Origin: Kiloniellaceae bacterium
GTDB lineage: Bacteria > Pseudomonadota > Alphaproteobacteria > Kiloniellales > J153
DNA: 51,162 nt
Assembly: GCA_021776055.1 (NCBI GenBank)
Contig: JAJFGP010000178.1
Coordinates: 1-51,162, forward strand
Direction: 5' to 3'
The position numbers and the translations under genes were made by a program. Below the pieces are notes generated by a model. It searched no databases. It saw nothing but the letters and a program-made list of their open reading frames with translations, and was not told where the DNA came from. This document shows positions 1-51,162 of this stretch, in pieces. Numbering within the stretch: the first letter of the stretch is position 1; every line of letters starts with the position of its first letter.

Positions 1-222
1 TTCGGAGCATCTATCGGCGCGGTTGAGCGGCAGCAGGTTCGCCGAAACCGCGTCTTTCCCTCCGAGTCAGAACTTCTGGCCAACGCAATTACCAGTGAAT
101 ACTACGAGGCTCTGGTTCGGCCGACAACGCGGGAATGCGCACAATTCGTTACATATAGTCATCAATTACTTCTATTGATGATAAAACACACTATTGTGGA
201 CTTATCGCACCAAGTATTTTGA
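1..222 (+). CDS. Unidentified open frame entering the window, C-terminal part
   Basis: Reading from base 1, one frame stays open for 73 codons and ends at TGA 220-222. The first two thirds have a coding-like composition (for example SESELLANAITSEYYEALVRP, only a fragment of the frame), while the last third is AT-rich and overlaps a palindrome. I do not recognise the family. It may be the end of a gene that starts outside the window, a decayed gene like the remnant that follows, or chance. The upstream sequence would decide. Low confidence. Confidence 0.22.
   Translation, partial: FGASIGAVERQQVRRNRVFPSESELLANAITSEYYEALVRPTTRECAQFVTYSHQLLLLMIKHTIVDLSHQVF
159..181. repeat. AT-rich inverted repeat, operator- or hairpin-like
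   Basis: The arms TCATCAAT and ATTGATGA are perfect complements of 8 bases with a 7-base spacer. They lie in an AT-rich patch that contrasts with the GC-rich surroundings. There is no T-run typical of a terminator. It could be a protein-binding dyad or a relic of an inserted element. No promoter or regulator can be tied to it. Confidence 0.3.
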
Positions 223-259
223 TTGCCATAGTCGCGCGAGGTGCGAGATCAAGGTCGGA

Positions 260-442
260 TCAGGACCGCACCCGGGTCTTGTCCGGGTCGTAGAAGGGAA
301 AGCGTACCACCGTGGCCGGGATGCGTTTCTGGTGGCCGTCCAGCTTGCCCACCTCTAACGCCGTCCCAAGGTTGGCATGGTCCACGGAAACGCGGGCCAG
401 GGCGATGTTCTTTCGCAAGACGGGCGACCTGTTGGCGCCCAA
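260..442 (-). pseudogene. Remnant of GcvT/dimethylglycine dehydrogenase-family C-terminus
   Basis: The minus-strand frame encodes about 60 residues matching the extreme C-terminus of GcvT-like folate-dependent aminomethyltransferase or dimethylglycine/sarcosine dehydrogenase proteins. Visible landmarks are SPVLRKNIALARVSVDHANLG, then ALEVGKLDGHQKRIPATVV, then PFYDPDKTR, ending at TGA 260-262. Such proteins are several hundred residues long and need the upstream folate-binding domain. Here the frame closes at a TAG at 470-472 and the sequence above about 445 no longer resembles the family. I read it as a decayed leftover of a deleted gene. The only nearby start would be a TTG at 442, so expression as a functional protein is unlikely. 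Confidence 0.6.
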
Positions 443-547
443 GGCGGATGCAGTCGCCGTGGATTGAGGCTATGGACGATTCCATGGAATCCTATCTGGC
501 GACCAAAGATTAGAATATAGTCCGGCCAGATTGATGTGGGCCGACAA

Positions 548-1015
548 ATGTCCGAATTTCGACAGCAGCTTACTGAGCCGCTGCTGCTACAGATTTATGA
601 CTATTGGAATTCCTTGCGCGCCGGGCGGAGCATGCCGGCGCGTAAGGACTTGGACCCAGGGCAACTACCAAGGCATTTGCCCAATCTTATGCTCATCGAC
701 GTTTTGAATGAACCGAGACGGTTCCGCTACCGCTTGATCGGCTCCCGCGTTGTCGAAGCCAGCGCCGAGAATCGCACCGGACAGTTCTTCGACGAGGTCG
801 CCTTCTTCAAAGACAACCCAAACGTGGTCAAAGACTACATGTCGATTGCCGACAGTGCCGCGCCGCACCTATCCTCGGAGCCCTTCATCAATCACTCGAA
901 TAAAATGACGTATAAAGGCAGGCGGTTGTTGTTACCGCTGTCGAGCGACGGCGAAACCGTCGATATGCTACTGGCCTACTTCTACTTCACCACCGGGCCT
1001 TACGCTAAACGGTAA
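548..1015 (+). CDS. PAS_5-family PAS-domain protein
   Basis: This 155-residue protein consists almost entirely of one PAS-like sensor domain of the PAS_5 type, common as stand-alone proteins in Rhodospirillales-like alphaproteobacteria. Recognisable parts are the entry helix LLQIYDYWNSLRAGRSMPAR, the PGQLPRHLPNLMLIDVL segment and the FRYRLIGSRVVE strand. There is no kinase, GGDEF or HTH output domain, so it probably binds a ligand or a partner. I chose ATG 548; a GTG at 536 would add four residues. Neither neighbour is obviously functionally linked. The family is fairly secure, the role unknown. Confidence 0.75.
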   Translation: MSEFRQQLTEPLLLQIYDYWNSLRAGRSMPARKDLDPGQLPRHLPNLMLIDVLNEPRRFRYRLIGSRVVEASAENRTGQFFDEVAFFKDNPNVVKDYMSIADSAAPHLSSEPFINHSNKMTYKGRRLLLPLSSDGETVDMLLAYFYFTTGPYAKR

Positions 1016-1098
1016 CTGCGAGATCGCTCCGCACCTAATACGTTGGCTATATGGCCTTCGACAATCGGCGTCTGGTCCATGGATCTCGGGTGAGTCTG

Positions 1099-1824
1099 TT
1101 AGAAAAAAAACCGAACGCCGACAACCAAGGAAACCGCGTCGACATCTCCGCCTTCGCCTCTCGTGAAGTCGGCCGTGTCGAACAGATCTCGCTCGTAGTT
1201 GACGCCGATGTACGGGGCGAACTCGCGCGTGATCTCGTAGCGCAACCGAAGCCCCACCTCGAAGTCTGTCGGGCCCGATCCGATTCCCAGTTCTTCGACC
1301 TCCTGGGCGGCGATATTGAGCTCGACGGAGGGCTGCAGCACCAGCCTTTGGGTAATCAGGAGCTCGTACTCCGCCTCCAGCCGGGCGGAGACATCGCCGT
1401 CTTCGCTGATGAACAGCGCGCTATCGACTTCGAAGAACTGAGGCGCCAGACCCTGAAAGCCGAGGACCGCGAAGGCACGTTCCGGGTTCGGCTCGAAGTC
1501 GTAACGGACGCCGATCTGCGCATCGAAGAAATCGGTGACAAGCCGGCTGTAGAGAACTTGCAGCTCGGCTTTTTCGAGATCCCCGTCGACTACCTTCTCG
1601 CCTTCCGTCTTGAAGGCGATCTTGTCGTAATCGGTCCCTACCCATCCCTGAGCTTCCCAGACATAGGTGTCGTCACCGTCACTAAAGCGGTATTCGTTCT
1701 GATCCATCTGGAAGAACGTGTAGATCTGATTGTCGATCTCCGCCGCCACAGCGGAACCGGCCGGGGAGAGCGCCCCGGCCAGGAGCCCCGCGGCAAGGGA
1801 ACGCTTTATGGTCATGAAGGACAT
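1099..1824 (-). CDS. copB: Outer-membrane copper resistance protein CopB
   Basis: A 241-residue CopB/PcoB-family protein, predicted to be an outer-membrane beta-barrel that works with CopA in periplasmic copper handling. A signal peptide (MTIKRSLAAGLLAGALS... to AVAAE) leads into the barrel, with family landmarks YTFFQMDQNEYR, DFFDAQIGVRYDF and FAPYIGVNYER, ending in an aromatic GVRFFF typical of barrel proteins. It lacks the Met/His-rich N-terminal extension many CopB proteins carry, so copper binding may be left to CopA. The start is ATG 1824, preceded by AGGGGA; the longer frame upstream overlaps copA and is rejected. It lies 11 bases after copA and is surely co-transcribed. Confidence 0.88.
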   Translation of the reverse strand: MSFMTIKRSLAAGLLAGALSPAGSAVAAEIDNQIYTFFQMDQNEYRFSDGDDTYVWEAQGWVGTDYDKIAFKTEGEKVVDGDLEKAELQVLYSRLVTDFFDAQIGVRYDFEPNPERAFAVLGFQGLAPQFFEVDSALFISEDGDVSARLEAEYELLITQRLVLQPSVELNIAAQEVEELGIGSGPTDFEVGLRLRYEITREFAPYIGVNYERDLFDTADFTRGEGGDVDAVSLVVGVRFFF

Positions 1825-1835
1825 CGTAGATTCCC

Positions 1836-3614
1836 CTAATTGACGGCGGTTGTTTGTGGGCCGCCCTCGACGATGACCATCCGGAACATGCCGCTGGCCA
1901 TGTGGTACATGAGGTGGCAGTGGAAGGCCCACTGACCGGGCGCATCGACCTCGACTTCGGCCAGAACGGTGGTGCCAGGCGCGATACTGACCGTGTGCTT
2001 GGTCGGGTTAAATTTGCCGTTGCCATTATCCAAGATCGTCCACATGCCGTGCAGGTGCATGGGGTGGCTCATCATCGTCTCATTGACGAACTTGAAGCGG
2101 ACACGCTCCCCGTACTTCAGGCGGATCGGCTCGGCCTCCGAATACTTCTTGTCGTTCATCGACCAGAAGTACCGCTCCATATTGCCGGTCAGCCTGATTT
2201 CGATTTCCCGAGTCGGCTCCCGGTCCTCGTAGAGCGGCTTCTGGGCCTTCAAATCCGCATAAGAGAGGAACTTGCCGCCGTTGGCCGCGGTTGGCATGAG
2301 GCCGCTGCCGGGTGCATAGAACGGGTCCTGCCGCATGCCGGCCGCACCACCCATCGCGACACGGTCCATCTGGGACATGTTGGAATGATCCATGCCGGGC
2401 ATTTGCTCCTGGTCCATAGCGGGCTGCGTCGCGCCCGGCATCTGGCTGTGATCCATGCCGGGCATTTGCCCCGTGTCCTTTGTGGGTTCGGCCATGCCCT
2501 GCATTTGGCTATGATCCATGCCTTCCATGCCGCCATGGCCCATGTCGGCCATCGTCAGCAGCGGTCGCTCGCGGCCCTCCGGCACGGCGGCCTCCATCCC
2601 CTCGCGGGGGGCAAGGGTTGCTCGCGCCATACCCGTTCGCGCCATGGGCTCGGCGACGATCGTGTAGGCCTGCTCATCCGTCGGCCGCACGATGACGTCG
2701 TAGGTCTCGGCGACCGCGATACGGAACTCGTCGACCTTGACCGGCTGGACGTTGTTCCCGTCGGCCTGCACGACCGTCATTTGTAGGCCCGGGATCCGCA
2801 CGTCGAAGTAGGTCATGGCGGCGGCGTTGATGAAGCGCAGCCGAACCCGCTCGCCGGGTTTGAATAGCCCGGTCCAGTTCTGCTCGGGGTTCTTGCCGTT
2901 GACCAGGAATGTATAGCCGCTGATATCCGCGACATCGGTCGGGGTCATGCGCATCTCGCCCCAATCCGCCCGGTCCGACAGCGCCGCGCCGAAGCCCTTC
3001 TCCGAAACATCGTCGAAGAAGGTCATGAGCGTGCGCTGATTATAGTTGTAGTAGTCTGATTGTTTCTTGAGATTGGCGAGAATTTTCTCCGGCTTGGTGT
3101 CGTGCCAATCGGATAGAACGACGACGTAGTCGCGATCGTAGCGGAACGGCTCGCGCCCCTCGGGCTCGATCACGATCGAGCCGTAAACACCTGACTGTTC
3201 CTGCAGTCCCGAATGGCTGTGGAACCAATAGGTCCCGTTTTGCTGCGCCGGGAAACGGTAGGTATGGGTCGCGCCGGGTTTGATGCCATCGAAGCTGATG
3301 CCCGGCACGCCGTCCTCCGTAAAGGGCAGGATCAGGCCGTGCCAGTGGATCGACGTGTCCTCGTCGAGGGTGTTGGTCACGTTGATGACCAGATCCTCGC
3401 CTTCTTTGAACCGCAGGGTCGGCCCCGGCACCATGCCGTTGATGCCGAGGGCGGTTTGCTCCGTACCGGAAACGTTAATAATTGTTTCGCCGATGGTGAG
3501 ATCGTAGGTGCCCGCCAGGGTAGGGACCGCGCCGAACAGCGCCGACGCGACCCCCACGATTGCAGCGGACTTCAACAAAACTCGCCCAAGGTACTTTGGA
3601 TGCTGATTGTCCAT
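1836..3614 (-). CDS. copA: Multicopper oxidase CopA (copper resistance)
   Basis: A 592-residue periplasmic multicopper oxidase of the CopA/PcoA family, thought to oxidise Cu(I) and sequester copper. The blue-copper/trinuclear ligands are visible as HWHG and WFHSH in the first cupredoxin domain and HPMHLHG and HCHLMYHMASGMF in the last. A Met/His-rich insert with repeated MDHSQMPG-type units (roughly residues 355-430) sits between domains, as expected for a copper store. The export signal reads YLGRVLLKSAAIVG, lacking the usual RR of Tat-exported CopA proteins. The start is ATG 3614 with AAGGAAGG 8 bases upstream. It lies between copI and copB in one transcription direction. Confidence 0.93.
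   Translation of the reverse strand: MDNQHPKYLGRVLLKSAAIVGVASALFGAVPTLAGTYDLTIGETIINVSGTEQTALGINGMVPGPTLRFKEGEDLVINVTNTLDEDTSIHWHGLILPFTEDGVPGISFDGIKPGATHTYRFPAQQNGTYWFHSHSGLQEQSGVYGSIVIEPEGREPFRYDRDYVVVLSDWHDTKPEKILANLKKQSDYYNYNQRTLMTFFDDVSEKGFGAALSDRADWGEMRMTPTDVADISGYTFLVNGKNPEQNWTGLFKPGERVRLRFINAAAMTYFDVRIPGLQMTVVQADGNNVQPVKVDEFRIAVAETYDVIVRPTDEQAYTIVAEPMARTGMARATLAPREGMEAAVPEGRERPLLTMADMGHGGMEGMDHSQMQGMAEPTKDTGQMPGMDHSQMPGATQPAMDQEQMPGMDHSNMSQMDRVAMGGAAGMRQDPFYAPGSGLMPTAANGGKFLSYADLKAQKPLYEDREPTREIEIRLTGNMERYFWSMNDKKYSEAEPIRLKYGERVRFKFVNETMMSHPMHLHGMWTILDNGNGKFNPTKHTVSIAPGTTVLAEVEVDAPGQWAFHCHLMYHMASGMFRMVIVEGGPQTTAVN
2386..2533 (-). repeat. Repeats encoding the Met/His-rich linker of CopA
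   Basis: Two identical 21-base units start at 2386 and 2449 (period 63), with a partial third near 2511. They encode MPGMDHS-type motifs within copA. Met-X2-Met and Met/His motifs bind Cu(I), so expansion or contraction of this array could tune copper capacity. Confidence 0.75.
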
Positions 3615-3640
3615 CGTGCGTATTCCTTCCTTTGCCTGGC

Positions 3641-4222
3641 TTAGCTGCCAGCCGTGCCCGGTGCGGCAAACTCGATCTCGCCCATCATACCGGCGTCGTA
3701 GTGGCCCGGAACGTTGCAAGCGAACTCCAGATCGGTGGCTTCTGCAAACTTCCAGACAAGTTCCAGGGTTTTACCTGGTTCGACCAGGATACTATTGGGG
3801 TCGTCGTGGACGTGGCCCGACATGCCCGTCGATCCGTGGTCCATCTTCATCATGCCCTTGTCGACGCCGGTCGCCGTGAGCATGCCGTGCTCCATCATGG
3901 TCATCATCTCCTTCTGGTGCTCGGCGTGTGTGGCGGTCGTGCCAAGGTTGAATTCGTGCAGGAACTCACCCTCGTTCTTGACTACGAAGCGAACCGTCTC
4001 TCCGGCCAGGATGACGAGTTTTTCAGACTCGAAGTAGTTATCGCCCATGACGATCTCGATGGTTCGGCCGGCCTCCGATAGCTGGCCTGGCTCACCGAAC
4101 GCCATGGCGCCGGCATGGCCATGGCCGCCCTCGTGCGAACCGGCAGCAAATGCCGCGCCGGGAACGTACAAAGCAACAGTTGCGGCGGCGGCGAGGAGAG
4201 TCTTGGAAATCTTAGTACGCAT
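3641..4222 (-). CDS. copI: Periplasmic cupredoxin, CopI-like copper tolerance protein
   Basis: A 193-residue secreted cupredoxin. After a signal peptide (cleavage near AAFAAG, residue 27) come a His-rich stretch (SHEGGHGHAG) and a plastocyanin fold with candidate type-1 copper ligands: His in GEFLHEFN, then Cys, His and Met in ACNVPGHYDAGMMGEI. Between them is an insert rich in Met and His (EMMTMMEHGM, GMMKMDHG). This layout resembles CopI, a periplasmic copper-tolerance protein of proteobacteria. The start is ATG 4222 with AAAGGAAC 8 bases upstream. It is followed after 26 bases by copA. The symbol is assigned by resemblance and context. Confidence 0.8.
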   Translation of the reverse strand: MRTKISKTLLAAAATVALYVPGAAFAAGSHEGGHGHAGAMAFGEPGQLSEAGRTIEIVMGDNYFESEKLVILAGETVRFVVKNEGEFLHEFNLGTTATHAEHQKEMMTMMEHGMLTATGVDKGMMKMDHGSTGMSGHVHDDPNSILVEPGKTLELVWKFAEATDLEFACNVPGHYDAGMMGEIEFAAPGTAGS

Positions 4223-4501
4223 GTTGTAGTTCCTTTGGTTTGAGATGAGGCGCGATGCCATCGTGAATCCGTTGCCGCGCTGCGTCGCGTGCGGGCAACA
4301 CCGGGTGGAATCGCTCTCGCATCGCCACTACCGCGGCTCGTTGAAGGGCGATCGGTTGAAGACGCTCGTAGGTAGGGCGGCGGGCCGTGCGCTGGAAGGC
4401 GCCCGGACAGCACATCATTGTCACGGCGCAGCGTCACCGTTCGCATGGTGCTGGGTGTCTTGACCGCAGCAATCCGATGCGTTTAGGAACGCGTTATCGT
4501 G

Positions 4502-4867
4502 TCAGGATGGATATCGAGGAGGGGGAGGATCCGAGCCGAGGCTAAGCTTCCGCGCCGGCGCCACATATGACATGGAGGCCGCTACGGACACAACATAACT
4601 CGGGCTTTGCTCAATTGGCGCCCGAACCAGGGGATCGAAATGATGGACGCAGTCGCCATGGGAACTTTGCGTGCCATCCTCGCTGTCCGACGGTGACTTC
4701 TCTGTGTCAAGCGCCTCACAGAAGAACCCGAAGTGGTTATGACCGGCCCCGTCGCTGGACTGCGCATGAAGCAGATGCGGATTGACGGCCAAAAACAGCG
4801 CGGCAAGAAAGACCATAATCTGGCCCGTCCGTGCCGCCCGTCTCAATATGCCGTCTGTCAAATTCAT
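4502..4867 (-). CDS. Small exported His/Cys protein of the copper cluster
   Basis: About 121 residues: an N-terminal hydrophobic signal or anchor (MVFLAALFLAVNPHLLHA), a polar region with scattered metal ligands (GHNHFGFFCEA, SSHGDCVHHFDP), a second weakly hydrophobic stretch, and a proline-rich tail ending DPPPPRYPS. This resembles DUF2946-like small proteins found beside metal-resistance genes, but I cannot confirm the family. ATG 4867 and an in-frame GTG 4873 are both possible starts. It is the first gene behind the CueR-like promoter, which argues for a role in copper sensing, delivery or tolerance. A 279-base gap separates it from copI. Confidence 0.6.
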   Translation of the reverse strand: MNLTDGILRRAARTGQIMVFLAALFLAVNPHLLHAQSSDGAGHNHFGFFCEALDTEKSPSDSEDGTQSSHGDCVHHFDPLVRAPIEQSPSYVVSVAASMSYVAPARKLSLGSDPPPPRYPS

Positions 4868-4901
4868 TGCCACTTATGCCTAAGCCTTGCTTCGATCACC
4901 G

Positions 4902-4932
4902 GGATATGAGGGTTCCCCTGGTGGAAGGTCAA
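4902..4932 (-). promoter_or_regulatory. CueR/MerR-type promoter of the copper cluster
   Basis: On the minus strand a TTGACC -35 box (4927-4932) is followed by 19 bases and an ATATCC -10-like box (4902-4907), about 35 bases before ATG 4867. A 19-base spacer is a hallmark of promoters activated by MerR-family metal regulators. The spacer begins TTCC and contains GGAA six bases later, matching the inner part of the CueR dyad ACCTTCC-N7-GGAAGGT on the left half only. No cueR gene is in the window, so the regulator would be encoded elsewhere. Confidence 0.6.
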
Positions 4933-5099
4933 GTGCGAGAAGAGAGATTCATGCGCTTGTGACCGAAATTTTTTTGTTTCTCAGCCTAACGCCCTCACTC
5001 TAGGTTGAGAACACATACATGCTGTTAATTTTCAACTGAGTCATGGCCTTTTTTGAGTCTAATAGGTCGCTGAATAAGTCCCAAACCTAGTAACGCTGG

Positions 5100-5786
5100 C
5101 TATGAGGCAATCTCCGCCCGGTTGTCCCGCCCGTACTGCGTGGCATGGTCCGTTGGCTTTGTTTCCGCCGGCACGGGGTTTGCCGATGAGAGGGCTTTAC
5201 CCTCGATGACCTGGATATCGCCGGAAATCTGGCCGCCTGCCTCTATGGCTATGGCGGCGTAGCGGATGGTGCCCGAGACGCGGCCACTTGCCCGAATCAC
5301 AAGGCGCTCGGCCGCCGTCAATGTGCCCTCAAAATTGCCGCTAACAACGGCGGTGTCGATTCCCGCCTCGCCGACGAAGGCACCGCCGTCCGAGATCTGC
5401 AGGACACCGCTTTTGGCAGATCCTTCGACATGGCCTTCGACAATCAGTGTCTGGCAATTCGTGATCTCGCCTTTCAGCTGAATCCCGGCGCCGACCGTTA
5501 GTGTCTGGCCGGCTTCGGATATACTTGGTGCATCACGGTTTTCGTGCTCGTTAGGTTTGACCGGGTCGTACACGCTCGCCGCATTTCGCGCCACCATGCC
5601 AAGTTGGTTAGCCACTGTCGCCTTGGGCTTAGCCGCACCCGTCTCGGTGGGCATTCCGGCCGTCTCGTGCGGTTGGCCAGCGGGCCGCATTTGCCGACGC
5701 GCTAACAGATTGGCCGCGGTCGCTACCGCCGCATCCTGTGCCTCCTGGTCGCGGTTTGGCCGCCGGTCGCGCAATCCCTCAAACAT
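5100..5786 (-). CDS. Bactofilin (polymer-forming cytoskeletal protein)
   Basis: A 228-residue bactofilin, a small protein that self-assembles into filaments without nucleotide and organises cell envelope or polar structures. The central domain (about residues 90-200) shows the right-handed beta-helix pattern: regularly spaced hydrophobic rungs such as LIVEGHVEG, LQISDGGAFVG, VVSGNFEGTL and LVIRASGRVSG. It is flanked by a long polar N-terminal tail (about 85 residues, rich in R, A and Q) and a short polar C-tail, as usual. The start is ATG 5786 with AGGGAG 8 bases upstream. No M23 peptidase partner is adjacent; instead a 53-residue membrane protein lies 71 bases upstream in the same direction. 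Confidence 0.9.
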   Translation of the reverse strand: MFEGLRDRRPNRDQEAQDAAVATAANLLARRQMRPAGQPHETAGMPTETGAAKPKATVANQLGMVARNAASVYDPVKPNEHENRDAPSISEAGQTLTVGAGIQLKGEITNCQTLIVEGHVEGSAKSGVLQISDGGAFVGEAGIDTAVVSGNFEGTLTAAERLVIRASGRVSGTIRYAAIAIEAGGQISGDIQVIEGKALSSANPVPAETKPTDHATQYGRDNRAEIAS

Positions 5787-5857
5787 GCATATGTCTCCCT
5801 ACTGATTTGCACCATGTCGGGCGCACACACCGTGGGCGTCCGACAGCCCGGCGATTC

Positions 5858-6019
5858 CTAAAATGCCGTGTATGTCGAATTGAACAGAGCCGCCCAGGCC
5901 ATCACGCAGACGCCGGCTAACACCGCCGCGACGATACGGCGGCGACGCGATCTTTCCCGGCGCCGGAATATTCGCCGGTTCGGACCGAAGCTTGCCGCAA
6001 TGAATTGCGTATTTTGCAT
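5858..6019 (-). CDS. 53-residue basic single-pass membrane protein
   Basis: A short gene found by reading the minus strand. ATG 6017-6019 is preceded by AAGGTGG at good spacing and the frame ends at TAG 5858-5860. The product has a polar start (MQNTQFIAASFGPNRR), a dense Arg block (RRIFRRRERSRRRR) and one transmembrane helix (IVAAVLAGVCVMAWAALF), so it should be a type II membrane protein with a strongly positive cytosolic tail. No family is recognised. It lies 71 bases upstream of the bactofilin gene and is probably co-transcribed; tethering the filament to the membrane is a guess. Confidence 0.6.
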   Translation of the reverse strand: MQNTQFIAASFGPNRRIFRRRERSRRRRIVAAVLAGVCVMAWAALFNSTYTAF

Positions 6020-6426
6020 CGCACCACCTTGTCGTTGTCTTGCCTTTTATGTATTGAGGTTCAATCGACAAGAGATAATATCATAGTGCAAACACCTCGT
6101 AACACGCCACGCACTGGTGACATAAAGTTATCACAGGGTGCGTATTTACGTTTTGTAAATAATACCCCATCTGAATTCCGATATATATTTGATGTATTTG
6201 CTGTTTGTTTGTGCTTGAGCCACGAAGCGCGCGGCCATTGATCTGCCCGTTTCCGTCCGAAGGCGCCCGCCGCACTTAACGAATTGTTCAACGGCACCCC
6301 AAAGAATCGCCACCAACGCGCCGGCAACACCAACGACCGGCCCAATGGGATTCGCTCTATCGGGTCTCACCGTGCTGATAACGGGACATTTATTTCCTAT
6401 GGGTCCATATGACGGGAGACCTCTCA
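6020..6426. other. AT-rich divergent intergenic region
   Basis: About 400 bases separate the minus-strand bactofilin group from the plus-strand lipoprotein gene. The stretch 6050-6210 is markedly AT-rich and is the natural place for divergent promoters. A minus-strand frame across 6146-6369 contains a hydrophobic segment (VVGVAGALVAILWGAVEQF) but has only a weak GTG start and runs into AT-rich sequence with non-coding composition. I do not call it a gene. Confidence 0.4.
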
Positions 6427-7224
6427 ATGGCACGAATGACATTCAAGATCTTAGCACTGGCATTTGCTGCCAGCACTCTCACCGCGTGCGAGACCATAGA
6501 CAGCGCGGCCACATCCACCTCCGATACCGTCGGCTCTTGGTTCCAGTCAGCCAAGGAGGCCCTCTCCAGCTCGGATCAACCCGTGGAGACTGGGCAAGGT
6601 TATTTTGCGCGGGAGGTCGGCGCTGACCTGGCCGCGGCCGACGCCGAGGCGATTGGCCGCGAAGGTGCAAAGGCCCTGGATCACGGCACCGCAGGAAAAG
6701 CCGTCGAGTGGCGTAACGCGAAGACCGGCGCACAAGCCGTTTTCATTCCCGGCGATCCGGTGATCGAGAAACGGAAGATGATCGCAAGCCTTAAAAAAGG
6801 CGTCGCCCAGCCTCGTGACCTGGAGGTTATCGGCGGGACCTACGAATCCCGGTACAACGCCAACCTGCGGAGCGCTCCAGGCATTGAGAACCCGCTCGTA
6901 GGCCGGCTAAAACCCGGCGAGCGGTTCACGGCGGTTGGCCGTTCACATAGCCGGGCTTGGATCCTGGTGGCCAAGGGCGGCAATATGGTGGGTTATGTCT
7001 ATGAGCCTCTGGTGGCCCCCACGTCATCCGGCGGCCCAGCACCAGAACTGCGCGAAACCAGGATTTCGCAACCGATCGGCAAGGAAAAACCCGCCTTTGA
7101 CACCATCCTGGCCGCAACCCCCTGCCGCAATCTGGCCTACGACGTGGTCACGGGCAGCGGCCAGCGTGCCCGGGCAGAGCTGCGCGCCTGCAAGGCCAGC
7201 GACGGCGCCTGGGAGATCAACTAG
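6427..7224 (+). CDS. SH3-domain lipoprotein
   Basis: A 265-residue predicted lipoprotein. The lipobox LTAC places the lipidated Cys at residue 21. An Asp/Ala-rich spacer follows, then a bacterial SH3 (SH3b) domain at about residues 135-190 with the signature YNANLRSAPGIENPLVGRL and WILVAKGGNMVGYVYEPLV. The C-terminal 50 residues carry two Cys (TPCRNLAYDVV and LRACKASDGAW), resembling the C-terminal module of 17-kDa surface-antigen-like proteins and possibly disulphide-linked. SH3b domains usually bind peptidoglycan or envelope proteins. The start is ATG 6427, with GGGAGA 8 bases upstream, rather than ATG 6409. It is followed by a clear terminator. Confidence 0.82.
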   Translation: MARMTFKILALAFAASTLTACETIDSAATSTSDTVGSWFQSAKEALSSSDQPVETGQGYFAREVGADLAAADAEAIGREGAKALDHGTAGKAVEWRNAKTGAQAVFIPGDPVIEKRKMIASLKKGVAQPRDLEVIGGTYESRYNANLRSAPGIENPLVGRLKPGERFTAVGRSHSRAWILVAKGGNMVGYVYEPLVAPTSSGGPAPELRETRISQPIGKEKPAFDTILAATPCRNLAYDVVTGSGQRARAELRACKASDGAWEIN

Positions 7225-7235
7225 CCCAGCAAAAG

Positions 7236-7273
7236 ACGCTGCCAGGGGCCGTGTATACAGCCTCTGGCAGCGT
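7236..7273 (+). terminator. Rho-independent terminator after the SH3 lipoprotein gene
   Basis: Arms 7236-7249 and 7260-7273 form a 14-pair stem with one G-U pair and a 10-base loop, 12 bases after the stop codon. The following sequence is T-rich (TCTTAGCTCTT). Confidence 0.8.
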
Positions 7274-7406
7274 TCTTAGCTCTTACTGTCCCTCGGCGCT
7301 GTCCGCTAGCGCTGGGTTACCGGTTGTTAATTTTTCCCGTGTATTTACATACTAATTGCACCCGCAATAGTTGCGTCATTGGATAACGCAGCACGAAAGG
7401 GATGTC

Positions 7407-8156
7407 ATGTCGAGACGAGAGCCGGTCCGGGAATTTAGCGCCGAGAGGCAGGGCCGCTTGCGTCGCTCCGGGGCCAAAACAGTCAATGGCCAGCCCGACA
7501 TCACCATGGTCGACCTCTTAGCAGCCATTCAAGACGTCAAGGAGGACGTCGCCGAGCTGCGCAGTGAATTAGAAGGGGCGGAGCTGCGCAGTGAATTAGA
7601 AGGGGCGGAGCAGACAGGCCCTGACGGGTCTCGCGAGGGCATGGAGGTCCGTATCGAGATCGCCCAGATGGTTCGCATCATTACCCAGGCCAAGGAAGAG
7701 ATTGCCTCGATCAAACATCCGATGTCCGACGATGACCGGATGCTGTCCGCCGCCAACGAACTTGACGCCATTGTCCTCGCAACTGAAACCGCTACCAACG
7801 ATGTCCTGGCCGCCGCCGAAGCCATTGAGGGCCAGATTCGGACCATTTCCGGCCGCTTTCCCGACGATGAGGATCTGCAGGCGATGACCGAACATGTCGC
7901 CAATGAGATCATCAAGATGTTTGAAGCTTGCAATTTCCAGGACATAACCGGCCAGCGCATGACCAAGGTCGTCAAAACGATCAAGTTCATAGAAGAGCGC
8001 ATTCTGGCCATGATCGACATCTGGGGCCTGGATGCCTTCGCCGAGTTGCCGGTTCCCGAGAGCGAGACGGCGTCCGGCGACAAGGCGCTGATGAACGGGC
8101 CACAGCTAGCCGGCTTGGGAATTTCCCAAGCGGATATCAACGCGTTATTCGACTAA
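7407..8156 (+). CDS. cheZ: CheZ-like protein phosphatase
   Basis: A 249-residue protein of the CheZ family, which dephosphorylates the response regulator CheY-P. The long helical core (about residues 75-195) contains FQDITGQRMTKVVKTI, matching the CheZ active-site pattern in which an Asp and a Gln one helix turn apart (D-I-T-G-Q) contact the phosphoryl group. The C-terminus ends in an acidic amphipathic peptide (SQADINALFD), in the position of the CheY-docking tail. The N-terminal region holds an exact internal repeat, ELRSELEGA twice. The start is ATG 7407 behind GAAAGGGA. No chemotaxis or flagellar genes are nearby, so its partner is encoded elsewhere. Confidence 0.82.
   Translation: MSRREPVREFSAERQGRLRRSGAKTVNGQPDITMVDLLAAIQDVKEDVAELRSELEGAELRSELEGAEQTGPDGSREGMEVRIEIAQMVRIITQAKEEIASIKHPMSDDDRMLSAANELDAIVLATETATNDVLAAAEAIEGQIRTISGRFPDDEDLQAMTEHVANEIIKMFEACNFQDITGQRMTKVVKTIKFIEERILAMIDIWGLDAFAELPVPESETASGDKALMNGPQLAGLGISQADINALFD
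7554..7607 (+). repeat. Perfect 27-base tandem duplication inside cheZ
   Basis: Copies 7554-7580 and 7581-7607 are identical and in frame, adding nine residues (ELRSELEGA) to a predicted coiled-coil or helical N-terminal segment. Perfect identity suggests a recent duplication or an unstable site. Confidence 0.95.
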
Positions 8157-8210
8157 GGGTAGTGCCGCAGGTCGGATTACCCGGGCTGGATTGCCGGGGA
8201 CCGAAATTTT

Positions 8211-8375
8211 TCAGGTAGCGATCGGCCGGCTGTCGGCGTTTCGTGCCGTCGCCTGCTTTCCGTTCTGACCACGACGGGCGATCAGGGCACGGCGCTCAAG
8301 ATGGCAGGTAAGAATAAGACCGGCGATCGCGGCAACGACAGTGCAGAGCCCGGTAACGATGTAAATGAGTTCCAT
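8211..8375 (-). CDS. Small single-pass membrane protein
   Basis: A 54-residue predicted protein with an N-terminal transmembrane helix (LIYIVTGLCTVVAAIAGLILT) and a basic, polar C-tail. ATG 8375 is preferred over the upstream start at 8420 because the helix begins right after it; an AGGAAAGG lies 12 bases upstream, which is long for a ribosome site. It converges on cheZ (54 bases between stops). No family is recognised and the gene is not certain. Confidence 0.45.
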   Translation of the reverse strand: MELIYIVTGLCTVVAAIAGLILTCHLERRALIARRGQNGKQATARNADSRPIAT

Positions 8376-8523
8376 CCTACTACTTGGCCTTTCCTGGCCG
8401 CCCTGTCTCTGCCTGGGCAATTCGGCACTGCGATGGCTAACTATTCATCCAAGCATGCCAGGTCTTAAAATGGGGCTAAGACAGCGCCCATTCTTGACTC
8501 ACGTGTGGCCGTCGGTGATCCGG

Positions 8524-8982
8524 CTACTCGGCAGCGTCTTCTAGGCCGCACGCCCAAACGTTGTATTTATAGAGCCCCTCGATCGCCGCCGTCGGCTTCG
8601 GGACGTGGCTCAGGCCGAAGACGAGGTTGTCTTCGCTTCCCACGATCTGCCCTTCGCCATCCACATAATTGAGATTGTTCCGGTAGTACGACCTCGGGTT
8701 GAATGGAACGATGGTGATGGGTGGTGCGTCCGAGACGATTCGACCACTCGCCCGGTCCAGCAGGTAGAGAGCGACCTCTTGCCCCGGCTGCCAGCCGGCC
8801 GACCCCTTGGTGGCCAGAAGGAGTTCTTCGCTTTTGTAGGTCCGGGTCTGCTTGTCGATCCGGTAGCCCCAGCCACGCCAGCATTCCACGGGCTCGACCG
8901 CACCGGCCCACTCTGCCGGAGCCATTGCCAGGACCAGCGCTAGAAGCAGTAAATGAACAGGCCGAATTCGGACGCAGGCCAC
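8524..8982 (-). CDS. Exported protein of unknown function
   Basis: A 152-residue protein starting at GTG 8982, which has a strong GGAGGA about 9 bases upstream. The signal peptide is PVHLLLLALVLAMAPAEWAGAVE, with cleavage near residue 28. The mature part has two Cys, one near each end (EPVECWRGWG and NVWACGLED), likely a disulphide, and a beta-rich middle (EELLLATKG, EVALYLLDR, ITIVPFNP). No domain is recognised. It lies just downstream of the peptide transporter operon on the same strand (48 bases), so read-through is possible. Confidence 0.6.
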   Translation of the reverse strand: MACVRIRPVHLLLLALVLAMAPAEWAGAVEPVECWRGWGYRIDKQTRTYKSEELLLATKGSAGWQPGQEVALYLLDRASGRIVSDAPPITIVPFNPRSYYRNNLNYVDGEGQIVGSEDNLVFGLSHVPKPTAAIEGLYKYNVWACGLEDAAE

Positions 8983-9030
8983 GGGTGTTCTATTCCTCCG
9001 CCAGCCAGCTATCGGGAATAGACTAGCTGC

Positions 9031-11169
9031 CTACTCCGCCGCCGGCTGATCGGACTTGCTATCGGCCTGCACGATCACCGGATCAACCTTGCGCAGCTCA
9101 TCCATTGGGATGTGGCAGGAAATGATATGCCCCTCCCCGTCTTCTGCAAAGGGCGGCGTCTTGGTCTCGCAGATGTGGCCAATCTTGCGCGGACAACGGG
9201 TATGAAACGGACACCCTTTGGGCGGGTTCATGACGCTCGGCAGATTACCCTCGAGGATAATGCGCTTCTTTACGATCGAGGTATCCGCGATTGGTACTGC
9301 GGATAGAAGGGCCTCGGTATAGGGATGATACGGCGGCGCGAAAACCTCGTCCGTGGTCCCCTGCTCCATGATGCTGCCCAGATACATCACCACCACGCGG
9401 TCCGCCAAATAGCGGACCAGGCTTAGATCATGGCTGATGAACAGCAAGGTCGTGCGGAACTCCCGCTGGATATCCATCAGCAGTCCCGTGACCGCCGCCT
9501 GCACCGAAACATCGAGCGCCGAGACCGGCTCGTCCGCCACCACCATGGCCGGATTGCCGGCAAAGGCCCGCGCAATACCGACACGCTGTTTCTGCCCGCC
9601 GGAAAGCTGGCGCGGCCGACGGCGGGCGAAATCCCGGGGCAGCTTGACCAGATCGAGAAGCTCCATCACCCGATTTTCGATACGGTCCTTGTCTGTCTCG
9701 ACGCCAAATTTCTTGATTACACGAGCAAGCTGCGACCCGACGGAATGACTTGGATTGAGCGTATCGAACGGGTTCTGGAAAACCATTTGCATGGAGCCGA
9801 CTTGCTTAGGCGAGCGTTTCTGCACCGATTGACTCGACACGTCGTCACCATTGAATAGAACCTCACCGTCGGTCGCCGTCTCCAGGCCCATCAGCACCTT
9901 GGCGAACGTCGATTTGCCACATCCCGACTCTCCAACGATCGCCACGGTCTCGCTCTCGTGCGCTACGAAGCTGATGCTCTCGTTCGCTTTCACATAGCGG
10001 ACACGCTTGCCCTTGATCATCGCGGCAATCGAATTGTCATGCAGTTCGTAGTACTTGCGCATATTGGTGATGCTGAGCACCTCATCGCCCATGGGCGTCT
10101 CTTCGCCGGAAACACCCTCTGGCTTGTGCGCATCCCAGTCGATCTCGCTCCAGCGCGCGCAGCGAACCTCATGCCCAGGCCTGCCATCGACCGACGACAT
10201 GGCAAGAGTCGACCCATGCGCCGGAACATCGCAGCGCCCGGCCTGAAAAAAGTCGCAGCGGGGGCCAAAGTAGCAACCGGCTGGGCGCTCGTGCGGCAGC
10301 GGCAACTGGCCCCGGATCGCCACCAGAGGCCGTGCCGTTTTATCAGCGCTCGGCAGGGGGATGGCGTTAAACAAACCCTTGGTATACGGATGACGCATGT
10401 GATCAAAGACCACATCGACCGCGCCTTCCTCGACCACCACTCCCGAATACATCACGTTTACCCGGCCACAGGTCGCCAGGATCAGACCAAGATTATGCGA
10501 AATGTAGATCATCGAGGTGTTGAATTTCTTGGCGATCTCGGCGATTAGCTCCACGATTCCGGCTTCGACGGTGACATCCAGCGCGGTGGTCGGCTCGTCG
10601 AGAAGCAACAGCGATGGGTTGGACAACAGCGCCATGGCGATGACCACGCGCTGCTGCTGACCACCGGAAATCTGGTGCGGATACGAGGACATCACCCGGT
10701 CCGGATCGGGCAGATTCACATCGGCCAGAATCTTCCTGGCGCGTTTCGCCGCCTCTGCCTCGCTCACATGTTCGTGGTAGAGTGGCACTTCCATGAGCTG
10801 GCGGCCAAGCGTCATACTTGGGTTGAGAGACGCCATCGGCTCTTGATAAACCATGGCGATCTCGTTACCGCGGAGTTGCCTGAGCTCCTCTTCACTCAGT
10901 GTCGCCAGGTCGCGGCCTTTATAAATAACCTGCCCGCCGACAATCCCGCCGTTGTTGCCCAGATACTGCATGATCGCCATGGCGACGGTAGATTTGCCAC
11001 ACCCTGACTCGCCCACCAGGCCAACGCTATCGCCCTGATTCAGAGTTAGATTGAAATCGACCACCGCCGGAATCTCACCCGCGCGGGTGAAATACGAAAT
11101 CGAGAGATTCTTACACTCGAGGATCGGCCCGTCGTATTTGTCGTGCCTGCTGCTGCCGTTGCCTGTCAT
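9031..11169 (-). CDS. Fused dipeptide-type ABC transporter ATPase (DppD-DppF)
   Basis: A 712-residue protein made of two ABC ATPases in tandem, equivalent to DppD and DppF/OppD and OppF joined. Each half has Walker A (GESGCGKST), signature (SGGQQQR in the first, SGGQKQR in the second) and Walker B (LLLLDEPTTALD; MVVADEPVSALD). Each also ends in the Cys-rich oligopeptide-transporter tail (CYFGPRCDFFQAGRCD; CPFHTRCPRKIGHIC). Single-chain versions of this pair are common. The start is ATG 11169, 10 bases after the upstream permease stop, with AGGGT 8 bases upstream. It energises the two permeases encoded just before it. Confidence 0.93.
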   Translation of the reverse strand: MTGNGSSRHDKYDGPILECKNLSISYFTRAGEIPAVVDFNLTLNQGDSVGLVGESGCGKSTVAMAIMQYLGNNGGIVGGQVIYKGRDLATLSEEELRQLRGNEIAMVYQEPMASLNPSMTLGRQLMEVPLYHEHVSEAEAAKRARKILADVNLPDPDRVMSSYPHQISGGQQQRVVIAMALLSNPSLLLLDEPTTALDVTVEAGIVELIAEIAKKFNTSMIYISHNLGLILATCGRVNVMYSGVVVEEGAVDVVFDHMRHPYTKGLFNAIPLPSADKTARPLVAIRGQLPLPHERPAGCYFGPRCDFFQAGRCDVPAHGSTLAMSSVDGRPGHEVRCARWSEIDWDAHKPEGVSGEETPMGDEVLSITNMRKYYELHDNSIAAMIKGKRVRYVKANESISFVAHESETVAIVGESGCGKSTFAKVLMGLETATDGEVLFNGDDVSSQSVQKRSPKQVGSMQMVFQNPFDTLNPSHSVGSQLARVIKKFGVETDKDRIENRVMELLDLVKLPRDFARRRPRQLSGGQKQRVGIARAFAGNPAMVVADEPVSALDVSVQAAVTGLLMDIQREFRTTLLFISHDLSLVRYLADRVVVMYLGSIMEQGTTDEVFAPPYHPYTEALLSAVPIADTSIVKKRIILEGNLPSVMNPPKGCPFHTRCPRKIGHICETKTPPFAEDGEGHIISCHIPMDELRKVDPVIVQADSKSDQPAAE

Positions 11170-11179
11170 CGCGCTTACC

Positions 11180-12064
11180 CTAATCCCGTAGTGAAACTTC
11201 GCGCAGACCATCGGCAAGCAGATTAAAGCCGAGAATCAGTGATGAAATTGCGATGACGGGGAAGATCGTCATGTGTGGAAATGACGTCGCCATACTCCGG
11301 GTCTCGTTAATCATGCCGCCCCAGTCGGGATCGGGGGGCGGCAAGCCAAGGCCCAGGAAGCCAAGAACACCGATGGTGATGATCACGTAGCCCAAGCGCA
11401 GACAGGCATCGACGATCAGCGGCCCGCGCGCATTCGGCAGAATCTCGATCATCATGATCCGCCAGGGCGATTCGCCCCGTGTCTCCGCCGCGAAAACGTA
11501 CTCACGGTTGCGCAGATCCAATGCAAGACCGCGAACAATACGGAAAATACCGGGTGCGGACGCGAACGTCACGGCCACAAGAATATTGATCGCGGAGGCG
11601 CCCAAAGTCGCGATGATGATGACGTAGAGCACCAGCACCGGAAACGACAGGATGATGTTGCCAATGAACGAGAGGACATCATCGGTCATGCCGCGCCGAT
11701 ATCCCGCCGCCAATCCCATGGGAATGCCGACCGCATAGGCACAGAATGTGGCCAGCGGCGCGAAGATCAGAACCCGTCGTGAGCCATGGATGATACGCGA
11801 TAGAATATCGCGGCCGATGTGATCCGTCCCCAACCAAAAGACCGCGCCATCCGGGCCTTCCATCCCTGGCAAGGCCATGGGCATGATCGTCGCGTTCGGG
11901 GGGAACGGTGCAATCACGTCGGCAAACACGGCGACAAACACCCAAAATAGGATGAGCGCCAACCCGACCATCCCCACGATGCTTTCGCGGATAAGAGCCA
12001 GGCTCTTGAACATCCGCCACACTGATGATTCGCGACGTGGGATGGAAAGAACTTGCTCAGCCAC
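11180..12064 (-). CDS. ABC transporter permease, DppC type
   Basis: A 294-residue inner-membrane permease of the peptide/nickel (DppC/OppC) family. An N-terminal helix (IVGMVGLALILFWVFVAVFADVIAP) is followed by the periplasmic LGTDHIGRDILSR motif diagnostic of DppC-like subunits. The EAA loop (EYVFAAETRGESPWRIMMIEILPN) contacts the ATPase. The start is GTG 12064 with GAGGGGGA 7 bases upstream, 13 bases after the DppB-type gene. Substrate cannot be told from the permease; peptides or other small solutes are typical. Confidence 0.92.
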   Translation of the reverse strand: MAEQVLSIPRRESSVWRMFKSLALIRESIVGMVGLALILFWVFVAVFADVIAPFPPNATIMPMALPGMEGPDGAVFWLGTDHIGRDILSRIIHGSRRVLIFAPLATFCAYAVGIPMGLAAGYRRGMTDDVLSFIGNIILSFPVLVLYVIIIATLGASAINILVAVTFASAPGIFRIVRGLALDLRNREYVFAAETRGESPWRIMMIEILPNARGPLIVDACLRLGYVIITIGVLGFLGLGLPPPDPDWGGMINETRSMATSFPHMTIFPVIAISSLILGFNLLADGLREVSLRD

Positions 12065-12077
12065 TGCGCAATCCCCC

Positions 12078-13010
12078 TCAGGCGAACCGGATACGTGGGT
12101 TCAGATAGGTATATCCAATATCGGCTATCATCTGCGTAATCACCGCGACGAAGACGGCAACCATGGCGCAGGCCTCGATCATGAAGAGATCCTGGTTCAG
12201 CGATGCCTCCAGCAGCAGCGCGCCGAAGCCCTTATAGGCAAAGGCGAACTCCACCACGATGACACCCGACAGCAACCAGTTGATCTGCAGCATGATAACG
12301 GTGAACGGCGCGATTAAGGCGTTGCGCAACGCATGCTTCATAATCACCGTTTTGTAAGGCAATCCTTTGAGCACGGCCGTGCGGATATAATGTGTGGTCA
12401 TGACCTCGGCCATCGATGCCCGGGTCATACGGGTCACATAGCCGAAATCGTATAGGATGAGCACCATCGCCGGCAGAATCAACTGCACGACGCTGAAGCC
12501 GTCGCTCATGCTGCTGGTGCCCGGAAGGATGTCCAGATAGAAGACAAAGATCGTCGAGAGAAACACGGCGCTGGCGAATTCCGGGATCGATGTGGTCACG
12601 ATCGAGCCGACCGAAATTACCCGGTCCAGCGTCGAGCCTTCGCGCATACCGGCCAGCACGCCAAGAATTAGGGACAGCGGAATAACCACCGCCATGGCTG
12701 CTAGCCCCAAGATTCCGGTGCTCGCCAGCCGCGGCCATAAAATTTCGCCGACCGGCACCTTAAAGCGGATCGAATCGCCGAAATCCCCGACGATGAAATT
12801 ACCTAGCCAACTGAAATAGCGAATGTAGATGGGGCGGAAATAACCGTTCGCTTCCAGCCAGAGATTCCGTTGCTCTTCAGAGGTGTAGGGTCCGAGAACC
12901 TTAATCGCAACGCCGGCGGAATTGATCTCAAGCAGCAAGAACAGCAGGATCGAGACGACAACCATCGTCAAAACCATGGTGCCCAGCCGTCTGACAATAA
13001 AGACAAGCAC
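12078..13010 (-). CDS. ABC transporter permease, DppB type
   Basis: A 310-residue permease of the DppB/OppB family, partner of the DppC-type protein. The N-terminal helix (MLVFIVRRLGTMVLTMVVVSILLF is its full extent, shown here only by its first residues MLVFIVRRLGTM) is characteristic, as is the EAA loop around TAVLKGLPYKTVIMKHALRN. Six membrane segments are apparent. The start is GTG 13010 with GGGGGAGGAG upstream. It is separated from the binding-protein gene by 111 bases holding a strong hairpin, so its expression is probably lower than that of the binding protein. Confidence 0.92.
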   Translation of the reverse strand: MLVFIVRRLGTMVLTMVVVSILLFLLLEINSAGVAIKVLGPYTSEEQRNLWLEANGYFRPIYIRYFSWLGNFIVGDFGDSIRFKVPVGEILWPRLASTGILGLAAMAVVIPLSLILGVLAGMREGSTLDRVISVGSIVTTSIPEFASAVFLSTIFVFYLDILPGTSSMSDGFSVVQLILPAMVLILYDFGYVTRMTRASMAEVMTTHYIRTAVLKGLPYKTVIMKHALRNALIAPFTVIMLQINWLLSGVIVVEFAFAYKGFGALLLEASLNQDLFMIEACAMVAVFVAVITQMIADIGYTYLNPRIRFA

Positions 13011-13071
13011 GGACTGACTCTCCTCCCCCTACCGGCTTGCGGTCTTAAGTGCCGCTATTGCCGGTGTACCA

Positions 13072-13099
13072 CCGCGGGGGCCGGCATCGGCCCCCGCGG
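13072..13099 (-). promoter_or_regulatory. 12-base-pair hairpin between binding-protein and permease genes
   Basis: Arms 13072-13083 and 13088-13099 are perfect complements (12 GC-rich pairs) around a 4-base GCAT loop. On the transcribed strand it is not followed by a T-run, so it is more likely an mRNA-stabilising or processing element, or a partial terminator, than a full terminator. It follows the binding-protein stop by 22 bases. Confidence 0.8.
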
Positions 13100-13121
13100 C
13101 CCACTACACAGTAACGAGAAC

Positions 13122-14837
13122 TTAAGCTAACCACACCTTGTTGAACTGATCGTAGTTCGTCGGATGCTTGGTGAAGCCCTTAACCCGCTTGTTGGTCGCC
13201 GTGAATATGGCGCGCCACAATGGCTGCGCGATAATCGCGTCGTCCTGCAGGATCTTCTCCACCTTGGCCATGGCCTTGCGCCGCTCCTCGACATCGAGAA
13301 GAGCACTGGCCACATCCAAAGCCTTGTCAAACTCCGGATTGGCATAGGCGGACTCGTTCCACGGCACACCGGACCGATAGGCCAAGTTAAGAACCATCAC
13401 GCCAAGCGGGCGATGGGTCCAGCCGGTGAAGCTAAAGGGCGCCTTATCCCAGACCTCCCAATATTGGGCGGAGGGCATCTTGTTAAGCTCCAGGTTGATA
13501 CCTGACGGCGCCAACTGCTGCTTCAGCGCCTGCATGGTATCTGTTTCCCAAGCGCCCGTGGCGTTACCCACGTTGACCGAGAGGGTCACACCATTGCTGT
13601 ATCCGGCGTCATTCAACAACTTCTTGGCCAGATCATAGTCCTGTTTGAGCGCCGGTAGCTTGGCGTATTCCGGATGGATCTGCGCCACATGGTGGTTCTC
13701 GCCCGGGGCGCCCTTGCCACGGTGCGCCAGGTCCAGAAGTTTCTGGTGATCCATGCAGGCCATCATCGCCCGCCGCAGATTGATATTGTCAAACGGCGCC
13801 TGGGTGCGCTGCATGCGCGCCACGCCCGTCTGGGCGGTAACCGCCTGATGCAACACCGCGTGCGGCAGCCGCTCGACCACGTCGATCTGGGTCACGTCGA
13901 CCTCGAACAACGCATCGACCTGCTTGGACGCCAGAGCGGCTAGCCAAGCTGAACGGTCCTCGCCGTGATCGATATAGCGGATTTCGTCCAGGTATGGCGC
14001 ATCGCCCCAATACTTCTCGGGCCGACGCTTCAAGGTCGCCTTCTCGCCAACCTGGAACTCGCTCAACATGTAGGGACCGGTACCGACCGGGTTCTTCGAT
14101 ATATCGCCACCTTCCTCGTCAAAGCGGCGATGCACGATGGCCGTCGGGTAGTTGTAAAGATTCTCCGGAATGGCCAGGAGGGCCGAGTTCAGGTTCAAAC
14201 GCACCGTATGCTCATCGATTTTCTCGACCGCGCCCTCGGTCATGCGCTTGCCCATGACGGCGTTGCCCTTGTCGTCCTTCTTGCCCGTATCGACCTCGTC
14301 CACCATGGAGGCAAACAAACCGACGTTGGAGGATCCGACTTTGGGATCGAGCCAGCGGGTGAAGTTGTGGACCACGTCGTCGGCACCAAAATCGTCGCCG
14401 TTCGACCACTTGACGCCCTTCCGCAAATTCAGCGTCCAGGTCTTCAGATCGTCCGATGCTTCCCAGCCCTCGGCCAAGTACGGCCGCGTGATGTTATCAG
14501 GGCCGGTAAAGGTAAGATATTCAGTCATGTGGCGGGCGACGTTCGACTTCTGTGTCCAGTCGTACGTGGCCGGATCGGTCATCTCCTGGACCTGCATGGA
14601 GACCTTGAGGGAGCCGCCCATCTTCGGAGTCTCCGCCGCCTCAGCTGGCCGCGAGACCATTTCCGTGCCCATGATCTTACCGGCCATGCCGTACGCGGCG
14701 CCTGCCGAAACACCCAGCAAGGTTGCGGTGCGCAAGAATTCGCGCCGATCGACTTTGCCTTCGCGAAGTTGTTCGCAAAGTTCCGGGACGTATGGATGAA
14801 TACGCTTGCCGTTCGCGTCCTTAAGTACCTTCTTCAT
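13122..14837 (-). CDS. Tat-exported peptide/solute-binding protein (SBP_bac_5)
   Basis: A 571-residue periplasmic binding protein of the DppA/OppA type. It has an unusually long leader (about 30 residues) before a twin-arginine signal DRREFLRTATLLGVSAG, so it should leave the cell folded via Tat. The mature part has family landmarks GWEASDDLKTWTLNLRKGVKWS, NPVGTGPYML and the C-terminal QPLWRAIFTATNKRVKGF region. The ATG 14837 start is the only reasonable one before the signal. It is the first gene of the operon with permeases and fused ATPase. The ligand could be a peptide, an opine or another small molecule; sequence alone does not say. Confidence 0.92.
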   Translation of the reverse strand: MKKVLKDANGKRIHPYVPELCEQLREGKVDRREFLRTATLLGVSAGAAYGMAGKIMGTEMVSRPAEAAETPKMGGSLKVSMQVQEMTDPATYDWTQKSNVARHMTEYLTFTGPDNITRPYLAEGWEASDDLKTWTLNLRKGVKWSNGDDFGADDVVHNFTRWLDPKVGSSNVGLFASMVDEVDTGKKDDKGNAVMGKRMTEGAVEKIDEHTVRLNLNSALLAIPENLYNYPTAIVHRRFDEEGGDISKNPVGTGPYMLSEFQVGEKATLKRRPEKYWGDAPYLDEIRYIDHGEDRSAWLAALASKQVDALFEVDVTQIDVVERLPHAVLHQAVTAQTGVARMQRTQAPFDNINLRRAMMACMDHQKLLDLAHRGKGAPGENHHVAQIHPEYAKLPALKQDYDLAKKLLNDAGYSNGVTLSVNVGNATGAWETDTMQALKQQLAPSGINLELNKMPSAQYWEVWDKAPFSFTGWTHRPLGVMVLNLAYRSGVPWNESAYANPEFDKALDVASALLDVEERRKAMAKVEKILQDDAIIAQPLWRAIFTATNKRVKGFTKHPTNYDQFNKVWLA

Positions 14838-15214
14838 TTGCGTCTCCCTGTTGCATTACCGCGTCCATTGTAGCCTTTTATTTGATCGTCGGCTCGGTGC
14901 GTTGCTTCCGGCCAAAAAAAGGCACGACCCGCGGATTCCGGGTTTTCGTCGATTCTTAGGATGAAATATCAAGGCCTTGAGTTTGATCAGCCGGGCGCGA
15001 GACGCCGTCGAATGATCCGACTAAGGCCAGAAATGCCTGACTTGTCTCCCCATGTCATGCCGCGATCCGTTGCTCGGAAACACGTTTGTTTTCTTGTTGG
15101 ACCGCATTAATGCTCTGATACAGCCTAGCAAACTTTACCCAGTGGCGTCACCCGCTAGTTGTGCGCGGGCGACAATGGCTTGGTCAGAAGCGACCCTTTT
15201 CCGCCAAGCAGGTC
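14838..15214. other. Intergenic region upstream of the peptide transporter operon
   Basis: About 377 bases without a convincing gene. It should contain the promoter and leader of the binding-protein gene (minus strand) and the 3' end of the hydrolase-OsmC transcript coming from the other side. Overlapping short frames on the plus strand have no recognisable product. I see no strong terminator. Confidence 0.4.
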
Positions 15215-16459
15215 CTAGTCACCCCCGCTCGCAACCATTTCCGTGCCAATGCTCACCTCGCTGGTCAGCGTCTTATGGACGGGGCATTTATCGGCAATTT
15301 CAAGGAGCTTAGCCCTTTGATCAGCGTCCAGAGCGCCCGTGACAGTTAGCCGGCGCGTGATTCGGTCGACCCGCCCGGCCTTGGTTTCGCACTCGGCACA
15401 GTCCTGTGCATGGATCCTCTCGTGCGCCAGGGACACCGTGACCTGCTCCAGGGGCCATCCCTTGCGATTGGCGAACATACGCAGAGTCATGGCGGTGCAG
15501 GCGCCAAGGCCTGCCAACAGCAGGTCATAGGGGCCCGGACCGCTGTCCAACCCGCCAAAATCCTTCGGTTCGTCCGCGCGCAGCGAATGGCTGCCGGCCG
15601 CAATTCTTTGGGCAAATGGGCCCTCGCCCGTCTCCTGAACGACAACCGTGCCCGGTTTGGCGGTTAGCTTGCTTTCGGCGGCGGCCGCCTGGTTACCGCC
15701 AAGGTATCGCCCGGCCCAGGCCGCCAGCACATCGGCGACATAGGCCGCATCGGCCCGGCGGCTGAGCAAATGATCCGCATCGTCCAGGGAGACGAAGCTT
15801 TTCGGATGCTTGGCGGCGGCAAAAATGTGGCCGGCGTTGTCGACCCCGACTGTGGCGTCTCTTGGCGCGTGAAAAACCAGCAGCGCCTTGCGCAACTGCC
15901 CGATGACCTCATCGAGATTATGTTGTGAAATGTCGTCGAGAAACTGCTTTTGAATGCGGAAGGTTCGCCCAGCCAAAACCACCTCGGCCTCGCCGGTTTG
16001 CTCGATCTCGTCCTTGTGCAGCGCGAAATTGTGCGCCACATGGCCCGGATCGGCGGGCGCCCCGATGGTGGCCACCGCCACCGCCTCCGGCACTTGCGCC
16101 GCGGCGGCCAGAACGGCGGCCCCACCGAGGCTGTGTCCGATCAGCAGCTTCGGCGCCTGCCGCGTCTCCCGCAGATGATCAGCGGCACGGATCAGATCGC
16201 CGACATTGGAGGAGAAGTTCGTATTGGCGAACTCACCCTCGCTGTGGCCCAGCCCGGTGAAGTCGAAGCGCAATACCGCAATCCCTTGCGCCGCCAACCC
16301 ACCGGCGATGCGCGCCGCGGCGAATATATCCTTGGTGCAGGTAAAGCAGTGGGCGAACAGGGCATAGGCCCGCACCTCGCCATCCGGCAGATCGAGGCGT
16401 GCCGCAAGGGTTTCCCCACCCATTCCAGTGAATGTTAGTTTCTCGCTGCTGCCCGCCAT
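15215..16459 (-). CDS. Alpha/beta hydrolase fused to OsmC-family peroxidase
   Basis: A 414-residue two-domain protein. The N-terminal alpha/beta hydrolase (about 1-250) has the nucleophile elbow GHSLGG, an oxyanion-type FAHCFTC segment, and candidate acid and His in APRDATVG and DDADHLL. The C-terminal OsmC/Ohr-like domain (about 270-405) has the peroxidatic Cys in GLGACTAMTLRM and the second Cys in DKCPVHKTL. OsmC enzymes reduce organic hydroperoxides with thiols. This fusion recurs in proteobacteria, suggesting that a lipid or ester hydroperoxide is hydrolysed and reduced by one protein; that is inference. The start is ATG 16459. It is monocistronic and divergent from the cysteine synthase operon. 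Confidence 0.9.
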   Translation of the reverse strand: MAGSSEKLTFTGMGGETLAARLDLPDGEVRAYALFAHCFTCTKDIFAAARIAGGLAAQGIAVLRFDFTGLGHSEGEFANTNFSSNVGDLIRAADHLRETRQAPKLLIGHSLGGAAVLAAAAQVPEAVAVATIGAPADPGHVAHNFALHKDEIEQTGEAEVVLAGRTFRIQKQFLDDISQHNLDEVIGQLRKALLVFHAPRDATVGVDNAGHIFAAAKHPKSFVSLDDADHLLSRRADAAYVADVLAAWAGRYLGGNQAAAAESKLTAKPGTVVVQETGEGPFAQRIAAGSHSLRADEPKDFGGLDSGPGPYDLLLAGLGACTAMTLRMFANRKGWPLEQVTVSLAHERIHAQDCAECETKAGRVDRITRRLTVTGALDADQRAKLLEIADKCPVHKTLTSEVSIGTEMVASGGD

Positions 16460-16696
16460 ACCGCAAATCCCTTTCCCGTGTTAGCTATCCGCCTGATCGC
16501 ACCACAGACGCGGGGCGCCGCACAAGCGGCCTCGCGGACACATGGACGTGAGTTGGGGGCGTGAGCGCCTCATGGCTGGTCCGCGACCGCGACCGCCTGC
16601 GGCAAGCGTGGCGTTAATTCCATGGTCTTGAATCGGGCGGGGCATCGCGGCTAGGTTGGTCTGTCTGCCCGCTCCCGGGCGACGCAACCGCCGGAT

Positions 16697-17731
16697 ATGT
16701 GCCATATGGATGTTCGAGACGGCTTTGTCGGAGCCATAGGAAATACACCCCTGATCCGCCTGCCCCGGCTTTCCGAACAGACCGGGTGCGAAATCCTGGG
16801 CAAGGCCGAGTTCCTTAATCCCGGCAGTTCGGTCAAGGACCGGGCCGCGCTGGCCATCATCCTGGACGCGGAGCGCAAGGGGCAACTGCGCCCCGGCGGC
16901 CTGATCGTCGAGGGCACCGCCGGCAACACGGGCATCGGCCTGTCTCTGGTAGGCCGGGCCCGAGGCTACCGCACCCTGATCGTTATCCCGGAGACCCAGT
17001 CGCAGGAAAAGAAGGACATGCTGCGCCTATGCGGCGCCGAGCTGCGCGAAGTGCCGGCGGTGCCCTACAAGAACCCGGAGAACTACGTCCACGTCTCGCG
17101 CCGCCTGGCGGAGGAGTTGGCCACGCGTGAACCGAACGGCGCCATCTGGGCCAACCAGTTCGACAACATCGCCAACCGCCAGGCACATTACGAAACCACC
17201 GGGCCGGAGATCTGGCAGCAGACCGACGGCAAGGTGGACGGCTTCGTCTGCGCCGTGGGCTCCGGCGGCACCCTGGCCGGCACCGGCATGTACTTGAAGG
17301 AGCGCAACAAAGACATCGTCATCGGCTTGGCCGATCCCATGGGCTCCGCATTGTTTCACTTTTACACGCAGGGTGAGTTGAAAGCGGAAGGCAGCTCCAT
17401 CACGGAGGGCATTGCCCAGGGCCGCATCACCGCCAACCTCGAAGGCGCCCCGGTGGACGAGCCGTTCCAGATTCCGGACAGCGAGGCGATCCCCTACGTC
17501 TTCGAAACCTTCGAGCACGAGGGGCTGTGCCTGGGCGCCTCCAGCGGCGTCAACCTGGCCGGGGCGGTTCGTCTTGCGGAAAAGCTAGGGCCTGGGCACG
17601 TTATCGTCACCGTGTTGTGTGATTATGGCACGCGCTACACCAGCCGCCTGTTCAACCCCGCGTTCCTGCGTGAGAAGGGCCTGCCGGTCCCCGCGTGGCT
17701 GGAGCGCGCAACAGCCCCGATGGGAAGCTGA
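16697..17731 (+). CDS. cysK: Cysteine synthase (O-acetylserine sulfhydrylase family)
   Basis: A 344-residue PLP enzyme of the cysteine synthase family, making cysteine from O-acetylserine and sulfide. The PLP lysine lies in NPGSSVKDRAA (about residue 47), the substrate loop in EGTAGNTGIGL, and the phosphate loop in CAVGSGGTLAGTG. It is longer than E. coli CysK by about 20 residues, as in an alphaproteobacterial subgroup. ATG 16697 or ATG 16706 may be the start; neither has an obvious ribosome site. It heads a tight four-gene operon, with 3 bases to the next gene. A related beta-replacement activity cannot be excluded. Confidence 0.88.
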   Translation: MCHMDVRDGFVGAIGNTPLIRLPRLSEQTGCEILGKAEFLNPGSSVKDRAALAIILDAERKGQLRPGGLIVEGTAGNTGIGLSLVGRARGYRTLIVIPETQSQEKKDMLRLCGAELREVPAVPYKNPENYVHVSRRLAEELATREPNGAIWANQFDNIANRQAHYETTGPEIWQQTDGKVDGFVCAVGSGGTLAGTGMYLKERNKDIVIGLADPMGSALFHFYTQGELKAEGSSITEGIAQGRITANLEGAPVDEPFQIPDSEAIPYVFETFEHEGLCLGASSGVNLAGAVRLAEKLGPGHVIVTVLCDYGTRYTSRLFNPAFLREKGLPVPAWLERATAPMGS

Positions 17732-17734
17732 TTC

Positions 17735-18442
17735 ATGGAGCTAGTCTTTCGCGACGACGCCTACTGCAAAAGTTGCGAGGCCACCGTGGTCAGCGCCGAT
17801 GACCAGGGCATCCGATTGGACCGCACGGTGTTCTATCCCACGGGCGGCGGCCAGCCGGGCGACACAGGTGCCTTACGGCTAGCCGACGGCGGAACCATCC
17901 GCATCGTTGACGCGCGCAAGGGCGCCGATCATGAGGACGTCGTGCACATTCCCGAACCCGGCGCGGCCCTGCCGGCGCCCGGAACAAAGGTCACGGCCGA
18001 GATCGATTGGGACCGGCGCCATCGCCATATGCGGATCCATTCATGCCTGCACCTATTGTGCGCCGTGATTACCGGCGACGTAACCGGTGGACAGATCGGC
18101 GATACCAAAGGTCGGCTGGATTTCAACCTGCCGGATACGAGCCTGGACAAGGAAGAGATCACGGCCAATTTGAACCGGCTGATCGCGGAAGATCATCCCG
18201 TGGCGGCACGTTGGATCAGCGACGAGGAGTTGGCCGGCAATTCGCAACTGGTTCGGACCATGTCGGTCAAACCGCCATCGGGGGCCGGACAGGTTCGCCT
18301 GCTGGAGATCGCGGGTGTCGACCTACAGCCATGCGGCGGCACCCATGTGGCGCGGACCGGAGAGATTGGCCCGGTGATCGTCACCAAGATCGAAAACAAG
18401 GGGCGGCAAAACCGCCGCGTCAACATCGCCTTCGCGGATTAA
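17735..18442 (+). CDS. alaX: Alanyl-tRNA editing protein AlaX
   Basis: A 235-residue free-standing AlaRS-type editing domain that hydrolyses mischarged Ser-tRNA(Ala), in trans to alanyl-tRNA synthetase. The zinc site is visible as HxxxH in RIHSCLHLL and CxxxH in QPCGGTHV. The N-terminal part (FYPTGGGQPGDTG) is the typical AlaX/AlaRS subdomain, giving the AlaX-M size class. It starts 3 bases after cysK and ends 5 bases before the sulfurtransferase gene. Its setting among cysteine/sulfur genes is notable, because these genes affect the serine-cysteine balance. Confidence 0.92.
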   Translation: MELVFRDDAYCKSCEATVVSADDQGIRLDRTVFYPTGGGQPGDTGALRLADGGTIRIVDARKGADHEDVVHIPEPGAALPAPGTKVTAEIDWDRRHRHMRIHSCLHLLCAVITGDVTGGQIGDTKGRLDFNLPDTSLDKEEITANLNRLIAEDHPVAARWISDEELAGNSQLVRTMSVKPPSGAGQVRLLEIAGVDLQPCGGTHVARTGEIGPVIVTKIENKGRQNRRVNIAFAD

Positions 18443-18447
18443 AAATC

Positions 18448-19326
18448 ATGTCAATGCCAAGCAGCGACGCCCTGGTAAGTACCGAATGGTTGGCCAACCA
18501 CCTGCACGCGCCCGACGTGCGCGTGGTCGACGGCAGCTATTACCTGCCGCACGAAGGACTGGATCCCCGCGCCGAATACGAGGTGCATCACATCCCAGGC
18601 GCTGTTTTCTTCGATATCGATGAAATCGCAGACACGACGAGCCCCCTGCCGCACATGTTGCCGCCGCCTGAGAAGTTTTCCTCACGGGTGCGTAAGCTCG
18701 GCCTTGGTGACGGTGTGCGTATCGTCGTCTATGACCAGCGTGGCATTATGAGCGCGCCCCGTGTCTGGTGGACTTTTCGGTTCTTCGGTCACGAGGATGT
18801 GGCGGTACTCGACGGCGGCTTGCCCAAGTGGCTACACGAGAACCGCCCGGTAGAGGAGGGTCCTGTGCGTGTGGGCGAGCGGCATTTCACGCCTCGGGTC
18901 AACAGCCTGATGCCGCGCGACCGGGAACAAATGCTTACCAATCTGGCGCGCCGGCGGGAGCAGGTGCTCGACGCCCGCTCGGCGGGCCGCTTTGCCGGCA
19001 CGGACCCGGAGCCGCGGGCCGACCTGCGCGGCGGTCATATTCCCGGCAGCCTAAGCCTGCCGTTCACGGACCTGCTTGCGCGCGAGACTCAGACCCTGTT
19101 GCCGCCCGAGCAGTTGCGGGAACGGTTCACGGCCGCCGGTGTCGATATGTCGCAGCCGGTGGTCACCACCTGTGGCTCCGGCATCACCGCCGCCGTCCTG
19201 GCCCTTGGGCTGCATTTGGCCGGCCACGACGATGTCGCGTTGTACGATGGTTCGTGGGCCGACTGGGGGCAACCGGGCGATACACCGGTGGAAACAGGGC
19301 CGGCCACTAACAAAGCAACACGTTAA
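18448..19326 (+). CDS. sseA: 3-mercaptopyruvate sulfurtransferase
   Basis: A 292-residue two-domain rhodanese protein. The inactive N-terminal rhodanese domain (about 1-140) includes GVRIVVYDQRGIMSAPRVWW. The catalytic C-terminal domain has the Cys loop CGSGITA, typical of mercaptopyruvate sulfurtransferases (CGSGVTA-like) rather than thiosulfate sulfurtransferases. It transfers sulfur from 3-mercaptopyruvate, a cysteine breakdown product, to thiols or cyanide. The start is ATG 18448, 5 bases after the alaX stop; the longer frame starting at 18007 overlaps alaX and is rejected. The context supports a cysteine/sulfane-sulfur operon. Confidence 0.92.
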   Translation: MSMPSSDALVSTEWLANHLHAPDVRVVDGSYYLPHEGLDPRAEYEVHHIPGAVFFDIDEIADTTSPLPHMLPPPEKFSSRVRKLGLGDGVRIVVYDQRGIMSAPRVWWTFRFFGHEDVAVLDGGLPKWLHENRPVEEGPVRVGERHFTPRVNSLMPRDREQMLTNLARRREQVLDARSAGRFAGTDPEPRADLRGGHIPGSLSLPFTDLLARETQTLLPPEQLRERFTAAGVDMSQPVVTTCGSGITAAVLALGLHLAGHDDVALYDGSWADWGQPGDTPVETGPATNKATR

Positions 19327-19330
19327 ATTC

Positions 19331-20350
19331 ATGGTAGATCCCGAGACGCTTGGACCCGATCTGCGCATCCGCGCCTATCGTAACGGAGACCGCGAGGCCT
19401 TGATCGATCTGTGGGACCATTGTGGGCTTCTGGTCTCGTACAACGATCCGGTGCGCGACATTGCCTTGTGGCAGGCCTCGAACAACGCCGAAATCTTTGT
19501 CGGTGAGATGGATGGCCGCATCGTGGCCTCGGTGTGCGTCGGGCATGACGGCCACCGTGGCAACCCTTACTACGTCGCCGTCGATCCGACAGCACGGAAA
19601 GGCGGCATCGGCCGGCGCCTGATGCGCCACGCCGAAGCCTGGTTGGCGCAGCTAGGCATACCCAAGATGAACATCATGGTGCGCGAAGGGAACGACCATG
19701 CGAATGCCTTTTATCGCGCCATCGGCTACGAGGAGACGCCGCGTGCCGTGTTCGGCTGCTGGCTCACCGCCGACGGCCGGCCGGTCAAGGATGCGGAAAC
19801 CGCACCCGCGATGATCTCAAGCACGGTGACCTACCTGGAGATGCTGGCGCGGCCGTCCTTGCCGCCCACCGCCCTGTCGTCGCGCCGGACGGTCGCTCTT
19901 CTGCGGGCGCGTGAACCCAGCGTCGCGTTTTATCGGTTTCTCTACAATACCATCGGCGAAGCATGGACGTGGTACACGCGCCGGGAACTGGACGGCGCGG
20001 CGCTTGCCGCCATCATTCAGGACGAGAAGGTCGAGATTTACGTTCTTTACGTGGACGGCGCGCCGGCCGGTTATGCCGAGTTGGATCGGCGCCAGGAACA
20101 TGAAATCGAACTCGCCTACTTAGGCATCATGCCCGAATTCGTCGGCGCTGGCTTGGGTGCGTATCTGCTCGCCTCGGCCATCGATATCGCTTGGAGTCAC
20201 GAGCCCCGCCGCCTATGGGTGCACACCTGCTCCCTGGATCACCCTAGGGCGCTAGCGCTCTATCAGCAGTTTGGCTTCAAGCCCTACAAACAAGAACACG
20301 AGACCTTCCCCGATCCACGCTTGACCGGGTTGATGCCGATCGAATCTTAG
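19331..20350 (+). CDS. Double GNAT acetyltransferase
   Basis: A 339-residue fusion of two GNAT acetyltransferase domains. Domain 1 (about 1-160) resembles YpeA-type N-acetyltransferases, with acetyl-CoA loop RKGGIGRRLMRHAE and EGNDHANAFYRAIGYEE. Domain 2 (about 175-339) has its own loop EFVGAGLGAYLLASA and HPRALALYQQFGFK. The start is ATG 19331, 4 bases after the sseA stop. It is the last gene of the cysK-alaX-sseA operon, so the substrate may be an amino acid or thiol compound; this is inference. Domain order and length suggest a stable bifunctional protein rather than two frames joined by an error. Confidence 0.85.
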   Translation: MVDPETLGPDLRIRAYRNGDREALIDLWDHCGLLVSYNDPVRDIALWQASNNAEIFVGEMDGRIVASVCVGHDGHRGNPYYVAVDPTARKGGIGRRLMRHAEAWLAQLGIPKMNIMVREGNDHANAFYRAIGYEETPRAVFGCWLTADGRPVKDAETAPAMISSTVTYLEMLARPSLPPTALSSRRTVALLRAREPSVAFYRFLYNTIGEAWTWYTRRELDGAALAAIIQDEKVEIYVLYVDGAPAGYAELDRRQEHEIELAYLGIMPEFVGAGLGAYLLASAIDIAWSHEPRRLWVHTCSLDHPRALALYQQFGFKPYKQEHETFPDPRLTGLMPIES

Positions 20351-20357
20351 CGGCCGC

Positions 20358-20413
20358 GCGTCTTAGTGATGCAAGATCTGGCTGAGGAACAGCTTGGTGC
20401 GGTCGGACTTCGG
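20358..20413. repeat. Duplicated 3' end of aapP (copy 1 of 2)
   Basis: These 56 bases repeat 20626-20681 with a single difference (A versus G). The copy includes the stop codon and last 16 or so codons of the minus-strand ATPase gene, but is detached from it. The two copies flank a block with a palindromic element and paired repeats. Copy 1 now lies right behind the GNAT gene stop. Confidence 0.9.
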
Positions 20414-20420
20414 CAAAACT

Positions 20421-20477
20421 GGGGACAGTATACAGTTTTATTCAACAGGAAATTTGAAAAAACTATATACTGTCCCT
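20421..20477. mobile_element. Palindromic element with GGGGACAGTATAC arms
   Basis: Arms 20421-20439 and 20459-20477 match at 17 of 19 positions in inverted orientation around a 19-base AT-rich loop. The terminal motif GGGGACAGTATAC is, as I recall, typical of palindromes mobilised by REP-associated tyrosine (RAYT/IS200-like) transposases. No transposase is in the window, so this would be a non-autonomous copy. It could also serve as a bidirectional terminator between the convergent GNAT and aapP genes. Confidence 0.6.
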
Positions 20478-20491
20478 AATTATAATGTGTC

Positions 20492-20559
20492 GTTGCCGGG
20501 CTTGACCCGGCAACCCATGGTGCAACGTTGCGATGGATGCCCGTGTCGAGCACGGGCAT
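20492..20559. repeat. Paired intergenic palindromes (alphaproteobacterial type)
   Basis: Two 9-pair hairpins with 5-base loops: GTTGCCGGG/CCCGGCAAC (20492-20514) and ATGCCCGTG/CACGGGCAT (20537-20559). Paired palindromes of this sequence type, with CTTGA- or TCGAG-like loops, are dispersed in many alphaproteobacterial genomes. Genome-wide copy number was not checked. Confidence 0.65.
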
Positions 20560-20625
20560 GACATCCAGGGGCAAGTCCAATATCCCGACGGCTGACGGCC
20601 CCTTGGGGGATGGTCGGAAAAACTA

Positions 20626-20681
20626 GCGTCTTAGTGATGCAGGATCTGGCTGAGGAACAGCTTGGTGCGGTCGGACTTCGG
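20626..20681. repeat. Duplicated 3' end of aapP (copy 2, in the gene)
   Basis: This is the copy still joined to the functional aapP gene. It is identical to 20358-20413 except for one base. The 268-base offset between copies equals the block that separates them plus one repeat length. Confidence 0.9.
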
Positions 20682-21428
20682 GTTGTTAAAGAACTGCTCC
20701 GGGTCGTTCTGTTCGATGATCTCGCCGCCATCCATGAAAATCACCCGGTTCGCTACCTTGCGGGCGAAGCCCATCTCATGGGTCACGCAGAGCATGGTCA
20801 TGCCGGACTCGGCCAGACCGACCATCACATCCAGCACCTCGGCGATCATCTCCGGGTCGAGGGCCGACGTCGGCTCGTCAAAGAGCATGACCCGCGGGTT
20901 CATGCATAGGCTGCGGGCGATCGCCACGCGCTGTTGCTGACCGCCGGAAAGTTGGCCGGGAAATTTCTGGGCTTGTTCCGGTATCTTCACCCGCTCCAGG
21001 TATTTCATGGCCGTTTCCTCGGCATCGGCCTTGGGCATCTTGCGCACCCAAATCGGCGCCAGGGTGCAGTTTTCCATGACCGTCAGGTGGGGGAACAGAT
21101 TGAAATGCTGGAAAAGCATGCCGACTTCGCGGCGGACCAGTTCGATGTGCTTTAGATCGCCGGTCAGCTCGATGTTGTCGACGATGATCTGGCCCTTCTG
21201 ATGCTCCTCCAGGCGGTTGATACAACGAATCAACGTCGATTTGCCCGAACCCGAGGGGCCGCAGATGACGATACGCTCGCCTCTGTGCACCGTCAGGTTG
21301 ATATCCTTGAGCACGTGGAACTGACCGTACCACTTGTGCACGTTGTTCAGCTGGATGGCCACCTCGTCGGAGATCGCCATCTGCGATCCCGACGCGCTCG
21401 ACTCCTGACCGTGTGGGTTCATGGACAT
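20631..21428 (-). CDS. aapP: General amino acid ABC transporter ATPase AapP
   Basis: A 265-residue polar amino acid ABC ATPase (GlnQ/AapP type). Walker [11 protein letters not shown]-loop [12 protein letters not shown], signature LSGGQQQR, Walker [13 protein letters not shown] and the H-loop VTHEMGF are all intact. It energises the AapQ/AapM permeases encoded immediately upstream. The start is ATG 21428 with GGGAGGT 5 bases upstream. The last codons and stop are duplicated 268 bases away (20358-20413), but this copy is intact and full length. It converges with the GNAT gene. Confidence 0.95.
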
Positions 21429-21478
21429 GTGTGACCTCCCGATCCTAATTTATGGCCAGTCTCGTTTTGTGCCCCGGC

Positions 21479-22588
21479 TTAGTGGCCGGTGTGCAATTTC
21501 TTCTCAAGATGTTGGCTGTAGCGCGACATGCCGAAGCAGAAAATCCAGAACCCGAACGCCGCGAAAACGTAGCCTTCGATGGCAAAGCCAAGCCAATCCG
21601 GGTTCGTGCCTGCCAACTGGACCATGCCAAGGAAATCGAACAATCCGATGATGAGCACCAGGACCGTATCCTTGAAAAGGCCAATGAACGTATTGACGAT
21701 TCCCGGAATGACCAGCTTGAGAGCCTGCGGGAGAATCACCAGCCCCATCATCTTCCAATAGCTCAAGCCCAGGGCCTGCGCAGCCTCATACTGCCCCTTG
21801 GGCAAGGCCTGCAGGCCACCGCGGACGACTTCCGCCATGTAGGCCGACGAGAAGAACATCACGCCAAGTAGCGCGCGTATGAGCTTGTCGAAGTTCATCC
21901 CTTCCGGCAGGAACAAGGGGAACATTACCGAAGCCATAAACAGCACGGTGATCAATGGTACGCCGCGCCAAAGTTCGATGAATGTAATGCACAAGGACCG
22001 TACGACGGGCATCTTTGATCGCCGCCCGAGCGCCAGCACAATACCGATGGGCAGCGACGCGACGATGCCGACGCCGGAAATCACCAGGGTCAGGAACAGG
22101 CCACCCCACAACGGCGTCTCGACATCGGGTAATCCGAAACTGCCGCCTACGAACAGATAGAAGGCGATGATCGGGAAGCCGGCCAGGAGGAACAGGCCGA
22201 TCCAAGGCTTGCCGCGCAGGCCAGGCACGAACAACAAGATACCGGCGGCGACGGCAATGATGTAGGCCAAATTGATCCGCCAAATCTCATCGACCGGATA
22301 ACGCCCGTACATGAGTTGGCGGAACCAGACCTTAATGAACACCCAGCACGCGCCCTCGCGGGTACAGTCATCGCGCGTCTGACCGCTCCAGTCAGCGCTA
22401 ATGAAGGCCCAGTCAATCACCGGCGGGATCAGCCACAGCAAGAGCAGCACGGCCAAGACGGTGAGAATAGTGTTCGGTATCGTGGCAAAGAGGTTAATCC
22501 GCGCCCAGCCGATAACTCCCGTGGATGTTATCGGCGCCGGCAGATCCGGATGCTGACCGGTTGTGTAGTCTTGGCTTTGCTCGCTCAT
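21479..22588 (-). CDS. aapM: General amino acid ABC transporter permease AapM
   Basis: A 369-residue permease of the His/Glu/Gln/Arg family, of the long type with extra N-terminal helices seen in AapM/BztC. The core permease domain (about 160-365) has the EAA loop EAAQALGLSYWKMMGLVILPQ and several further membrane helices. The region between the first and second helices (SADWSGQTRDDCTREGACW) is a periplasmic loop with two Cys, as in relatives. It starts 3 bases after aapQ and is followed after 50 bases by aapP, completing the operon. Confidence 0.94.
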   Translation of the reverse strand: MSEQSQDYTTGQHPDLPAPITSTGVIGWARINLFATIPNTILTVLAVLLLLWLIPPVIDWAFISADWSGQTRDDCTREGACWVFIKVWFRQLMYGRYPVDEIWRINLAYIIAVAAGILLFVPGLRGKPWIGLFLLAGFPIIAFYLFVGGSFGLPDVETPLWGGLFLTLVISGVGIVASLPIGIVLALGRRSKMPVVRSLCITFIELWRGVPLITVLFMASVMFPLFLPEGMNFDKLIRALLGVMFFSSAYMAEVVRGGLQALPKGQYEAAQALGLSYWKMMGLVILPQALKLVIPGIVNTFIGLFKDTVLVLIIGLFDFLGMVQLAGTNPDWLGFAIEGYVFAAFGFWIFCFGMSRYSQHLEKKLHTGH

Positions 22589-22591
22589 GGC

Positions 22592-23776
22592 TTACCGCTC
22601 CACCAATGCCATCTTCTGATTGTACCAGTTCATGAAGCCCGAGATCAGAAGGCTGAGGGCGAGATAGGTCGCCATGGTAATGGAGATGATCTCGACCGCC
22701 TGACCGGTCTGCATGAGGACCGTACCGGCGAACACCAGGACAATGTCCGGATAGGCAATGGCCGCGGCCAGGGACGAATTCTTGGTCAGGTTCAAGTACT
22801 GGCTCGTCAACGGTGGAATGATCACGCGCAAAGCCTGGGGAATGATCACCAGGCGCAGTGTCGGAGATCGGCGAAGTCCCAAAGCAAACGCCGCCTCGGT
22901 CTGACCGTGGCTGACCGACGTGATTCCGGCGCGGACAATCTCGGCGATGAAGGCTGCTGTATACGTCGACAGTGCCACGACCAACGCGACAAACTCCGGG
23001 ATAAGAACCATGCCGTTAACGAAATTGAACCCGCGCAGCTCCGGTACCGACCAGGACAGCGGGAATCCGGTGACGATGGCCGCCAACAGTGGCAATCCGA
23101 TGATGATGCCGAGCCCCGCCCAAAATCTTGGAAACTGCTGGCCGGTTGCCTCCTGCCGCTTGCGCGCCCAGCGCGCGACAAAAAAGGCAGCGACGATGGC
23201 GACAGCGAAAGAGATGACGACGGTCGAAAATCCCGCTTCGGGGATGGGCGAAGGCGAGGTCAGGCCGCGGTTGTTGAGAAAGAAGCTACCGAACAACTCG
23301 ACGCTATTGCGCGGTGAGGGCAACGTCCGCAGAACCGCAAAATACCAAAAGAAAAGCTGCAAAAGCAGCGGGATGTTACGTAAGGTCTCGATGTAGGCGT
23401 TCGCCATCTTGGACACGACCCAATTTCGCGAAAGGCGCGCAACGCCAATTAGGAAACCCAAAACAGTCGCGAAAAAGACGCCAACCACGGAAACCAGAAT
23501 CGTATTCAGGAAACCCACCAGGAACACCCGGCCGTAGGTCGATTCCTCGCTGTACTCGACAAGACTCATCGAGATGCCGAAACCGGCCGTCGTATCCAGG
23601 AATCCGAAGCCAGAGGCAATGCCTTGGCGAGCCAGGTTCGCAAGCGTGTTATTGACCAGGTAGGCGCCGCCTAAAATAACCAAGGCGAGGACTAGAACCT
23701 GAAAGAAGATGGCGCGAACGCGCGGGTCGTAAAAGAACGGCGGCCGTGCGGCCGGCGCCACTTGATCTACAGCCAC
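22592..23776 (-). CDS. aapQ: General amino acid ABC transporter permease AapQ
   Basis: A 394-residue permease of the AapQ/BztB type. After a first helix (AIFFQVLVLALVILGGAYLV) comes the motif TTAGFGISMSLVEY typical of this subgroup. The transport domain follows, with the EAA loop AAFALGLRRSPTLRLVIIPQ and further helices. It forms the channel with AapM. ATG 23776 is the start. A 98-base gap holding a 13-pair hairpin separates it from the binding-protein gene aapJ, which would let aapJ be expressed at a higher level. Confidence 0.94.
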   Translation of the reverse strand: MAVDQVAPAARPPFFYDPRVRAIFFQVLVLALVILGGAYLVNNTLANLARQGIASGFGFLDTTAGFGISMSLVEYSEESTYGRVFLVGFLNTILVSVVGVFFATVLGFLIGVARLSRNWVVSKMANAYIETLRNIPLLLQLFFWYFAVLRTLPSPRNSVELFGSFFLNNRGLTSPSPIPEAGFSTVVISFAVAIVAAFFVARWARKRQEATGQQFPRFWAGLGIIIGLPLLAAIVTGFPLSWSVPELRGFNFVNGMVLIPEFVALVVALSTYTAAFIAEIVRAGITSVSHGQTEAAFALGLRRSPTLRLVIIPQALRVIIPPLTSQYLNLTKNSSLAAAIAYPDIVLVFAGTVLMQTGQAVEIISITMATYLALSLLISGFMNWYNQKMALVER

Positions 23777-23819
23777 GGGTTGCCTCCCCCCTAGAGGATG
23801 CGAAGCGGAACGAGAAAGC

Positions 23820-23854
23820 GAGGGTGCGCCCGCGCAAACACCGGGCGCACCCTC
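23820..23854 (-). promoter_or_regulatory. 13-base-pair hairpin between aapJ and aapQ
   Basis: Arms 23820-23832 and 23842-23854 are perfect complements with a 9-base loop, 20 bases after the aapJ stop. The sequence after it on the transcribed strand (CGCTTTCTCGTT) is only weakly T-rich. It is probably a stabilising hairpin or partial terminator, as in the other transporter operons of this window. Confidence 0.82.
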
Positions 23855-23874
23855 TCCGTTTCACATACGGCCGA

Positions 23875-24888
23875 TCAGCGAACCGGCATCGCGTATTGCA
23901 ACCCACCGTCGCTCCAAAGCGCATTTAAGCCACGCTCCAGGGCCAACGGAGTCTTCGGGCCGACATAGCGATCGAAGCTCTCGCCGTAGTTGCCGACCTG
24001 CTTGACGATGTTGTAAGCCCAGTCGCCACTGACGCCCAGGTTCTTGCCACCATCGCCCTCGACGCCGAGCAGACGACGGATGCCCGGATTGTCCGAGCCC
24101 TTCATCTTGTCGACATTGGCCGAGGTAACGCCCAGCTCCTCTGCCTCGATCATGGCGTAGAGGGTCCACTTAACGACATCCAGCCACTTGTCATCGCCGT
24201 GACGAACCACCGGACCCAGCGGCTCCTTGGAGATGATCTCAGGCAGGAGCATGTGGGCGCCCGGATCCTTCAGCTTTTGGCGCTGTGCGGCCAGACCGGA
24301 TTGATCGGTCGTGTACACATCGCACCGGCCGGCATCGTAAGCCGCGACAACCTCATCCGCCTTTTCGAACACAACCGGATTGAGTTTCATGTTGTTGGTG
24401 CGGAAATAATCGCTGAGATTGAGCTCGGTCGTGGTGCCGATGTTCACGCAGGCACTGGCGCCGTCGAGCTCCAGGGCGCTTTTGATGCCCAGGTCCGAGC
24501 GGACCATGAAGCCCTGGCCGTCATAGTAGTTAACGCCGGCGAAATTCAAGCCGAGCGCCGTATCACGGACCAGCGTCCACGTGGTGTTGCGCGACAGAAT
24601 GTCGATTTCGCCCGACTGCAGCGCCGTAAAGCGCTCTTTTGCAGACAGCGGCGAGAACTTCACCTTGCTGGCATCGCCAAGTACGGCCGCCGCAACGGCG
24701 CGGCACAAATCAACATCAATGCCCGTCCAGTTGCCGGACTCATCGGGGTTCGAGAAACCGGGCAACCCTTGGCTCACGCCGCACTGGATGAAACCTTTAC
24801 CGGCTACATCCTCCATCGTGCCCGCGGAAGCACCGGTCGAGACCGCAATGGCCGCACCGGCGAGAAATACACTTGTGAGTACTTTCAT
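23875..24888 (-). CDS. aapJ: General amino acid-binding protein AapJ
   Basis: A 337-residue periplasmic binding protein of the AapJ/BztA type with broad amino acid specificity. The signal peptide MKVLTSVFLAGAAIAVSTGASA is cleaved near residue 22. Family landmarks are LPGFSNPDESGNWTGIDVDLC, ILSRNTTWTLVRD and RCDVYTTDQSGLA. The start is ATG 24888 with AAGGTG 7 bases upstream; the frame extends 72 codons further upstream without family resemblance and that part is rejected. It is the first gene of aapJQMP, and the operon promoter should lie in 24889-25100. Confidence 0.95.
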   Translation of the reverse strand: MKVLTSVFLAGAAIAVSTGASAGTMEDVAGKGFIQCGVSQGLPGFSNPDESGNWTGIDVDLCRAVAAAVLGDASKVKFSPLSAKERFTALQSGEIDILSRNTTWTLVRDTALGLNFAGVNYYDGQGFMVRSDLGIKSALELDGASACVNIGTTTELNLSDYFRTNNMKLNPVVFEKADEVVAAYDAGRCDVYTTDQSGLAAQRQKLKDPGAHMLLPEIISKEPLGPVVRHGDDKWLDVVKWTLYAMIEAEELGVTSANVDKMKGSDNPGIRRLLGVEGDGGKNLGVSGDWAYNIVKQVGNYGESFDRYVGPKTPLALERGLNALWSDGGLQYAMPVR

Positions 24889-25176
24889 TGGTAACACCTT
24901 CCCTGCTGTTCGTTTTGTCATTGTCGACTGCAAACCGTAGCCAGGCTTAACAGCCTTCCCAGTAGACTGCAACCAACAGGCGACGTTCACCGTCGAATGC
25001 GAAACATGTAACATCCCTCGAAAAAAGGCAACAGGGCATAGCAGTCGTGTCGCCATTATTACCCTGTAACACTCCAAGATGTTCGTTTTTTTCAATCGCA
25101 ACACCAGTATGTTGTTGAAAGTTGTCTAGATCGGCAAATGGCCACCGTCCTAGCCTTCGCCGGGCTGTCCATCATA

Positions 25177-25221
25177 CATTTGCTGGTCTGGCATTTGCTG
25201 GTCTGGCATTTGTTGGTCTGG
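25177..25221. repeat. Three 15-base tandem repeats upstream of hisI
   Basis: CATTTGCTGGTCTGG occurs three times in a row, the third copy with one change (C to T). They lie 40 bases before the hisI start and within the aapJ/hisI divergent region. The period is not a multiple of a helical turn. They could be repeated binding sites or a slippage product. Confidence 0.9.
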
Positions 25222-25261
25222 CCGATTGTGTCACAAAGGCAGGCCCCTATGGAGATATCCG

Positions 25262-25660
25262 ATGAGCAAAGCTGGCGCTGATGCAATCACCAGTATCCGC
25301 TTCGATGCCGATGGCCTGGTTCCGGCGGTTGCCCAGCAGCACGATACCGGTGAGGTCCTTATGCTGGCTTGGATGAACCGCGCGGCGGTGGCTGAAACCC
25401 TGGCGACGGGCCGGGTTTGCTACTGGTCGCGGTCTCGCCAGCAACTATGGCGCAAGGGCGAGTCCTCAGGGCAGATTCAACGACTGATCGACATGCGCCT
25501 GGACTGCGATAGCGATGCCTTGCTACTTCGTGTCGAGCAGACCGGAGTGGCCTGTCACACGGGACGCCGCGCCTGTTTCTACCGGCAATTACAGGCCGAC
25601 GGCGAAGAGCGAGAGGTGCTGCCGGTCGAGGTCGATCCGGGTGATCTCTATGGCGGCTGA
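25262..25660 (+). CDS. hisI: Phosphoribosyl-AMP cyclohydrolase
   Basis: A 132-residue HisI enzyme that opens the adenine ring of phosphoribosyl-AMP in histidine synthesis. Signature residues are present: EVLMLAWMN, RVCYWSRSRQQLWRKGESSG, the metal-binding DCDSDALL and CHTGRRACFY with its Cys/His zinc ligands. There is no HisE domain, as in most alphaproteobacteria. The start is ATG 25262 with GGAG upstream; the longer frame from 25226 adds an unrelated leader. It overlaps the start of modA by 11 bases, an odd pairing of histidine synthesis with molybdate uptake. Confidence 0.95.
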   Translation: MSKAGADAITSIRFDADGLVPAVAQQHDTGEVLMLAWMNRAAVAETLATGRVCYWSRSRQQLWRKGESSGQIQRLIDMRLDCDSDALLLRVEQTGVACHTGRRACFYRQLQADGEEREVLPVEVDPGDLYGG

Positions 25661-26441
25661 CCCTGGCCGTCGCCGTTTTCTGGCGTTGTTGGGAGCGACC
25701 CTGGCGACTCCCATGGCCGGCTCGGCGCGAGCCGAGCCGCAAGCCACACTGTTTGCGGCGGCCAGCACAACCGAGGCAATTACGGCCGTTGCCGCCACGT
25801 TCGCCGCTGATGGACATGGTATTTTGCGGCCAGTCCTCGCCGCCTCCTCCACGTTGGCGCAACAGATTGTTCGGGGAGCGCCGGCCGATCTCTATTTATC
25901 GGCAAACGGCGCCTGGATGGATTTTCTGGCCATGCGCGGCGCCATCGAAGCGAACAGCCGCATCGACTTGCTAAGCAACCGGCTTGTGCTGATCGCGCCT
26001 GCGGATAGCTCCTTATCGTTGCGCATCGAATCGGGCTTCGGCTTGGCGGCGGCACTCGGCGACGGCCGCCTGGCGATGGGCGAGCCGACACACGTGCCCG
26101 CCGGAATTTACGCGAAATCGGCGCTACAGGCCCTGGGTGTGTGGGCGCAAGCGGCACCCCGAGCCGCTTACATGGCTGACGTGCGCGCCACCTTGGCGCT
26201 GGTCGAACGGGGCGAGGCGGTCGCGGGCATCGTCTACGCCACGGACGCCGCGGCCAGCCGGAAGGTGCGCATCGTGGATACGTTTCCAACCAACAGTCAT
26301 CCGCCGATAACCTACCCGCTCGCGATCATCGCCGGAAGGCGCACTCCGGAAACCATCGCTCTCTACGAGTATCTGCGGGGTGCCGAGGCGCAGGTGATTT
26401 TCCGAGCGCACGGCTTTATGCCCATCGCGAGCGGGGCCTGA
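25650..26441 (+). CDS. modA: Molybdate-binding protein ModA
   Basis: A 263-residue periplasmic molybdate-binding protein. It starts at ATG 25650 inside the end of hisI. The signal carries GRRRFLALLGATLATPMAGSARA, a Tat-like RR followed by a hydrophobic stretch. Mature landmarks fit ModA: LFAAASTTEAI (oxyanion loop), LAASSTLAQQI, APADLYLSAN and VPAGIYAKSALQALGVW, then GIVYATDA. It supplies ModBC, whose genes follow directly. ModA versus a tungstate-specific relative cannot be separated by eye. Confidence 0.93.
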   Translation: MAADPGRRRFLALLGATLATPMAGSARAEPQATLFAAASTTEAITAVAATFAADGHGILRPVLAASSTLAQQIVRGAPADLYLSANGAWMDFLAMRGAIEANSRIDLLSNRLVLIAPADSSLSLRIESGFGLAAALGDGRLAMGEPTHVPAGIYAKSALQALGVWAQAAPRAAYMADVRATLALVERGEAVAGIVYATDAAASRKVRIVDTFPTNSHPPITYPLAIIAGRRTPETIALYEYLRGAEAQVIFRAHGFMPIASGA

Positions 26442-26447
26442 CTCGCC

Positions 26448-27140
26448 GTGTTGACCCTTACCCCGCTGGAGGCCGAAGCTCTAAACCTAAGTTTGCGCGT
26501 GGCCTTGTGGAGCGTCGCGACCAGCTTGCCGGTCGGGCTGCTAATAGCCTGGCTACTGGCCCGCCGGGACTTCATCGGTAAGACCGCCTTGAACGCTCTG
26601 GTGCACCTGCCGTTGGTCTTGCCGCCGGTCGTTGTCGGGTACCTGCTGCTCGTCCTCCTTGGGCGCGAAGGACCTTTGGGCCGCCTGCTGTTTTCGCTCT
26701 TCGGCATCACCCTGCCATTCACCTGGCAGGGAGCGGCGCTGGCGGCGGCCGTGATGGCCTTTCCGCTGATGGTGCGCGCCATGCGCCTGTCGCTCGAGGC
26801 GGTCGATCGACGGCTGGAGGCCGCGGCACGCACTCTCGGCGCGCGTCCAATAATGGTCTTCGCGACGATTACCCTGCCGCTGATGGCACCAGGCATCGTC
26901 GTCGGTGCCGTATTGGCGTTCGCGCGCGGTCTGGGCGAATTCGGTGCAACCATTACCTTCGCCGCCAATATTCCTGGCGAGACCCGAACGTTGCCCATTG
27001 CCCTTTACACCCTTATTCAGAGTCCGGGCGGCGAGGCTGCGGCCCTGCGCCTGACCGTTATTTCGGTGGTTCTATCCCTGGCGGCGCTGGTCGCCTCCGA
27101 AGTCATGGCGCGTCGATTGCGCGCCCGGATGGATGGCTAA
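26448..27140 (+). CDS. modB: Molybdate ABC transporter permease ModB
   Basis: A 230-residue permease of the ModB family with five or six membrane helices. Visible motifs are LPLVLPPVVVGYLLL and the ATPase-contact loop EAAARTLGARPIMVFATITLP. GLGEFGATI is typical of ModB. The start is GTG 26448, 6 bases after modA. Its end overlaps modC by 8 bases, showing one operon. Confidence 0.95.
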   Translation: MLTLTPLEAEALNLSLRVALWSVATSLPVGLLIAWLLARRDFIGKTALNALVHLPLVLPPVVVGYLLLVLLGREGPLGRLLFSLFGITLPFTWQGAALAAAVMAFPLMVRAMRLSLEAVDRRLEAAARTLGARPIMVFATITLPLMAPGIVVGAVLAFARGLGEFGATITFAANIPGETRTLPIALYTLIQSPGGEAAALRLTVISVVLSLAALVASEVMARRLRARMDG

Positions 27141-28269
27141 CCCCATGCTGGAAATAGCTGTCGGGAAACACCTGGGCAAATTCACGATTGACGCGAATAT
27201 AACCTGTGAAACAACTGGGATCGTGGCGTTATTTGGCCGGTCCGGTGCCGGGAAAACGTCGATCGTCAACATGCTTGCCGGGTTGCTGCGGCCCGATCAT
27301 GGCCGCATTACCGTCAATGGCACGACCCTGTTCGATTCCAGCCAAGGGATCGATCTGCCGCCGGAGCGGCGCCGGCTTGGCTATGTCTTTCAGGAAGACC
27401 GCCTATTCCCGCACATGACCGTGCGCGCCAACCTGCATTACGGCCTGCGCCGGGTACCGCCGGGCGAGCGCACCATCCAAGCCGACCAGGTCGTCGCCCT
27501 GCTTGGGCTCGAGGGATGCCTGGAACGGCGGCCCCATCACTTGTCGGGCGGAGAGAAGCAGCGCGTGGCACTCGGCCGTGCTTTGCTGGCCAATCCCCGC
27601 CTTTTGCTGATGGACGAGCCGCTGGCCTCCCTCGACCAGCCGCGCAAGGACGAAGTCCTGCCGTTCATCGAGCGGCTGCGTGACGAAATGGCAATACCCA
27701 TCGTCTACGTCAGCCACTCGATGCCCGAGATCGTGCGCCTGGCGGATACCATGGTCCTGATCTCCGACGGCCGGGTTGAAGCCGTCGGAACCGTCGACGA
27801 TCTCACCAGCCGCCTGGATCTGCGGCCTCTGACCGGCCGTTACGAGGCCGGCGCGGTCATCGAGGCCCGCGTCGCCGGCCATGACCGCGACTTTGGCCTG
27901 ACCGAGCTCGCCTTTGCCGGAGGCCGGCTGCGGGCGCCCCATGTGAACCTGCCGGTCGGCACACGGCTGCGGCTACGCATTCGAGCCCGCGATGTAGCGC
28001 TGGCCCTGGAGGCGCCACAACGCAGCAGCATTCTGAATGCCATCCCCGCAACGGTGCGCGACATCGGCACCGAAGAAGGCCCCCAAGTCGATCTTCGTCT
28101 GGATGCGGGCGGCGCCACATTCTGGGCCCGGATCACGCGGCGATCCCTAATCGACCTCGGGTTGCAACCCGGAACGGCCGTAACGGCCCTGATCAAAGCT
28201 GTCGCAATTGACCGCTACAGCCTCGGCCGTAGCGCGGGTCCGGGGCGCTTTCTCGGCGATGACAATTAA
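27133..28269 (+). CDS. modC: Molybdate ABC transporter ATPase ModC
   Basis: A 378-residue ATPase. Walker A GRSGAGKTS, Q-loop GYVFQEDRLFPHM, signature LSGGEKQR, Walker B LLLMDEPLASLD and H-loop YVSHSMPEI are intact. The C-terminal regulatory part contains a molybdate-binding MOP/TOBE-like domain (about 300-370: SSILNAIPATVRDI, VDLRLDAGGATFWARIT). ATG 27133 overlaps modB; ATG 27145 is an alternative. No Mo-responsive operator is recognised. It converges on the SPOR lipoprotein gene 24 bases downstream. Confidence 0.95.
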   Translation: MANPMLEIAVGKHLGKFTIDANITCETTGIVALFGRSGAGKTSIVNMLAGLLRPDHGRITVNGTTLFDSSQGIDLPPERRRLGYVFQEDRLFPHMTVRANLHYGLRRVPPGERTIQADQVVALLGLEGCLERRPHHLSGGEKQRVALGRALLANPRLLLMDEPLASLDQPRKDEVLPFIERLRDEMAIPIVYVSHSMPEIVRLADTMVLISDGRVEAVGTVDDLTSRLDLRPLTGRYEAGAVIEARVAGHDRDFGLTELAFAGGRLRAPHVNLPVGTRLRLRIRARDVALALEAPQRSSILNAIPATVRDIGTEEGPQVDLRLDAGGATFWARITRRSLIDLGLQPGTAVTALIKAVAIDRYSLGRSAGPGRFLGDDN

Positions 28270-28293
28270 GCAACTGATTCGTTGAGCAAATAC

Positions 28294-29058
28294 CTACTGC
28301 CGACTCAAGACAACGCAGCCTTGGTCACGGGCCCGTAGTTCCTCGCAAAATGCCTTTGCGGTGGCAATATCCGAGAATGGCCCCGTGCGGACTCGGTAGT
28401 AGATTCCACGATCGCCCAGATCCGCCTCCTGCATGATCAGCGGCCGGTCGCCCAGTTGGTCCGGGTGCGCCGCGCGCAGGCGTTGCCAACCGCCTTCGGC
28501 ATTGGCGCGCGTGCGGAAAGCCGCCAACTGCGCCGTCACCTGGCCGCCGCCGGCTAGATTAGCGGTGGGCGCCGGCGGGGCAGGTGGCGAGGGTTCCGCA
28601 GCGACAGCGGCTGGCGGTGGCGGTGGCGGGGCGCTAGCCGATGCAGGCGCCGGTGGGGCAGCGGCCGCTGCCTGCTGCTCTACCGGAACGCGGGGCACCG
28701 CCGGCGGCGCCTTTGCGACGACGGGTGCGGGTGGCACCGTTGCACGGGGCGCCGGCGCCGAGGCGGAAGGTGCCGTCACCGTCCCCTGCAATCGCTCGCC
28801 GGTGTAAACCGCATTTCCTTTATCGCCGACCAGCTCGTTTGGCAGTTGGTCCCGCCGTTCCTCAAGAGTTTCCTGCGTGCTTGAGGCCGGCCCCAGGGCA
28901 ATCGCCAAATTCGGTGAGACCTCGGCGGACGGCTTGTCCTCGCCGGGCGCCGCCGGTGGCGGAACCGGGTAGGCCGTACTTTTCGATTTACTGCCGCATC
29001 CGCTGACAAAAACCATAACCGCCAGCAAGACACAGGCAACGCGCACCGGTCGACTCAT
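28294..29058 (-). CDS. SPOR-domain lipoprotein
   Basis: A 254-residue predicted outer-membrane lipoprotein. The lipobox VSGC gives lipidated Cys21. A long Ala/Pro-rich low-complexity linker (about 90-180, with runs of A and P) leads to a C-terminal SPOR domain (about 180-252: VTAQLAAFRTRANAEGGWQRL, YYRVRTGPFSDIATAKAFC). SPOR domains bind denuded septal peptidoglycan, so a cell-division or envelope role is likely. The start is ATG 29058; the longer frame lacks family sense. Linker length probably varies between relatives. Confidence 0.85.
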   Translation of the reverse strand: MSRPVRVACVLLAVMVFVSGCGSKSKSTAYPVPPPAAPGEDKPSAEVSPNLAIALGPASSTQETLEERRDQLPNELVGDKGNAVYTGERLQGTVTAPSASAPAPRATVPPAPVVAKAPPAVPRVPVEQQAAAAAPPAPASASAPPPPPPAAVAAEPSPPAPPAPTANLAGGGQVTAQLAAFRTRANAEGGWQRLRAAHPDQLGDRPLIMQEADLGDRGIYYRVRTGPFSDIATAKAFCEELRARDQGCVVLSRQ

Positions 29059-29141
29059 AACCCCTGCTCTCAAACAGATATGCGAACCTTTAACGATAGA
29101 GCCTCGGGCGCGATTCGGAAACAACCCACGCCGCACCTCGC

Positions 29142-29161
29142 CGGCGGCGGCGGCGGCGGCG
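29142..29161. repeat. CGG microsatellite
   Basis: Six uninterrupted CGG units followed by a CGC, between the starts of two minus-strand genes. Such simple repeats can slip, but no gene frame depends on it. Confidence 0.8.
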
Positions 29162-29170
29162 CAGTACGCC

Positions 29171-29539
29171 CTACTCCGCTGGAACGGCCCGGTCGAAAGT
29201 ATCCCCATCGACCCAATCGCTGTCGAGAATGCAGCCGGCCGAGTCGAGGATCAGGTACATGTAACGCCCGCGGGCGCCGGTCGTCGGGCCGTTACCGGAA
29301 TAGAGAAAGAGTACCGCGTCAGCCTCTCCCCGAATGGCCAGCCCCTGCATAACCTTCTCACCGCGTTCGCCGTCAAAGCGGGCGGCTTGGCTGCCGGTCG
29401 GATACACACTCAGGAATTCCTCGGTCATCGCCTCCGCGCTCTGACAGACGGCACCGGCCGGCTGTGTCGATACGGCCAAAACAATGGTGGCCAACGCCAA
29501 CAGCCCTCCACCCAGGCGCAATCCGATCCGGTGCTTCAT
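29171..29539 (-). CDS. Small exported protein of unknown function
   Basis: A 122-residue secreted protein: signal LGGGLLALATIVLAVSTQPAGA followed by a Cys just after cleavage (VCQSAEAM) and a second Cys near the end (DSAGCILDSDW), probably a disulphide. The middle (ADAVLFLYSGNGPTTGARGRY) is beta-rich. The start is ATG 29539 without a strong ribosome site; a TTG at 29575 would add 12 residues before the signal. No family recognised. It precedes the SPOR lipoprotein by 112 bases on the same strand. Confidence 0.55.
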   Translation of the reverse strand: MKHRIGLRLGGGLLALATIVLAVSTQPAGAVCQSAEAMTEEFLSVYPTGSQAARFDGERGEKVMQGLAIRGEADAVLFLYSGNGPTTGARGRYMYLILDSAGCILDSDWVDGDTFDRAVPAE

Positions 29540-29719
29540 AACGCCGAGTTCAACAGGTTGGGATGCGGAATGCAACCGGAGGCGCCCATCGTTCCATGGC
29601 TTTCATCCCAAGCCGGCAACCGCCAACCAGATCGGATTGCCGCAACGAAGCGGGCATATTAACGTTTCTTTACAGTTGAAACAGCGCTACGATTTGCGCG
29701 GATTCGAAAGTTGTCCTGA

Positions 29720-29983
29720 ATGCACTCGTTTCATCGCCTTATGTTGCTTTCGACAATCGCCTTTCTGGCGCCCCATCCTGTCTTTGCGTACGTCGACCCT
29801 GGAACCGTTTCGATGGTTATTCAGGGGCTATTTGCCGTTGTCTTCGGCGCCGCCACGGCCTGGGTCATGCGCCCTTGGCAGTTATTGAAATCACTGTTCC
29901 GTAAGCGCAAAAGCATGCCGCCATCCAATATTTCGGACGCCGGCGCACCGGGCGGGGCAAATGATACAACCGCCGAGCGGTAG
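29720..29983 (+). CDS. Small AYVDPGT membrane protein (surface cassette, gene 1)
   Basis: An 87-residue protein. The hydrophobic leader (LMLLSTIAFLAPHPVFA) is followed by AYVDPGTVSMVIQGLFAVVFGA, a conserved-looking loop plus membrane helix. The tail is basic then polar (LLKSLFRKRKS). The AYxDPGT motif recurs in small uncharacterised membrane proteins next to polysaccharide or surface-modification genes. It lies 26 bases before the methyltransferase gene in the same direction and is probably the first gene of a three-gene cassette. Function unknown. Confidence 0.65.
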   Translation: MHSFHRLMLLSTIAFLAPHPVFAYVDPGTVSMVIQGLFAVVFGAATAWVMRPWQLLKSLFRKRKSMPPSNISDAGAPGGANDTTAER

Positions 29984-30009
29984 CAAGCGCCGGACCGGGT
30001 AGCGTCGCA

Positions 30010-31425
30010 ATGGCCGACCCTAGTCGACAAATTCGGCTCCTTGCGCGTAAAGAGATTACAGTCGACCCCTCTTCTTTCGTTGATCCGCAGGGTTTCCTCT
30101 TTCACTGGGACGGAGGGATCTACCGCTGCATTCGAGGCGTAGCCGCCCCCCTCTTTCGTCAACTTATCGATGAGGGAACGTTGGCGGCGCTAGAGAGGGA
30201 TCGCGGCCTTGTTCACACGAGCGCAACATCATTTTCCATCGAGGATGAGCCCGATGGTCTGGTCGTCGAGCACTCGCGCGTGGCGCCGCTTAGCTATTGT
30301 GTTGAATGGTGCCCTTCCATGTTACGCGACGCCGGCCGGCTTACGCTCGAACTCGCCATTGAGCTGGCGCCACGGGAATTGATGCTGCAGGACGCCTATC
30401 CTTGGAATGTCCTTTTCTCCGGCAGCACACCGATCTTTGTAGACCTGACGTCGATCGCGCCCGCCGATCGCACCGCCATCTGGCCCGCCCACGAACAGTT
30501 CGAAGCCTTCTTCCTGCGGCCGTTATCCCTGGCCATGGAAGGCAAGGGCAAAGTGGCGCGCGCCTTGCTGCATGACAATATCGATGGGATCGGCCTGGAG
30601 GATTTTTCGGCGCTGATGTCGGCTTCTTATCGCCTTCGCCATCCGGGTTTGGCGTTAGCCCGATGGATTGATCGGTTTCTGCAACAGCGCCGCGCCCTCA
30701 AGGACAAGGTGCGTCATTTAGCCGAGCGCGCAACGACCAACGTTGACGCATCGGTCAGGCGTCGCTTTCTTCAGGGCACACTCCGCCGCTTGAATCGGAT
30801 TAATTTTGTCAGCCAAGCCGATCCCTGGGCTCACTACTATGCCGAGATCGGCCCCGAGGTCGATAAGCAGGCCAAACTGGATTTAGTCACGGGCGTGCTC
30901 GAAAATATCCAACCGGGCAACGTGCTCGATCTTGGCTGCAATACCGGCGTCTTCTCCCTGCTCGCGGCACGCCAGGGCATGCGCGTGATTGCTGTGGATA
31001 GCAGTGAATCTTGCATCGAAGCGCTTTACGCCGCGGCACGGCAGGAGTCTTTGCCGGTTACACCGCTGATCGCCGACGTGGTCAACCCGACGCCGGCGTT
31101 TGGTTTCATGGGCCGGCAATATCCCGACCTTTGGCACCGCGTTCGCTCGGACACCGTGTTCTGCTTGGCCCTGATGCACCATCTTCACATATCGGGCCGG
31201 CAATCCTTCGAGCGAATTGCCGAGTTGTTGGATCATGTGACGATCCGGCACCTGGTTTTCGAATTCGTGGCCCATGACGATGCAAACATGCCGCTGCTGC
31301 CCCAGCGGCGCAGGATCGACTATAGTTTGGAAAGTGTTGTCGCGGCGCTCAGGCGTTATTTCAAGGACATCGACGTGCGGCCGTCCGACCGTGCAACGCG
31401 GAGACTTCTGCTGTGCCACAAATGA
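30010..31425 (+). CDS. Class I methyltransferase with unusual N-terminal domain (surface cassette, gene 2)
   Basis: A 471-residue cytosolic protein. The C-terminal part (about 275-470) is a Rossmann methyltransferase with SAM motif VLDLGCNTGVFSLLAARQG and the acidic end of strand 2 (VIAVDSS), then CLALMHHLHISG. The N-terminal 250 residues (FVDPQGFLFHWDGGIYRCI, LMLQDAYPWNVLFSGSTPIFV) form a separate domain with a kinase-like N/D pattern that I do not recognise securely; a faint likeness to NoeA-type nodulation methyltransferases is possible. The start is ATG 30010. It overlaps the next gene by 13 bases, indicating translational coupling. Confidence 0.78.
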   Translation: MADPSRQIRLLARKEITVDPSSFVDPQGFLFHWDGGIYRCIRGVAAPLFRQLIDEGTLAALERDRGLVHTSATSFSIEDEPDGLVVEHSRVAPLSYCVEWCPSMLRDAGRLTLELAIELAPRELMLQDAYPWNVLFSGSTPIFVDLTSIAPADRTAIWPAHEQFEAFFLRPLSLAMEGKGKVARALLHDNIDGIGLEDFSALMSASYRLRHPGLALARWIDRFLQQRRALKDKVRHLAERATTNVDASVRRRFLQGTLRRLNRINFVSQADPWAHYYAEIGPEVDKQAKLDLVTGVLENIQPGNVLDLGCNTGVFSLLAARQGMRVIAVDSSESCIEALYAAARQESLPVTPLIADVVNPTPAFGFMGRQYPDLWHRVRSDTVFCLALMHHLHISGRQSFERIAELLDHVTIRHLVFEFVAHDDANMPLLPQRRRIDYSLESVVAALRRYFKDIDVRPSDRATRRLLLCHK

Positions 31426-33257
31426 ACGGCAGATGGGGTGTTGCTGGAAGCTTTTTTCTGGTTGCCGTGTCGCTGGCCGCAGGTCTGCATATCCTTCTGG
31501 GTGACTACCTGTTGTTTCACTCAGACCCTCTTAGTTTGAGTGTCTACCTGAGCGCCGCGTCGTTCGTCGTGCTCCCCATGCTACTCGTTCTTAGCCTGCC
31601 TCTACAGGTCGTATCGCGGCAAGGGAAGCAGAGAATTCGGGTTTTCGCGGCGATGGGTTTGGCCGTTCTGGTCGCTACCGTATTTCTTATGTTGGCGGTG
31701 TCGTTCGCCGGCACGTGGCTCGACGTGACTTTGGTCAAGCGTCTTGCCCGGCACCCCTTCTATCTTTTCGCGGCCTGTCTTCTACCGGCCCTTGGGGCGA
31801 TCATAGCTCGCCGCAGCCCAAGGGAAATTGCCGCACGCACGGAGCAACTCGGCCTAGTCCTGTTTGCAGCCGCAATTGTCAGCGTTTTCGTGACGCAAGT
31901 GATCCGACCTGACCGCGCACCCGGATCGGGAAAACACCTCGTGCTCATGGTCCTCGACGGGATGCCGACTCAGTATCTCCACAGGTACGAGCCAACCGCG
32001 CCAAATGGCCCTTTGGACCAGCTTGCCTCGGAAGGTCTGTTGTTGACCCAGGCACGAACGTCGGCGGCATGGACCTATGCCTATTTCGGCGCGCTCTACA
32101 GCGGTTCGACGCGGGTCGTGGAGGCGCCGCGTGATGAAAAGCCGGCCGTAGAGAGTCTCCTCGGCCGGTTGCAGCGCGGCGGTGTCGCCGCGCGCTGGAT
32201 CGCTTACCACCGCAACGGCATCCCGGAAGGTAGCGCCGCTGCCATCAACGATTATCGCGGGCTGCGCTCCTACTTACTGACTGAGAATACCGCTTGGATC
32301 CCGCGGCTGCTCAATCTCGACTATCACATGGCCATTGCCAGTGTGGCCACCGCGCAGAACCTCAGGGGCACATGGGGACGTGCCGTGTTCAATTGGCTCA
32401 GCGGCGGCCAGCAAAAATACCGCGGCATTCTGACCGAACTGTTGTTGCCACAGCTGCGTGAACAACGGGCCAACGCAAGCGACAGCTTCACACTTTTCCA
32501 TACAGGCTGGGACTGGCTGGGCGACCCCGCCAAGGAGGCACAAGCGCTGCTCCCGGCAGCGCAAGAAATTATAGGCCTTGCCGATGTTGCTCCGGGCGGC
32601 AGCGAGAAAATTCGCGCCAGCGACTATCAGTACGGACCTGAGTTCGAGCCGTTGGCAGCACAAATCCGCCGCGGCAACAGTTTAAAAATAGTCGATGCAG
32701 GCGTGCACCTCAAAGATTTTTTGTCGGCGCTTGCCGATGACGAATCGCTGCGCAATACCGTGGTCATTGTCACCTCTGACCACGGCAGTATGTATGCCAA
32801 GGGCCGCTTCTGGTATGGCTTCCACCCAAACGAGGAGGTGATACGGGTACCGCTCCTGATTTTCAACGCGGGCCGAACGGGACAGGACGACCGTCTTGTC
32901 GGCACGCTCGACGTCAATGCGAGTGTGCTCGGCTTTTTCGGACTCTCGCGCGAAAGCGATTCGGGGCAATCGCTCTTCGGGTCTAACCGTGATCGCGCCA
33001 GCACCACGACGCTCACGTTGCGGAGCGACCGCAATAAGGAGTGGTTTCTGGTCATCAGTGAGCCGAAACGCAAATACCAGGTCAACTTGCACCCGGAAGG
33101 CCGCGGCGAAACCGTGACCTTGCGCCTCGACGGCTACGACGAGACGCCGATCGCGGAGACCATTGGTCCGCCTGAAGGCAAGGCCGACCTCATCGCAGAG
33201 GCGATACGCAATTATAGTATCGACCCCGAGGGCATTCACCCGGCGCTACGCCCATAG
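31413..33257 (+). CDS. Membrane-anchored alkaline phosphatase-fold enzyme (surface cassette, gene 3)
   Basis: A 614-residue protein with four or five N-terminal membrane helices (about 10-170) and a large periplasmic sulfatase/phosphotransferase-fold domain. Metal-binding landmarks are VLMVLDGMPTQY near the start of the fold and VIVTSDHGSMYAKGRFWYGFHPNEEV later. The nucleophile region reads TQARTSAAWTYAYFGALYSG: no C-x-P-x-R sulfatase signature, so a Thr or Ser nucleophile as in phosphoethanolamine or phosphoglycerol transferases is more likely. It overlaps the methyltransferase gene. The expected role is to modify or trim a surface lipid or glycan; that is inference. Confidence 0.75.
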   Translation: MPQMNGRWGVAGSFFLVAVSLAAGLHILLGDYLLFHSDPLSLSVYLSAASFVVLPMLLVLSLPLQVVSRQGKQRIRVFAAMGLAVLVATVFLMLAVSFAGTWLDVTLVKRLARHPFYLFAACLLPALGAIIARRSPREIAARTEQLGLVLFAAAIVSVFVTQVIRPDRAPGSGKHLVLMVLDGMPTQYLHRYEPTAPNGPLDQLASEGLLLTQARTSAAWTYAYFGALYSGSTRVVEAPRDEKPAVESLLGRLQRGGVAARWIAYHRNGIPEGSAAAINDYRGLRSYLLTENTAWIPRLLNLDYHMAIASVATAQNLRGTWGRAVFNWLSGGQQKYRGILTELLLPQLREQRANASDSFTLFHTGWDWLGDPAKEAQALLPAAQEIIGLADVAPGGSEKIRASDYQYGPEFEPLAAQIRRGNSLKIVDAGVHLKDFLSALADDESLRNTVVIVTSDHGSMYAKGRFWYGFHPNEEVIRVPLLIFNAGRTGQDDRLVGTLDVNASVLGFFGLSRESDSGQSLFGSNRDRASTTTLTLRSDRNKEWFLVISEPKRKYQVNLHPEGRGETVTLRLDGYDETPIAETIGPPEGKADLIAEAIRNYSIDPEGIHPALRP

Positions 33258-33427
33258 TTCGAATTGCAAAATTCTGAAACGACTCCCTTTCCGGCAAATA
33301 AAACGTTAATAAACATAGTAAATTTCTTAAAACAGATTGATAATTACTTAAGATTTTACTAAAATAGACTAACCGCGGCGGAACCGGACTGGGGTTGCTG
33401 GCCGATCGCGTGGGAAGGGGCGGTGTA

Positions 33428-33637
33428 ATGCGCGTTTTAAAGGCGATTCTGTATGGGTACGCGGGTGCGGCCGTGGCTGGCGTGCTGGCGGCGCTGGCCG
33501 GCACCGGCTTCGATCTCTCGTATGGGGCGATCGTATCCTCTGCCTCGCTGAGCGGTGCCGCCTTTGGGGTTGTCGGCTTCTCCCTACCCTGGTGGCAGCC
33601 CTTGATCGCCGCGCGGAGCCGCAGCCGGCCTAATTGA
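33428..33637 (+). CDS. Small two-helix membrane protein
   Basis: A 69-residue protein with two hydrophobic Gly/Ala-rich segments (YAGAAVAGVLAALAGTGFD; VSSASLSGAAFGVVGFSLPWW). The start is ATG 33428 with GGAAGGGG about 7 bases upstream. It follows a 110-base AT-rich patch (33258-33370), unlike the rest of the window, which may hold the promoter. No family recognised. It ends just before the first copy of the duplicated LysE unit. Confidence 0.55.
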   Translation: MRVLKAILYGYAGAAVAGVLAALAGTGFDLSYGAIVSSASLSGAAFGVVGFSLPWWQPLIAARSRSRPN

Positions 33638-33690
33638 ACCCGGACAATATCGATCTTGGCGCCGGAATGAGCGGTAGGTTAATGTCGACA
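33633..33690. repeat. Upstream part of a tandem duplication (copy A)
   Basis: The stretch ATTGAACC...CAATATCGATCTTGG...AGGTTAATGTCG recurs, slightly changed, at 34365-34420 in front of the second LysE gene. It shows that the duplication included regulatory or leader sequence and not only the coding region. Confidence 0.8.
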
Positions 33691-33721
33691 TATCCCGTCG
33701 GCCATCTCCGGTGCTCTCCCC

Positions 33722-34324
33722 ATGTCTCAGCTCGATCTGCTCCTCCCGCTGGGTTTGTTCGCGATTTCCACGACCATCACACCGGGACCCAACAACGTGA
33801 TGCTCACGGCTTCGGGCGTGAATTTCGGATTTCGCCGCACCGTTCCGCATATGCTTGGCATCGCCCTGGGGTTTCCAGCCATGGTCGCGGCTATTGGGCT
33901 TGGCCTCGGTGGACTCTTCGAGGCCTACCCGCAGATCCATGAAATTCTGAAATACGTGGGTATCGCATACTTGCTGTGGCTGGCCTGGAAAGTCGCAACG
34001 GCGGGGCAATCCGAAGAGGCGGGCGCCAAGGCAAAGCCACTGAACTTTCTGCAAGCGGCGGGATTTCAGTGGGTCAATCCCAAGGCCTGGATCATGGCGG
34101 TAGGCGCGATCGCCACCTACACGACGCTGCAAGGAGATGTCACGCAGGAGGTGCTGCTGATCGCCGCCGTATTCTGCCTCGTGACATTTCCGACCGTCGC
34201 TATCTGGACGCTCTTCGGCACCGCCATCCGCCGCCTTCTCAAGACGACCCGGGCCCGGACCGTGTTCAATTGGAGTATGGCGGCACTGCTCGTCGCCTCT
34301 CTCCTGCCCTTTCTGGTTGGCTGA
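33722..34324 (+). CDS. LysE/RhtB-family amino acid exporter, copy A
   Basis: A 200-residue inner-membrane exporter of the LysE/RhtB family with about six helices. Family signatures are TPGPNNVMLTASG in the first helix, GIALGFPAMVAAIGLGLGG, and NFLQAAGFQWVNPKAW. Substrates are usually amino acids or derivatives such as homoserine, threonine or cysteine-pathway compounds; the exact one is unknown. The start is ATG 33722. It is about 78% identical by eye to the next gene, a tandem paralogue, with 34 or so of the 43 differences being conservative or in loops. Confidence 0.9.
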   Translation: MSQLDLLLPLGLFAISTTITPGPNNVMLTASGVNFGFRRTVPHMLGIALGFPAMVAAIGLGLGGLFEAYPQIHEILKYVGIAYLLWLAWKVATAGQSEEAGAKAKPLNFLQAAGFQWVNPKAWIMAVGAIATYTTLQGDVTQEVLLIAAVFCLVTFPTVAIWTLFGTAIRRLLKTTRARTVFNWSMAALLVASLLPFLVG

Positions 34325-34364
34325 CGCTCGCCAGCCGCATTCGCATCTGACTTGAGTCGCGGCA

Positions 34365-34420
34365 ATTGAACCCCGACAATACCGATCTTGGCGGCGGAGC
34401 GGACGGCAGGTTAATGTCGT
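34365..34420. repeat. Upstream part of a tandem duplication (copy B)
   Basis: Counterpart of 33633-33690, preceding the second LysE gene by about 30 bases. The two copies differ at roughly a quarter of positions at the 3' end and less at the 5' end, so the duplication is not recent. Confidence 0.8.
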
Positions 34421-34451
34421 CTTGCATCTTGACCTATTTCGGTAACGACCC

Positions 34452-35054
34452 GTGCCACAACTTGATCTGCTGCTCCCCTTAAGTTTTTTCGCCTTTTCGA
34501 TGGGCATCACGCCGGGACCAAACAACGTGATGCTGACAGCTTCGGGAGTGAACTTTGGCTTCCGCCGCTCCGTTCCGCACATGCTTGGGATTGCGTTGGG
34601 CTTTCCCGTCATGGTCACGGCCATTGGTCTGGGGCTTGGTGGGGTTTTCGAGGCCTATCCGCTGATTCATGAAATTCTGAAATACTTCGGCATCGCCTAC
34701 CTACTCTGGCTGGCCTGGAAAATCGCCACCGCCGGGCGCACGGAAGACACCGGCACCAAGGCCCAGCCATTGAATTTCCTGCAAGCGGCAGGATTTCAAT
34801 GGGTCAATCCAAAGGGCTGGGTCGCAGCCATGGGAGCGATCGCTACCTATACAACGTTGCACGGAGATGTCGTTCAGGAAGTCTTCCTGATCGCCGTCGT
34901 TTTCGGCCTTGTGACGATTCCGTGCATTACCGTCTGGACGCTGTTCGGCACCGCGATCCGCCGCCTTCTTAGATCGGACCGAGCCCGCACCCTGTTCAAT
35001 GGGAGCATGGCAACACTGCTGGTCGCCTCTCTCGTGCCCATCCTATTCAGCTAA
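34452..35054 (+). CDS. LysE/RhtB-family amino acid exporter, copy B
   Basis: A 200-residue paralogue of the preceding gene, colinear without gaps. The signature TPGPNNVMLTASGVNFGFRR and the NFLQAAGFQWVNPK segment are unchanged; differences cluster near the N-terminus (SFFAFSMG versus GLFAISTT), in the central loop (TAGRTEDTGTKAQ) and in the last helices. That pattern fits substrate divergence. The start is GTG 34452. The stop region overlaps the convergent methyltransferase gene by 12 bases. Confidence 0.9.
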   Translation: MPQLDLLLPLSFFAFSMGITPGPNNVMLTASGVNFGFRRSVPHMLGIALGFPVMVTAIGLGLGGVFEAYPLIHEILKYFGIAYLLWLAWKIATAGRTEDTGTKAQPLNFLQAAGFQWVNPKGWVAAMGAIATYTTLHGDVVQEVFLIAVVFGLVTIPCITVWTLFGTAIRRLLRSDRARTLFNGSMATLLVASLVPILFS

Positions 35055-35879
35055 ACGAGCAATCATCTGCACGGGCGCAATACGGCCGCTTTCGAGATTT
35101 TCGATGGTGTTGCCGATCTTCTCGCGGGCGTTCGCCCCCATGAGAATATGAACACCCAGTGGTGGCGGTCCGCCCGCGGCGGCGGCCTGGATCTGCCGGA
35201 AGAATTCCCGCGCGAATTCCGTCCGATCATCGGCATCTTGAACGGAAAATCTCGCATCTCCGAGTAGCGTGCGCATCTCCTCCGGCGTGGTCAGATGGCT
35301 AGTTTCCGGTGTCTCTGCCCAGGGCACAGGGAACGAGAGGGCCTCGTCACCCTTTTTCATCACATCGTAGATACACAACGTCGCACCGGGTTTCAGCACT
35401 CGAGCGATCTCGCCATAGAGCGTCGCCCGGTCGCGAATATTCATGGCAACATGCAGGGTGATCGCCGCATCAAAGGTTTCGTCGTCAAAAGGCATGGCAA
35501 GCGCGCTGGCGACCTCATACGACACCCGGTCGCCTTGCCCCGTCATCTCGGCCAGCGTCTTTGCCGTCGCGATGTACTCCGGCGTCAAGTCAATGCCGGT
35601 AACCTTGCATCCGACTTGCTTGGCGATATGGCGCGTCGCACCGCCAATGCCGCATCCGACATCCAGAACGTGATGGTCCGCGCGCAAGGCCATCTTCGAC
35701 AAGGCATAGGCGGTGGCGTTCCGCCCGCCTAAGTGAAATTCATCAACAGGCGCTAAGTCATCGGGCCCCAGCCGCGCCATGTCGGCGCCGGTCGCTGCCA
35801 ACCCCGCGAGAATGCGTTCCAACAGATCGCCGCTCCCGTAATGTTGTGCGACGGAATTTTCGATGTCGTTCACGGGCAT
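35043..35879 (-). CDS. SAM-dependent methyltransferase, UbiE/phosphoethanolamine-like
   Basis: A 278-residue class I methyltransferase. SAM motif I is VLDVGCGIGGATRHIA, with motif II VTGIDLTPEYI and post-motif VLKPGATLCIYDVM. The segment FDAAITLHVAMNIRD matches small-molecule methyltransferases such as those acting on sarcosine, phosphoethanolamine or ubiquinone precursors. The start is ATG 35879; GGAG sits very close to it, so a start slightly downstream is possible. It follows the MAPEG gene by 21 bases and is likely co-transcribed with it under the divergent HxlR regulator. Confidence 0.82.
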   Translation of the reverse strand: MPVNDIENSVAQHYGSGDLLERILAGLAATGADMARLGPDDLAPVDEFHLGGRNATAYALSKMALRADHHVLDVGCGIGGATRHIAKQVGCKVTGIDLTPEYIATAKTLAEMTGQGDRVSYEVASALAMPFDDETFDAAITLHVAMNIRDRATLYGEIARVLKPGATLCIYDVMKKGDEALSFPVPWAETPETSHLTTPEEMRTLLGDARFSVQDADDRTEFAREFFRQIQAAAAGGPPPLGVHILMGANAREKIGNTIENLESGRIAPVQMIARLAE

Positions 35880-35900
35880 TCTCCAGAATTTACACGCCAA

Positions 35901-36308
35901 TTACATGACAAGTTGATAGGCCAAAACCAAACACGCGCCGACACCAGTGAACCAGGCAATCGTCCGCACGAATGGCAACTTCACGGTATAGAAGACTCCA
36001 TGCACAAGCCTAGCCCAGAAATACGTTGCGCTGGCCGCCGCGGTAATCTCATTGCTTGCCCCGGTTACGTGAACGGCAAGCGCCAGCGGAGCAAAGACAA
36101 CCAGGTTTTCTACAGCATTCATATGGGTGCGATACGCCCGGTGCGCCCAATCATCGTCGAATGGGTCGTCGCCAGGCAAAGGATCGGCCGCGAGACGTAG
36201 GAAACCGATCTTGGGTACGGTTTTGGAAATCCTGTAGTACGCGTAAGGCAGCCACAAAAGAACCGTGAACGCCGCGCTCAGCGTCAGCCAATAGATTTCA
36301 CTCGACAT
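35901..36308 (-). CDS. MAPEG-family membrane protein
   Basis: A 135-residue four-helix protein of the MAPEG family (membrane-associated proteins in eicosanoid and glutathione metabolism). Landmarks are the central RAYRTHMNAVENLVVFAPLAL with its conserved Arg, Asn and Glu, and the third helix ATYFWARLVHGVFYTV. Bacterial members are often glutathione-dependent. ATG 36308 has GGAG at a workable spacing; ATG 36311 is almost on top of it. It is divergent from the HxlR regulator and probably controlled by it. Confidence 0.88.
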   Translation of the reverse strand: MSSEIYWLTLSAAFTVLLWLPYAYYRISKTVPKIGFLRLAADPLPGDDPFDDDWAHRAYRTHMNAVENLVVFAPLALAVHVTGASNEITAAASATYFWARLVHGVFYTVKLPFVRTIAWFTGVGACLVLAYQLVM

Positions 36309-36371
36309 CATGCTCCATCCCTCTGTTGCCCACCGGTTAGTGGGCAAAACTCCGTGGGTGACATTTGATAA

Positions 36372-36426
36372 ACTTGCTTTTCACAAGCTATCGAGACGAT
36401 ACGTCGCAAACTTGCTTTTTGCAAGT
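36372..36426. promoter_or_regulatory. Two operator-like palindromes between MAPEG and hxlR genes
   Basis: Two 17-base sites share ACTTGC/ACTTG arms and TTTT centres: 36372-36388 (ACTTGCTTTTCACAAGC, imperfect) and 36410-36426 (ACTTGCTTTTTGCAAGT, perfect). Centre-to-centre distance is 38 bases, about 3.6 helical turns. They lie in the divergent region right before the HxlR-type regulator gene, the usual place for autoregulatory HxlR sites. Assignment to this regulator is inference. Confidence 0.65.
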
Positions 36427-36446
36427 CTTCATTCTAGGATCAGTCC

Positions 36447-36863
36447 ATGGCCACCCCGGACAAGAAGCGCGACACCGGCTGCCCCATTGCCTTCGCCCTC
36501 GACACGTTCGGGGACAGGTGGAGTCTGATGATCATTCGGGACATCGCGCTGCGTGGCAGCCGAACCTACGGAGAGTTTCGCGACACCCCGGAAAAGATCG
36601 CAACGAACGTCCTAGCGGACCGCCTGCGGGAGCTGGAGGCAGACGGCATCATCCAAAAAACGCGTGACCCGGAAAATCAGCGCAAGAACATCTACGCGCT
36701 GACCGAGAAGGGCTGCGACCTGATTCCGGTCGTTCTGGAGATGGTTCGCTGGAGCGCGAAGTACGATCGGAACACAAAAGTCGGCGACAAATTTCTCAAC
36801 AAAATCAAACGCGACCGGGACGGTTTTGAGATGGAGATACGCAGCCGCCTGAAGGATCGGTGA
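36447..36863 (+). CDS. HxlR-family transcriptional regulator
   Basis: A 138-residue winged-helix regulator of the HxlR family. The N-terminal Cys (DTGCPIAFALD) is in the position of the redox or electrophile-sensing Cys of relatives. It is followed by the typical DRWSLMIIRDIALRGSRTYGEF and the winged helix ATNVLADRLRELEADGIIQK, then YALTEKGCDLIPVV. HxlR proteins commonly respond to electrophiles or thiol stress. The start is ATG 36447 with AGGATC upstream. It is divergent from the MAPEG-methyltransferase pair and overlooks two palindromes. Confidence 0.92.
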   Translation: MATPDKKRDTGCPIAFALDTFGDRWSLMIIRDIALRGSRTYGEFRDTPEKIATNVLADRLRELEADGIIQKTRDPENQRKNIYALTEKGCDLIPVVLEMVRWSAKYDRNTKVGDKFLNKIKRDRDGFEMEIRSRLKDR

Positions 36864-36884
36864 CGGCCGCCGAAGAAAGGAATT

Positions 36885-36961
36885 GGCGCGCCCGGCAGGA
36901 CTTGAACCTGCAACATCCGGCTTAGAAGGCCGGTGCTCTATCCAGTTGAGCTACGGGCGCG
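36885..36961 (-). tRNA. tRNA-Arg (anticodon TCT)
   Basis: On the minus strand the molecule folds fully. The acceptor arm GCGCCCG pairs with CGGGCGC. The D arm is GCTC/GAGC. The anticodon arm CCGGC-CTTCTAA-GCCGG has loop anticodon TCT, and the T arm is GCAGG-TTCAAGT-CCTGC. The discriminator is G and CCA is encoded at 36885-36887. It reads AGA and AGG codons. Confidence 0.97.
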
Positions 36962-36992
36962 CGATGTGCCGGCACGGTGGAGACGGCCAGCA

Positions 36993-37304
36993 TCAATGGG
37001 TCCATGGCCCCGGTCTGTGGAAGCTAAAATTGTCGGCATAGGCCTTGGGCTCGACGCGCCGTTCGCGCGGTGTCTCCAGGGTGTACATGAAGCCATGCTT
37101 CTTGGCGTAGGCCACCGCCTCCTCCTGGCTGCCGAACCAGAGGCGGACTTGGCCCTTCGTATCCGCCGAGCTGGTCCAGCCCATGAGCGGCTCGACCCGG
37201 CGTGGCGATTCGGGCTCGAATTCGACCACCCAACGATCGGTATTGGCGCGGCCGGACTGCATGGCCGTCTTGGCCTGTCGATGGATGCGTACATGTGCAG
37301 GCAT
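36993..37304 (-). CDS. NDUFS4-like complex I accessory subunit
   Basis: A 103-residue protein of the ETC complex I subunit family, homologous to mitochondrial NDUFS4 (18-kDa subunit). The conserved core is WVVEFEPESPRRVEPLMGWTSS, followed by QVRLWFGSQEEAVAYAKKHG and YADNFSFHRPGPWTH at the C-terminus. In alphaproteobacteria this small protein is a peripheral subunit of NADH:quinone oxidoreductase, encoded away from the nuo operon. The start is ATG 37304 with GGAGC upstream. It sits between two tRNA genes on the same strand. Confidence 0.93.
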   Translation of the reverse strand: MPAHVRIHRQAKTAMQSGRANTDRWVVEFEPESPRRVEPLMGWTSSADTKGQVRLWFGSQEEAVAYAKKHGFMYTLETPRERRVEPKAYADNFSFHRPGPWTH

Positions 37305-37340
37305 AAGGTTGCTCCGTTGCGGCCGTGGTCCTACGCGTTC

Positions 37341-37417
37341 TGGTCGGGGCGAGAGGATTCGAACCTCCGGCTTCCTGCTCCCAAAGCAGGCACTCTACCA
37401 GGCTGAGCTACGCCCCG
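37341..37417 (-). tRNA. tRNA-Pro (anticodon TGG)
   Basis: On the minus strand the acceptor CGGGGCG pairs with CGCCCCG. The D arm is GCTC...GAGT, the anticodon stem CCTGC...GCAGG encloses TTTGGGA with anticodon TGG, and the T arm is GGAGG-TTCGAAT-CCTCT. The discriminator is A and CCA is encoded (37341-37343). Confidence 0.97.
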
Positions 37418-37468
37418 ATGCGCAGGAAATTAGGGAGTCGCCGAGGCGGACGCAAGCCCGCCCATCTT

Positions 37469-38401
37469 CTACTCGGCGGCGCCGCGGCGGTTGACGGACG
37501 TACTCGCGGGCCCGCCAGCGACCCGAGTAGGCGTGGCGTAGCGTGCTTCCTCGGCGTAATAGTCGTCGAATCCCACGATGCGGCGCAACTCGGCGAAATC
37601 GAGCAGGCGGTCGTTGGGGTGGCCGCCACCTTTCATCACGTCCAGGCTCTCGCGCATGGCACGCATCGCGGCGCTTAGCAGGGTCAGCGGGTAGGCCACG
37701 ATACGATAGCCCAGGGCCTCCAGATCCGCTGGCGGCAACATCGGGGTATCGCCGTTCTCCACCATGTTCGCCATGTGGATGCCGGGCACCTCGACGCAGA
37801 TGCGCGCCATCTCGTCCTCGCTGCGCGGCGCCTCGACAAAGAGGATGTCGGCACCGGCGGCAGCAAAGGCCTGGGCGCGGATCAGGTCCTCGGTCAGGCC
37901 CTCCCCCGCCCGCGCATCGGTACGGGCTAAAATCAAGATGTCGGCCCCCTCTTGGCGCGCATCGACGGCAGCGCGGACGCGGGCGATCGCCTCTTGCCGC
38001 GGCACCACCTGCTTGCCGCGCGTGTGGCCACAGCGCTTGGGACAGACCTGATCCTCGATCATCACGGCGTCAAACCCGGCATCGGCGTAGCCGCGCACGC
38101 TGCGCTTCACGTTGACCGCGTTGCCATAGCCGGTATCCCCGTCGCCGATCATGGGAATCGATACGGCGCTACAGATATTGCGTCCCTGATCCACCATCTC
38201 GCCATACGAGATCAAACCGGTATCCGGCATACCCAGCCGTGCCGCGGAGACCGCGAAGCCACTCATAAAACTGAGCGGGAAGCCCGCAGCCTCAATCAAC
38301 CGCGCCGACAGCGCGTCGAAGCAACAGGGCATAACCAAGATATCCTCGCGCGCGGCAAGCATTTTGCGCAGGCGCGCCGCGGGGCTTTTCGGCTTGGGCA
38401 T
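37469..38401 (-). CDS. Isocitrate lyase/PEP mutase-family enzyme
   Basis: A 310-residue enzyme of the isocitrate lyase/phosphoenolpyruvate mutase superfamily. The signature K-R-C-G-H loop is at residues 122-126, with metal-binding Asp in GDGDTG (about 87-91) and the ARTDAR strand. This size and motif fit 2-methylisocitrate lyase, oxaloacetate decarboxylase, or carboxyphosphonoenolpyruvate/phosphonopyruvate enzymes. The exact reaction is not resolved. It lies 34 bases downstream of no gene and 35 bases upstream of the TRAP permease gene end, all on the minus strand, so a link with the imported substrate is plausible. Confidence 0.82.
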   Translation of the reverse strand: MPKPKSPAARLRKMLAAREDILVMPCCFDALSARLIEAAGFPLSFMSGFAVSAARLGMPDTGLISYGEMVDQGRNICSAVSIPMIGDGDTGYGNAVNVKRSVRGYADAGFDAVMIEDQVCPKRCGHTRGKQVVPRQEAIARVRAAVDARQEGADILILARTDARAGEGLTEDLIRAQAFAAAGADILFVEAPRSEDEMARICVEVPGIHMANMVENGDTPMLPPADLEALGYRIVAYPLTLLSAAMRAMRESLDVMKGGGHPNDRLLDFAELRRIVGFDDYYAEEARYATPTRVAGGPASTSVNRRGAAE

Positions 38402-38435
38402 CGCGGTAATCTAGTCTCCGGCCCTGAGAGAAGTC

Positions 38436-39710
38436 TTAAAGTTTGAAGGGAATATAGAGGGCAATATCCGGTAATGCATAGATAAGTGCAACAGTTGACA
38501 GCATCAGCACGATAAACGGCCAGACGCCGGTCGTCACCTCAGCCATGCGCGCCTTGCCCACCGCTTGGATGACGTAGAGGTTAAGCCCCACGGGCGGCGT
38601 TATCAAAGCGCACTCGATCATAACCACAAATAGGATGCCAAACCAAATCGGGTCGATGCCTAGAATAATTAAGGATGGATAGAGCACCGGCACCATGATC
38701 AAGAGCATGGACAGCGCCTCGAGCACCAGCCCCATCACCAATAGCACAACGCATACCGCCAGAATGAACCAGCCCGCCTGATCGAAGGTCACGGCAATGA
38801 TGTTCGAGATATCCTGCGGGATACGGTAGAGGGTGATCGCCTTCCCGAAAATCTTGGCCCCGGCGATGATCAGGAAAATCGTCACCGTGGTCTTCATGCT
38901 GTCGGCCACCGCTTCTTTCAGACGGCTCCAGGTCAAACTGCGCAACACCACGCCGGTCAGGATCAGGGCGCCGATGAAGCCGATTCCCGATGCTTCGGTC
39001 GGAGTGAAAATTCCGCCGTAAATCCCGCCGATGATGACTCCGGCGAGGACGAACGTAGGGATCGCACGCAGGCTGGCAGAGCGCCGCTCGGCCCAGCCGG
39101 CGCGCGCCATGGGGCGGTAGTTGTTGCCCATGCGGGCGAAGATCATGGCGTAGAGGATGAATAGGCCGGCCAGTATCAGGCCCGGCCCAATCCCGGCGAG
39201 AAACAGATCGATGATCGATTCCTCGGTAACCACGCCATAGACGATCATCGGAATCGACGGTGGGATAAGGATACCCAGGGTGCCGCCCGCCGCGAGAAGG
39301 CCAAGGACGAAGCGGCGCGCATAGCCGCGCTCGATCATCTCCGGAATGGCGACGGTGCCGATGGTCGCGGCGGTGGCCACGGACGAGCCGGAGATGGCGG
39401 CGAAGATGGCGCAAGAAACGATGGTCGCCACCGCCAGCCCGCCCGGCCAATGGCCAACCCAGCTTTGCACGGCCGCGAACAGATCCCGGCCGACACCGCC
39501 TTTCAGCAGCACGTTCGACATCAGCAGGAACAACGGCACGGCCAGCAGGATGAAATTGTCGATGGAACTATAGAGCCCCTGCGGCACCATCAGCGGGGAA
39601 AACCCACCCACCACCAGCATGATGAAACCCAGACCGCCGAGGGCAAATGAAATGGGCACCCCGGCGAACAACAGGGCGAAAAGCCCGAGGACGACCACGA
39701 CCGCGGTCAC
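38436..39710 (-). CDS. dctM: TRAP transporter large permease (DctM type)
   Basis: A 424-residue membrane protein with about twelve helices, the translocating subunit of a TRAP transporter (sodium-driven, ATP-independent uptake of organic acids). Landmarks include IPPSIPMIVYGVVTEESI, AISGSSVATAATIGTVAIP and the C-terminal ITPPVGLNLYVIQAV. The start is GTG 39710, overlapping dctQ by 4 bases. The substrate cannot be told from this subunit. Confidence 0.94.
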   Translation of the reverse strand: MTAVVVVLGLFALLFAGVPISFALGGLGFIMLVVGGFSPLMVPQGLYSSIDNFILLAVPLFLLMSNVLLKGGVGRDLFAAVQSWVGHWPGGLAVATIVSCAIFAAISGSSVATAATIGTVAIPEMIERGYARRFVLGLLAAGGTLGILIPPSIPMIVYGVVTEESIIDLFLAGIGPGLILAGLFILYAMIFARMGNNYRPMARAGWAERRSASLRAIPTFVLAGVIIGGIYGGIFTPTEASGIGFIGALILTGVVLRSLTWSRLKEAVADSMKTTVTIFLIIAGAKIFGKAITLYRIPQDISNIIAVTFDQAGWFILAVCVVLLVMGLVLEALSMLLIMVPVLYPSLIILGIDPIWFGILFVVMIECALITPPVGLNLYVIQAVGKARMAEVTTGVWPFIVLMLSTVALIYALPDIALYIPFKL

Positions 39711-40228
39711 GCCCGGATATCCCGCTCATGGTCGAAGTTGGTGTCGGGTCGAAGCCGGTGACCGCCGACAACTCGGCTGATCTCGATCAGGCATTGGATT
39801 AAAAGGATTGAGAAGCCGAAGGGAACGGCAAGCTCGGTGGTCCATTGCGGCACATCGAACAAGGTCGCCGTGGTCCGGTGCAGGCGGATGGTCTCGAGCA
39901 GGATCAAGATGCCGTACCAGACGGCCCCGGCGGAAAAAACCGCAATCACCCCTAGTGAGAAGATTTCTGAAACCCGCCAGGCACGAGGCCCGAGACGCGC
40001 CGTCAGGACGGTGATGCGGATCAATTCCTGGTGGCGCAGAAGCGTTGCCGCCGCCAGATACGTGGCCCACAACTGAAAGAAGCGGGACATCTCCTCGGCC
40101 CAGATGGTGGGCGCGTTGAAGACATACCGGCCGATCACCTCGTAGCCGATCATGCCGCCGACAGCGAAGAACATCCACGCCGCCAATACGCCGAGATGGT
40201 CGCTCAATCGGTCGAAGAACTTAGCCAT
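39707..40228 (-). CDS. dctQ: TRAP transporter small permease (DctQ type)
   Basis: A 173-residue four-helix subunit partnering DctM. Family landmarks are YVFNAPTIWAEEMSRFFQLWAT with the first helices on either side, and the last helix FGFSILLIQCLIEISRVVGG. The start is ATG 40228. Between it and the binding-protein gene lie 128 bases with two hairpins. Confidence 0.92.
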   Translation of the reverse strand: MAKFFDRLSDHLGVLAAWMFFAVGGMIGYEVIGRYVFNAPTIWAEEMSRFFQLWATYLAAATLLRHQELIRITVLTARLGPRAWRVSEIFSLGVIAVFSAGAVWYGILILLETIRLHRTTATLFDVPQWTTELAVPFGFSILLIQCLIEISRVVGGHRLRPDTNFDHERDIRA

Positions 40229-40262
40229 GGGTCGCTGCGGGTCCCCGGCGCTGTGCCGAAAA

Positions 40263-40344
40263 TCGCGGGCCTCATGCGCATCATGTCGGCAGCATAAGGC
40301 CCGCGAAATCTACACTCGAACCGGCGCCCGGCAAGGGGCGCCGG
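40263..40344 (-). promoter_or_regulatory. Two hairpins between dctP and dctQ
   Basis: Hairpin 1, nearest dctP: arms 40321-40329 and 40336-40344 (9 GC-rich pairs, 6-base loop). Hairpin 2: arms 40263-40272 and 40297-40306 (10 pairs, 24-base loop). Neither is followed by a good T-run. They are placed as in the other binding-protein-first operons. Confidence 0.7.
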
Positions 40345-40356
40345 AGCAATTGGCTC

Positions 40357-41349
40357 TTACCGTAAGCCTTCCGCGGCCTTCACCAGCTTGGCACCCAGCT
40401 CACCCGACTCGGCGAGATAGCCATCAAGAACCGGGGCCGTGGCCGCTCGCCACTTTTCGACCTCTTCTGGCGAAAGCTCCACGATGGTCATGCCGTTCGC
40501 CTTGGCATCCGCATAGGCTTCCGCCTCGATGCGCACCACGTCGTCACGCACGGCAATTTCTGCCTTGCGCGAGGCGGCTTCGATCAGCGACCGCTGTCCC
40601 TCCGACAGACCCTGCCAGAACGTTTCGTTGACCAGCACGATGAACTCGATATCGGCATGGTTGGTGACCGTCACCGAGTCCATGACCTGATACAGCTTGC
40701 GGCTCTTGACACCGGAAATACCGGTCATGCCGGCATCGACCGTGCCACGCTGGTAGGCCAGGAACTGCTCGGAGCCGGAGATTAGAGTCGGCGCGCCGCC
40801 CAGGGCCTCGACGAACTTGCCCAGGGTCTTGCCGAAGACCCGCACCTTCTTGTCCTTCATATCGTCGGGAGTGCGGATGGGCGCACCCTTGCCCAACATG
40901 ATCGCGCCGCCATAGGCCTGCCACCACAGCGGTCGAGCACCGGTCGTCAGGATGGCCTCGTCAATGGGGCCGCGCACCGTGCTGCCCGGCGCGGTCGCCT
41001 TGCGGACCATCTCTTCGCTGTTGAACATGAAAGGGACGTAGAAAATGTCGACCGCCGGAATGGTCCCGGCGAAACGTGTGATCGAGGCAACACCCATCTC
41101 GATGGCGCCGGAGCCGACCGCCTGCGGAACTTCCTTGTCCTTATAGAGTTGGGCAGAATCGTAGATCTCGACCTTGATGTCGCCCTTGCTCGTCTTTTCG
41201 ATCTCGTCCTTGAACAAGACCAAGTTCTGCCCAAGATGGCTTTTCAACGGAAGCTGCAGCGAGATGCGCAGAGTCGTCTCCGCCGACGCCGGCACCGCCA
41301 ACATGCTCAGCAGAATCGCCAGTCCAGCGAACGCAAATACCCGTTTCAT
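40357..41349 (-). CDS. dctP: TRAP transporter solute-binding protein (DctP type)
   Basis: A 330-residue periplasmic binding protein. Signal peptide VFAFAGLAILLSMLAVPASA is cleaved near residue 23. Landmarks are LRISLQLPLKSHLGQNLVLF, EIYDSAQLYKDKEVPQAVGS, DDMKDKKVRVFGKTLGKF and RGTVDAGMTGISGVKSRKLY. The last contains the usual G-T-V-D-A-G-x-T element, and the conserved Arg that ligates substrate carboxylates lies in the KKVRVFG segment. The start is ATG 41349. It heads a dctPQM operon and is followed by hairpins. Confidence 0.93.
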   Translation of the reverse strand: MKRVFAFAGLAILLSMLAVPASAETTLRISLQLPLKSHLGQNLVLFKDEIEKTSKGDIKVEIYDSAQLYKDKEVPQAVGSGAIEMGVASITRFAGTIPAVDIFYVPFMFNSEEMVRKATAPGSTVRGPIDEAILTTGARPLWWQAYGGAIMLGKGAPIRTPDDMKDKKVRVFGKTLGKFVEALGGAPTLISGSEQFLAYQRGTVDAGMTGISGVKSRKLYQVMDSVTVTNHADIEFIVLVNETFWQGLSEGQRSLIEAASRKAEIAVRDDVVRIEAEAYADAKANGMTIVELSPEEVEKWRAATAPVLDGYLAESGELGAKLVKAAEGLR

Positions 41350-41444
41350 TGATATCCTCCCTATCTAAGTTCGGTAGTTAGCCTACCCTAAGTCCCAAGT
41401 TCGACGTAGGTATAACAGCAGGCAAGCCCTGGAAGCATCAGAAA

Positions 41445-42272
41445 ATGAACAATAGAATATGCGGCGTGATCGGAACGGTGGAGCAACCCATGCCCCCTCT
41501 CGCATCCATTGTCGATATGGAGCAATACCCTCTGCTGGAAGCTGGCTTCCGCGCCGCTTGCCGCGCGACGCTCGCGGAGACCGGTGTGCTCGTCATGCCG
41601 GGTTTTCTCCTGCCCGAAGCGACGGAAAGCGTTCGCCGCGAAGGTAACGCGAAGCGAAACAGCGCGTATTTCTGTACCCAGAGTCACAACATCTACCTGA
41701 CCCCACCGGATCCCGGCTTCGCCGGAGATCATATTCGCAACCTGGAGGTGGTCTCGTCGAAAGGCTGTATCACCGACGATCAGATAGCCGAGAGTTCGGC
41801 CCTGCGCCTATTGTATGACGATGAGGCATTCCGCGCCTTCCTGTGCGCGGTGCTGGACGAGGCGGCGCTGTATGCCTATGCCGATCCGCTCTCGTCCATC
41901 AATCTGCACTATGCCGGGCTGGGCCAGGAGTTGGGTTGGCATTTCGACAATTCGTCTTTCGCCATCACCCTGATGATTCAACCGCCGGAACAGGGCGGCG
42001 CCTTCGAGTACGTCAAGGCGGCGCGCGACTCGAACGCAGGTGACATGGGGTTCGCGACCGTGCGCCGCGTCCTCGACGGGACCACGCGACCACAGCGCCT
42101 GGCGATGGAGGCCGGCACGCTGGTTCTATTCCGTGGCCGCGACGCACTTCACCGCGTGACCCCAATCGAAGGCACCCGCACGCGCATGCTTGCCGTGTTA
42201 GCCTACAACTCCCAACCGGGAATCGCCCTGTCCGAATCCGCGCGCATGACCTTTTTCGGGCGCTTGGGTTAA
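41445..42272 (+). CDS. 2-oxoglutarate/Fe(II) oxygenase
   Basis: A 275-residue member of the cupin-fold 2OG-Fe(II) dioxygenase class. The iron ligands are H and D in LGWHFDNSSFAITLM (HxD) and the distal His in GRDALHRVTPIEGTRTRMLAVL, whose downstream Arg would bind 2-oxoglutarate. Asp rather than Gly or Ala after the first His indicates hydroxylation rather than halogenation. It resembles amino-acid hydroxylase and ArpA-like proteins, but the substrate is unknown. The start is ATG 41445 with GGAAG about 9 bases upstream. It is divergent from the TRAP operon. Confidence 0.85.
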   Translation: MNNRICGVIGTVEQPMPPLASIVDMEQYPLLEAGFRAACRATLAETGVLVMPGFLLPEATESVRREGNAKRNSAYFCTQSHNIYLTPPDPGFAGDHIRNLEVVSSKGCITDDQIAESSALRLLYDDEAFRAFLCAVLDEAALYAYADPLSSINLHYAGLGQELGWHFDNSSFAITLMIQPPEQGGAFEYVKAARDSNAGDMGFATVRRVLDGTTRPQRLAMEAGTLVLFRGRDALHRVTPIEGTRTRMLAVLAYNSQPGIALSESARMTFFGRLG

Positions 42273-42367
42273 GGCCGACCGCAGCAAAACTGGGCTTTCA
42301 GCCGACCGGTCGCATCGGTTAGGGTGCGCCGCAACAGCACGCCCTCTTGACCCTGGAGATTTCGACC

Positions 42368-43972
42368 GTGAACCACCCTGAGCCCGCTCGACGAGAGGCG
42401 GCCTCCCGTCCTGCCGAAGCGGCGGCGCGGCGGCGGACTTTTGCCATTATCTCGCATCCGGATGCGGGCAAGACGACCCTGACCGAGAAGCTGTTGCTGC
42501 TCGGTGGCGCTATTCATTTGGCCGGAGCGGTAAAGGCGCGTGGGGCCAACCGGCGAGCCCGGTCGGACTGGATGAAGATCGAGCAGACCCGCGGTATCTC
42601 GGTGACCACCTCGGTCATGACCTTCGAGTATGGCGATGTCACGTTCAACCTGCTCGATACGCCTGGGCATGAGGACTTCAGCGAGGATACCTATCGCACC
42701 CTGACCGCCGTCGATTCCGCGGTCATGGTGATCGACGCCGCCAAGGGTATCGAAACGCAGACGCGTAAGCTTTTCGAGGTCTGCCGCCTGCGCGACGTGC
42801 CGATCCTGACCTTCATCAACAAGGTAGACCGGGAGACCCGCGATCCTTTCGAGCTTATGGATGAGATTGCCGAAACCCTGGCCCTCGATACCGCCCCGGT
42901 CACCTGGCCGGTGGGCACCGGTGCCGATTTCCGGGGGTGTTATGATCTGTTGCGCGAGCGCATGCTGTTGCTGGGCGACGACCACAAAGAGGTGCCTTGT
43001 TCCGGCCTAGATGACGACCGGCTGGCGCAAGCTCTGCCGCCGGCGCAACTGGAGAAGCTGCGCGAAGAGGTCGACCTGGTCCGTGCTGCTTGTCCCGAAT
43101 TCGATAAAGAGAGCTATCGCGCCGGGCACTTGACGCCCGTCTTTTTCGGCTCCGCTTTAAAAGACTTCGGCGTGCGTGAAATCCTGGATGGCCTGGCCGC
43201 CTTCGCCCCGCCGCCCCGGCCGCAGCCGGCAGACCCGCGCGTTGTCGAGCCGGGCGAGGACAAAGTCACCGGCTTTGTCTTCAAAGTGCAGGCGAACATG
43301 GACCCTAAGCACCGGGACCGGGTGGCGTTCCTGCGCCTGTGTTCGGGACGTTTCCGCCGCGGTATGAAGCTGCATCAAGTTCGCAGCGGCAAACCCATGG
43401 CCGTGCAGAACCCGATCCTGTTCTTCGCCCAGGACCGCGAGCTGGCCGAGGAAGCCTGGCCGGGCGACATCATCGGCATTCCCAACCACGGCACCCTGCG
43501 TGTCGGCGATACCCTGACCGAGGGTGAAGACTTGCGCTTCACCGGCATCCCGAACTTCGCGCCAGAAATCCTGCGCCGCGTGCGCCTGGACGATCCCATG
43601 CGGGCCAAGCACTTGGGCCGGGCATTGGAGGATCTGGCCGAGGAAGGAGTGACTCAAGTTTTCCGCCCGCGCATCGGCAGCGCCTGGATTGTCGGCGTCG
43701 TCGGGCAATTGCAGCTCGACGTGCTGGCAACACGCATCGACAGCGAATACGGTATCCCGGTCGGCTTCGAGGCCTCGCCATACGAAACCGCCCGCTGGGT
43801 CGAGGCCGACGATAGAGCCGAGCTGAAGCGTTTCACGGACTCGGTCGGCGGCACCCTGGCCGACGACCGCGAAGGCAACCCGGTCTTCATGGCACGCAAT
43901 ACCTGGGACCTGAATCGCACCCAGGAAGACTGGCCAAAGGTCCGTTTCTTGACAACGCGCGAACGCGCTTAA
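42368..43972 (+). CDS. prfC: Peptide chain release factor 3
   Basis: A 534-residue translational GTPase that recycles RF1/RF2 after termination. G motifs are G1 SHPDAGKTT, G2 around TRGISVTTS, G3 DTPGHEDF, G4 NKVD and G5 near SALKD. RF3-specific segments include DWMKIEQTRGISVTTSVMTF and the C-terminal FRPRIGSAWIVGVVGQLQLDV. The start is GTG 42368 with CTGGAG about 10 bases upstream; an earlier TTG at 42347 has no site. It is followed after 14 bases by a RidA gene and probably co-transcribed. Confidence 0.96.
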   Translation: MNHPEPARREAASRPAEAAARRRTFAIISHPDAGKTTLTEKLLLLGGAIHLAGAVKARGANRRARSDWMKIEQTRGISVTTSVMTFEYGDVTFNLLDTPGHEDFSEDTYRTLTAVDSAVMVIDAAKGIETQTRKLFEVCRLRDVPILTFINKVDRETRDPFELMDEIAETLALDTAPVTWPVGTGADFRGCYDLLRERMLLLGDDHKEVPCSGLDDDRLAQALPPAQLEKLREEVDLVRAACPEFDKESYRAGHLTPVFFGSALKDFGVREILDGLAAFAPPPRPQPADPRVVEPGEDKVTGFVFKVQANMDPKHRDRVAFLRLCSGRFRRGMKLHQVRSGKPMAVQNPILFFAQDRELAEEAWPGDIIGIPNHGTLRVGDTLTEGEDLRFTGIPNFAPEILRRVRLDDPMRAKHLGRALEDLAEEGVTQVFRPRIGSAWIVGVVGQLQLDVLATRIDSEYGIPVGFEASPYETARWVEADDRAELKRFTDSVGGTLADDREGNPVFMARNTWDLNRTQEDWPKVRFLTTRERA

Positions 43973-43986
43973 GGGAGGCAAACACC

Positions 43987-44337
43987 ATGAGTATCGAACG
44001 GCAGAAAGTCGGCGCCCGCATGAGCCAGATCGTAACGCACGGCGATACGGTCTACTTAGCAGGTCAAGTGGCCATGGACGCGGCCGGCCAACCTGCCGGT
44101 GAACAGATGGCCAATATCCTCACCCGCATCGACGGCCTGCTTGCCGAAGCCGGGACCGACAACCGGCAATTGCTCTCAGCGACCATCTGGCTGGCGGATA
44201 TGCGCGACTATGATGCCATCAATTTGGCCTGGGATGCCTGGGTGCCGGAGGGCTGCGCCCCGGCCCGCGCCTGCGTCGAGGCCAAATTGGCATTCACCAA
44301 GTACACGGTCGAGGTCGGGGTGATCGCCGCGCGTTAG
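43987..44337 (+). CDS. ridA: RidA/YjgF-family enamine/imine deaminase
   Basis: A 116-residue RidA-type protein that hydrolyses reactive enamines and imines such as 2-aminoacrylate. The conserved active-site Arg/Glu context is RACVEAKLAF, preceded by the usual VYLAGQVAMD start of the fold. The start is ATG 43987 with AGGGAGG upstream. This is a RidA-subgroup member, and subgroup identity is not resolved by eye. The next gene follows 36 bases later. Confidence 0.9.
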   Translation: MSIERQKVGARMSQIVTHGDTVYLAGQVAMDAAGQPAGEQMANILTRIDGLLAEAGTDNRQLLSATIWLADMRDYDAINLAWDAWVPEGCAPARACVEAKLAFTKYTVEVGVIAAR

Positions 44338-44373
44338 CATTTGCCCCAAAATCATTAGAGGCGAGACTGTTTT

Positions 44374-45036
44374 ATGGCTACACGCGTCCTTGATCTGACC
44401 GAAACCCTCTACGACTACCTGCTCGCCAACTCGCTGCGGGAGCCGCCGGTGCTGGCGCGGCTGCGCGAGGAAACGGCGGCCCTGCCCATGGCACGCATGC
44501 AGATCGGCGCCGACCAGGGGCAGTTCATGCGCCTGCTGGTCGAATTGATCGGCGCCCGGCGCATCCTGGAGGTTGGGACATTCACGGGATACAGCTCTCT
44601 GTCGATGGCGCTCGCCCTGCCCGCGGACGGCAAGCTGATCGCCTGCGACATCAGCGAGGAATACACTGCCATCGCCCGGCGCTACTGGGCCGAGGCCGGA
44701 GTCGCCGAGCGCATCGATTTACGCCTCGGGCCGGCGACAGAGACCCTGGACGGCCTGATCGCCAATGGCGGCAGCGGCGCCTACGATTTTGCCTTCATCG
44801 ATGCCGATAAGACCAACTACGACAGCTACTACGAGCGTTGCCTGACCTTGCTCCGCCAGGGCGGCCTGATTGCCATCGACAATGTGCTGTGGGGCGGCGC
44901 CGTGGCCGACCCGGCCGATCAGACGCCCGATACCCTGGCTATCCGCGCCATCAATGCCAAGGTCCACAAGGACGAGCGGGTTTCGATCTCGCTGGCAACC
45001 GTCGGGGACGGTTTGATGCTCGCCCGGAAGCGTTAG
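44374..45036 (+). CDS. Class I O-methyltransferase (caffeoyl-CoA type)
   Basis: A 220-residue SAM-dependent O-methyltransferase resembling caffeoyl-CoA/catechol O-methyltransferases. Landmarks are MQIGADQGQFMRLLVELI, SAM motif LEVGTFTGYSSLSMALALP and metal-binding FAFIDADKTNYDSYYERCL with GGLIAIDNVLWGG. Bacterial members methylate catechol-like small molecules. The start is ATG 44374. The substrate is unknown. Confidence 0.9.
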   Translation: MATRVLDLTETLYDYLLANSLREPPVLARLREETAALPMARMQIGADQGQFMRLLVELIGARRILEVGTFTGYSSLSMALALPADGKLIACDISEEYTAIARRYWAEAGVAERIDLRLGPATETLDGLIANGGSGAYDFAFIDADKTNYDSYYERCLTLLRQGGLIAIDNVLWGGAVADPADQTPDTLAIRAINAKVHKDERVSISLATVGDGLMLARKR

Positions 45037-45211
45037 AGAGAATCTTCCTCAACCCCCGATTTTAAGGCTCTGAAAGCCGCTGCTAGCCTCGCTTTTCGTG
45101 GTTAACAGGCGGTTCATTCCTCTTAGGTCAATCTTCACGCCGCCTTGTGAAACTGGATATGTCGGCTAGTGGCTACCCAACCCACTGGTCAACAGACCCA
45201 AGAGGCAAGAG

Positions 45212-45505
45212 ATGTGGAAGACATTTGTCATAATTGCCGGCTTTACCGTCTCGGCTTCGGCCACGGCGGCGCAGCCCCAATGCAATGATCGGGACCACGT
45301 CCTTGAGCTACTCGCCAAGAAATACAAAGAAGCGCCGATCGCCGCTGGCGTTACCAACAGCGGCGGCCTTGTCGAGGTGCTCAGTGACGGTCGGGGTGGA
45401 AGTTGGACGATAATTGTTACCACCCCGCAGGGCATGAGCTGTCTTGTTGCCGCCGGCGATGGCTGGCGTAACATGGAGCAGCTTGCGCTCGAACCGGAGG
45501 CCTGA
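45212..45505 (+). CDS. Small exported protein of unknown function
   Basis: A 97-residue secreted protein: signal FVIIAGFTVSASATAAQPQ, then two Cys (QPQCNDRDHVLELL and QGMSCLVAAGDGW), likely a disulphide. The LAKKYKEAPIAAGVTNSGGLVEVL segment resembles small conserved alphaproteobacterial exported proteins of unknown function. The start is ATG 45212 with GAGGCAAGAG upstream. It converges on the DUF192 gene (26 bases between stops). Confidence 0.75.
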   Translation: MWKTFVIIAGFTVSASATAAQPQCNDRDHVLELLAKKYKEAPIAAGVTNSGGLVEVLSDGRGGSWTIIVTTPQGMSCLVAAGDGWRNMEQLALEPEA

Positions 45506-45531
45506 TCTGGGAAGCTGCCAGGCGTGCCGTT

Positions 45532-46023
45532 CTATTGTGAGGGCGCGCCGGTAAAAGCCGAGTAACGCACGCGGTCGCCGCGCCGAATACCGAGCCGCGC
45601 CGTGGTGCCGCCGTTGAGTTCCAGGACGCCGGTCACCGGCTGCCCCGACGATACGGTTTCGAGTGAAAACGGCACCGTACGCTCGGCGATTGCCACGATG
45701 CGGCCGTCGGCCTTGATGAAGAGCATATCGAGCGGAATGACCGTGTTCTTCATCCACATCGAAACCTCCCACGCCTTGTCGTAGATAAAGAGCATCCCGG
45801 CCATTTCCGGCATGTCGCGGCGGAACATCAGTCCCTGCGCCCGCTGCTCGGCGTTCAGCGCCAACTCGACCTCGAAATCTAGCCGCCGCCCATCCGCGGT
45901 CTCAATGGACAGATCGTCGATTACGAAGTTCTGCAAAGCCTGCTGCGCATCGACAGGTGTTGCCCAGCAAAAGAGCATGAGCACCATCACCGACCGTAGG
46001 AGCCGCTTGGAGGACCATTCCAT
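45532..46023 (-). CDS. DUF192-family exported protein
   Basis: A 163-residue secreted protein with the DUF192 core: ELALNAEQRAQGLMFRRDMP, GMLFIYDKAWEVSMWMKNTV, IPLDMLFIKADGRIVAI and the LELNGGTTARLGIRRGDRV tail. The family function is unknown; members often carry signal peptides. Signal: SVMVLMLFCWATPVDA. The start is ATG 46023 with AGGATG upstream; upstream codons from 46068 are rejected as they precede the ribosome site. Confidence 0.88.
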   Translation of the reverse strand: MEWSSKRLLRSVMVLMLFCWATPVDAQQALQNFVIDDLSIETADGRRLDFEVELALNAEQRAQGLMFRRDMPEMAGMLFIYDKAWEVSMWMKNTVIPLDMLFIKADGRIVAIAERTVPFSLETVSSGQPVTGVLELNGGTTARLGIRRGDRVRYSAFTGAPSQ

Positions 46024-46169
46024 ACATCCTGAGATAGACCGCCGCGGCGCCCGGTACAAGCGGTACATCGAACATCGACAGAGCAGCGAAATGCGCGTTA
46101 CACTTACTGCATACGAGCGGCCCCCGTAGAGGGCGGGAGGACGCCGACGGCGCGGTAGGGGAGCTTGTC

Positions 46170-46622
46170 ATGACATACTATCCATCCACCGGTTCAAACC
46201 TACGTTGGCTATGGGTCATCGTTGCTGCCGGGCTTTGCCTGGCCCTATGGGCGGGCGCGGCGGCAGCTCAGGAAAAGAGCCTCGCTATCGAACTCAACAA
46301 AACCGAGGATAGCGGCGAGGGTTGCCTGGCCTCCTTCGTCGTGCAGAACAAATTGGGACATACGCTAGACCGGTTCAGCCTCGACCTCTTCGTCTTCGAC
46401 AAGGAGGGCATCATCGCCCGCCAGGTGCTGCTGGATATGGCGCCATTGCGCGATGCCAAGACTACGGTCGCCAACTTCTCGCTCATTCAAGTCTCCTGCG
46501 AGGACATCGGCAAGGTGCTGGTGAACAACATCCCCTCGTGCCGTAGCGAAGATGGTGGCTTGCTGGATTGTCTCACCGATCTGAAGGTCTCCAGCCGCAA
46601 CCGTATCGAGCTGACAAAATAA
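46170..46622 (+). CDS. Exported protein, Tsi6/DUF-type, linked to ABC pair
   Basis: A 150-residue secreted protein with a signal helix LWVIVAAGLCLALWAGAAAAQ and a mature region that looks like one compact beta-sandwich (SLAIELNKTED, FVVQNKLGHTLDRFSLDLFVF, IIARQVLLDMAPLRDAKTTV). Cys residues at GEGCLAS, QVSCEDI, IPSCRSE and LLDCLTD suggest two disulphides. I do not recognise a family; the call is only descriptive and should not be read as a Tsi6 assignment. The start is ATG 46170 behind GGGGAG. Its end overlaps the ATPase gene frame, so the genes may be coupled. Confidence 0.55.
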   Translation: MTYYPSTGSNLRWLWVIVAAGLCLALWAGAAAAQEKSLAIELNKTEDSGEGCLASFVVQNKLGHTLDRFSLDLFVFDKEGIIARQVLLDMAPLRDAKTTVANFSLIQVSCEDIGKVLVNNIPSCRSEDGGLLDCLTDLKVSSRNRIELTK

Positions 46623-47371
46623 CACGAGCCTCATCCGTCCATCTGCGCGCGGCCAACCTCGATTATGCCGGCGCGCCGATCTTCGATGCCCTCGATCTGA
46701 CCCTGCCGGCCGGGCAAACCACATGCTTGCTGGGCCCGTCGGGCGTCGGCAAGACCAGTTTACTGCGCCTCATCGCCGGGCTGCTACCGGATGCCGACGG
46801 CAAGGTGACCGACGATCGCGGCCAAGGGATCAGCGGCCAAATAGCCTACCTGGCGCAGCAGGACTTGCTGTTGCCGTGGCTGTCGGCGCTGGACAACGTC
46901 ACCTTCGGCAACCGGCTGCGCGGTGAAAGTGCCGGGACGGAGGCAAAAACCCAGGCCCGTGGCTTGCTGGCACAAGTTGGACTGGCGGGGCGCGAGGGCG
47001 ACCGGCCGGCGAAGCTCTCGGGTGGTATGCGGCAACGGGTCGCCTTGGCGCGAACCCTTATGGAAGATCGTCCGATTGTGCTGATGGACGAGCCGTTCTC
47101 GTCCCTCGATGCCATTACCCGGTATGAGCTTCAGGCGTTGGCCGCCGAGTGCCTAGCCGGGCGCACGGTGCTGCTCGTCACCCACGATCCGCTGGAGGCT
47201 CTGCGCCTAGGTCATCAGGTTCTGGTCATGGCCGGGACGCCAGCGCGGTTGGAAGCGCCCCTCGTGCCAACGGGCCAGCCGCCCCGCGATCCCGCCGATG
47301 CCGGCTTGCTTGCATTGCAAGCGGAGCTGCTCAAGCGCCTCACCCGGGCGAAAATGGATCACGCCCCATGA
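46568..47371 (+). CDS. ABC transporter ATPase, ThiZ-like (start uncertain)
   Basis: An ABC ATPase of the nitrate/sulfonate/taurine-like branch close to ThiZ. Walker A GPSGVGKTS, Q-loop YLAQQDLLLPWL, signature LSGGMRQR, Walker B IVLMDEPFSSLD and H-loop LVTHDPLEAL are intact. No ATG or GTG precedes the domain in frame; the only standard start is TTG 46568, which overlaps the previous gene by 55 bases. Initiation at ATA 46619 or CTG 46643 is also conceivable. It ends with an ATGA overlap with the permease gene. Confidence 0.85.
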   Translation: MSHRSEGLQPQPYRADKITRASSVHLRAANLDYAGAPIFDALDLTLPAGQTTCLLGPSGVGKTSLLRLIAGLLPDADGKVTDDRGQGISGQIAYLAQQDLLLPWLSALDNVTFGNRLRGESAGTEAKTQARGLLAQVGLAGREGDRPAKLSGGMRQRVALARTLMEDRPIVLMDEPFSSLDAITRYELQALAAECLAGRTVLLVTHDPLEALRLGHQVLVMAGTPARLEAPLVPTGQPPRDPADAGLLALQAELLKRLTRAKMDHAP

Positions 47372-48135
47372 AGGCTCTGCGCGCCTTGATCATCGGCGCG
47401 GGAATGCTTCTGGTTTGGCAAGCGATCGTCAGCCTGACCGGCGTCGCCCACTATATCCTGCCCGGACCGCTGCGTGTCGTGCGAGCTTTCGTAGCCAACG
47501 TCGATCTGTTGCTGGCTCATGCCGCGGTAACGGGAGCCGAAATCATCCTGGGCCTGTTGCTTGGATGTATCTTGGGCTGCGTCTCCGCCATTCTGGTCGC
47601 TAGTTTTCCGCCGGCTCGCCGATGGCTGTTGCCGGTCCTGGTCGTGAGCCAAGCAATCCCGGTTTTCGCGTTGGCCCCCGTCCTGGTGTTGTGGCTCGGC
47701 TACGGCTTGCTTTCCAAGGTCGCCATGGCGACCCTCATTATCTACTTCCCGGTCACCGCCGCCTTCCTCGACGGTCTGCGGCGGACGGAGCCGGGCTGGC
47801 TGGACCTGGCACACACCATGGGGGGCAGCCGGGCCCGTGTTCTGCGTCATATCCGCATCCCGGCCGCGTTACCGGCATTGAGTTCGGGCATACGGGTGGC
47901 CACGGCGGTTGCGCCTATCGGCGCCGTGGTCGGCGAATGGGTCGGCTCCAGCGCCGGCCTCGGCTATTTCATGCTGCAATCAAACGCTCGGCTGCACGTC
48001 GACGCCATGTTCGCGGCGATGCTGCTGCTCGCGGTCATGGCCGTGACGCTGTATTTCAGCGTCGATATAGCGTTGCGTCTTGCTCTGCCCTGGCAGGCGG
48101 AAGACACTGGATCCACACCACAAGGTTCAGACTAG
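47368..48135 (+). CDS. ABC transporter permease, ThiX-like
   Basis: A 255-residue permease of the SsuC/TauC/ThiX type with about six helices. The first helix (ALIIGAGMLLVWQAIVSLTG) is followed by HYILPGPLRVVRAF. The EAA loop is DLAHTMGGSRARVLRHIRIPAALP. In relatives such an ATPase-permease pair works with ThiY for pyrimidine precursors of thiamine, or with other binding proteins for sulfonates. No binding-protein gene is adjacent. The start is ATG 47368 overlapping the ATPase stop. Confidence 0.87.
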   Translation: MKALRALIIGAGMLLVWQAIVSLTGVAHYILPGPLRVVRAFVANVDLLLAHAAVTGAEIILGLLLGCILGCVSAILVASFPPARRWLLPVLVVSQAIPVFALAPVLVLWLGYGLLSKVAMATLIIYFPVTAAFLDGLRRTEPGWLDLAHTMGGSRARVLRHIRIPAALPALSSGIRVATAVAPIGAVVGEWVGSSAGLGYFMLQSNARLHVDAMFAAMLLLAVMAVTLYFSVDIALRLALPWQAEDTGSTPQGSD

Positions 48136-48902
48136 TGCCCAAGCCCGACACAGCGGCCCAATTTTCCCGCCAGGCCGAGGCCTACGCGCGCAGCGCCACG
48201 CACGCGAGCGACGCCGATCTTGACATTATTGCCGACTTCGCCGCGCCGGGACCGGAAGACCATTGCCTGGATATCGCCTGCGGACCGGGTCATACGGCTT
48301 TTCGCGTCGCGCGGACCGCCGGCTTGGTGGTCGCCGCCGACATCGCGCCCGGCATGCTGGCCACCACCCGTCGCTTGGCCGCCGAGCGCGGCCTGGACAA
48401 TGTGGTGGTGCAATTCGCCGATGCGGGCGCCCTGCCCTTCCCGGCGGCGAGTTTCGATCTGGTCACCTGCCGCATCGCCGCACACCATTTTCCCGATGTG
48501 CCTGCCTTCGTCAGCGAAGTGGCCCGGGTCCTAAAACCGGCCGGCCGATTTGTAATCGAGGACAGCATGGCCCCGGACGATCCAGCTCAAGCCGCCTTTC
48601 TCGACGAATTGGAGCGCCGGCGGGATGCAACCCATGCTCTTTCGCTCAGCCGTGGACAATGGCTCAAGGTACTGAACGACGCCGGCCTGCGGATCACCGA
48701 CGAGAAGATTTTTGCCAAGACCCACGATTTTCCGGACTGGGTCCGCCGGATGGGCCTGAATGATGGGCAGGTCGAGGCGATCGAATCCTGGGCCATCTCG
48801 GTCCCCGCGACCACCCGCCAGGCTTTGCTAGACGTCGAAGGGACCGCTATCCTGCGGTTGCGGGACAACAAACTCATCCTGCGGGCAGAGCGGCCTAGCT
48901 AG
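48135..48902 (+). CDS. SAM-dependent methyltransferase, UbiE-like
   Basis: A 255-residue class I methyltransferase. The SAM loop is CLDIACGPGHTAFRVA, with acidic motif VVAADIAPGML and FDLVTCRIAAHHFPD typical of UbiE/BioC-like small-molecule methyltransferases. The start is GTG 48135, whose G is the last base of the permease stop, so translation is coupled. Its link to a ThiX-type transporter suggests action on an imported or pathway compound, which is inference. Confidence 0.83.
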   Translation: MPKPDTAAQFSRQAEAYARSATHASDADLDIIADFAAPGPEDHCLDIACGPGHTAFRVARTAGLVVAADIAPGMLATTRRLAAERGLDNVVVQFADAGALPFPAASFDLVTCRIAAHHFPDVPAFVSEVARVLKPAGRFVIEDSMAPDDPAQAAFLDELERRRDATHALSLSRGQWLKVLNDAGLRITDEKIFAKTHDFPDWVRRMGLNDGQVEAIESWAISVPATTRQALLDVEGTAILRLRDNKLILRAERPS

Positions 48903-49016
48903 GGCCCTGCGCCCTTGCTTTGCGGGCTCCGGTCGATATGATCGTGCCAGGCGTGACGCTGCGGTCTGGGAGCCTCGGCGCACGGAAAGAACAAAATCAA
49001 ACTGGGAGGCTTTTTG

Positions 49017-50258
49017 ATGACCTATTTCAAACCCCTGGCGACTGCTGTCGCTGTGGCCGCGACGGTTGGCCTACTTGCCAGCGGTTCGGCATCCGCCAAA
49101 GTCGAGGGCGATACCATCACGCTCGGCGCCGCTGTGTCGCTCACCGGCAAGTATTCGACCAACGGCAAGAACACGAAGGATGGCTACGACCTAGCGGTCA
49201 AGCGCATCAACGAAATGGGCGGCGTCAAGGTCGGCGGCAAATCCTACAAGCTGGCGATCACCTACTATGACGATGAGTCGACCCCGGCACGCGGCGCGCA
49301 GTTGGCCGAGCGGCTGATCAACCAGGACGGCGTCAAGTATGTGCTTGGGCCGTACAGCTCCGGCCTGACCAAGGCCATTGCCCCGGTTACCGAAAAATAC
49401 GGTATCCCGATGGTCGAGGCCAATGGCGCCAGCCGCGGCCTGTTTACCAAGGGCTACAAATACCTCTTCGCCGTCCTCTCGACGTCCGAGCAGTACCTGC
49501 AAGAGGCCCTGAACCTGGCCGCCGAGCAGGCCAAAGCCGCGGGCAAGGACCCCAAGACCCTCAAGGTCGCGGTGGCTATCGAGAACGACAATTTCAGCCA
49601 GGATGTGCGCGCGGGCGTTGTTGACGACATCAAGCGGCACGGCATGCAACTCGTGATCGACGACAAGCTGCCGCCTGAGCTGAACGACATGGCGGCGACC
49701 CTGACCAAGGTGCGGGCATTGAAGCCCGACATCCTGATCGTCTCGGCGCACGCCAAAGGCCCGGCCTTGGCTATCCGCCAGATGAAGGACATGCAGGTCA
49801 GCGTACCCATGCTCGCCATGACGCATTGCGATTCTGCAAAGATCATCGAAAAATTCGGCAAGGATGCTGAGTATTCGGTCTGCGCTTCGCAGTGGGACCG
49901 GGCGCTCAGCTACAAGGACAATGTGCTGGGCAGCGCCGAGGATTTCGCGGTGGCCTTCGAGAAAGAGTACGACTATGCACCGCCGTATCAGGCAGCCGAA
50001 TCGGCGGCCGCGGTTCTGGTCTATGCCGATGCGTTCGCGCGCGCCGGTGACTTCGACACCGCCAAGGTACGCGATGCCCTGGCGGCGACCGACATGCAGA
50101 CCTTCTATGGCAACATAAAGTTCGACGCGACCGGCAAGAACACTGCCAAGCCCATGGTCCTCTATCAAGTCCAGGGCGGTAAGTTCATGGTTGTGGCCCC
50201 CAGCAAATGGGCCTCCGCCAAGGTCAATTACCCGGCGCCGGCCTGGGCCGATCGCTAG
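49017..50258 (+). CDS. livK: Branched-chain amino acid-type binding protein (LivK family)
   Basis: A 413-residue periplasmic binding protein of the Leu/Ile/Val family (Peripla_BP_6). Signal peptide: LATAVAVAATVGLLASGSASA. Landmarks are ITLGAAVSLTGKYSTNGKN, YDDESTPARGAQLAERLI, VLGPYSSGLTKAIAPV and IPMVEANGASRGLF. The ATG start 49017 has GGGAGG 7 bases upstream; the TTG at 49014 is rejected. Family members bind branched-chain amino acids or other amides and carboxylates. It is followed by a hairpin and LivH. Confidence 0.93.
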   Translation: MTYFKPLATAVAVAATVGLLASGSASAKVEGDTITLGAAVSLTGKYSTNGKNTKDGYDLAVKRINEMGGVKVGGKSYKLAITYYDDESTPARGAQLAERLINQDGVKYVLGPYSSGLTKAIAPVTEKYGIPMVEANGASRGLFTKGYKYLFAVLSTSEQYLQEALNLAAEQAKAAGKDPKTLKVAVAIENDNFSQDVRAGVVDDIKRHGMQLVIDDKLPPELNDMAATLTKVRALKPDILIVSAHAKGPALAIRQMKDMQVSVPMLAMTHCDSAKIIEKFGKDAEYSVCASQWDRALSYKDNVLGSAEDFAVAFEKEYDYAPPYQAAESAAAVLVYADAFARAGDFDTAKVRDALAATDMQTFYGNIKFDATGKNTAKPMVLYQVQGGKFMVVAPSKWASAKVNYPAPAWADR

Positions 50259-50280
50259 GAACGGTATTTAGGCTTAAGGA

Positions 50281-50315
50281 CCGCCCGCCCCCGGAGTTGT
50301 TCCGGCGGCGGGCGG
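50281..50315 (+). promoter_or_regulatory. 15-base-pair hairpin between livK and livH
   Basis: Arms 50281-50295 and 50301-50315 pair over 15 positions with one mismatch and a 5-base loop, 22 bases after the livK stop and 13 bases before the livH start. The sequence after it (CCATTTTCC) is a modest T-run. It may act as a partial terminator or stabiliser of the livK mRNA. Confidence 0.8.
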
Positions 50316-50328
50316 CCATTTTCCGCAT

Positions 50329-51162
50329 ATGAGTAGTCTCGACCTTCTGTTTCAGGCGCCGATCCTGTCGGTCCAGCTTTTGATCGACGGAATTTTGATC
50401 GGTGCGGTCTTCGCGCTGGCCGCCTATGGCATGGCCCTGGTCTGGGGCGTCATGAATATCATCAACATAGCCCAGGGTGAGTTCGTCATGCTTGGCGGCT
50501 ATGTCGCTCTCTACGCGGCCCAGGCCGGCCTGAACCCATTTCTCGGCATACCGGTTGCCGCGGCGGTTATGTTCGTCCTTGGCTGGGCGCTCTACCGGGC
50601 CGTCATCTTCCGGGTGGTCGACAAGGATCTGTTCATCTCACTGTTGGCCACCTTCGGTTTGAGTATTCTACTCCAGCAGCTCGCCAATGAGGTCTTCAGC
50701 GCCGACGTGCGCACCTTGTCGTCGGGTCTGGGCACCATCTTTCTTTTCGGCGGCACTGTGACGGTTTCAGAGATCAAGTTGGTGGCTTTTGCGGCCACCC
50801 TGATTCTGGGGGTCTGCCTGCTTCTGTTCCTGAAGAAATCGCGCATGGGCCAAGCCATCCGCGCCACGGCACAGGACGCGCGCGCGGCACGTATTCTGGG
50901 CATTGACGCCGATCGGGTCTACGCCACTACCTTCGCCCTGAACGCCGCCATATGCGGCGCTGCTGGCGCCCTGGTGGTCATGACCTGGATCATCCACCCG
51001 TATCTGGGCCTCGCCTACACAGTGCGTTCCTTCATGATCGTCGTGGTCGCCGGCCTGGGCAATCTGGGCGCCGTGATCGCCGCCGGCCTGGGGCTGGGCG
51101 CGGCGGAGAATTTCGCCGGTTTTCTGCTCGGCGCCGAGTACCAGGCCGCCTTCGTCTTTTCG
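50329..51162 (+). CDS. livH: Branched-chain amino acid ABC permease LivH (cut by window end)
   Basis: The frame is open from ATG 50329 to the last base (278 codons), so the gene continues outside the window. It encodes a LivH-type permease: the opening DGILIGAVFALAAYGMALVWG, the NIINIAQGEFVMLGGYVALY signature and RATAQDARAARILGIDADRV are characteristic. At least seven helices are visible. It is transcribed after livK and would be expected to be followed by livM, livG and livF. Confidence 0.93.
   Translation, partial: MSSLDLLFQAPILSVQLLIDGILIGAVFALAAYGMALVWGVMNIINIAQGEFVMLGGYVALYAAQAGLNPFLGIPVAAAVMFVLGWALYRAVIFRVVDKDLFISLLATFGLSILLQQLANEVFSADVRTLSSGLGTIFLFGGTVTVSEIKLVAFAATLILGVCLLLFLKKSRMGQAIRATAQDARAARILGIDADRVYATTFALNAAICGAAGALVVMTWIIHPYLGLAYTVRSFMIVVVAGLGNLGAVIAAGLGLGAAENFAGFLLGAEYQAAFVFS

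Follow-up and report, generated by a model that had tools for sequence, protein, structure and literature searches.

The noeA and noeB genes have been known since 1995 as host-range nodulation genes, and WbdD of E. coli O9a, an O-antigen chain terminator, phosphorylates the end of the O-antigen and then methylates that phosphate. In S. meliloti 1021, a small ORF encoding an AYLDPGTG protein lies directly upstream of noeA with an overlap of 23 bases, and the same order of small gene, noeA and noeB is found in Ensifer, Rhizobium and Novosphingobium. The S. meliloti operon is cited as nodL, noeA and noeB, and the small ORF stands outside that name. Modification of the Nod factor by noeA and noeB is still a hypothesis (PMC9048898, PMC9758233). 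A 2022 survey of Legionella kinases described the Lani_1194/NoeA family as a kinase joined to a methyltransferase, with an Arg in place of the catalytic Lys and an ion-pair Glu that could not be identified (PMC9758233). In Legionella anisa, as in the locus described here, the kinase-methyltransferase has two conserved neighbours, Lani_1193 and the alkaline phosphatase (AP)-fold protein Lani_1195, a NoeB homologue, which are present in 65% and 38% of 816 neighbourhoods, respectively (PMC9758233). Lani_1193 stands in the place of the small DPGT protein, and its position suggests that the two are the same.

ORF calling on the window, the whole 51 162-nucleotide stretch of Kiloniellaceae DNA analysed here, identified three genes on the + strand, followed by an AT-rich patch:

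29720..29983, + strand: small membrane protein, 87 aa, with the motif AYVDPGT
30010..31425, + strand: NoeA-family protein, 471 aa, with a kinase-like domain (residues approx. 20-240) and then a class I SAM methyltransferase (approx. 272-471)
31413..33257, + strand: membrane-anchored alkaline-phosphatase-superfamily enzyme, 614 aa, with approximately five TM segments (7-167) and a periplasmic domain
33258-33370, no strand: AT-rich intergenic patch, 26.5% G+C, single-copy in the genome

The sequence-only reading had described three coupled ORFs, and its coordinates were exact, as were the 26-base gap between the first two genes (29984-30009) and the 13-base overlap between the second and third (31413-31425). 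Starting gene 3 at the ATG at 31422 instead would produce an ATGA overlap; the GGAG at 31400, however, suits the GTG start better. The reading had also stated that no named system has these three parts; this was mistaken, as both the S. meliloti nodL-noeA-noeB operon and Legionella Lani_1193-1195 have the layout, and the module is already known in outline. Neighbours of the trio in the window are modABC, a SPOR protein and LysE transporters, and the window contains no glycan pathway. The AT-rich patch, 113 bases directly 3′ of the trio, is present as claimed and has practically the lowest G+C of any 113-base stretch in the window. Its interpretation as a mark of transfer or a boundary was dropped for want of support: there is no evidence of recent transfer, the G+C content of the trio (57-60%) being close to that of the window (61%), and the patch is single-copy, lacks a repeat and carries a promoter-like TTGATA-17-TAAAAT (33337-33365) directed away from the trio. 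It fits the ordinary upstream region of the next gene and is probably outside the NoeA-type module.

The 471-aa protein aligned with S. meliloti NoeA over residues 22-449 in a tblastn search against plasmids (28% identity, E 3e-28, 91% of length) and matched the NoeA-family profile over residues 3-464 with 556 bits, the window protein being one of the nine rows of that profile. It is almost certain that the trio is a module of the NoeA type. It shares with S. meliloti the order of small DPGT ORF, noeA and AP-fold gene, homology of NoeA over its full length, and a Thr at the nucleophile position of the third protein, as in NoeB. However, window NoeA is only approximately 28% identical to its S. 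meliloti counterpart and belongs to a separate deep clade, the trio lacks the nodL and nod box context, and protein 3 lies outside the NoeB family, without the PHxP motif of that family.

The N-terminal domain of protein 2 had been called unrecognised. This holds for Pfam, which gave no family for the kinase-like domain, nor even a weak kinase signal, in a scan of 65 members, but the domain belongs to a published kinase-like family (PMC9758233). A profile of the N-terminal domain alone found no match in the PDB at E values up to 10. The residues of the kinase site, namely R39 (the Lys-equivalent Arg), D128 (catalytic Asp), N133 (Asn) and D145 (metal Asp), are invariant in 65/65 NoeA sequences. 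Structure prediction had been proposed earlier as a check on this domain. The AlphaFold model of window NoeA is confident (pLDDT 90.4, pTM 0.91). It shows a helix at 102-122, a loop with D128 and N133, and short strands and D145, and it ends, after a long C-terminal helical part, in a complete methyltransferase; strands and helices come in the order expected around a kinase catalytic loop; the top 50 Foldseek matches of the whole model, on the other hand, were all methyltransferases. A kinase fold for the N-terminal domain is thus a prediction from the published family assignment (PMC9758233) and the motifs.

Pfam detected only a class I methyltransferase in protein 2, at approximately residues 297-407 (PF13649, 35.7 bits; PF13489, 32.4 bits; cut-off 27 for both), with the motifs DLGCNTG at 307, HH at 390-391 and R464. 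Residues D307, G309, N311, G313, H390, H391 and R464 are invariant in the 65 NoeA sequences, as is Y276. The HH pair follows strand 4, while R464 lies in the last methyltransferase strand, seven residues from the end of window NoeA. WbdD is among the best solved matches of NoeA by sequence and, for the methyltransferase part, by fold (Foldseek). In WbdD, H132, H133, R203 and Y16 are required for phosphate methylation; the sugar-methylating O8 enzyme has no equivalents of H132, H133 and R203, and neither NodS nor RebM contains a counterpart of R203 (PMC3482155). The NoeA residues H390, H391, R464 and Y276 occur in an order matching WbdD, and by topology R464 is the putative structural equivalent of R203. 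As HH after strand 4 is also found in some other methyltransferases, such as NodS, only R464 is at all discriminating for phosphate methylation.

NoeA and WbdD are alike in combining a kinase, predicted in the case of NoeA, and a class I methyltransferase in one polypeptide and in the HH and C-terminal Arg of the methyltransferase. From this fusion, the invariant HH and the invariant Arg in the last strand, we infer that NoeA methylates a phosphate of its own making, as WbdD does. The two differ in domain order, WbdD running methyltransferase-kinase-coiled coil whereas NoeA is reversed, ending with the methyltransferase and lacking a coiled-coil tail. In addition, the kinase-like part of NoeA has no detectable sequence similarity to the WbdD kinase and, unlike in WbdD, no O-antigen exporter adjoins the gene.

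A scan of genome contigs for NoeA yielded 80 loci from Alpha- and Gammaproteobacteria, Acidobacteria, Planctomycetes, Chloroflexi, Nitrospira, Armatimonadetes, Pelagibacteraceae and others. A small DPGT ORF was found within 1.2 kb of NoeA in 73 of these, directly upstream on the same strand in 66, and an AP-superfamily NoeB-like gene was nearby in 53. An even sample of 289 genomes from the window's class contained 21 NoeA places, spread over 17 genomes. The small gene adjoined NoeA at 18 of the 21 and was found away from NoeA about a dozen times as well. With 73/80 loci and 18/21 places, pairing of the small gene with NoeA exceeds chance. The three genes form a unit that has relatives elsewhere. 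Pfam enrichment of the genes around the 80 loci revealed no family that recurs, and no recurrent glycan or substrate pathway.

The small protein has no family in Pfam or NCBIfam. In the window copy (RPWQLLKSLFRKRK), the N-terminus is hydrophobic and may contain a signal-peptidase site (VFA|YVDPG); one further TM segment and then a basic tail follow. Together with the adjacent NoeA, these features place it in the small AYLDPGTG family, in which the signal-like segment ends AxA|Y and is followed by YxDPG, one TM segment and the basic tail. From sequence, this looks like a topology with YxDPG outside and the basic tail inside. The same small domain is fused to PF04464 CDP-glycerol glycerophosphotransferase-like enzymes in two genomes without an adjacent NoeA, and a small-domain protein lies beside NoeB and PF04464 in two further genomes. 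The fusion proteins share the signal-like N-terminus, YLDPGTG and TM segment with the window protein, but their cytosolic catalytic domain is TagF-like rather than NoeA. These associations with PF04464 enzymes suggest a role for the small DPGT protein as an adaptor at the membrane, where it would serve cytosolic enzymes involved in surface phosphate chemistry.

Protein 3 belongs to the AP superfamily, with a Pfam Sulfatase/AP-fold match of 41 bits (cut-off 25). Foldseek matched PbgA, ICR and MCR (prob 1.00), the nearest solved folds being PbgA, the phosphoethanolamine transferases MCR, EptA and ICR, and sulfatases; as these matches are to a low-confidence model (pLDDT 56), they serve to back the superfamily assignment only. 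With the membrane enzymes of the superfamily (EptA/MCR, LTA synthase, PbgA/YejM, sulfatases), protein 3 shares approximately five TM segments, a periplasmic AP-fold domain, a Thr at the nucleophile position and the DHG and H metal-site motifs. The likeness to these enzymes is at superfamily level only. The window clade conserves the nucleophile and metal-site residues (D182, T221, D456, H457, H471). As the earlier reading had noted, protein 3 lacks the sulfatase Cys, the aligned residue being Thr221 in AWTYAYF. A formylglycine sulfatase was rejected on this ground, the Cys/Ser of CxPxR being missing. The Thr at the predicted nucleophile position argues for phosphoryl chemistry outside the membrane. 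Identification as NoeB proper was also dropped: a NoeB profile built without the window gave 16.4 bits, over the DHG stretch only. Profile-profile comparison with NoeB gave 96%, over only 94 columns around DHG. The NoeB motif HxxxPHxP is absent from protein 3, where the columns of H377, P381, H382 and P384 hold Q, P, A and Q, and the window clade has a conserved FH363 in place of PHxP.

Relatives of this protein 3 are rare: besides the window, the 289-genome class sample and a 398-genome phylum sample each yielded a single one. All three genomes also carry one deep NoeA clade (support 100/100), whose members are 51-52% identical to one another versus approximately 25-30% to other NoeA, along with its small AYVDPG partner. 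The trio is adjacent in the window and in genome G268; in genome G454, the third gene is on another contig. The branch leading to the window NoeA clade is long (3.61). Because the rare protein 3 is shared together with one deep NoeA clade and the small AYVDPG partner, the window trio represents a distinct variant of the NoeA module, one that is maintained and has a third enzyme of its own. The window's genome contains four NoeA units: that of the window and those designated C51 (beside a NeuB-family gene), C4 and C90, each of the latter three with a NoeB-like neighbour by HMM.

We consider it about evenly balanced whether the trio is a divergent copy of an envelope-modification module, made up of the small DPGT protein, the NoeA kinase-methyltransferase and an AP-superfamily enzyme, that works as follows. 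The small protein would sit in the inner membrane, with YxDPG outside and the basic tail inside according to its predicted topology, and hold soluble NoeA there; such tethering is proposed because the same small domain is fused to a cytosolic TagF-like phosphotransferase. The kinase-like domain of NoeA would phosphorylate a hydroxyl of a lipid-linked glycan or lipid, both activity and substrate being conjectural, and the methyltransferase domain would then methylate the new phosphate, as in WbdD. After export, protein 3, using Thr221 and its metal centre, would transfer or remove a phosphoryl-type group outside, a reaction proposed from the motifs. By analogy, this suggests that the module may modify a cell-surface sugar or lipid with a methylated phosphate. 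Cytoplasmic methylation together with an outside AP-fold step on a surface molecule, as proposed in the sequence-only reading, remains the best current interpretation; what was missed is phosphorylation before methylation. As the N-terminal domain of NoeA is kinase-like, the chemistry is probably phosphorylation then methylation and not methylation alone. A search of the phosphonate literature turned up nothing of use for the module.

A somewhat unlikely alternative is that the kinase-like domain is non-catalytic or has another activity, for instance binding of a substrate, or nucleotidyl transfer of the kind seen in SelO-type pseudokinases, that NoeA O-methylates a sugar hydroxyl, and that the same glycan independently receives phosphoethanolamine or phosphoglycerol from the AP-fold enzyme. 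The Lys-to-Arg change and missing ion-pair Glu (PMC9758233) are in keeping with this, as are the E. coli O8 homologue of WbdD, which has no kinase and methylates sugar hydroxyls (PMC3482155), and the phosphoethanolamine transferases among the nearest folds of protein 3. However, the four kinase-site residues do not vary across 65 sequences that come from many phyla and include the highly divergent window copy, which would be unusual for a dead domain.

Less probable still is that the window trio is decayed or repurposed, protein 3 having replaced NoeB in some other role, for example in phospholipid or osmoregulated-glucan metabolism. The long branch, the position of protein 3 outside the NoeB family (16.4 bits), the lack of adjacent glycan genes and the three other complete NoeA copies in the genome would all fit; yet the trio keeps all its catalytic residues, and 51-52% NoeA identity among three distant genomes that share protein 3 points to a variant under selection. 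It is quite improbable that the target of the module is a secreted signal or Nod-factor-like lipo-oligosaccharide and not the envelope, as the place of noeA and noeB among host-range nodulation genes of the nodL operon and the hypothesised Nod-factor modification (PMC9048898, PMC9758233) might suggest, given that Pelagibacteraceae, Acidobacteria, Chloroflexi, Planctomycetes, Nitrospira and other groups in which relatives are found do not produce Nod factor and that the small protein also pairs with TagF-like phosphotransferases. A recruited rhizobial copy of the module could act on the Nod factor; the fact that the module also occurs in phyla where nodulation is absent argues against this being its ancestral role.

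Returning to the envelope-modification module, these observations assign noeA and noeB to a module that spans phyla and whose small membrane partner looks obligate. A different AP-superfamily enzyme, one that accompanies a NoeA clade of its own, can occupy the third slot of the module, and the parallel with WbdD provides noeA and noeB with a predicted phosphate-methyl product that is directly testable. More tentatively, it is possible that the small DPGT protein acts generally as a membrane adaptor, for NoeA and TagF-like transferases alike, and that NoeA caps surface glycans or lipids with methyl-phosphate across many phyla, in which case the rhizobial noeA-noeB genes and the window trio would be versions of this decoration system.

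In Sinorhizobium meliloti 1021, an 82-aa AYLDPGTG open reading frame on pSymA (locus L191, 1912-2160) overlaps the start of noeA, and it is absent from the usual gene list of the classical nodL-noeA-noeB operon.

The small domain is also carried or adjoined by CDP-glycerol glycerophosphotransferase-like proteins (PF04464) at four loci, in genomes without an adjacent NoeA gene. Two of these loci, L162 and L163, additionally contain a NoeB-family gene.

Small AYLDPGTG domain with PF04464, fused or side by side
L164 3933-5231, minus strand
L167 3851-5209, minus strand
L162 3259-4688
L163 3368-6453

A variant small protein, in which A-Y-[LIV]-G-P-G replaces the DPG form, occurs in genomes of the window's class, with sulfotransferase-like genes (read by eye) near some copies.

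GPG-variant small proteins
L166 4984-5211
L168 4975-5226
L169 4944-5195
L189 4942-5253

Within the window, an operon for a molybdate-type ABC transporter, read as modABC, lies upstream of the trio, a tandem LysE-type transporter pair directly 3' of it, and two tRNA genes 3.5-4 kb past it.

Window neighbours of the trio
25515-28269, plus strand, modABC operon
33722-34324, plus strand, first LysE-type paralogue
34452-35054, plus strand, second LysE-type paralogue
36884-36960, minus strand, tRNA-Arg(tct)
37341-37417, minus strand, tRNA-Pro(tgg)

Near the window-type trio of genome G268 (locus L141; features at 1716-3389, 3952-6150 and 15411-16289) are a gene that joins a PEP mutase to a nucleotidyltransferase, a reading frame that fuses pyruvate kinase with ATP sulfurylase, and genes read as NeuB-like and aminotransferase-like. 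This neighbourhood is possibly a phosphonate or nonulosonate surface locus.
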